Shown piece by piece: positions 1 through 36,412 of a DNA stretch of 36,412 bases (positions are counted from its first letter, which is position 1; each line of letters begins with the position of its first letter). The translations under genes and the position numbers were made by a program. Source of the DNA: Gammaproteobacteria bacterium (lineage in GTDB: Bacteria; Pseudomonadota; Gammaproteobacteria; Arenicellales; CAJQKF01); contig JAUIDF010000004.1 in NCBI GenBank assembly GCA_030429125.1, forward strand, positions 1 to 36,412. The letters run 5' to 3'. Below the pieces are notes generated by a model. That model did not search any database and was not told where the DNA came from. It worked only from the letters and a program-made list of their open reading frames with translations.

Positions 1-2
1 TG

Positions 3-275
3 AAGGACTACCTGCGCGGCGACCTGAGACGCTGGATTCGCGAGCGCACCGAGGTGATGCAACAATGGGTCGATACCGGCCGCATGGACCCGGTGGACCC
101 GTATCACCTCGTCTTCCTGATCTGGAGCGCGACGCAGCACTATGCCGACTACGCCGTACAGATCAGCTTGCTGCACGGCAGGTCACGCCTGACGCGCGCC
201 GACTATGACGCGGCCGCGGATTCGCTGGTCGGGATCATCCTCAAGGGATGCGGTCTCGACCCGCGACGGGCCTGA
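3..275 (+). CDS. TetR-family regulator, C-terminal fragment (RutR/YcdC_C-like), truncated by window start
   Basis: Frame open from base 3 (KDYLRGDLRRWIRERTEVMQQWVDTGRMDPVDPYHLVFLIWSATQHYADYAVQI...) to TGA at 273-275; 'IWSATQHYADYAVQI' resembles the RutR-type C-terminal ligand domain. Confidence 0.65.
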   Translation, partial: KDYLRGDLRRWIRERTEVMQQWVDTGRMDPVDPYHLVFLIWSATQHYADYAVQISLLHGRSRLTRADYDAAADSLVGIILKGCGLDPRRA

Positions 276-387
276 GCACAACCCCGGCCCCCGTGTTCCC
301 GACCCCGGATCCCGTGTCAACGATCGCCTGTCGCGCGCGGACCGAAACGACGCGCAACGCGACCGGGCGTGACCGCGGGGAGCGTCC

Positions 388-1914
388 ATGAAGCCGGCAA
401 ACGGACGGGGCGCTAGCGCGACCATTGCCTGGTACGCCGCGGTCATCTTCGCGAGCTCGGCCTGCCTGCTGATCCTCGAGATCGTCGCCAGCCGATTACT
501 GGCGCCCTACGTCGGCGTGTCGCTCTACACGTGGACCGCCATCATCGGCGTGATCCTCGCCGGCCTGTCGCTCGGCAACTGGCTCGGCGGCGTGTGGGCC
601 GACCGCGGCGCCGGCGCGCTGGCGGCCGGCTGGACACTGGTGGCGTCGGGCGCGATCACGCTGATCGTGCCGATGCTGCTGGCCGCCATCGCCGATTACG
701 TTCAACTCCAGCAGGCCTCCCTGGTCGGCGCCAGCCTCGTCTACGTGAGCGCGCTGTTCCTGTTGCCGGCGCTGGCGCTGGGCATCGTCACGCCGCTGCT
801 GACCACGCTGGCGCTCGCCTTGAGTACGAGGCCGGGGCACATTGTCGGCACCATGCACGCGCTGGCCGCGCTCGGCAGCATCACCGGCACATTCACCGCC
901 GGCTTCTACCTGGTGCCGTGGTTCGGCACGCGGAACATCATCGTCGCCACGGGCGTCGTCCTGGTCGCCATGGGCATCGTGTTCCTGTGGCGGCGTCCGC
1001 GCGCCACCCTGTCCGCCGTGGTCGCCAGCGGCGCCCTCGCCGCCTCGCTGGCGGCGACCGATGCCCTGCGCAATCCCTGCGACACCGAAAGCCTGTATTA
1101 CTGCATTCGCGTGGTGGACGAGGACACGCCCTACGGCGGCGTGCGCACGCTGGTGCTGGATCACATGGTACACAGCCATAATCACGCCGCCGATCCCGAG
1201 CTGTTGGTCGCCACCTATGCCCACCTGATGGACGAAATGCTGCGCCTGCGCATGCCGGACGAGGCCGCGCCCCGTGTCTACTTCGCCGGCGGCGGCGCCT
1301 ACACCCAGCCGCGCGCGCTGCGTCATCGTCGCCCGAATGCACATATCGAGGTGGCGGAGATCGATCCCGCCGTCACCGAGACCGCACGAGACGCGCTCTT
1401 CGTCGACACCGCATCGATGATCGTTCACGATGTCGACGCCCGCATTCAGCTGCCTCGTACGCCGGCACATCGCTTCGACGTCATCGTCACCGACGTGTTT
1501 CACGATGTCGCCGTGCCCTATCACCTGACCACGACGGAGTACGTCGCCCTGGCAAAGTCCCGCCTCGTCGACGACGGGCTGTACCTCGTCAACATCGTCG
1601 ACGTGTTTCCCGACTCGAAGCTCGTCAAGGCGATGGTCAAGACACTGGGCGAACACTTCGGGCGCGTGCAGGTATGGCTCGAGTCGCCGCCCGACCGGCC
1701 GGGACGAATCACCTACGTGGTCTCGGCCACCGACGGTCAGCCCTTTCCCGCACGCATCACGGCCCGTTATGGCCTGCAACGAAGCTGGTACGACTTCGCC
1801 GAGCCGGTCACGACGCTCGGTACGCCGATGGCCGACATCCCCGTGCTGACCGACGACTATGCGCCGGTCGAACGCCTCGTGTCGACGTTGTTCTGGAGCG
1901 AGATGGGGCTTTGA
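388..1914 (+). CDS. Fused membrane domain / spermidine synthase-like protein
   Basis: 508 aa; hydrophobic N-terminal half, C-terminal half with spermidine-synthase-like fold motifs (VYFAGGGAYTQPRAL..., VAEIDPAVTETAR, FDVIVTDVFHD). Confidence 0.8.
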   Translation: MKPANGRGASATIAWYAAVIFASSACLLILEIVASRLLAPYVGVSLYTWTAIIGVILAGLSLGNWLGGVWADRGAGALAAGWTLVASGAITLIVPMLLAAIADYVQLQQASLVGASLVYVSALFLLPALALGIVTPLLTTLALALSTRPGHIVGTMHALAALGSITGTFTAGFYLVPWFGTRNIIVATGVVLVAMGIVFLWRRPRATLSAVVASGALAASLAATDALRNPCDTESLYYCIRVVDEDTPYGGVRTLVLDHMVHSHNHAADPELLVATYAHLMDEMLRLRMPDEAAPRVYFAGGGAYTQPRALRHRRPNAHIEVAEIDPAVTETARDALFVDTASMIVHDVDARIQLPRTPAHRFDVIVTDVFHDVAVPYHLTTTEYVALAKSRLVDDGLYLVNIVDVFPDSKLVKAMVKTLGEHFGRVQVWLESPPDRPGRITYVVSATDGQPFPARITARYGLQRSWYDFAEPVTTLGTPMADIPVLTDDYAPVERLVSTLFWSEMGL

Positions 1915-2182
1915 TCCGTTTACCAGGCAGGTGACGCCGGCGTCGGTCGGCGTGAACGATTCGAGGGAATTCGCGGCCGGCGGATCGTTCACCGGCCGAA
2001 CGTTGGTAGAATCGTGCCAACCGGTCCATCAACCGATTATCCCGGTATCGCGCGCATCGCAACGTTGAAGGTGGCGGCCGGCGGGGAGTGCGCGTCTTGA
2101 ACGCAACAAACATGTCATCGAGCGGGCGCAACAACCGCCTTCGTCCAGGTCACGCGTCCTCCGCTGTGTTGCGGGCGGCGTC

Positions 2183-3445
2183 ATGAGCGTGCTGCTGGGC
2201 GCCATCGCCGACGACTTCACCGGCGCGACCGACCTGTGCAACACACTGGTCAAGCAAGGCATGCGCGCGGTGCAGGTCATCGGCGTTCCGCGCGAGCCAC
2301 TCGACATCGGCAATGCCGAGGCCGTGGTCGTGGCATTGAAATCGCGCAGCAACCCACCGGGAGACGCCGTGTCGAGCTCCTTAGAGGCCTTGTCCTGGCT
2401 GCGGCGGATCGGCGCGAAGCAGTTCTTCTTCAAGTACTGTTCCACCTTCGACTCCACCGCGAGAGGCAATATCGGCCCGGTTGCCGACGCCCTGCTCGAC
2501 GCCCTCGACGCCGACTTCGCACCGGTGTGTCCCGCCTTCCCCGCCAATGGCCGCACGGTCTACCAGGGCCACCTTTTCGTCGGCGAGTCGCTGCTGTCGG
2601 AATCGGCCATGAAGGACCATCCGCTCACGCCCATGCGAGACTCGAACCTGGTTCGACTCATGAGCGCACAGTCGCGCCGGCGCGTCGGGCTCGTCGATCG
2701 CGCCACGGTCGCAGCGGGCGCCGACGCCGTACGGTCCGCGTTCCGCGCCCTGGCGCACAGCGGTCTCGGCTACGTGGTCGTGGACGCGATCTCGGACGAC
2801 GACCTGCTCACCATCGGCGAGGCCGCGGCAGACCAGGTGCTGGTGACCGGCGGTTCGGGCGTCGCCCTCGGCCTGCCAGGAAACTTTCGACGGCGCGGAC
2901 TGCTCGGCGCACCGGCGCCCGCAAGACTCCCCGCCGTGGAGGGACGCGAGGTCGTGCTCGCCGGCAGTTGCTCGGTGGCGACGCGCCGGCAACTCGACCA
3001 CGTTCGCGACACGTGGCCCTGCATCCGGCTCGACGCGCTGCGCCTGGCCGAGCACGACGTCGTCGACGAGGTTGTCGAGCGGGCGATCGAAGCGTGGAAT
3101 GAAAGCCCGGTGGTCGTCTACGCGTCGGCCGATCCCGACGAGGTATCGCGCGCGCAGGCAGCGCTCGGCGCGGAACGCGCCGGCGCCGTGGTCGAAGCGG
3201 CCCTCGCCGGTATCGCCCGCGCGCTGGTGGAGCGCGGCGCGCGCCGCCTGGTGGTCGCCGGCGGCGAAACATCCGGTGCCGTGGTCTCGGCGCTCGGCGT
3301 TCGCGGACTCGTCATCGGCGCGGAGATCGCGCCCGGGGTGCCCTGGACGCACACCCTCGGCGCGCCCGGCGTGGCACTGGCCCTGAAGTCGGGCAACTTC
3401 GGCAGCGAGGACTTCTTTGCGCGCGCCCTGGGCATGCTGTCATGA
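2183..3445 (+). CDS. otnK: 3-oxo-tetronate kinase (four-carbon acid sugar kinase family)
   Basis: LGAIADDFTGATDLCNTLVKQGMR N-terminus and C-terminal VVAGGETSGAVVSALG...GAEIAPGVPWT motif; 4-bp overlap with the downstream aldolase gene. Confidence 0.9.
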   Translation: MSVLLGAIADDFTGATDLCNTLVKQGMRAVQVIGVPREPLDIGNAEAVVVALKSRSNPPGDAVSSSLEALSWLRRIGAKQFFFKYCSTFDSTARGNIGPVADALLDALDADFAPVCPAFPANGRTVYQGHLFVGESLLSESAMKDHPLTPMRDSNLVRLMSAQSRRRVGLVDRATVAAGADAVRSAFRALAHSGLGYVVVDAISDDDLLTIGEAAADQVLVTGGSGVALGLPGNFRRRGLLGAPAPARLPAVEGREVVLAGSCSVATRRQLDHVRDTWPCIRLDALRLAEHDVVDEVVERAIEAWNESPVVVYASADPDEVSRAQAALGAERAGAVVEAALAGIARALVERGARRLVVAGGETSGAVVSALGVRGLVIGAEIAPGVPWTHTLGAPGVALALKSGNFGSEDFFARALGMLS

Positions 3446-4080
3446 GCGAATCCGGACTTCGCGAACGCATTGCGCGCGTGGCGCGCTCGATGTTCGAGCG
3501 GCGCCTGACCTTCGGCGCCAGCGGCAACATCAGCGTGCGCCTGGACGATGGCTGGCTGATGACGCCGACCGGCGCCTCCATGGGCGAGATCGACCCGGCG
3601 CGCATCTCGAAGCTCGATGCCAACGGCCAATGGATCGACGGCGACAAGCCGACCAAGGAATCGTTTCTGCACCTCGCCATGTACGGCGAGCGACCGAAGG
3701 CTGGCGCGGTGGTCCACCTGCATTCGACCCACTCGGTCGCCGTGAGCTGCCTGAAGGGCATCGATGCCGACGACGTACTACCGCCGATGACCGCCTACTA
3801 TGTCATGCGCGTCGGGCAACTGCCGCTGGTACCCTACTACGCGCCCGGCGACGCCGACCTCGCCATGGCCGTACGCACCACGGCGTCGCGCCATCACGCC
3901 ATGTTGCTGGCGAACCACGGTCCGGTGGTCGCCGGCCGTTCACTCGACACCGCCAGCGGCGCCATCGAGGAACTCGAGGAAACGGCGAAGCTGTACCTCC
4001 TGTTGAAAGATCGCGACTTCGTGCCGCTATCGACCGCCGAGGTCGCCGCACTTCGACGACAATTCCCGATCGACACCTGA
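3442..4080 (+). CDS. otnC: 3-oxo-tetronate 4-phosphate decarboxylase / class II aldolase family
   Basis: FGASGNISVRLDDGWLMTPTGASMG and VVHLHSTHSVAVS, LLANHGPVVAG motifs of the class II aldolase/adducin family; ATGA overlap with otnK. Confidence 0.88.
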   Translation: MSESGLRERIARVARSMFERRLTFGASGNISVRLDDGWLMTPTGASMGEIDPARISKLDANGQWIDGDKPTKESFLHLAMYGERPKAGAVVHLHSTHSVAVSCLKGIDADDVLPPMTAYYVMRVGQLPLVPYYAPGDADLAMAVRTTASRHHAMLLANHGPVVAGRSLDTASGAIEELEETAKLYLLLKDRDFVPLSTAEVAALRRQFPIDT

Positions 4081-4094
4081 ACGGAGCGACATGT

Positions 4095-4391
4095 ATGCAC
4101 GTGGTGACCGTGATCTTCGAAATCGCCACCGGCCGCGAGGAGGAATTCGCGGGCCGGGTTCTGCGCCAGGCAGCGGACTCCCTCGAACGCGAGCCGGGTT
4201 GCCACGTGTTCGACGTCTGTCGCGATCCGGAGAACCCAGGGCGTTTCTTCCTCTACGAGGTCTACGACGACCGCGAGGCCTTCGACGTGCATCTGCGTTC
4301 GGCACACTTCGCGTCGTTCGATACCGCCGTGCGCGACTGGGTGACCGACAAGCAGGTCCGTGCCTTCGACCGGATCCATGCCGGCAACTGA
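4095..4391 (+). CDS. Antibiotic biosynthesis monooxygenase (ABM)-domain protein
   Basis: MHVVTVIFEIATGREEEFAGRVLRQAADSLEREPGCHVFDVCRDPENPGRFFLYEVYDDREAFDVHLRSAHF...; typical ABM length and pattern. Confidence 0.85.
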   Translation: MHVVTVIFEIATGREEEFAGRVLRQAADSLEREPGCHVFDVCRDPENPGRFFLYEVYDDREAFDVHLRSAHFASFDTAVRDWVTDKQVRAFDRIHAGN

Positions 4392-5235
4392 GCCGCCACC
4401 CGCGGCGTCGACAACGCCGGCCGCGTGGGACTGCCACATGCACCTGTTCGGCGGCGCAAACTACCCGCTGTCGCCCAATGCCACCTACGCACCGCCACCG
4501 GCCTGTCTCCGGGACTACGATGCCGTGCGTCGCGAACTCGGGATCGCCGTCAGCGTCATCGTCCAACCCAGCGTGTACGGCGCTGACAACCGCCTCGTGC
4601 TCGAGACAATCGCGCGTCACCCCGACCGTTTCGTCGGCATTGCCTGCATCGACACCCCGCTGAACGCTGGCGCTGCGGCGGAGCTGCGGGCGGCAGGCGT
4701 GCGCGGCGTGCGCATCAACGCGGTCTCCGGCCGCGAGCCCGGCCTCGACGCCGTGGCATCGTCCATGGACGCGCTGCGCGCGGCCGGGTTGTGCGTACAG
4801 GTTGCCGCACCCGGCGGTCGTGCGCTGCCCATCGCCGGCGCATTGATCGATGCCGGGTTGACCGTGGTGATCGATCATTTTGCCATGCTCGACCCCGCTG
4901 TGCCCGACGCCGCAGACCCTTTGTTGAAATTGCTCGATACCGGTCGCGCATGGATCAAGCTCTCCGCGTGTTATCGTGTCTCACGCAGCGGACCACCGCG
5001 GTATGCCGATCTCGGACCGCTGGTGCGCCGACTACGTGACGTTCGCAACGATCGCCTGCTCTGGGGCACGGATTGGCCGCATCCGGATTTTTCCGGACCG
5101 CGACCGACGCACGCGAGCCTCACATCGGCGCTGGCGGCCTGGGGCCTTACCGACGGCGAGCGGCGCATGATCCTGGAAGAAAACCCGCCGCGGCTGTTCG
5201 GCGCACCGCCGCTCGCCGTACGGACCGGCGCGTGA
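4378..5235 (+). CDS. Amidohydrolase (2-pyrone-4,6-dicarboxylate lactonase-like, metal-dependent TIM barrel)
   Basis: N-terminal WDCHMHLFG, later VVIDHFA, WIKLSACYRVS, LLWGTDWPHPD motifs; start overlaps the ABM gene end. Confidence 0.85.
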   Translation: MPATEPPPAASTTPAAWDCHMHLFGGANYPLSPNATYAPPPACLRDYDAVRRELGIAVSVIVQPSVYGADNRLVLETIARHPDRFVGIACIDTPLNAGAAAELRAAGVRGVRINAVSGREPGLDAVASSMDALRAAGLCVQVAAPGGRALPIAGALIDAGLTVVIDHFAMLDPAVPDAADPLLKLLDTGRAWIKLSACYRVSRSGPPRYADLGPLVRRLRDVRNDRLLWGTDWPHPDFSGPRPTHASLTSALAAWGLTDGERRMILEENPPRLFGAPPLAVRTGA

Positions 5236-5311
5236 TCTTCACGGCCCGTTCACGACTTCGGTGCGACCGTAAGGTGGAACCGATGCACTCGCCGGGCCCG
5301 GCGCGAAGAAC

Positions 5312-6157
5312 ATGTTGAATACCATTCGAACAACGACGCTATTCGCCGTGGCGCTGATCGCCGCCGCCTGCTCGCCGCTCGCTCTCATCAACGGGTCGGT
5401 GGATGGGGGCGAGACGAGGATTCACGAAGACATTGCCTACGGCGATCATCCGCGGCAGTCACTGAACGTTTACGTGCCGGGGGACGGCGCCGCGAACGCG
5501 CGCAAGGTGGTGGTGTTTTTCTACGGCGGGCGCTGGCAGAGCGGCTCGAAAACCGACTACCTGTTCGTGGGGGACGCACTGACGGATGCCGGGCTGGTTG
5601 CCGTCATTCCCGACCACCGGCTCTACCCCGAGGTGCGCTTTCCCGCCTTTGTCGACGACGCGGCCGATGCCGTGAGGTGGGTGCGGGCCAACATCGCCGA
5701 CTACGGCGGCGACCCCGATGCGATCTACCTCGCCGGCCACTCCTCGGGCGCCCACCTGGCGACCCTGATCGGCCTCGACGAGTCACGACTCGATCCGACC
5801 GGCATTCGTGGTGTCATCGGCATTTCGGGGCCCTACGATTTCCTGCCCTTCTACAACGAGGAACTCGCCGACACGTTTGCCGGCGCCGACAATGAACTCG
5901 ATACCCAGCCCATCCACTACGTCGACGGCGACGAGCCGCCCCTGCTGCTGATCACCGGCGAGGACGACCACACCGTCGACCCCGGTAACACACGGCGACT
6001 CGCGGCGCGCATTCGCGAGCGCGGCGGCGACGTGAGTACGCGGTTTTATCCCGATACCGGACACTACATGATCATCGCGGCCATCGCCCGTCCGCTGCAT
6101 GCCTTCGCCCCTACCCTGGACGACCTGCTGGAGTTCGTCGCGCCCGCGGCGCCATAA
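5312..6157 (+). CDS. Alpha/beta hydrolase, predicted lipoprotein (carboxylesterase-like)
   Basis: Signal with lipobox-like LIAAACS; VVVFFYGGRWQSGSK, GHSSGAHLA nucleophile elbow, TGEDDHTVDPGNT, GHYMII catalytic His region. Confidence 0.83.
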   Translation: MLNTIRTTTLFAVALIAAACSPLALINGSVDGGETRIHEDIAYGDHPRQSLNVYVPGDGAANARKVVVFFYGGRWQSGSKTDYLFVGDALTDAGLVAVIPDHRLYPEVRFPAFVDDAADAVRWVRANIADYGGDPDAIYLAGHSSGAHLATLIGLDESRLDPTGIRGVIGISGPYDFLPFYNEELADTFAGADNELDTQPIHYVDGDEPPLLLITGEDDHTVDPGNTRRLAARIRERGGDVSTRFYPDTGHYMIIAAIARPLHAFAPTLDDLLEFVAPAAP

Positions 6158-6250
6158 CCGGGGATGCCACGCGCGATTCTGGCCTGCGTCGGCACGAATC
6201 GTTACCATGGCCACGTCCCCACCTATAACGCATCACCTGACGGGAGTCCC

Positions 6251-7243
6251 ATGCACCAGAGAAAACTCGGACCATTCGACGTATCCGCCATCGGCCTCGG
6301 CTGCATGAACATCGCGCAGGGCTACGGACCGGCCAACGACGATGACTCGATCCGCTTGCTGGCGGCCGCCCTGGAGCAGGGCTACACCCATCTCGATACG
6401 GCGTCGATGTACGGCATGGGGCACAGCGAAGGACTGATCGGCAGGACCCTGAAAGCGCGCCGCAACGACTACGTGCTCGCCAGCAAGTGCGGCATCGCCA
6501 GGGATGCCGACGGCAAGCGGGTGGTAAACGGTCACCCCGACGTGATTCGCAGCACCTGCGAGGAAAGCCTGTCGCGACTGCAGACGGACGTCATCGACCT
6601 CTACTACCTGCACCGGGTGGATCCCAAGGTGCCCGTGGAGGAGAGCATCGGCGCCTTCAAGGATCTCGTCGATGCGGGCAAGATCCGTACCGTGGGCATC
6701 TCCGAGTGCTCGGTGGACTCGCTGCGACGCGCCCATGCCGTGCATCCGATCTCGGCCGTGCAATCGGAGTATTCGCTGTGGACCCGGACGCCCGAGCGCG
6801 GCATTCTCGACGCCTGTCGCGAGCTCGGCGTGACCTTCGTCGCCTTCGCGCCGCTGGCGCGCGCCTTCCTCACTGGCAAGGCACAGGACAACTCACATCT
6901 CGACGAGAACGACATTCGCTGCACCAACGCCCGACCGCGCTTCGAACCGGAGAACTTCGCCAAGAACGTCAGGTTGCTCGAACCCTATGCGAAGGTCGCC
7001 GAACGCGTCGGCTGCAGCATGGCGCAGCTCGCCCTGGCCTGGGTGCTGGCGCGAGGTGAGCACGTGGTCGCCATCCCCGGCACCAAGCACATGGACTTCA
7101 TGATCGAGAACGCCGGCGCCGCGGACATCCGGCTGGACGCGGCCGTGGTCGAGGAACTCGACGCACTGATCGACGACACCAAGGTGGTCGGTACGCGCTA
7201 CACCGCGGCACTGATGAAGGCCACGGACTCCGAGCGGGACTGA
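6251..7243 (+). CDS. Aldo/keto reductase
   Basis: MHQRKLGPFDVSAIGLGCMNIAQGYG, HLDTASMYGMGHSE, DVIDLYYLHRVDP motifs. Confidence 0.9.
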   Translation: MHQRKLGPFDVSAIGLGCMNIAQGYGPANDDDSIRLLAAALEQGYTHLDTASMYGMGHSEGLIGRTLKARRNDYVLASKCGIARDADGKRVVNGHPDVIRSTCEESLSRLQTDVIDLYYLHRVDPKVPVEESIGAFKDLVDAGKIRTVGISECSVDSLRRAHAVHPISAVQSEYSLWTRTPERGILDACRELGVTFVAFAPLARAFLTGKAQDNSHLDENDIRCTNARPRFEPENFAKNVRLLEPYAKVAERVGCSMAQLALAWVLARGEHVVAIPGTKHMDFMIENAGAADIRLDAAVVEELDALIDDTKVVGTRYTAALMKATDSERD

Positions 7244-7246
7244 GCG

Positions 7247-7265
7247 TTCGCGGTCCCGCCGCGAA
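7247..7265. terminator. Candidate bidirectional hairpin between convergent genes
   Basis: TTCGCGG-TCCCG-CCGCGAA, perfect 7-bp stem with 5-nt loop in the 29-bp gap between convergent stop codons; no U-tract. Confidence 0.4.
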
Positions 7266-7272
7266 TGGATGG

Positions 7273-7704
7273 CTAACGCACGTCGAAGGTGACGCTCTGG
7301 CGGCTGTCGTCCTCGAACTGAAGCTCGATGTCGAAACGGCTTCCCGCTTCGAGCGGGCCGGTCAGCCCGATGAGCATGACGTGCAATCCGCCGGGTTCGA
7401 ACGTAACCGTCTCTCCCGCCGGCAGCGGCACCGAGTCCATGCGACGCATTTTCATCATGCCGTCCTCCATGACATGGTTGTGCAACTCGACGTTCTCGGC
7501 GACGTCGGCGTGTGCGGCAACGAGGGCGTGCGGTGCGTCGTCGCCGTTGGTTATCTGCATGTAGGCGCCACTGACGGGCGCACCGGGGGCGACCGCGCGG
7601 GCGACCGCGAGCTCGACGGTGATGCTGTCGGCAACGCCGGCCGCGAATACGGGCGGGACAAAGGCAAGCACAATCGCGGCCGTCGCGACGGCGAAACGTT
7701 TCAT
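7273..7704 (-). CDS. Periplasmic copper chaperone PCuAC family
   Basis: Signal peptide MKRFAVATAAIVLAFVPPVFA; AAHADVAENVELHNHVMEDGMMKMRRMDSVPLPAGETVTFEPGGLHVMLIGL matches the H(M)X10MX21HXM-type copper-binding region. Confidence 0.88.
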   Translation of the reverse strand: MKRFAVATAAIVLAFVPPVFAAGVADSITVELAVARAVAPGAPVSGAYMQITNGDDAPHALVAAHADVAENVELHNHVMEDGMMKMRRMDSVPLPAGETVTFEPGGLHVMLIGLTGPLEAGSRFDIELQFEDDSRQSVTFDVR

Positions 7705-7878
7705 GGGAAGCTCCTCGATGGATGGCGGAAACCGGGTACCCGCGCGGCCGCGGACGCACCGGCGGCAAGTGTAAACAATCGCCGCCATCGCGGCGCACTC
7801 CTGTCGAATCGGTAACCCGGTTAGCGGTCCGGCCGGTTTGCGCAGCGCGCCGACGGCTGTCGCCGCCGGCGCGCCCGG

Positions 7879-8538
7879 TCAGGAAGCGAGCACCCGTCGT
7901 AGCGCTGCATCCGCGCCATCGAGGTCGAGATTCGAAGCGATGTGTTCGAGATGCTGCAACATGAGCGACCGGGCGGCCTCGGCATCACCGTCCGACAGGG
8001 CATCGACCAGGCGCGGATGCTCGCCGTAGGCGCAGAACAGCGGCGAGCGTCTCTCGAGACAGGCCACGGCCAGCGCCGAACGCGACATCAGGTTGGTGGC
8101 ATAGCCGAGCAGCAGTGCGTTGCCCGTGGCCTCGGCGAGGGACAAGTGGAATCGTGCCGACATTCTCAGGCCACGCGGACGATCGCCGGACGCCATCGCC
8201 GCCCGCTCGGCCGCGCAGGTCGCGCGCAACGACCTGACCTGCCGCGTGGTCAGCCGGCCGCAGACGAGATCCACGATCCCCAGCTCGACCACCCGGCGCG
8301 CCTGGAAAATGGCGCGGGCCGTATCGCCATCCACGCTGTTGACCGTGGCGCCGCGATTCTGGCGTATGTCGACGATGCCCTCGTCACACAGGCGCTGCAA
8401 GGTGCGACGCACGACGCTACGGCTGACGCCATACATCGACGCCAGCGTGGCCTCCGTCAGGCGCGTACCGGGCGCGATGGTCCCGCCGAGAATGGCGTCG
8501 AAGACCTGGTCGTAGAGCTGGCGGTGCAGGGTGGACAT
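7879..8538 (-). CDS. GntR-family (FCD-type) transcriptional regulator
   Basis: QVFDAILGGTIAPGTRLTEATLASMYGVSRSVVRRTLQRLCDEGIVDIRQNRGATV winged HTH; all-helical FCD-like C-terminus; divergent from puuD. Confidence 0.88.
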   Translation of the reverse strand: MSTLHRQLYDQVFDAILGGTIAPGTRLTEATLASMYGVSRSVVRRTLQRLCDEGIVDIRQNRGATVNSVDGDTARAIFQARRVVELGIVDLVCGRLTTRQVRSLRATCAAERAAMASGDRPRGLRMSARFHLSLAEATGNALLLGYATNLMSRSALAVACLERRSPLFCAYGEHPRLVDALSDGDAEAARSLMLQHLEHIASNLDLDGADAALRRVLAS

Positions 8539-8539
8539 G

Positions 8540-8573
8540 ATTGTATTTTAATTCCCCGGAAATAAAGTACAAT
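8540..8573. promoter_or_regulatory. 34-bp near-palindromic candidate operator / divergent promoter
   Basis: ATTGTATTTTAATTCCCCGGAAATAAAGTACAAT; 14 of 17 mirrored positions are complementary; lies between gntR and puuD start codons. Confidence 0.65.
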
Positions 8574-8606
8574 CCCGGATGACCTTCGCATCCGTCGCCG
8601 GAATTC

Positions 8607-9794
8607 ATGGAAAATCACGTCTACGAATGGCTCAACCTGACGTTGCGCTGGATTCACATGATCGTCGGCATCGCCTGGATCGGCGCCTCGTTCTACTTCA
8701 ACTGGCTGGAGAACCGGCTCGACCGGCTGAGCGAGCGCGACCCCGGCATTGCCGGACAACTCTGGGCCATTCACGGCGGCGGTTTCTATCACCTGCGCAA
8801 GTTCGAGGTCGCACCGACGGCGCTGCCCGAACACCTGCACTGGTTCAAGTGGGAAGCCTATACCACGTGGCTGTCGGGCATGGCGCTGCTGGTGGTGGTC
8901 TACTACCTGAATGCGCGCGCCTTCGTGGTCGACCCGGCCAAGGCCGAACTCGGTGAACTGGCCGCCGTCGGCATCGGGCTCGGCGCCATCGCGCTGTCCT
9001 GGATCGTGTACGACCTCGCCTGCAAGAGCCCGCTGAGACACCGTCCCGGCCTGCTCGGTGCAGCGATCTTCGGTTTCTTCACGCTGCTCGCGCTGGCGCT
9101 CGACCTGGTGTTCGGCAGCCGCGCCGCCTACATCCACGTCGGCGCGGCCATCGGTACGGTGATGGTGGCCAACGTTTTCTTCGTCATCATCCCGGGACAG
9201 CGCGAACTGGTCGACGCCCTGTCCGGTCGGCGAGATCCCGATCCCGAACCGGGCCACAACGCCCTGCTGCGTTCGCGGCACAACAACTACCTGACGCTGC
9301 CGGTGCTGTTCATCATGATCAGCAGCCACTTCCCCTCGACCTACGGCCACGCCCACGGCTGGGCTATCCTGGTGGCGCTGTCCGCCATCGGTGTCGCCGT
9401 GCGGCACTACTTCAACATTCGCCATCTCCAGCCGCGGGCGATATGGATTCTGCCGGCCGCATTCGTCGCCCTCGCCGCGGTGACGTGGTACACCGCGCCG
9501 GCCGCGATCGAGCGCGGGACCACGCTCATCGTGCCGGACGATGACATCGCCGTGATCCTCGACGATCGCTGCACGTCGTGTCACGCCGCCGCTCCGACCC
9601 AACCGGGTTTCGCGTCGCCACCGGCCGGCCTGTCGCTGGAAGACATGGAAACGGTCAGGGCCAACGCCGAGCGCATCTACATGAGCACCATCGCCACCAA
9701 TACCATGCCGCTCGGCAACCTGACCGGCATGACGGAAACCGAGCGCGCGGTGCTCGGCATGTGGCTCGAGCGAGAGATCGAGGCGGCGCGATGA
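8607..9794 (+). CDS. puuD: Membrane urate hydroxylase/oxidase with C-terminal cytochrome c domain
   Basis: MENHVYEWLNLTLRWIHMIVGIAWIGASFYFNWLENRL plus multiple TM segments and C-terminal CTSCH haem motif with METVRANAERIYMSTIATNTMPLGN. Confidence 0.92.
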   Translation: MENHVYEWLNLTLRWIHMIVGIAWIGASFYFNWLENRLDRLSERDPGIAGQLWAIHGGGFYHLRKFEVAPTALPEHLHWFKWEAYTTWLSGMALLVVVYYLNARAFVVDPAKAELGELAAVGIGLGAIALSWIVYDLACKSPLRHRPGLLGAAIFGFFTLLALALDLVFGSRAAYIHVGAAIGTVMVANVFFVIIPGQRELVDALSGRRDPDPEPGHNALLRSRHNNYLTLPVLFIMISSHFPSTYGHAHGWAILVALSAIGVAVRHYFNIRHLQPRAIWILPAAFVALAAVTWYTAPAAIERGTTLIVPDDDIAVILDDRCTSCHAAAPTQPGFASPPAGLSLEDMETVRANAERIYMSTIATNTMPLGNLTGMTETERAVLGMWLEREIEAAR

Positions 9795-10717
9795 GCAGCC
9801 CGCGCGAGTATCCGCGCGACATGGTCGGCTACGGCGCATCGCCGCCGGTGGTACGCTGGCCGGGCGACGCCCGCGTCGCGGTGCAGTTCGTGATCAACTA
9901 CGAGGAAGGCGGCGAGAACAACGTGCTTCACGGGGACGACGCCTCCGAGGCGTTCCTCTCCGAGATCATCGGCGCGCCGGCCTACCCCGGCATGCGTCAC
10001 CTGAACATGGAGTCGATCTACGAGTACGGTTCGCGGGCGGGATTCTGGCGGCTGCATCGCCTGTTCACCGAACGCGGCATCGCGGTGACCGTGTTCGGCG
10101 TCGCCATGGCGCTGGCGCGCAACCCGGCGGCCGTCGCCGCCATGGGCGAGGCGGGCTGGGAGATTGCCAGCCACGGCTGGCGCTGGATCGACTACCAGCA
10201 CGTCGACGAGGCCACCGAACGCGAGCACCTCGAACGCGCGATAGCCGTGCATGCCGAGGTCACCGGCGACGCGCCGTCGGGTTTTTACCTCGGCCGCTGC
10301 AGCCCCAACACCCACCGGCTCGTCGCCGAGCGCGGCGACTTCGCCTATCACGCCGACAGCTACGCCGACGACCTGCCCTACTGGGACACGCGGCACGGCC
10401 GCGCCCAGTTGATCGTGCCCTATACCCTCGATGCCAACGACATGCGTTTCGCCACCAACCAGGGATTCAACAGTGGCGCCCAGTTCTACGAGTACCTGAA
10501 GGATACCTTCGACGTGCTCCACGCCGAGGGTGCCGACGCGCCACGCATGATGTCGGTGGGCCTGCACTGCCGTCTCGCCGGCCGGCCCGGCCGGCTGGCG
10601 GCGCTGGCACGGTTCGTGGACTACGCGGCGTCGCGCGAGCGAACCTGGTTCGCCACGCGACTCGACATCGCCCGCCGATTCAGGGAGCAGTACCCGGCGC
10701 CTGTCGTCGTAGCCTGA
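9791..10717 (+). CDS. puuE: Allantoinase of the polysaccharide deacetylase type (PuuE)
   Basis: YPRDMVGYGASPPVVRWPGDARVAVQFVINYEEGGENNVLHGDDASEAFLSEI; ATGA overlap with puuD. Confidence 0.92.
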   Translation: MSSPREYPRDMVGYGASPPVVRWPGDARVAVQFVINYEEGGENNVLHGDDASEAFLSEIIGAPAYPGMRHLNMESIYEYGSRAGFWRLHRLFTERGIAVTVFGVAMALARNPAAVAAMGEAGWEIASHGWRWIDYQHVDEATEREHLERAIAVHAEVTGDAPSGFYLGRCSPNTHRLVAERGDFAYHADSYADDLPYWDTRHGRAQLIVPYTLDANDMRFATNQGFNSGAQFYEYLKDTFDVLHAEGADAPRMMSVGLHCRLAGRPGRLAALARFVDYAASRERTWFATRLDIARRFREQYPAPVVVA

Positions 10718-10767
10718 GTCGCGCGCGGTCGCGTCCCGAATAACCAACCGGTACCGGTTCACCCGAC

Positions 10768-11730
10768 ATGAGTAACAACGACATCAACCTCGCATCGGCC
10801 CGTCTCGGCGCCGTCGCGGTATTCGCCACGGACGACTTCTTCGCCGACAAGTCGCGAATGCTCGACGATGCCGAACCGGTCTTCATCGAGGGCAAGTACG
10901 ACGCCAACGGCAAGTGGATGGATGGCTGGGAATCGCGCCGTCGACGCGGCCCGGGCCATGACTGGTGCGTCGTGAAGCTGGCGCGAACGGCGAACCTGTC
11001 GTCCATCGAGTTCGATACGCGGCACTTCACCGGCAATTTCGCCCCGGCCGCGTCGGTCGACGCCTGCCTGAGCGACGCCGACGATCCCGGCGAGGACGCT
11101 CCCTGGCAGAGCATCGTCGACATGATCACGCTGAACGGCAACGACCGGCGAGCGGTGGACGTGTCGATGCCGGGACCGTTCTCGCACGTGCGCCTCAACA
11201 TTCACCCCGACGGCGGCATGGCGCGGCTGCGCGTGCACGGTCGCCCGGTGATCGCGGACTCCGATGGCGTCATCGATCTCGCCGCCAGCCTCAACGGCGG
11301 CGTCGCGCTGGCCTGCAACGACTCGCACTTCGGTTCCATGCACAACCTGCTCGCGCCCGGCCGCGGCCGCGACATGGGCGACGGCTGGGAAACGAGACGG
11401 CGGCGCGAACCCGGTTTCGACTGGGTCATCGTCGAACTCGGGCGCACCGGCGTGGTGGAGCGCATCGAGATCGACACCGCGCACTTCAAGGGCAACTATC
11501 CCGACCGCTGCAGCGTGCAGGCGGCCCGCGTCGACGGACCCGACGCCGCCTCCATCGCCGCTCGCAGCCTGCACTGGGCCACGCTGCTGGACGAATGCAA
11601 GCTGCAGGCGGACCGGGTGCACGTCTTCGACACGGTTCGCGACATCGGCCCGGTGAACTGCGTGCGCCTGAACATCATGCCCGACGGCGGCATCAGCCGC
11701 CTGCGGGTCTTTGGTAGGGTCAGCCGATGA
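10768..11730 (+). CDS. alc: Allantoicase
   Basis: Two tandem repeats: ATDDFFADKSRMLDDAEPVFIEGKYDANGKWMDGWESRRRR... and NDSHFGSMHNLLAPGRGRDMGDGWETRRRREPGFDWVIVELG. Confidence 0.95.
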   Translation: MSNNDINLASARLGAVAVFATDDFFADKSRMLDDAEPVFIEGKYDANGKWMDGWESRRRRGPGHDWCVVKLARTANLSSIEFDTRHFTGNFAPAASVDACLSDADDPGEDAPWQSIVDMITLNGNDRRAVDVSMPGPFSHVRLNIHPDGGMARLRVHGRPVIADSDGVIDLAASLNGGVALACNDSHFGSMHNLLAPGRGRDMGDGWETRRRREPGFDWVIVELGRTGVVERIEIDTAHFKGNYPDRCSVQAARVDGPDAASIAARSLHWATLLDECKLQADRVHVFDTVRDIGPVNCVRLNIMPDGGISRLRVFGRVSR

Positions 11731-12245
11731 CAAGCCTGACCGCCGAGCGCCTGACCGCCGACGCCTTCCGACCCTTCGGCGAGGTCATCGACCTGCGCAC
11801 CGCGCGCAGCCTGTGGATCAACGACGGGCTCACCGAGCGGTTCCACGACCTCGCCACGGTGGACGTGGCCGGCGACCAGGCGCGCGTGCTGGTCAACGTG
11901 TTCCGCTCGCAGCCCATTGCCCTGCCGCACCGCGTCGAGCGCCTGGAACGTCACCCGCTCGGCAGCCAGGCCTTCGTGCCGACCGCGCGCGCGCGCATCC
12001 TGGTGCTGGTCGCCCTCGGCGACACGACGCCGGATCCGCGAAGCATTCGCCTGTTCGTCACCGACGGCGAGCAGGGCGTGAACTACGCGCGCAACGCCTG
12101 GCACCACTACCAGATGGTGCTCGACGAACCGGCTGACTTCATCGTCGTCGACCGCGGCGGAGCGGGGAACAACCTGGAGGAGGTCGACGTATCGGCGCTG
12201 TCGCTCACCATCGACGCGGGCCCGACCGGTTTCGCGACGGCCTAG
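11727..12245 (+). CDS. allA: Ureidoglycolate lyase/hydrolase
   Basis: LTADAFRPFGEVID, VERLERHPLGSQAFVPTARARILVLVALGD, WHHYQMVLDEPADFIVVDRGG; ATGA overlap with alc. Confidence 0.93.
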   Translation: MTSLTAERLTADAFRPFGEVIDLRTARSLWINDGLTERFHDLATVDVAGDQARVLVNVFRSQPIALPHRVERLERHPLGSQAFVPTARARILVLVALGDTTPDPRSIRLFVTDGEQGVNYARNAWHHYQMVLDEPADFIVVDRGGAGNNLEEVDVSALSLTIDAGPTGFATA

Positions 12246-13165
12246 CGTTTGCCATTGCGCGAGAGTCGCGAAACGATCAGCGGCGTGAGATACATCGGCA
12301 CCTGCCAGACGGCGACGAACACGATGAACCCCTCGGGCAGCAGCGCACCGGCGACGGCCAGCAGCAGCCCCAGGTTGCGATAGGAGGCGAGCAGTCCCGC
12401 GGTCAGCGCGAAGCCCCGTCCGCCAGCCGCGAAGACCAGTGCCGTCAGCACGAACTGCCCGGCGTGGATGGCGAGCGCCAGCAACAACAGGCCCGCCATG
12501 GCGGCGGGCTCGGCCAGAATACGCGGACCGATACCGTCCATGACGCCTATCGCGAATACGCACAGGAACAGCACGCTGCCATGACGCAGCGCCGCACAGC
12601 CCTGCACCCGCGCCCGCCATCGCGCCCGCGACTGCACGAAGAGCGCGGTGATCAGCGGCAGGGCGAGGAAAACGCCGAGGCGCCAGGCGTAACCCGCGAC
12701 GTCGAAGGTCGCCGGCGCACCCGCCACCCACGCGGATAGCGGCGGCAGGGTCAGCGGCATCAACAGGACCGAGGCCAGCGTGCCGCGCAGTGCCATTGCC
12801 TCGTCGAGATTCATCAGCCGTGCGAAGGCCGCCGCGCCGAACAGGCTGCCGGCGCAGGCGGTGTAGAAGGCGAGCAACGAGTATTCGCCCCCGAGCGGCG
12901 AGTAAAGATGGACCACGCCGAACGCCAGCGGCAGGGCCAGCAACTGCCAGGCACACACCGCGAATGCGGGTGCGGCATCGCGCCGCATGCCTGCAAACGC
13001 GCCACGCAGGTCGATGAGCAACACGGCGAAAAGGATCAGGCAGAAGATGCTCGGAAACAGGAGCGGCCTGAGCGCGGCGGCCAGCGGCGGAACGACGATG
13101 CCGACCAGCACCGACAATGCCAGCAGGTGGGCGCTATCGAACGGGATCGTGCGGCGCGTCGGCAT
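12242..13165 (-). CDS. Bile acid:sodium symporter (BASS)-like membrane transporter
   Basis: About 9-10 hydrophobic segments; LLASYRNLGLLLAVAGALLP and related BASS-like patterns; stop overlaps the allA stop at CTAG. Confidence 0.65.
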   Translation of the reverse strand: MPTRRTIPFDSAHLLALSVLVGIVVPPLAAALRPLLFPSIFCLILFAVLLIDLRGAFAGMRRDAAPAFAVCAWQLLALPLAFGVVHLYSPLGGEYSLLAFYTACAGSLFGAAAFARLMNLDEAMALRGTLASVLLMPLTLPPLSAWVAGAPATFDVAGYAWRLGVFLALPLITALFVQSRARWRARVQGCAALRHGSVLFLCVFAIGVMDGIGPRILAEPAAMAGLLLLALAIHAGQFVLTALVFAAGGRGFALTAGLLASYRNLGLLLAVAGALLPEGFIVFVAVWQVPMYLTPLIVSRLSRNGKR

Positions 13166-13203
13166 CGGCCATTCGTCGCGGATAACGGCGAGCCGGGTTC
13201 GTT

Positions 13204-14124
13204 TCAGCGCGCGCCGGACAGTGACGCCGGATCGACGATGCCGTGAATGACGCCGTAGTCAATCAGCATTGCGGGCTCCGGGAACCACATCTCGGTGTCG
13301 GGCGTTTCGAAGACGCGCTCGAGGAATCGCTCGTCGATGTCGCGTCCGCGATACCACGTGCGATCCTTCTCCTGCTCTTCCCTGGGATCGAGGTAGCCAA
13401 GGTTCTTCGTGGTGTCATAGCGATACTGATGAAATCCGAGTTTTGCACCACTGCCGACGTAACGGCGACGACCCGCGATGAAGGCGGTGGTGCAGGCAGA
13501 GTAGCAACCGGTAAACGTGTACGTGTCGAGATTGCGCTCCGTCACCACGCGCGCCACGCCGCGACCCTCGTACACGCGCCCGCCGGTGCTGTCGAGCACC
13601 AGTCCGACGACGTCGGGGTTGTCGTCCAGCCAGCGCTCGAGCTCGCGCGTGGTACCGTTCTGCATGTCGCCGCCCAATCGCGCCAGTGTACTGTCGCCGA
13701 TACGCGCGATGTCGTAGACGCGCGTGGTTTTCTCACGCCATTCCCGATCCAGCGCCAGCTCGATCTGCCGGGCGCCGACTTCCTGCACGGCGCCCACGGC
13801 GGCGATGATCGCGCCGAGTGCCGCGGCGATGACGCCGGCCTGCGCGGCGCGACCGAATACCGGGTTGCCGTAGTTCAGCAGGTATCGCTCGCAGCTTCGC
13901 ATCACGCCCGTCGACTGCCACACCATGACCGGTACGAATAAGCCCATGCAGTAGACGATGATGGCCGAGTAGGCCACGCGTGCGTCGTCCTTGAGCGCCG
14001 CGGCAAGCGGGTCGAGCAGCCACCACAGTACGCAGAACAACGGCAGGAAATTGACCAGTGTCGCCCGGCCCAGCGAATGCTCGCCGCGCCAGTGACCCAC
14101 CAGGTAACGCCAGGCGGCTCGCAA
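13204..14124 (-). CDS. Membrane protein with ClpP/SppA-like (COG3904-type) C-terminal domain; TTG start
   Basis: N-terminal TM helices, then DNPDVVGLVLDSTGGRVYEGRGVARVVTERNLDTYTFTGCYSACTTAFIAGRRRYVGSGAKLGFHQY, typical of the crotonase/ClpP-like serine peptidase fold. Confidence 0.65.
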   Translation of the reverse strand: MRAAWRYLVGHWRGEHSLGRATLVNFLPLFCVLWWLLDPLAAALKDDARVAYSAIIVYCMGLFVPVMVWQSTGVMRSCERYLLNYGNPVFGRAAQAGVIAAALGAIIAAVGAVQEVGARQIELALDREWREKTTRVYDIARIGDSTLARLGGDMQNGTTRELERWLDDNPDVVGLVLDSTGGRVYEGRGVARVVTERNLDTYTFTGCYSACTTAFIAGRRRYVGSGAKLGFHQYRYDTTKNLGYLDPREEQEKDRTWYRGRDIDERFLERVFETPDTEMWFPEPAMLIDYGVIHGIVDPASLSGAR

Positions 14125-14272
14125 TGATCAGGGCCCTCGTTCGATGTACTCGCCTCGACGTTACACCAATCGAAGTGGCGGCGCGAAGCCGGTCGATGCA
14201 CCTGTCCGCGCAGGATGCTGCCTGCGCGACCGTTACCCCGGGCGAGGGAGCCCTGGAGCCTGATCGGCGGGC

Positions 14273-14971
14273 TTAGAACGGCAGGGTCAGGCGGGTACCG
14301 TCCGGGCTCGGCGCCTCGGCGCGCTGCTCCGTCACCTCGGCGGATTCGGGCAACGCCGCCGGCTCGGTGGCGACCGGTTCGGGGATCGCCGCGGGCGCCG
14401 CGGCGTCGGCGCTCTCTGACGGCATCGGCAGGTTCTCGAGACCCGCCGTCTCCGCACCGCGAGCGTCGCCATCGTCGAGCGAGCGGATGGGTTGCGACTC
14501 GAGTTCGGGCCGCTTGATGGCGAGCCGTTCCAGCTCGCCGTTTCGCTCGATGAGCACGTGATCCCGGCGCACCTCGGCCAGCGTCGCATCCGTCTTGCCG
14601 ATCACCTGGCCGACGCGCACCACCTGTTGCTTTCCGCGGCCGGCCTCGATCAGCGCGATGCCCTCGTTGGCCGAACCGATGGCGATGACGCCGACGAGAT
14701 TCAGATTCAGTCGCGTCGGCGGCGCCGCCTTGCGCTCGACCACGCGGGGCTCGCGCGGCTCCGTGCCGAACAGGTGCGCGCGAACGAGGGCGCCGACATC
14801 CACGCGATCGGGCCCGGCATCGATTCGCTCCGGCTTGACATCGGCCGGCTGGTAGGCGACGCCCTTCAATATACCGCTGGTCCAGGCGTCGTAGGCCACC
14901 CAGGCCACGGCACCCAGCGCGAATGCGTTGAGGGTGATCGCCGTGAATGCTTTCCCAAGGGAATTCAACAT
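14273..14971 (-). CDS. Orphan GspC/type II secretion HR-domain-like protein
   Basis: Single N-terminal TM; LVRAHLFGTEPREP...APPTRLNLNLVGVIAIGSANEGIALIEAGRGKQQVVRVGQVIGKTDATLAEVRRDHVLIERNGELERLAI fits the GspC homology region; Ala/Pro/Glu-rich tail, no PDZ seen. Confidence 0.6.
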   Translation of the reverse strand: MLNSLGKAFTAITLNAFALGAVAWVAYDAWTSGILKGVAYQPADVKPERIDAGPDRVDVGALVRAHLFGTEPREPRVVERKAAPPTRLNLNLVGVIAIGSANEGIALIEAGRGKQQVVRVGQVIGKTDATLAEVRRDHVLIERNGELERLAIKRPELESQPIRSLDDGDARGAETAGLENLPMPSESADAAAPAAIPEPVATEPAALPESAEVTEQRAEAPSPDGTRLTLPF

Positions 14972-15034
14972 ATTGTGATTCTATCGGCAGGAACGTGGCG
15001 GCGACAAGCGATTCCGCACGTGGTGCCCGGCGCG

Positions 15035-15088
15035 TTGACATCGCCCTGTCACCTGGATTATTTTGCGACGCAACAATGGTGCGACGCA
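15035..15088 (+). promoter_or_regulatory. Candidate sigma70-like promoter plus two TGCGACGCA palindromes upstream of phaB-like gene
   Basis: TTGACA (15035-15040), 18-bp spacer, TATTTT (15059-15064); TGCGACGCA at 15064-15072 and 15080-15088. Confidence 0.5.
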
Positions 15089-15144
15089 GCACTCGAGAAC
15101 CCGCGCGCCCGTTGTGACCAGCGTTATCAAGACCGGAAACATTC

Positions 15145-15891
15145 ATGAGCAATAAAACCGCACTGATTACCGGTGGCACCGGCGGCCTCGGCACGGCCAT
15201 CTGCAAGGCGCTCTGCGATCGTGGAGATCGCGTGATCGCCTGCCATCTGCCGAGTGACACCGCGCCCGCCACGGCATGGCAGGAACGACTGAAAGAGGAA
15301 GGCTACGACATCGCCATCATCCCGGGCGACGTCTCTTCTTTCACCGACACCAAGCGCATGATCGCCGAGATCGAGGCGAACTACGGCTGGGTGGACATCC
15401 TGGTCAATTGCGCGGGCATCACTCGCGACAAGACCCTGCGCAAGATGGAAGAGAAGGACTGGGAGGACGTGGTCAACGTCAATCTCGGGAGCGTGTTCAA
15501 CGTGACCCGCCAGGTCATCGAGGGCATGATCGAGCGCGGCTTCGGACGCATCGTCAACATCTCCTCCGTCAACGGTCAGAGGGGCCAGTTCGGGCAGACC
15601 AACTACTCGGCGGCCAAGGCCGGCATGCATGGCTTCACCATGGCGCTGGCGCAGGAATCTGCGCGCAAGGGCGTGACCGTGAACTCGGTATCGCCGGGCT
15701 ACATCGCCACCAGCATGACCGAAGCCATTCCCGAGGACGTGCGCAACCAGATCGTGTCCGGCATTCCCGTCGGCCGCATGGGCGACCCCGAGGACATTGC
15801 TCATACCATCGCCTTTCTCACCGACGAGAAGAGCGATTACATCACCGGCGCGAACATCCCGGTCAACGGCGGCCTGTACATGTCCTTCTAG
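15145..15891 (+). CDS. phaB: Acetoacetyl-CoA reductase (PhaB/PhbB-like SDR)
   Basis: TALITGGTGGLGTAICKAL, NCAGITRDKTLRKM, NISSVNGQRGQFGQTNYSAAKAGMHGFTMALAQE, NSVSPGYIATSM motifs. Confidence 0.88.
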   Translation: MSNKTALITGGTGGLGTAICKALCDRGDRVIACHLPSDTAPATAWQERLKEEGYDIAIIPGDVSSFTDTKRMIAEIEANYGWVDILVNCAGITRDKTLRKMEEKDWEDVVNVNLGSVFNVTRQVIEGMIERGFGRIVNISSVNGQRGQFGQTNYSAAKAGMHGFTMALAQESARKGVTVNSVSPGYIATSMTEAIPEDVRNQIVSGIPVGRMGDPEDIAHTIAFLTDEKSDYITGANIPVNGGLYMSF

Positions 15892-15904
15892 CGAATCGAT
15901 GCCG

Positions 15905-15922
15905 GGCCCCGTTCGCGGGGCC
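15905..15922 (+). terminator. Candidate terminator hairpin with UUCG loop after phaB-like gene
   Basis: GGCCCCG-TTCG-CGGGGCC perfect 7-bp stem, 13 bp after the stop codon; no U-tract. Confidence 0.45.
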
Positions 15923-16042
15923 TCGTACATTCCGGTGCGCGGCCGCCGCGGCCGGCGCCGTGCCGCCCGGGTGCGATAGCCATTACAATCCCTGTCGAGG
16001 ACGGGACCGCCGGTCCCGCCGCCATCACGACAGGAGGACGCC

Positions 16043-16288
16043 ATGTCCGAACCTCGCATCGCGCAAAAGGGACCCTACAAGGTCCAGCTCTCTCCCGGTA
16101 CCTACTGGTGGTGCCAGTGCGGCCGTTCCAACAACCAGCCGTTCTGCGACGGCTCCCACAAGGGCAGCGAGTTCTCGCCGATGAAAGTGGAAGTCACGGT
16201 GACCGGTACGCTGTCGCTGTGCGGCTGCAAGCATTCGGGCAATCGCCCGTACTGCGACGGTACGCACCGCACCCTCGACGACGACTGA
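16043..16288 (+). CDS. Dual CDGSH iron-sulfur domain protein
   Basis: Two motifs: CQCGRSNNQPFCDGSH and CGCKHSGNRPYCDGTH. Confidence 0.92.
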   Translation: MSEPRIAQKGPYKVQLSPGTYWWCQCGRSNNQPFCDGSHKGSEFSPMKVEVTVTGTLSLCGCKHSGNRPYCDGTHRTLDDD

Positions 16289-16429
16289 CGCAGTAAACAC
16301 GAGCCCCTTGAACAACGCCCGCCGTCAACGACTGCGAATCCGGCACGTCGGCACGACACGTCGGCGGTCGCACCATCGCCCCGGCGCGGCAACGCTGTCG
16401 GCCAGGCCGGTCACGGCGATTCGCGCACG

Positions 16430-17410
16430 ATGACCCCGCCGCGCATCGTCGTCACCGCCGGCGAGCCGGCCGGTATCGGTCCCGAGCTGGTGGCGCGGGC
16501 GGCGCAGTGCAGCGTGCCGGCCTCGATGGTCGCGATCGGCGATCCCTCGCTGCTCGAATCCGGCGCACGCGCCGCAGGCGTACCGCTAACGCTGGTGGAC
16601 GACGACGGCGGCGCGCACGAACCGGGCACGCTGCGGGTCGTACCGGTAACCCTCGAGGCCGCGAGCACGCCCGGCCGACTCGACCCGGCCAATGCCCGCT
16701 ACGTGCTCGACACGCTGGACCTCGCCTGCGACGGCTGCCTCGACGGACGCTACGATGCCATGGTCACGGCACCGGTGCAGAAGTCCGTGATCAACGATGC
16801 CGGCATCGGCTTCAGTGGACACACCGAGTATCTTGCCGCGCGCTGCGGCGGCGCGCACCCCGTGATGATGCTGGCCGCGGGGGCGCTGCGCGTCACCCTG
16901 TACAGCACCCACCTGCCGCTGCGCGACGTCGCCGACGCCCTCGATGCCGACACCCTGGAACGCGTCATCCGCATCGTGCACGCGGACCTCGCCGACCGTT
17001 TCGGCATCGACGCGCCACGCATCGGCGTGTGCGGACTCAATCCCCACGCCGGCGAAGGCGGCCACCTGGGTCGCGAGGAGATCGACATCATCGCGCCCGT
17101 CATCCGCAAACTGCGCGATGACGGCCTGTCGCTGACCGGTCCGCTGCCGGCCGATACCGCGTTCACCGGCCGCGTGCTCGCGGAGCTGGACACCGTGCTC
17201 GCCATGTACCACGACCAGGGCCTGCCGGTGATCAAGTACGCCGGGTTCGGCGAGGTAGTGAACATTACCCTGGGACTGCCGATCATCCGTACCTCGGTCG
17301 ATCACGGCACCGCGCTCGACCTCGCCGGCACCGGCCGCGCCAGCGCCGACTCGCTGATGAAGGCCATTCACACGGCCATCGAGCTCGCGCGCCAGCGGTG
17401 TCGACGATGA
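16430..17410 (+). CDS. pdxA: 4-hydroxythreonine-4-phosphate dehydrogenase
   Basis: RIVVTAGEPAGIGPEL, GHTEYLAARCG, GLNPHAGEGGHLGREE, MYHDQGLPVIKYAGFGEVVNITLGLPIIRTSVDHGTALDLAGTGRA. Confidence 0.97.
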   Translation: MTPPRIVVTAGEPAGIGPELVARAAQCSVPASMVAIGDPSLLESGARAAGVPLTLVDDDGGAHEPGTLRVVPVTLEAASTPGRLDPANARYVLDTLDLACDGCLDGRYDAMVTAPVQKSVINDAGIGFSGHTEYLAARCGGAHPVMMLAAGALRVTLYSTHLPLRDVADALDADTLERVIRIVHADLADRFGIDAPRIGVCGLNPHAGEGGHLGREEIDIIAPVIRKLRDDGLSLTGPLPADTAFTGRVLAELDTVLAMYHDQGLPVIKYAGFGEVVNITLGLPIIRTSVDHGTALDLAGTGRASADSLMKAIHTAIELARQRCRR

Positions 17411-18201
17411 CTGACGCACCCCGGGCGAAGAAGCGATTCGGGCAGCACTTTCTCGAGGACCCCGCCGTCATCGCCGCGATCGCCCGCCGCTTCGGCGCGC
17501 CCGCCGGCGCCCGCGTCATCGAGATCGGGCCCGGTGCCGGCGCCATCACCGGCGCGCTGCTGGATACCGACATCGAACTCCTGGCGGTGGAGATCGACCG
17601 CGACATGCAGGCGAGGCTCGCCGACTCGTTCGGCCACCGCGAGAATTTCACGCTTGTGAGGGGCGACATCCTCGACACCAACATCGCCAATCTCGCCGAG
17701 GGTCGGCGCGTGCACGTCATCGGCAACCTGCCCTACAACATCACATCGCCCATCGTCTTCCACCTGCTCGATTCGCTCGCCGATATCGAGAGCATGTATT
17801 TCATGGTGCAGAAGGAAGTGGCCGAGCGGTTCGCCGCCGCGCCCGGGGGCCGCGACTATGGCCGGCCGTCGGTGATGGTGCAGCACCTGTGCGAGGTGGA
17901 GATGGACATCCTGATCCCGCCCACCGCCTTCAGGCCGGCGCCGCGCGTGATGTCCGCCATGCTAAGATTGCATCCACGCGACACACCGCTCGGGGGAGAG
18001 GTGGACGCGGCACTGTTCAAGCGCGTCGTGGCGGCCGCCTTCGCCCAGCGCCGCAAGACACTGCGCAACGCACTGAAGCAGGTCGCGACCGCGGATATCA
18101 TGGAGAACGCCGGCATCGATCCGGCCGCGCGCGCCGAGACCGTCGACGTGTCGGGCTACGTGCGACTGGTCCGCGAACTGTCCGCGCGCCGCCAACCGTA
18201 A
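17407..18201 (+). CDS. rsmA: 16S rRNA (adenine1518-N6/adenine1519-N6)-dimethyltransferase
   Basis: AKKRFGQHFLEDPAVIAAI, VIEIGPGAGAITGALL, GNLPYNITSPIVFHLL; ATGA overlap with pdxA stop. Confidence 0.97.
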   Translation: MTDAPRAKKRFGQHFLEDPAVIAAIARRFGAPAGARVIEIGPGAGAITGALLDTDIELLAVEIDRDMQARLADSFGHRENFTLVRGDILDTNIANLAEGRRVHVIGNLPYNITSPIVFHLLDSLADIESMYFMVQKEVAERFAAAPGGRDYGRPSVMVQHLCEVEMDILIPPTAFRPAPRVMSAMLRLHPRDTPLGGEVDAALFKRVVAAAFAQRRKTLRNALKQVATADIMENAGIDPAARAETVDVSGYVRLVRELSARRQP

Positions 18202-18213
18202 AGGACCGAACCC

Positions 18214-20436
18214 TTGTCCCGTCTATTCGAACTCAACGCGCTGAAGGCCGGTGCCGAAGGCGTGTACAGCCATCCCGACAGTGCCGAGCGCGACTTCGCC
18301 TACTCCGACGGCACCGCCTCCGAGCGCTACCTGTTCGACGTGCTGAGCCTCGCCGATGACCTGTCGAGCGCCTCGACGTCGCTGCAACAGAAGATTCGCG
18401 ACTGGCCTTCGGAGTATCACTTGAGTCCGCGGCGCGCCAACCTGCTGCGGCCGCTGCCCTGGCGCGACGGCGAGCGCGTGCTCGAGCTCGGCTGCGGCTG
18501 CGGCGCCATCAGCCGGTTCCTGGGCGAAAGCGGCTGCGTCGTCGACGCCGTCGAGGGCAGTGCCGTGCGCGCGTCGCTGGCGCGGCTTCGCTGCCGCGAC
18601 CTGCCCGACGTGCGCGTGGTGCAGGCCAATTTCAACAAGCTTCAATTGCCTCCCGCCGAGTACGACACGGTCCTGCTCGTCGGCGTGGCCGAGTATGCGC
18701 GCCGCTTCTCGCCCGACAGCGACTCGGATCGCGGCGCCGTGCTCGACCTGCTGGGGCGCATCCGGGAATCGTTGCGACCGGGCGGCCGGGTGATCATCGC
18801 CATCGAAAACCGCACCGGCATGAAGTACCTGCACGGCGCGCACGAGGACCACTACTCGCTGCGCTTCGTCGGTATCGACGACTATGCCGAGTCGGCGGGC
18901 ATGAGAACCTATACGCGCCGCGAATGGCATGCCATCGCCGAGGACGCGGGATTCGCGGACAAGGCACTGCTGCTGCCGTTTCCGGACTACAAGATTCCCG
19001 TGGTGCTGCTCGGCGAGTCGTACTGCCAGCGCGACCCCAACGCCTGGTGTCACCTCGAGGACATCGACTCCGCCGACTACACGTTCCTGTTCGATCCGTA
19101 CATTCCGGAGACGATCGCCTGGCAGGGGTACAACGCCGCCGGCGTGCTCGCGGACCTCGCCAACTCCTTCCTGTTCGTGCTCTCGAACGACGGCGACACG
19201 GGCGGTGTCGGGGAGATCGATTTCGTTCACCTGCCGGACTTCAGGCGACGGCGCGAGCACTGCACCGTGGTGACGCGGCGGGCGGGTGAAGCGCGGGTCC
19301 ACCGGCGCCGGCTCGACGCCCGCGACGATGAGTCGACGAGCGAGGCGTATATCGACGGCGTGCTGCTGTCGTCGAAGTGGGTGCGCTCGATCATGATCCA
19401 TCCCGATCCCGCGCACTTTCACCGTTACCTGCGCGACTACGTCGAATTCCTCGACAAACGGGCGAACGGCGGCCCCCTGCCCCTCGACCTGCTGCCCAAC
19501 AACATCATCGTCGACGCGCAGGGCACCTACCGCGTGTTCGACCAGGAGTGGGCGGCCGAGGACGGTGCCGACGCCGATTACCTGCTCTTTCGCGCCACGC
19601 TGACCTTTGCCAGTCACTACCGCGCCGCCCTGAGACAGTTCGCGCGACGTTTCGAGCTCTATGACGTGGGCGCCTTCATCCGCCACTGTTTCCGGGTGGT
19701 GAACCGCGGCGGCCGCCTGCCGGAGTCATTTTGCGAACGCGAGGATGCGTTCCAGGCCCGGGTGCTGATCGAGCGCGAATCGGATACCGCGGCGCTGCTG
19801 GCCACGCCCATCGCCGACAGCCCGGTGAACGCCCTGCTGCACCCGCGCCTGTACTGGTCGACGCGCGGCGAAGCCTACAGCGACGAGCAGTCGCTCGCCC
19901 TGTCCCTCGCGCCCGCACCCGGCGCCGCCTCGCTCGCCTTCGAGCTGCCGCACGGCACCGACTCGCTGCACTCGATCCGCTTTCACCCGGCGGACGAAAA
20001 CCGGCCGTTCGACAGCGGTTACCTCAATGTCGAGTCGGTGCAGGTGGTGGCCGATGGCGGCAACCGGCCCCAGGTGCGCTTCTCCCTCGACGGCGAAGAC
20101 CTGGTGCTGAAGAAGGCGACGCTGACGGCTCTGTCGGTGGTGCAGGTCGGCGGCGAGCGGCTGCTGGCGGTGAGCGGCGAATCGCCGTCGCTCGAGATCG
20201 CCACGGCACTATCGTCGGGCAGTGGCGGGCCGATGCGCGTGGAGATTGTCGTGCGCTATACCCCGAGCCGCGACTACCGGCTCGCCCATCGCGACTTCCT
20301 GGTCAAGGAAGCCGCGCTGAAGGCGCGCAACGAGGCGCTCGAAGGCCACCTGCGACGCGTCGAGGCCGAACTCGATGCCATCAAGCGCTCGCGCGGCTGG
20401 CGCGTGCTGAACGCCGTGAGAAGCCGGTTGCGCTGA
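18214..20436 (+). CDS. Multidomain protein: SAM methyltransferase + kinase-like central region + C-terminal coiled coil (surface polysaccharide type)
   Basis: TTG start; VLELGCGCGAISRFLGESG (SAM motif I), RVIIAIENRTGMKYLHGAHEDHYS, central LPLDLLPNNIIVDAQGTYRVFDQEW (kinase-like), C-terminal KEAALKARNEALEGHLRRVEAELDAIKRSRGWRVLNAVRSRLR. Confidence 0.75.
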   Translation: MSRLFELNALKAGAEGVYSHPDSAERDFAYSDGTASERYLFDVLSLADDLSSASTSLQQKIRDWPSEYHLSPRRANLLRPLPWRDGERVLELGCGCGAISRFLGESGCVVDAVEGSAVRASLARLRCRDLPDVRVVQANFNKLQLPPAEYDTVLLVGVAEYARRFSPDSDSDRGAVLDLLGRIRESLRPGGRVIIAIENRTGMKYLHGAHEDHYSLRFVGIDDYAESAGMRTYTRREWHAIAEDAGFADKALLLPFPDYKIPVVLLGESYCQRDPNAWCHLEDIDSADYTFLFDPYIPETIAWQGYNAAGVLADLANSFLFVLSNDGDTGGVGEIDFVHLPDFRRRREHCTVVTRRAGEARVHRRRLDARDDESTSEAYIDGVLLSSKWVRSIMIHPDPAHFHRYLRDYVEFLDKRANGGPLPLDLLPNNIIVDAQGTYRVFDQEWAAEDGADADYLLFRATLTFASHYRAALRQFARRFELYDVGAFIRHCFRVVNRGGRLPESFCEREDAFQARVLIERESDTAALLATPIADSPVNALLHPRLYWSTRGEAYSDEQSLALSLAPAPGAASLAFELPHGTDSLHSIRFHPADENRPFDSGYLNVESVQVVADGGNRPQVRFSLDGEDLVLKKATLTALSVVQVGGERLLAVSGESPSLEIATALSSGSGGPMRVEIVVRYTPSRDYRLAHRDFLVKEAALKARNEALEGHLRRVEAELDAIKRSRGWRVLNAVRSRLR

Positions 20437-20442
20437 CCGCGA

Positions 20443-21165
20443 TCAAGCCTGCGGCGGCGTGCCCTCGATCTCGGCCATGGCGGCCGCCATCCAGTCGCGC
20501 GCGGCATCGCTGACCTCGCGCGTGGTGCGCCCGGCGGTGTCGATGGCCGGACCGACACGCACGTCGACGACGCCGGCATGCTTCAGAAAACTGCGCCGCG
20601 GCCAGAACGTGCCGGCGTTGTGGGCCACCGGTACCACGGGCACGCCCGCCTCCACGGCGAGCATCGCGCCGCCAGGATTGAACTTGCCGGTGGCGCCCGG
20701 GGCGAGTCGCGTTCCCTCGGGAAAGATCACCACGCAGCGTCCCTGTGCGAGAATCTCCCGGCCCTGTTTAACCAGCTGGTCCAGCGCCTTGCGCGCCTTG
20801 CTGCGATCGATGGCGATGGGGCCGGTGGCCGCCAGGGCCCAGCCAAACAACGGAATGCGAAAGAGCTCGCGCTTCAGTACCCAGGCCTGCGGCGGGAACA
20901 TGACCTGGCAGGCAATAGTCTCCCAGGCCGACTGGTGCTTGACCAGCAGCACGCAGGGTCTTCGCGGCAGGTTGTCGAGACCGCTCACGCGGTGCCTCAG
21001 GCCGCAGGTGACACCAAGCCACCCGATGACCGCATGCGCCCATACGCCCACCACGCGGCATCGAAGCAGGGGCGGCAGCGGCCATGCGAGCATCACCACC
21101 GGCCAGTAGACCACCACCGCCGCGCACATGCCGGCGAAGAACAGGCCTGAGCGCAGCCAGGTCAA
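20443..21165 (-). CDS. plsC: 1-acyl-sn-glycerol-3-phosphate acyltransferase (TTG start at 21165, or ATG at 21129)
   Basis: VKHQSAWETIACQ (HX4D-like variant HQSAWE), VIFPEGTRLAPG, GVPVVPVAHNAG; TTGA overlap with gmhB stop. Confidence 0.9.
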   Translation of the reverse strand: MTWLRSGLFFAGMCAAVVVYWPVVMLAWPLPPLLRCRVVGVWAHAVIGWLGVTCGLRHRVSGLDNLPRRPCVLLVKHQSAWETIACQVMFPPQAWVLKRELFRIPLFGWALAATGPIAIDRSKARKALDQLVKQGREILAQGRCVVIFPEGTRLAPGATGKFNPGGAMLAVEAGVPVVPVAHNAGTFWPRRSFLKHAGVVDVRVGPAIDTAGRTTREVSDAARDWMAAAMAEIEGTPPQA

Positions 21166-21764
21166 CGGGCGTCGACCTCGCCGAGCGCGGCCATCTCGGC
21201 ATCGAGCCCGCCCTCCAGCAACTCGTCGACGAACGCGGCGAGGTCCTTGTAAACGGGCACGTGCGGCACGGTTTCGAGCGCCGGCTCGCCGGCCAGCTCC
21301 TTCATCGTGCGCCGGCCCTTGCCGGTCTTGACCAGCACCGGCAGGGCGCCGACGCGGACCGCCGCGACCAGGTCGCGCAACGAGTCGCCGACGGCCGGCA
21401 CGCCACGCAGGTCGCGGCCGCTGCGCCGGGCCAGCTCCTCGAACAGGCCGGGCAGGGGCTTGCGGCACTCGCAGTCGTCGTCGGGCCCGTGCGGGCAGAA
21501 GAATATGGCTTCGATCTTGCCGCCCTTCTCGTGCAGCAGCGACAGCATCTTCGCGTGGATCGCGGTGAGGGTCTCCATGTCGTAGTAGCCGCGCGCCAGC
21601 GCCGACTGGTTGGTGATGACCACCACCTTGTACTCGGCGCGTGACAGCCGGGCGATGGCCTCGAGACTGCCCGGGATCGGCTGCCATTCATCCGGCGAGC
21701 GGATGAACTGGTCGGAGTCCTGGTTGATCACGCCGTCGCGGTCGAGAATCACGAGCTTGTTCAT
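21162..21764 (-). CDS. gmhB: D-glycero-D-manno-heptose 1,7-bisphosphate 7-phosphatase
   Basis: MNKLVILDRDGVINQDSDQFIRSPDEWQPIPGSLEAIARL, NQSALARGYYDMETL, CPHGPDDDCECRKPLPGL zinc loop. Confidence 0.95.
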   Translation of the reverse strand: MNKLVILDRDGVINQDSDQFIRSPDEWQPIPGSLEAIARLSRAEYKVVVITNQSALARGYYDMETLTAIHAKMLSLLHEKGGKIEAIFFCPHGPDDDCECRKPLPGLFEELARRSGRDLRGVPAVGDSLRDLVAAVRVGALPVLVKTGKGRRTMKELAGEPALETVPHVPVYKDLAAFVDELLEGGLDAEMAALGEVDAR

Positions 21765-22093
21765 TCGTCGAACTCCGATACGCGAATGCGGCCGTCGACG
21801 GTGCGGGCGGTTCGCTTGTCGAGCACCGCCATCTTGTCCCAGAACGCCGACTCGAGATCGAACCCGGATGCAATCGCGGTGCCGATGACCAGGATCATCA
21901 GGTCGGCGCATTCCTCGGCAAGGGCCTCCCGCGACCGGCCCTTGGTGATGCAGGCCGAGATCTCGCCGAGCTCCTCGGCCATCAGGGCCACGCGATAGGG
22001 CAGGTCTTCCCCGCCGCGCTCGCGCAAGCCGTGCTTGTCGTGGAAGGCCTGCACCGCCGCCAGCATCCCGGCGTAGGTCGACGCGTTGTTCAC
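21761..22093 (-). CDS. MazG-like nucleotide pyrophosphohydrolase-fold protein
   Basis: RVALMAEELGEISACITKG...REALAEECADLMILVIGTA: EELGE and EExxD-type Mg-binding motifs; 4-bp overlaps with both neighbours. Confidence 0.85.
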   Translation of the reverse strand: MNNASTYAGMLAAVQAFHDKHGLRERGGEDLPYRVALMAEELGEISACITKGRSREALAEECADLMILVIGTAIASGFDLESAFWDKMAVLDKRTARTVDGRIRVSEFDE

Positions 22094-24213
22094 GAGGCAT
22101 CCTCCTTCGGTTGCAGTCGCGACAGATCGGCGATGCCCATGAACAGCCCGGACAGCTGGCGCAGCAACGCCAGCCGGTTGTTGCGCAGCGTTGCATCGTC
22201 GGCCATCACCATCACGTCGTCGAAGAAGCGGTCGACGCTTTCCTTCAGGCCCGCGAGCACCTCGAGCGCCTGATCGTAGTCGGCGCGCTTGACCATCGTC
22301 GACACCTGGGAACTGACACGCACCAGCTGCTCGGCAAGGGCCTGCTCGGCGGGCTCCACGAGGCGGTCGAAGTCCATCGCGTGCTCGTCGGCGCCCGCCT
22401 TGCGCAGAATGTTGCCGATGCGCTTGTTGGCCGCCGACAGGCTCTGGGCCTCGGGCAGGGCGCGGAAGGCGGCGACGGCGCGCAGGCGAACATCGACGTC
22501 CATCGGCCGCGCGGCGCGCACCGCGGCCACCGCGGCGATCTCGTCGGCGCCGAAGCCGTCGGCACCGAAGTGCGCCGGGTAGCGATCGATCACGAAGGCG
22601 ACTGCGCGACGGCGCGCCTCGGCGGAGACGCTAACACCCGCCGCCTCGTAGCCCTTGGCCGCCGCGTCGACCAGCACCGCGACGTCGAGGTCGATTCGGC
22701 CCTCGACGAGGATACGAATCAGACCCAATGCGGCGCGCCGCAGCGCATAGGGATCCTTGTCGCCGGTGGGCTCCTCGCCAGCGGCGAAGATACCGGTCAG
22801 CGTGTCCACCTTGTCAGCGATGGCGAGCAGGCGGCCGACCTCGTCCGACGGCAACTCGTCGCCGGCTTGACGCGGCCGGTAGTGTTCCTCGATGGCCCGG
22901 GCAACGGCCTCGCCCTCGCCATCGGCGGTGGCGTAGTACCGCCCCATGATGCCCTGCAGCTCGGGAAACTCGCCGACCATGGCGGTGACGAGATCGGCCT
23001 TGCACAGCGTCGCGGCGCGTACGCAGGGGGCAGGATCGATTTCGAGATCGCGCGCGATGCGTCGCACCAGCGCCGCCAGGCGGTTACACTTGTCCGCCAC
23101 CGAGCCGAGCTTGTTGTGAAACATGAGCCCCGCCAGGTCGGCGACGCGGGTTTGAAGGCGACGCGAGCGGTCTTCGCGCCAGAAAAAGTCGGCGTCGGAC
23201 AGTCGCGCGTTCAATACGCGCTCGTTGCCGGCGCGCACGCGTCGGGGTTCCTTGCTCGCGATGTTGCTGACAGTGACGAAGCCGGGCACCAGATTGCCGT
23301 CGCCATCGACCACGTGAAAGTACTTCTGGTGGTCGCGCATCGACGACACCAGGCATTCCACGGGCACGTCGAGAAAGCGCTCGTCGAAGCGTCCGGCCAC
23401 TGCCTCGGGCCGTTCGACCAGCCCGGTGACTTCCTCGAGCAGGGCGTCGTCGATGACCGCCTCGCCGCCGAGCTTCTTCGCCCGACGCTCCACCTGCAGG
23501 TGAATCTCGAGCTTGCGCTCCTCGTAATCGGGCCACACCGAGCCCTTGTCCTTGAGCAGCTCGGCGTACCGGTCGGCACTGGTGATGCGCAAGTCGCCCG
23601 GCGCGTGGAAGCGGTGGCCACGGGACTGGCGACCTGCTTGCACGCCGAGCACGGCGGCATCGAGCACGTCGCCGCCGTGCAGCAGCACCAGCCAGTGCAC
23701 CGGGCGCACGAACTCCGCCTCGCCGTCGCCCCAGCGCATGCGCTTGGGAATCGGGAGTTTGGCAACGGCGCTGCCGATGCATGCCTCGATCACCTCGCCA
23801 AGGGCCTGGCCCGGCACCGTGGAGCGATAGACCAGCCACTCGCCCTTGTCGGTTTTCAGGGTATCGAGATCGGCCACCTCGACACCGCAGGAACCGGCGA
23901 ATCCCAGCGACGCCCGCGTCGGATTGCCGTCGGCATCGAAGGCGGCGGCAAGCGCCGGACCCCGTCGTTCATTCGCTTGGTCGGCCTGCCGCGCCGCCAC
24001 GTCGGCGACCCACACCGCCAGCCGCCTGGGCGTGGCATACCACCGCCAGCGCGGCGACTCGGCGTCGACGAAGCCGCCCTCGCCGAGCCAGTCGACGATA
24101 CCGGCGCCGAATCGCTCGCCGAGCCGCTTCAGCGCCTTCGGCGGCAACTCCTCGGTGCCGAGTTCGACCAGCAGGCTCTTTCTCGTCTCGGCCTTGCGTT
24201 CCTTTGCGTTCAT
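22090..24213 (-). CDS. glyS: Glycyl-tRNA synthetase beta subunit
   Basis: [18 protein letters not shown] start, [62 protein letters not shown]. Confidence 0.97.
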
Positions 24214-25091
24214 GCCGCCGCCTCCCCGCGACCGCGCGGAAAACCGAGCCGCTCCCGGCTCACGTAGTACTCGTGGGCAACGGCGCGCGCCATGGCGCGC
24301 ACGCGACCGATGTAGCGCGCCCGCTCGGTGACGCCGATGGCATGGCGCGCATCGAGCAGGTTGAAGGCGTGCGACGCCTTGAGCACCTGTTCATAGGCCG
24401 GCAGCGGCAATTGCTTCTCGATCAGCGACGCACAGTTCTTTTCGTAGTTGTCGAACTGGCCGAACAGGTTGTCGACATCGGCATGCTCGAAGTTGTACGC
24501 CGACTGTTCCACCTCGTTCTGGCGAAAAATGTCGCCGTAGGAATAATTCTCCGTCCAGGCCAGGTCGTAGACGTTGTCGACGCCCTGGATGTACATGGCG
24601 ATGCGTTCGAGACCGTAAGTGATTTCCCCGGTCACCGGCCGGCACTCCATGCCACCGGCCTGCTGGAAGTAGGTGAACTGGCTGACCTCCATGCCGTTCA
24701 GCCAGACCTCCCAGCCGAGTCCCCAGGCGCCTAGCGTCGGCGACTCCCAGTCGTCCTCGACGAATCGCACGTCGTCGACCAGGAAGTCGATGCCGAGCGC
24801 CGCGAGCGAGCCGAGATACAGGTCCTGGAAGTCGTCGGGCGAGGGCTTGAATACCACCTGGTACTGGTAGTAGTGCTGCAGCCGGTTGGGGTTCTCGGCG
24901 TAGCGGCCGTCGGTGGGCCGGCGCGAGGGCTGCACGTAGGCGGCGTGAAACGGCTCCGGGCCCAGCGCGGCCAGGAAGGTGGCCGTGTGGAAGGTGCCGG
25001 CGCCGACCTCCATGTCATAGGGCTGGAGGATGACGCAGCCGCGGTCCGCCCAGTAGCGCTGGAGAGTGAGAATCAATTCCTGGAAATTCAC
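24210..25091 (-). CDS. glyQ: Glycyl-tRNA synthetase alpha subunit (GTG start)
   Basis: [82 protein letters not shown] at 25091. Confidence 0.97.
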
Positions 25092-25180
25092 GGATGGCTC
25101 GGTGTGGTAGTGGCGGCACGCGTCCCGCCGGGTAAAAAGCGTTGAATTATAACGGTCCCGCGGCATGCGGTGCGAATGCC

Positions 25181-26017
25181 TCAGGGGCGCACCCGCAGGG
25201 CATCGTCGGGGCCCGGAGCAGGACAGTCGTGGTCCAGCCGGAGCCGGCGATCGGCGGCGTCGACGACGCCCGCCGGACATCGCGCCGCCTCGCGCTCGAC
25301 GTAGTACCGGAACCGGTAGTTGTGCGGATAGCGAATCTCGAGATCCCGCGCCAGCGGCAGGTAGCGGCAGGGCGGACGGTGGTCCGCGCGCGTCTCCTCG
25401 AGCAGCACGCGCGCCGCCTCCGGCGCCATCGCCTGTCCGCTCGTCACCGCGGCCTCCAGCAGGGCGAGACCGCGGTCGACATCGCCATCGAAGCCCACCA
25501 GGCCGATCACCGCGCGTATCCAGCGCGGCGCGAGGCCGAGGTAGTAGTGATACAGCCCCAGGAAGAAGTCGGGCCGCGGATCGGCGGGATCGCGGGACTT
25601 CAGCCAGCGGGCGCCGTCGCGCGCCACGAGACCGTAACGCAGCGCGCGCAGGAATCGGTGGTCGACCAGCGCCACGCGAGCGGCAAGACCGCTGACGACG
25701 GTGCGGCGATAGACGGCTTCGACATCCGCTTCCCCCGCCCGTGATTCGATCGAGTCGAGCAGGCGCTCCATGCCGGGCAGCACGCCGTCGGTGAGGAGTC
25801 TCGCGCCGTCGTAGTCGCCCAGCGCCACCGCCACCGCCCACGGTCCGGCAATGTCGTACATGCGCATGAGCGGGTCGACGGCAGGCTCGGGCGGCGGCAT
25901 CCAGACTTCCGGATCGATGTTGAGGATCTCGTCGAGGCGCCGGCGTTCCTGGCAGTCCGCGCCGACCGCCTGGTCCGCAGCGACCAGCGCGAAGATGGCG
26001 ACGAGCGCGACACGCAT
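25181..26017 (-). CDS. Conserved exported protein of unknown function (TPR-like / TRAP TatT-like repeat character)
   Basis: Signal-like [20 protein letters not shown]; helical repeats ending [39 protein letters not shown]; 4-bp overlap with upstream gene. Confidence 0.55.
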
Positions 26018-26322
26018 CACGAGTCGAGCAACACGAGGTTGCGGAACTCGTCGCCGACGAACAGGATCGCGCCCTGGCGCCGCTCGACGCTCGACAGGGC
26101 GTAGTCGAACACGTACACGCGCCGCACCCGCACCCGGCCTCCCTCGCGCAGCAGCGACAGACTGCCGAAGCCCACCGAGCCGTCGAGGAACTGCACCTCG
26201 GCGCGGCGGCAGTAGTCGACGGCGACGCGGTTGGCGAGTTCGCGGATTTTCAGGCTGCTCCATCCGAACCACGCAACGCCCGCGGCGAGCAGGAACAGGA
26301 ACAACTCCAGGGGTGAGAGCAT
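26017..26322 (-). CDS. DUF3301-like small membrane protein
   Basis: Single TM then [56 protein letters not shown]; fits DUF3301 pattern. Confidence 0.75.
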
Positions 26323-26474
26323 GCGAAGGGCTGGTTCGTCCTTTGGTCGAAGGTGGCGCGGCGCGCCGCCGCGCATTATACCGGCGACCCGGCGCGGGCA
26401 TTGCCCGGCGGGGATCGGTTCGTCCATATTAGCCGGCCATCGAGCCGTCGCGAATCCCGCATCGAGGTGACACC

Positions 26475-27995
26475 ATGCCCAAGACGCCCAACATGCTCAT
26501 TCTCATGGCCGACCAGCTGACGGGCACGCTGTTTCCCGACGGACCGGCCACGTCAGTGCATGCGCCAAACCTGTGGCGGCTTGCCGAACGCTCGGCGCGC
26601 TTCGCCAACTGTTACACCCCGAGTCCCCTGTGCGTGCCGGCGCGGGCGGCGTTCATGAGCGGCCAGCTGCCCTCGCGCAGCCGCGTCTACGACAACGCGG
26701 CCGAGTTTCCGGCGTCGGTGCCGACTTATGCCCACTACCTGCGGCGCGCCGGCTACTACACCGCGCTGTCGGGCAAGATGCACTTCGTCGGACCGGATCA
26801 GCTGCACGGTTTCGAGACGCGGCTGACCACCGACATCTACCCGGCGGATTTCGGCTGGACCCCGGACTACCGCAAGCCGGGCGAGCGCATCGACTGGTGG
26901 TATCACAACATGGGCTCGGTGACCGGCGCGGGCGTGGCCGAGATCACCAACCAGCTCGAGTTCGACGACGAGGTGGCGTTCAACGGCGAGGCCGAGCTGC
27001 TGCGCCTCGCCCGCGGCAACGACCCGCGACCGTGGTGCCTGACGGTCAGCTTCACCCATCCCCACGACCCCTACGTGGCGCGGCGGCGCTACTGGGACCT
27101 TTACGAGCGCTGCGACATCCTCGAGCCACGCGTGACGGCCAGGGGGTTCGACGAACAGGACCCGCACAGCCAGCGGCTGCTGCTCGCCAACGACTACGCC
27201 AGTTTCGAGATCACCGACGACAACGTGCGCGACGCGCGACGCGCCTACCTGGCGAACGTCTCCTACGTCGACGAGAAAATCGGCGCGCTGCTCGACACCC
27301 TGCAACGCACCGGCCAGTCGAACGACACCGTGGTGCTGTTCTGCGCCGATCACGGCGACATGCTCGGCGAGCGCGGACTGTGGTTCAAGATGAGCTTCTT
27401 CGAGGGCTCGGCCCGGGTGCCGCTGATGATCGCGGGGCCCGGTATCGATCCCGGCCTGCGCGAGGCGCCGGTGTCCGCCCTCGACGTGCCGGCGACGCTG
27501 GCCGAACTGGCCGGCGTCGACACGACCGAGTTCTCATCGTGGAGCGACGGCGAATCGCTGCGCCCGCTGCTCGAAGGCGGCGAGCGCGAGAACGGCGTGC
27601 GCATGGAGTACGCCGCCGAAGGTTCGTACGCCCCGCTGGTGTCGATTCGCAAGGGACGCTACAAGTTCAATTTCTGCGAGCTCGATCCGCCGCAGCTCTT
27701 CGATCTCGAGGCCGACCCCGACGAACTCGACAACCTGGCCGACGACAGCGCACACGCAGCCATTGCCGCCGGCTTTCTGCACCAGGTCCGCAGCGACTGG
27801 GACATGGCTCGGTTCGATGCCGAGGTGCGCGACAGCCAGGCGCGGCGCTGGGTCGTCTACGACGCGCTGTGCCAGGGCCGGCAGACACCGTGGGACTTCG
27901 AGCCGAGCCATCGCAGCCACGACCGCTTCATGCGCAACCACATGGACCTGAACGTGGTCGAGGACCGCGCAAGGTTCCCCCGGCAGGGTGGGTGA
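26475..27995 (+). CDS. betC: Sulfatase, choline-sulfatase-like
   Basis: PNMLILMADQLTGTLFPDG, CVPARAAFMSGQLPSRSRVYDNAAEFPASVPTYAHYLRRAGYYTALSGKMHFVGPDQLHGFE; CxPxR formylglycine motif. Confidence 0.85.
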   Translation: MPKTPNMLILMADQLTGTLFPDGPATSVHAPNLWRLAERSARFANCYTPSPLCVPARAAFMSGQLPSRSRVYDNAAEFPASVPTYAHYLRRAGYYTALSGKMHFVGPDQLHGFETRLTTDIYPADFGWTPDYRKPGERIDWWYHNMGSVTGAGVAEITNQLEFDDEVAFNGEAELLRLARGNDPRPWCLTVSFTHPHDPYVARRRYWDLYERCDILEPRVTARGFDEQDPHSQRLLLANDYASFEITDDNVRDARRAYLANVSYVDEKIGALLDTLQRTGQSNDTVVLFCADHGDMLGERGLWFKMSFFEGSARVPLMIAGPGIDPGLREAPVSALDVPATLAELAGVDTTEFSSWSDGESLRPLLEGGERENGVRMEYAAEGSYAPLVSIRKGRYKFNFCELDPPQLFDLEADPDELDNLADDSAHAAIAAGFLHQVRSDWDMARFDAEVRDSQARRWVVYDALCQGRQTPWDFEPSHRSHDRFMRNHMDLNVVEDRARFPRQGG

Positions 27996-28276
27996 AACCC
28001 ACGCGTATTGGCGAATCGAATGCCGCGACGCGTGGGTTTCACCCACCCTACGGAATGAAACGTGCGCATGAACGCGGCATCCCGTAGGTCGGATTAGCCG
28101 AAGGCGTAATCCGACGAGGGACGTGCATTCGTGCCCGCCGACGCATTGTCGGGTTACGCTCCCGCTGGCGCGGCTGCCAACCCGACCTACGGGATGCCAC
28201 GATCGTACTTTGTGGTGATCGTCGGGGAAAACGGAATGGCCCTGAAGCCGCAGCGCGTGGGTTGCACCCACCCTAC
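27985..28276. repeat. Cluster of nested palindromic (REP/BIME-like) intergenic repeats
   Basis: Perfect 22-bp inverted repeat 27985-28006/28028-28049; 17-bp inverted repeat 28076-28092/28182-28198 enclosing hairpins GTCGGATTA..TAATCCGAC and GTCGGGTT..AACCCGAC; solo copy GCGCGTGGGTTGCACCCACCCTAC 28253-28276. Confidence 0.85.
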
Positions 28277-28324
28277 GTGGACGGTCTTGCTTTCAAGCCG
28301 GACGAGTTCCCAGGTTGGCCCCGT

Positions 28325-29035
28325 TCAGCAGCCAAGCTGCTTGGCCAGGTCGACAATATCCTTCGCATGCACCGCATTGGCGGGATCGGGCGAGACGTCC
28401 TTGGGTCGATCGGCGCCGAACTCGTCGCGCCGCTCGACGTAGGCGGTCTGCAGGCCGCATTCGCGCGCGGCGTCGAGGTCGTCCTGGTGCGCGGCGGCGA
28501 GCATGACCTCGCCGGGCGAGACGTCGAACACGTCGGCGACGCCGAGATAGGTGGACGGGTCCGGCTTGTAGGCGCGAAACACCTCGGCCGAGAGGATGCA
28601 GTCCCACGGCAGGGCGGCCCGCTTGGCCATGTTCGCGAGCAACCCGAGGTTGCCGTTCGACAGCGTGCAGATGGTGTGGCGCGTTTTGATGCGCGTGAGA
28701 CCCTCCACCGAATCAGGCCAGGGGTCGAGCCGGTGCCAGGCGCGGTTCAGGTCGCGCCGTCCCGCCTCGTCGAGCCCGGTGACGCCGAATTCCACCAGGA
28801 CGTCGTCCAGGATCATGCGGTGCAGGTCGTCGATGCGCGTCCAGCCGAGCTCGCCGGCCATGACCCGCGCCATCGCCGGCCGGTAGCCGGCGCGCCACGC
28901 CCGGGCGAAGCCGGCGGCGTCGACGCCGAGCCCGAGGGCGTCCACCTCGCGTGCGATGGAGCCGTGCCAGTCGACCACCGTGCCGAACACGTCAAAGGCG
29001 ACGATGCGAACGGCGGGAGATTGTCCGTCTGCCAT
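28325..29035 (-). CDS. Haloacid dehalogenase type II (HAD superfamily)
   Basis: VRIVAFDVFGTVVDWHGSI, ICTLSNGN, RAYKPDPSTYLGVADVFDVSPGEVMLAAAHQDDLDAARECGLQTAYVERRDEFG. Confidence 0.92.
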   Translation of the reverse strand: MADGQSPAVRIVAFDVFGTVVDWHGSIAREVDALGLGVDAAGFARAWRAGYRPAMARVMAGELGWTRIDDLHRMILDDVLVEFGVTGLDEAGRRDLNRAWHRLDPWPDSVEGLTRIKTRHTICTLSNGNLGLLANMAKRAALPWDCILSAEVFRAYKPDPSTYLGVADVFDVSPGEVMLAAAHQDDLDAARECGLQTAYVERRDEFGADRPKDVSPDPANAVHAKDIVDLAKQLGC

Positions 29036-29130
29036 GTGTCAATTCCGCGAGCAAGTCGTTTACCGGCGGGCCCGGCCGGTGTACGGTGAAGCCGTCAACC
29101 ACCGTGGCCCGAGTGCCCCACTATCGCACA

Positions 29131-29733
29131 ATGGCGACCCCGTCACTCGACAACTTGCTGGCCGAGGCCCGCGCCTGCCGCCGCTGCGCCGATCGCCTGC
29201 CCCTCGGATGCCGCCCGGTGCTGCGTGCATCGGCCTCGGCGAGCCTGCTGGTCGTCGGCCAGGCGCCCGGTATCAAGGTGCACGAGAGCGGCATTCCGTG
29301 GAACGACGCGAGCGGACGGCGCCTGCGCGAATGGATGGGCCTGGACGAGGACACGTTCTACGACGAATCGCGCATCGCCATCGTTCCCGCCGGCCTGTGC
29401 TATCCCGGCAGGGGCGCCAGCGGCGACCTGCCGCCGGTGCCCGAGTGCGCGCCGCTGTGGCACGGACGGATCAGGCCGCGACTCGTCAACGTACGGTTGA
29501 CCCTCGTCATCGGTCAATATGCCCAGGCCTACTACCTCGGGTCGCGGCGTCGCCCGACGCTGACCGACACGGTGCGGCACTGGCGCGACTACCTCCCCGA
29601 CCTCCTCCCCTTGCCGCATCCGTCGCCGAGAAACACCCTGTGGCTCAGGCGAAACGACTGGTTCGATGCCGAGGTCATACCCATGTTGAGAGAGAAGGTC
29701 ACCGAAGCACTGGCGCAGGAGGATTCGACATGA
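29131..29733 (+). CDS. Uracil-DNA glycosylase family protein
   Basis: LLAEARACRRCADRLPLGCRPVLRASASASLLVVGQAPGIKVHESGIPWNDASGRRLREWMG; LPHPSPRNTLWLRRNDWF. Confidence 0.87.
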   Translation: MATPSLDNLLAEARACRRCADRLPLGCRPVLRASASASLLVVGQAPGIKVHESGIPWNDASGRRLREWMGLDEDTFYDESRIAIVPAGLCYPGRGASGDLPPVPECAPLWHGRIRPRLVNVRLTLVIGQYAQAYYLGSRRRPTLTDTVRHWRDYLPDLLPLPHPSPRNTLWLRRNDWFDAEVIPMLREKVTEALAQEDST

Positions 29734-30659
29734 AAGTGGCGATCATCGGCGGAACCGGTTTCGTCGGCAGCTACCTGGTCGACGAGCTGTTGGCAGGCGG
29801 CCATCGTCCGCGACTGCTGGTTCGCGCGGGCAGCGAGCACAAGGTGCCCGCGCGCGAGCGATGCGACCTGATCACCGGCAAGGTGTCGCAGGCGGAGGCG
29901 TTGGCCGAGTGCGTCTCGGGCGCCGACGCCCTGATCTATCTCGTCGGCATCCTGCGCGAATTCCCCGCGCGCGGCATCACTTTCGAAGCGATACAGTACC
30001 AGGGCTTCGTCGACAGCCTGGCCGCGGCCCGCGCGGCCGGCATCGACCGGGTGGTGCTGATGAGCGCGAACGGGGTCGAGCAGGCCGCGGTGGCCTACCA
30101 GCAGACCAAGCGTCGGGCCGAGCAGCACCTCGCCGAAAGCGGCGTCCACTGGACGGTGTTCCGTCCCAGCGTGATCTTCGGCGACCCGCGCGGGCGCATG
30201 GAGTTCTGCACCCAGTTGAAAGCCGAACTCGTCGACCCACCGCTGCCGGCAACGCTGTTTTTTCCCGGTATCAATCCGCTGACCGCGGGCGATCAGCCGA
30301 TGTCGCCGGTGTTCGTCGGCGACGTGGCCCGCTGCTTCGCCGCCTGCCTCGACGACCCGGCGAGCTTCGGACAGATCTATCCGCTTGGCGGCCCGCGCGT
30401 ACTGAGCTGGAAGGAAATCGTCGGCACCATCGCCCGCGCCGGCGGGCGGCGCGGCAAACTGACGATGCCGGCCCCGGCATGGGGGGTGAAGGCGGTGGCG
30501 CGCGTGTTCGAGGGATTCGCCTGGTTTCCGCTGACGGCCGACCAGGTCACCATGCTCATGCAGGGCAACGAGGCCGACGGCTCACGCGCCTTCACGCAGT
30601 TCGGCATCGAGCCGACGCGCTTCGGCGAGTCGGCGCTGGGCTACCTGGCGCGGGGCTGA
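29730..30659 (+). CDS. Complex I NDUFA9-subunit-like NAD(P)-binding protein
   Basis: MKVAIIGGTGFVGSYLVDELLAGGHRPRLLVR; VLMSANGVEQAAVAYQQTKRRAEQHLAESGVHWTVFRPSVIFGDP; ATGA overlap with UDG gene. Confidence 0.87.
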   Translation: MKVAIIGGTGFVGSYLVDELLAGGHRPRLLVRAGSEHKVPARERCDLITGKVSQAEALAECVSGADALIYLVGILREFPARGITFEAIQYQGFVDSLAAARAAGIDRVVLMSANGVEQAAVAYQQTKRRAEQHLAESGVHWTVFRPSVIFGDPRGRMEFCTQLKAELVDPPLPATLFFPGINPLTAGDQPMSPVFVGDVARCFAACLDDPASFGQIYPLGGPRVLSWKEIVGTIARAGGRRGKLTMPAPAWGVKAVARVFEGFAWFPLTADQVTMLMQGNEADGSRAFTQFGIEPTRFGESALGYLARG

Positions 30660-30782
30660 CCACCGCCGCGACGAATCCGGGGCGATTCGGGCCACGGCGC
30701 GTCGAGCGATCGACCGGGCCGGCCCTGGTCAGGGCGGAGTCGAACCGCCGGCCACCCTCCACCGCCGCCCGGTGGCGCGGCG

Positions 30783-31178
30783 TTATGGCGGCGCGTGGCA
30801 GACCGCCTCGGTGTTGTTGCCGTCGGGGTCGAGCACGAAGGCACCATAGTAGTGCTCGTGATACTGGGGGCGCGGGCCGGGTGCGCCATTGTCCACGCCG
30901 CCGGCTTCGACGCCGTGGCGATGATAGCTGTCGACGTCGGCGCGCGATGCGGCCGTAAACGCCACGTGCCGGGGCGAGGCCGCCTCGCGGGTCTCGATGA
31001 TCCAGAACACGGGTCGGCCCGTCGGTCCGAGTGCGCACATCCGCTGCTCGGGAAAATCCTCGTTCCACTCGGCGGTGAACTGCATCTGCACGGTGTAGCC
31101 GAGCGTACCCAGGGCCGCCGCGTAAAAGTCACGCGTGGCCTCGAAGTTCGTGGCATACGTGCTGAGGTGGTCGATCAT
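30783..31178 (-). CDS. VOC-family (glyoxalase-like) protein
   Basis: MIDHLSTYATNFEATRDFYAAALGTLGYTV...HVAFTAASRADVDSYHRHGVEAGG...YHEHYYGAFVLDPDGNNTEAVCH. Confidence 0.92.
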   Translation of the reverse strand: MIDHLSTYATNFEATRDFYAAALGTLGYTVQMQFTAEWNEDFPEQRMCALGPTGRPVFWIIETREAASPRHVAFTAASRADVDSYHRHGVEAGGVDNGAPGPRPQYHEHYYGAFVLDPDGNNTEAVCHAPP

Positions 31179-31224
31179 GGATCATCGCTCCATTGGCGGC
31201 AGGACGTGGAGGGAACGCAATTGC

Positions 31225-32595
31225 TCAGCAGTCGCCAAACTCCAGGTCGGCGGTGGCGCTGACTCGGAATTCGAACTGCTCCGCACCGCGACGGCAGCGC
31301 ACGGTACCCGACTGGCCCGTGGGACCGTCATAGTCGGTCCACACGTCGCGGCCCTTGTCCCGGTTGCCATGCCGCTCGAGCGGCTGCCCGTTGAGTTCGC
31401 AGGCATCCATGCCGTTGGTGGACGGACACATGACCAGGGCGACGCCACGCCCGTCCCAGGCCACCGGGTTCCAGTGATGGAAGGCGTCGCTGGACGCGGT
31501 CAGCGACTGCCGCTGCTGGCCGTCGCCGTTGTCGGCGTCTTCATCCGTGGTCCCGGCATCGTCGTCGGCGCCGTTCGTGGGCGAGTCGCTGCAGTCGAAC
31601 GGCGCCGACGAGTCACCTTCCCCGGACAGCAGGGCGTCGGTCGTTTCCTCGTCGTCGCCTTCGCCGTCGCCGTCATCGTCATCGTCATCGCCGGATTCGA
31701 CCGGCTCGCGTACGACGAAGCCGACCGTGTCGGCGTCGAGGTGCAAGCCGTTGCTGACCACCAGCGTGGCCCGATAGTCGCCGGGATCGAGGTCATCGAT
31801 ACAGGGAAACTCGCCGTCGCGCGTGAACGCCTCACCGTCGATCGTCCACTGGAAGCTGAGCACCATCTGCGAGGGCTCACTGGAACGCGACCCGTCCAGG
31901 CGCAGGCGGCCGCCTCCGGATCGCGAGACACCGGCCACCGCGCGGGGACGGTCCGGCAGCACCTGGGAGTCCTCGGCATCGAGGCGTACGACATCGTCGA
32001 CCAGGGTGAACAGCCCGGCCCGCCGCACCTTCGACGACTGGCTGAACTGGATGCGAATGGCGCGGCCGGTAAACCGGCGCGTGTCCACGTAATGGGTGCG
32101 AAACGCGCCATTGACGGGATGCTGGTGGCAGGCGCCGGTCAGCGGCACGACCGCGGTGGACAGCCCCACGGCGGCAAGCTCGGCGCCGCTCTCGGCGTCG
32201 AGAATCCGCACGCTGAAGTTCACCGGCATGTCCGGCAGGCGCGCCGCCTCGATGGTCTCCGTGAGCGCGCTGAAGGCGACGCCGATTCCCGCGGTGAAGG
32301 GCCGCGAGGTGAGCGTGCCGGTCGAGCCCGGTTCGGCCGGGCGGCCGGCACGCACCAGGCCGGCATGGTTGCCCGACAGGACCAGGCCGGTGGTATCGAA
32401 CGAGGAAAAGCACTCGCCCTCGGTCACCACGGCGGCAAAACCGCCGAGCCGGCCCGAGGACGACCAGCCGGCCAGGGCGCCGGATTCGAAGTCGCCGTCA
32501 TCGAGCGGGGTCACCGCTGTCGCGGCGCAGGAAGTGAGTGTCAGCGCCATCCATAGGGCGAATCGCGGGCCGTTGTATCCGGACACGTCGCGCAA
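31225..32595 (-). CDS. Secreted/lipoprotein with PKD-like segment and highly acidic Asp/Glu linker (start possibly 32550)
   Basis: LTLTSCAA lipobox-like N-terminus; PRAVAGVSRSGGGRLRLDGSRSSEPSQMVLSFQWTIDG..GDYRATLVVSNG (PKD-like); GDDDDDDGDGEGDDEETT acidic stretch. Confidence 0.65.
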   Translation of the reverse strand: MRDVSGYNGPRFALWMALTLTSCAATAVTPLDDGDFESGALAGWSSSGRLGGFAAVVTEGECFSSFDTTGLVLSGNHAGLVRAGRPAEPGSTGTLTSRPFTAGIGVAFSALTETIEAARLPDMPVNFSVRILDAESGAELAAVGLSTAVVPLTGACHQHPVNGAFRTHYVDTRRFTGRAIRIQFSQSSKVRRAGLFTLVDDVVRLDAEDSQVLPDRPRAVAGVSRSGGGRLRLDGSRSSEPSQMVLSFQWTIDGEAFTRDGEFPCIDDLDPGDYRATLVVSNGLHLDADTVGFVVREPVESGDDDDDDGDGEGDDEETTDALLSGEGDSSAPFDCSDSPTNGADDDAGTTDEDADNGDGQQRQSLTASSDAFHHWNPVAWDGRGVALVMCPSTNGMDACELNGQPLERHGNRDKGRDVWTDYDGPTGQSGTVRCRRGAEQFEFRVSATADLEFGDC

Positions 32596-32759
32596 TCTCC
32601 ATTTCTACGAGGAAAGGCATTGTAACCAAAAGGCCGATCCCGGTGCACGGGCGGCGTCGCGTTGCTTACGCCGGTCGCGACCCCACATCACAGGGCGCCG
32701 GCGAACGCCCTCGTCCGGCCGCCGCGCAGGCGCCCGCGCAACGACGACGATAGCGACTC

Positions 32760-34562
32760 TTGAGACCGTCCCGAACCGAAATGCCCGACCGGCGGCGCGA
32801 CGACGTCGCCACGCTGAAGACCCTGCTGCCCTTCCTGCTCGGGCATCGATGGCGCATCGGCATCGCGCTGGCCTTCCTGGTCGCCGCCAAGATGGCGAAC
32901 ATCGGCGTGCCGCTGGCGCTGAAGTCCATCGTCGATACGCTCGATGTCTCCGCGATCGGCGACATCCTGGTGACGGTGCCCCTCGCGCTGCTGGTTGGCT
33001 ACGGCGTGCTGCGCCTGTCCACCATCGTGTTCCAGGAACTGCGCAACGCCGTGTTCGCCCGTGCCGCCCAGCAGTCCACGCGCGAGATCGGCGTCAAGGT
33101 GTTCGAACACCTGCACTCGCTCTCGCTGCGGTTTCACCTGGATCGGCAGACCGGGGGCGTCTCGCGCGACATGGAGCGCGGCAGCAGCAGCATCACGCAG
33201 CTGCTCAACTACCTCGTATTCAGCATCTTCCCCACCATCTTCGAGATCATCGTGGTCTGCGTGATCCTGCTGGTGCAGTTCGACCCGTGGTTCAGCGTGG
33301 TGACGCTGGTGACGGTGGTGGTGTACTTCGTCTACACCTGGAAGGTCACGGAGTGGCGACTGAAGTTCCGCGTGGAAATGAACCAGGCCGACTCGGTGGC
33401 CAATAGCACCGCCATCGACTCGCTCATCAACTACGAAACGGTGAAGTACTTCGGCAACGAGCGCCTGGAGGCCGAGAAGTACGACGGAAACCTGCGCCGC
33501 TGGGAGCGTGCCTCGGTACGCAGCCAGGTATCGCTCGCCTTTCTCAACACCGGGCAGGGCCTGATCATCGGCGTCGGCCTCACCATCCTGCTGGTGATGG
33601 CCGCGAACCAGGTGGCCGCCGGGGCCATGACGCTGGGCGACTTCGTCATGGTCAATGCCTTCATGATCCAGCTCTACGTGCCGCTGAACTTCCTCGGTTC
33701 GGTGTTTCGCGAGATCAAGCACTGCCTCACCGACATGGACCGGATGTTCTCGATCATGGACGTGAAGCGCGAGATCGACGACGCGCCCGGCGCCGGCCCC
33801 CTCGATACCGGCGACACGACGGTCCGGTTCGAACATGTCGATTTCGCCTACAACCCGGATCGCCGGATACTCGACGACATCGACTTCGCCATCGAGGCCG
33901 GGCACAAGGTCGCCGTGGTCGGCCCGAGTGGTTCCGGCAAGTCGACCCTCGCGCGCCTCTTGTTCCGTTTCTACGACGTCGGCGCGGGACGTATCACCAT
34001 TGGCGGCACGGATATCCGCTCGGTGACGGCCGACAGCCTGCGCGCCGCCATCGGCATCGTGCCGCAGGACACGGTGCTGTTCAACGACACGCTGCGCGCC
34101 AACATTCGCTACGGCCGGCCGGAAGCCGGCGACGACGACGTCGTGGCGGCGGTCCGGGATGCCAACCTCGAGACGTTCGTCGGCAAGCTGCCCGCCGGCC
34201 TCGACACCATCGTCGGCGAGCGCGGGCTGAAGCTCTCGGGCGGCGAGAAGCAGCGCGTGGCCATCGCGCGTACGATCCTGAAGAACCCGCCGATCCTGAT
34301 TCTCGACGAAGCCACGTCGTCGCTGGATTCTCAGTCCGAACGCAGCATCCAGCGGGCGCTGGACCGCATTGCCAGCCATCGCACCACGCTGGTCATCGCT
34401 CACCGCCTGTCCACCATCGTCGACAGCGACCTGATCGTGGTGCTTGAACACGGTCGCATCGTCGAGCGCGGCACGCACGAGGACTTGTTGGCCCGCGGCG
34501 GCGTCTACGCCGCCCTGTGGCGCCTGCAGCAGCGCGAGGAACCCGACCCGGCGCCGGCCTAG
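32760..34562 (+). CDS. Atm1-type ABC exporter (permease-ATPase fusion); start TTG 32760 or ATG 32781
   Basis: NYETVKYFGNERLEAEKYDGNLRRWERASVRSQVSLAFLNTGQ is characteristic of Atm1/HMT1-type exporters; Walker A GPSGSGKST, LSGGEKQRVAIAR, ILDEATSSLD. Confidence 0.92.
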   Translation: MRPSRTEMPDRRRDDVATLKTLLPFLLGHRWRIGIALAFLVAAKMANIGVPLALKSIVDTLDVSAIGDILVTVPLALLVGYGVLRLSTIVFQELRNAVFARAAQQSTREIGVKVFEHLHSLSLRFHLDRQTGGVSRDMERGSSSITQLLNYLVFSIFPTIFEIIVVCVILLVQFDPWFSVVTLVTVVVYFVYTWKVTEWRLKFRVEMNQADSVANSTAIDSLINYETVKYFGNERLEAEKYDGNLRRWERASVRSQVSLAFLNTGQGLIIGVGLTILLVMAANQVAAGAMTLGDFVMVNAFMIQLYVPLNFLGSVFREIKHCLTDMDRMFSIMDVKREIDDAPGAGPLDTGDTTVRFEHVDFAYNPDRRILDDIDFAIEAGHKVAVVGPSGSGKSTLARLLFRFYDVGAGRITIGGTDIRSVTADSLRAAIGIVPQDTVLFNDTLRANIRYGRPEAGDDDVVAAVRDANLETFVGKLPAGLDTIVGERGLKLSGGEKQRVAIARTILKNPPILILDEATSSLDSQSERSIQRALDRIASHRTTLVIAHRLSTIVDSDLIVVLEHGRIVERGTHEDLLARGGVYAALWRLQQREEPDPAPA

Positions 34563-34594
34563 CGCAAACGACTCGGGCCGAGTGGGAACCGCGG

Positions 34595-35845
34595 CTAGGG
34601 CGCGAGCACCGCCACCACCGAGCCGGTCATCAGGGTTGCCAACGTACCGGCGACGATGGACTTCATGCCGAGGGAAATGATCTCCGAGCGCCGCTCGGGC
34701 ACCAGCGTGGTCAGGCCGCCGATCATGATGCCGAGACTGCCGAAGTTGGCGAACCCGCACATCGCGTAGACCATGACCAGGCGGCTGCGCCCGGAAAGCG
34801 ACTCGGCCGGCAGGTTGGCGAGATCGAGGTAGGCGATGAATTCGTTGAGCACCGTCTTGGTGCCCATCAGCTGTCCGGCGGTGGCGGCCTCGTGCCAGGG
34901 AATGCCGGCCAGCCACACCAGCGGCGCAAAGGCGTAGCCGAACAGGCGCTCGAGGGTCAGCGGCCCGCCGCCGACGTCGGGTGCAAGTCCGATGACGCGA
35001 TTGGCAAGGCTGACCAGCGCCACCAGGACCAGCAGCATGGCGATGATGTTCAGGTAGAGCTTCAGGCCGTCCATGGTCCCCCGCGTGATGGCATCCATCG
35101 CGCCCGACGCCTCGCCGCGCGGCAGCGAAGCGTCGGCGCCGGCCGACTCGCCCGGCGGCACCATCAGCGCCGCCACCAGCAGCGCGGCCGGCACGCTGAT
35201 GATGGACGCCGTGAGGACGTGCCCCATGGCCGCACCGAGCACCGGGCCGAGCACGGTGGCGTAGAGAACGATCATGGTGCCGGCAATGGTCGCCATGCCG
35301 CAGGCCATGAGGGAGAACAACTCGCCGCGATCGAGCCGCGCCAGATACGGCCTGACCAGCAGCGGCGCTTCGACCATGCCGACAAAGACGTTCGCAGCCG
35401 CCCCGACGCCCGCGGCGCCGCCGATGGCCATGGCGCGACGCAGCAGGCGCGCGAAGGCGTTCACCACCCACGGCAGGATGCGCCAGTGGTACAGCAGGGC
35501 CGACAACGCGCTGATCACCAGCACCAACGGCAGCGCGCGAAAGGCGAGGATGAACGCGGCACCCGGCCGTGTTTCCTCGAACGGCAGCGGCGCGCCGCCG
35601 AGGTAGCCGAATACAAAGGCGCTGCCGTCGCCGGTGGCGTCCTGCAACGACACCATGGCATCGTTCAGCCACAGGAACAGCGTACGAGAACCCGGCACCG
35701 ACAGCAGCAGCCAGGCCAGCGCCCACTGCAGAACGATGCCGCCGCCGACCGTTCGCCAGGAAATGTCAAGGCGCCGTTCGCTGGCAAGCCACGCGAGCAG
35801 CACCAGGACGAGGAAACCGACCAATGGCTGGGTGGCGCCGGACAT
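34595..35845 (-). CDS. Concentrative nucleoside transporter (NupC family)
   Basis: VNVFVGM-type region NVFVGMVEAPLLVRPYLARLDRGELFSLMACGMATIAGTMIVLYA, GTKTVLNEFIAYLDLA, YAMCGFANFGSLGIMIGGL. Confidence 0.95.
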   Translation of the reverse strand: MSGATQPLVGFLVLVLLAWLASERRLDISWRTVGGGIVLQWALAWLLLSVPGSRTLFLWLNDAMVSLQDATGDGSAFVFGYLGGAPLPFEETRPGAAFILAFRALPLVLVISALSALLYHWRILPWVVNAFARLLRRAMAIGGAAGVGAAANVFVGMVEAPLLVRPYLARLDRGELFSLMACGMATIAGTMIVLYATVLGPVLGAAMGHVLTASIISVPAALLVAALMVPPGESAGADASLPRGEASGAMDAITRGTMDGLKLYLNIIAMLLVLVALVSLANRVIGLAPDVGGGPLTLERLFGYAFAPLVWLAGIPWHEAATAGQLMGTKTVLNEFIAYLDLANLPAESLSGRSRLVMVYAMCGFANFGSLGIMIGGLTTLVPERRSEIISLGMKSIVAGTLATLMTGSVVAVLAP

Positions 35846-35950
35846 GGACTACAAACCGAGGGAAGTCATGTGCTTAGACTCGATCGATTCGGCCCGCCAG
35901 GCAGATGTCCATTTGATGAAATCGCGCCACGTATGTCGCAAATTGATAAT

Positions 35951-35980
35951 AATGCTGCGATATTTGTCGCATTTAGCATT
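35951..35980. promoter_or_regulatory. 30-bp imperfect inverted repeat in AT-rich intergenic island
   Basis: AATGCTGCGATATTTGTCGCATTTAGCATT: AATGCT/AGCATT outer arms and TGCGA/TCGCA inner arms; another TGTCGCA at 35934-35940. Confidence 0.55.
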
Positions 35981-36054
35981 AAAACTTAGTGGATACAGTT
36001 TATAGATTTTATTAATATTCTATATTACATCGTTGAAACCGAACAGGTTTTTCC

Positions 36055-36234
36055 ATGAGCAAAAAGGGAAGGTCAAAACAGGCGACGCGCAAGGCTTCCA
36101 AGCGGGAAGAGGACGACCGGCCCGCGAGGGCGGCGCGCAACGCACGACGGGAGGATCTCGAGGAAATGCTCCCCAGCGACACCAACGATTCGGCGGATAT
36201 TTCGCCGCGGATCGCGTTTCTCGCCTACAACTGA
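36055..36234 (+). CDS. 59-aa highly charged small protein, unknown function (below the ORF-track cutoff)
   Basis: ATG..TGA: MSKKGRSKQATRKASKREEDDRPARAARNARREDLEEMLPSDTNDSADISPRIAFLAYN; preceded by an AT-rich promoter-like region. Confidence 0.45.
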   Translation: MSKKGRSKQATRKASKREEDDRPARAARNARREDLEEMLPSDTNDSADISPRIAFLAYN

Positions 36235-36306
36235 CCGCGCGGGCCGCGAGGTCCGTCATCCGCTCGACCGCCCCGGGGCGTTCACCGGGCTCTCGCCCGA
36301 GCCGCG

Positions 36307-36412
36307 TTACGATACGGCCCGGTCGACCCCTTCTGCGGGCGCCGGCAGGTTCGCGGCGAGCAACGTGAAGTACTGCAGCTCGCCCGCCTCTCCCCCGAGA
36401 TCGATTTCCTCC
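36307..36412 (-). CDS. 3' end of an unidentified CDS running off the window
   Basis: Minus-strand frame ...EEIDLGGEAGELQYFTLLAANLPAPAEGVDRAVS* open to window edge, stop TAA at 36307-36309. Confidence 0.35.
   Translation of the reverse strand, partial: EEIDLGGEAGELQYFTLLAANLPAPAEGVDRAVS

Follow-up and report, generated by a model that had tools for sequence, protein, structure and literature searches.

GntR regulators of the FadR type act through a palindrome, NyGTM-N0-1-KACNy, whose half-sites nearly abut and whose spacing varies little (PMC4494728). UgmR (PA1520), a GntR protein of Pseudomonas aeruginosa, is a repressor of allantoin and glyoxylate genes whose action uric acid relieves (PMC12694930). 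Atu1419 of Agrobacterium fabrum, an FCD-GntR of the VanR group, recognises the palindrome ATGTATACAT and represses its own gene; as a tetramer it can hold two sites (PMC7797058). In NanR of E. coli, also an FCD-GntR, several dimers cooperate on repeated elements resembling half-sites (PMC8012715). A separate body of work concerns bidirectional bacterial promoters, in which the symmetry of the DNA lets RNA polymerase bind either way round (PMC10268837, PMC12825309). Our search of the literature found no paper that describes a GntR operator of the form TTGTATACAA at a urate locus.

The subject of this analysis is a short symmetric element lying between a gntR gene and a urate operon, within a stretch of 36,412 nucleotides (the whole of the DNA analysed, hereafter the window). 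Comparison with related loci gives good support to reading this element as a putative operator, unusual in the layout of its half-sites, for an FCD-type GntR repressor akin to UgmR.

The locus and its symmetric element

The gntR gene (7879–8538, minus strand) encodes a protein of 219 aa with an N-terminal GntR winged helix and a C-terminal FCD domain (Pfam GntR, 7.7e-16; FCD, 1.8e-22), the arrangement of the FadR type. It is divergent from an operon whose genes overlap or stand close together: puuD (8607–9794, plus strand, ATG at 8607), the first gene, encodes a membrane urate oxidase with a C-terminal CxxCH haem motif (Pfam Urate_ox_N, 8.1e-123); there follow on the same strand puuE, for allantoinase (9791–10717; TIGR03212, 7.9e-156), which overlaps the puuD stop codon, the allantoicase gene (10768–11730; TIGR02961, 2.1e-124) and, overlapping the stop codon of the latter, the gene for ureidoglycolate lyase (11727–12245; NF009932, 6e-56). 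The regulator itself is close to GntRs of purine and urate loci, and its homologues adjoin puuD, puuE, allantoicase and xanthine permease genes. From its position between gntR and the operon, the element is so situated that it could govern both the urate-to-glyoxylate pathway and its presumed regulator. Elsewhere in the window, a gene for a PCu(A)C copper chaperone (7273–7788, minus strand) lies directly downstream of gntR; upstream of the urate locus, genes for 3-oxo-tetronate kinase and 3-oxo-tetronate 4-phosphate decarboxylase (2183–4080; NCBIfam NF043035 and NF043034) make up a small cluster for the catabolism of acid sugars.

The element (8540–8573) is a 34-bp near-palindrome that accounts for half of the 68 bp separating gntR from puuD and stops 1 nt short of the ATG of gntR (8538, minus strand). 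The original prediction had described its sequence, its coordinates and its 14 complementary pairs among 17 mirrored positions, all of which proved exact on recount; the exceptions are 8546/8567, 8551/8562 and 8556/8557. Shuffling reached fourteen pairs neither in 200,000 trials on the 34-mer nor in 20,000 on the gntR–puuD intergenic region, and no other 34-mer in the window scores at least 14. The element is moreover an A+T-rich island, with 26% G+C against 67% for the window. It can be divided into a left arm, ATTGTATTTTAATT (8540–8553), six central bases, CCCCGG (8554–8559), and a right arm, AAATAAAGTACAAT (8560–8573). The left arm opens with the half-site ATTGTA (8540–8545) and the right arm closes with TACAAT (8568–8573); the cores TTGTA and TACAA are separated by 22 bp, the distance first reported.

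Two pairs of promoter-like hexamers are laid over these arms. On the plus strand, facing puuD, the −35-like TTGTAT (8541–8546) stands 16 bp from the −10-like TAAAGT (8563–8568), a pair that agrees with the sigma-70 consensus at 7/12 positions by hand count. On the minus strand, facing gntR, TTGTAC (8572–8567) stands 16 bp from TAAAAT (8550–8545), the complement of which lies in the left arm; here the hand count is 8/12. A consensus promoter scan reported no promoter at its threshold. Judged from hexamer positions alone, the divergent starts would lie 37 bp apart, that on the plus strand at about 8575. The gntR start is placed by its predicted −10 at about 8538, and, because the palindrome contains an in-frame TAA immediately before the ATG, no start codon earlier than ATG 8538 is possible; the gntR mRNA is accordingly predicted, from sequence, to be leaderless. 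In the window and in a congener the last base of TAAAAT precedes the A of the gntR ATG by 7 nt, an arrangement that is not found at the more distant locus L064.

Conservation of the arms and the 22-bp spacing

Evidence that the arms are under selection came from the congener, genome G024, whose GntR and PuuD are 76% and 81% identical to those of the window. Its gntR–puuD gap holds ATTGTATTTTAATT-N6-AAATAAAGTACAAT, with arm positions identical at 28/28, while the central bases are mostly changed (CAGGAA) and about half of the remaining gap is different. Fourfold-degenerate sites are 60% identical between the two genomes in puuD and 47% in gntR; drift at 60% would give 28 identities of 28 with P about 8e-7. 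The innermost symmetry of the window (CCCCGG) is lost in the congener, and since this part of the palindromy is not conserved the functional unit is better sought in the two 14-bp arms than in the full 34-bp palindrome.

The split pattern occurs once per genome in G000 and G024, solely between gntR and puuD. Of the puuD loci of the order, about 60 were examined, and the GntR neighbour and the element occur together only in the window and its congener; the other puuD loci fetched have neither this GntR adjoining nor the site, and the possibility that the site is a general puuD promoter motif was rejected on the grounds of this absence. Two more genomes of the order carry a weaker GntR homologue (32–33% identical) with compact ATTGTCAACAAT sites in the locus. 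As a separate observation, a conserved stretch, ATTGTAG-CGATTTTTCTGAAAA, recurs some 95 bp ahead of puuD in ten upstream regions belonging to family f12 and may be a different regulatory site.

The nature of the arms became apparent through comparison with GntR homologues drawn from the class and the phylum. Many of these adjoin puuD, puuE, allantoicase, ureidoglycolate lyase or xanthine/uracil permease genes, and many of those in purine loci have upstream a compact site, ATTGTATACAAT, TTGTRTACAA or TTGTNNACAA. Further compact palindromes upstream of homologues read ATTGTTAACAAT and ATTGTCAACAAT, and most of family f171 (eleven loci) has TTGTGTACAA. Each arm of the window carries, as its outer six bases, exactly half of the compact site. 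The resemblance of the half-sites to FCD-GntR sites of the form TTGTATACAA, originally claimed in general terms, holds within this very clade. The recognition residues S39, R40, R44 and G63 are invariant across the GntR alignment, the first three lying in the recognition helix, and by homology an unaltered half-site code is to be expected.

What sets the window apart is the spacing. ATTGTA and TACAAT are both present, but instead of nearly abutting, as described for FCD operators, they stand 22 bp apart, and the compact upstream TTGTRTACAA of the homologues is absent at the window gntR. Nor does an exact compact site occur elsewhere in G000 or G024. A true operator of the form ATTGTATACAAT at some other place was rejected, there being zero matches in the genome at 0 mismatches; the few matches with 1 mismatch adjoin genes that do not look purine-related. 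At three other gntR homologues, in loci spanning two different families, two compact operators (TTGTTGACAAT and ATTGTCAACAAT) lie upstream exactly 32 bp apart in 3/3 cases, an arrangement of paired operators that may be related to the split site.

TTGTA-N22-TACAA was found at only three GntRs – those of the window, the congener and L064 in genome G303 – and at 0/3 of these is there a compact site. The L064 GntR is 46% identical to that of the window; its gene and a xanthine/uracil permease gene diverge, and a gene of hydroxyisobutyrate/tartronate-semialdehyde reductase type also adjoins it. One L064 arm, TTGTATTTTAAT, shares 12 of 14 bases with the left arm of the window. Looked for in orthologous loci, the palindrome turned out to be kept as complete arms in the congener, and in L064 as half-sites at the same distance of 22 bp. 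In the GntR tree the three proteins with a split site group as a single clade (support 93/89; found in 91% of bootstrap trees), to which the 22-bp spacing is specific. Its sister group comprises five loci (L065, L066, L068, L072 and L075) with ATTGTATACAAT or ATTGTATACAAC; most have the compact site (ATTGTATACAAT upstream of gntR in L065, L066, L072 and L075), and in 3/5 (L065, L066 and L068) a permease gene again adjoins gntR.

A degenerate form of the split pattern, written after the G303 sequence was seen, gave about 20 weak matches over 369 genomes, at places in 19 of them, a count similar to that of a reversed-pattern control; the sole match beside such a GntR, other than the window, was that in G303. 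A look-alike in G427 was rejected, for it adjoins unrelated genes. Scored by a pattern built from the window only, L064 reaches 21/28, a score attained in 3/100 family-wide shuffles (a chance of about 3%) and in 0/1,000 shuffles of L064 itself. On these comparisons the G303 site is likely to be homologous to the window element; the split layout is represented by only two lineages, one genus and G303.

A proposed shared switch and its alternatives

We consider it probable that the element is the shared operator and promoter region of a gntR–puuD divergon, at which GntR, bound to both arms, would repress both sides. Two ATTGTA half-sites, normally back to back as ATTGTATACAAT in this GntR clade, here stand 22 bp apart; this being about two helical turns, their relative faces are roughly kept. 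Each half-site would cover the −35 of one promoter and, of the −10 facing it, the downstream end. GntR would occupy both arms, probably as one dimer per arm, joined as a pair or a tetramer: given that dimers of FCD-GntRs read nearly abutting half-sites (PMC4494728), a single dimer is unlikely to span the gap. Each dimer, or each half of a tetramer, would then recognise the strong half-site of one arm along with that arm's weak inner portion. Bound in this way, GntR would exclude RNA polymerase in both directions and so repress its own gene and the urate operon at once, until released by a purine-pathway metabolite. Urate is our best guess for this ligand, by analogy with UgmR, which is relieved by uric acid (PMC12694930).

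More tentatively, and with rather less than even confidence, we suggest that the compact operator of the clade has been pulled apart by exactly 22 bp, such that one repressor assembly reads two isolated half-sites straddling two antiparallel, fully overlapping promoters at which polymerase and repressor are mutually exclusive. If true, a single 34-bp switch would serve both directions. The same half-sites, read by nearly the same recognition helix across a 22-bp gap, would demonstrate that the layout of an operator can alter while the main DNA-reading residues stay as they are; the locus would also offer a minimal natural test of one repressor controlling two overlapping promoters, and provides a candidate operator and regulator for operons of the cytochrome-linked urate oxidase (PuuD).

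The mirror-image promoters of the original prediction are partly supported: they exist as hexamer pairs just as described, but they are weak and only the gntR-side pair (TTGTAC-16-TAAAAT) is kept in L064, where the position of the opposite −10 reads TGCTGT. It could be, though we think it rather unlikely, that the operator is real while only the gntR promoter is genuine: the other pair would be a by-product of symmetry and puuD would start elsewhere, for example from an outward TACAAT at 8568–8573. That G303 keeps both half-sites at 22 bp, yet only the gntR-direction hexamers, speaks for this alternative, as does the weakness of TAAAGT as a −10 (4/6, against 5/6 for TACAAT). The congener, however, keeps both hexamer pairs fully; there is no good −35 at 16–18 bp upstream of TACAAT, and a further puuD promoter would hardly fit into the 68-bp gap. 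The exactness of the promoter mirroring may be in part a by-product of operator symmetry.

The converse proposal, that overlapping antiparallel promoters simply mirror each other and GntR does not bind, we judge less probable again. Bacteria commonly have symmetric bidirectional promoters (PMC10268837, PMC12825309), and the conserved arm bases lie mostly inside −35 or −10 hexamers; eight conserved arm positions nonetheless fall outside all four. G303 retains the outer ACAA beside the gntR −10 while lacking an opposing promoter, and the retention of a half-site there argues that the outer half-sites were selected as an operator. Moreover, the arms match the half-sites of the clade's own compact operators, and published bidirectional starts are 7–25 bp apart, against the 37 bp predicted here. 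That the element acts as an RNA hairpin (a terminator or leader structure), or as the site of an unrelated factor, is most improbable: the plus strand as RNA does fold into a long hairpin (z = −2.9, 8540–8606), but there is neither a T-run nor a terminator call, the predicted starts exclude the element from both mRNAs, and the centre of the congener's stem is not complementary.

Parallels with described regulators

The reading of the element as a shared operator finds its nearest parallel in UgmR, a GntR-family repressor of urate and glyoxylate metabolism; the window GntR is of the same family and stands at a urate locus. Family f171 holds homologues 42–45% identical to the window GntR, among which UgmR may be. 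These homologues have a compact TTGTGTACAA or TTGTATACAA upstream and a different gene neighbourhood, whereas the site of the window is split.

For an assembly of two dimers, the Atu1419 tetramer, joined through its C-terminal helices, and the cooperating dimers of NanR would serve as precedents by analogy. Atu1419 is likewise an FCD regulator with the same GTA/TAC core in its palindrome, although its operators are compact 10-bp palindromes 109–190 bp apart, joined by looping, in contrast to half-sites split by 22 bp; none of the nine PDB sequence matches to the window GntR at 1e-6 is named Atu1419. NanR differs in reading three GGTATA direct repeats and in owing its cooperativity to a 32-residue N-terminal extension, which is absent from the window protein, where the GntR domain begins at residue 6. 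Bidirectional promoters, finally, share a −10 region, whereas in the window each putative −35 overlaps the opposing −10.
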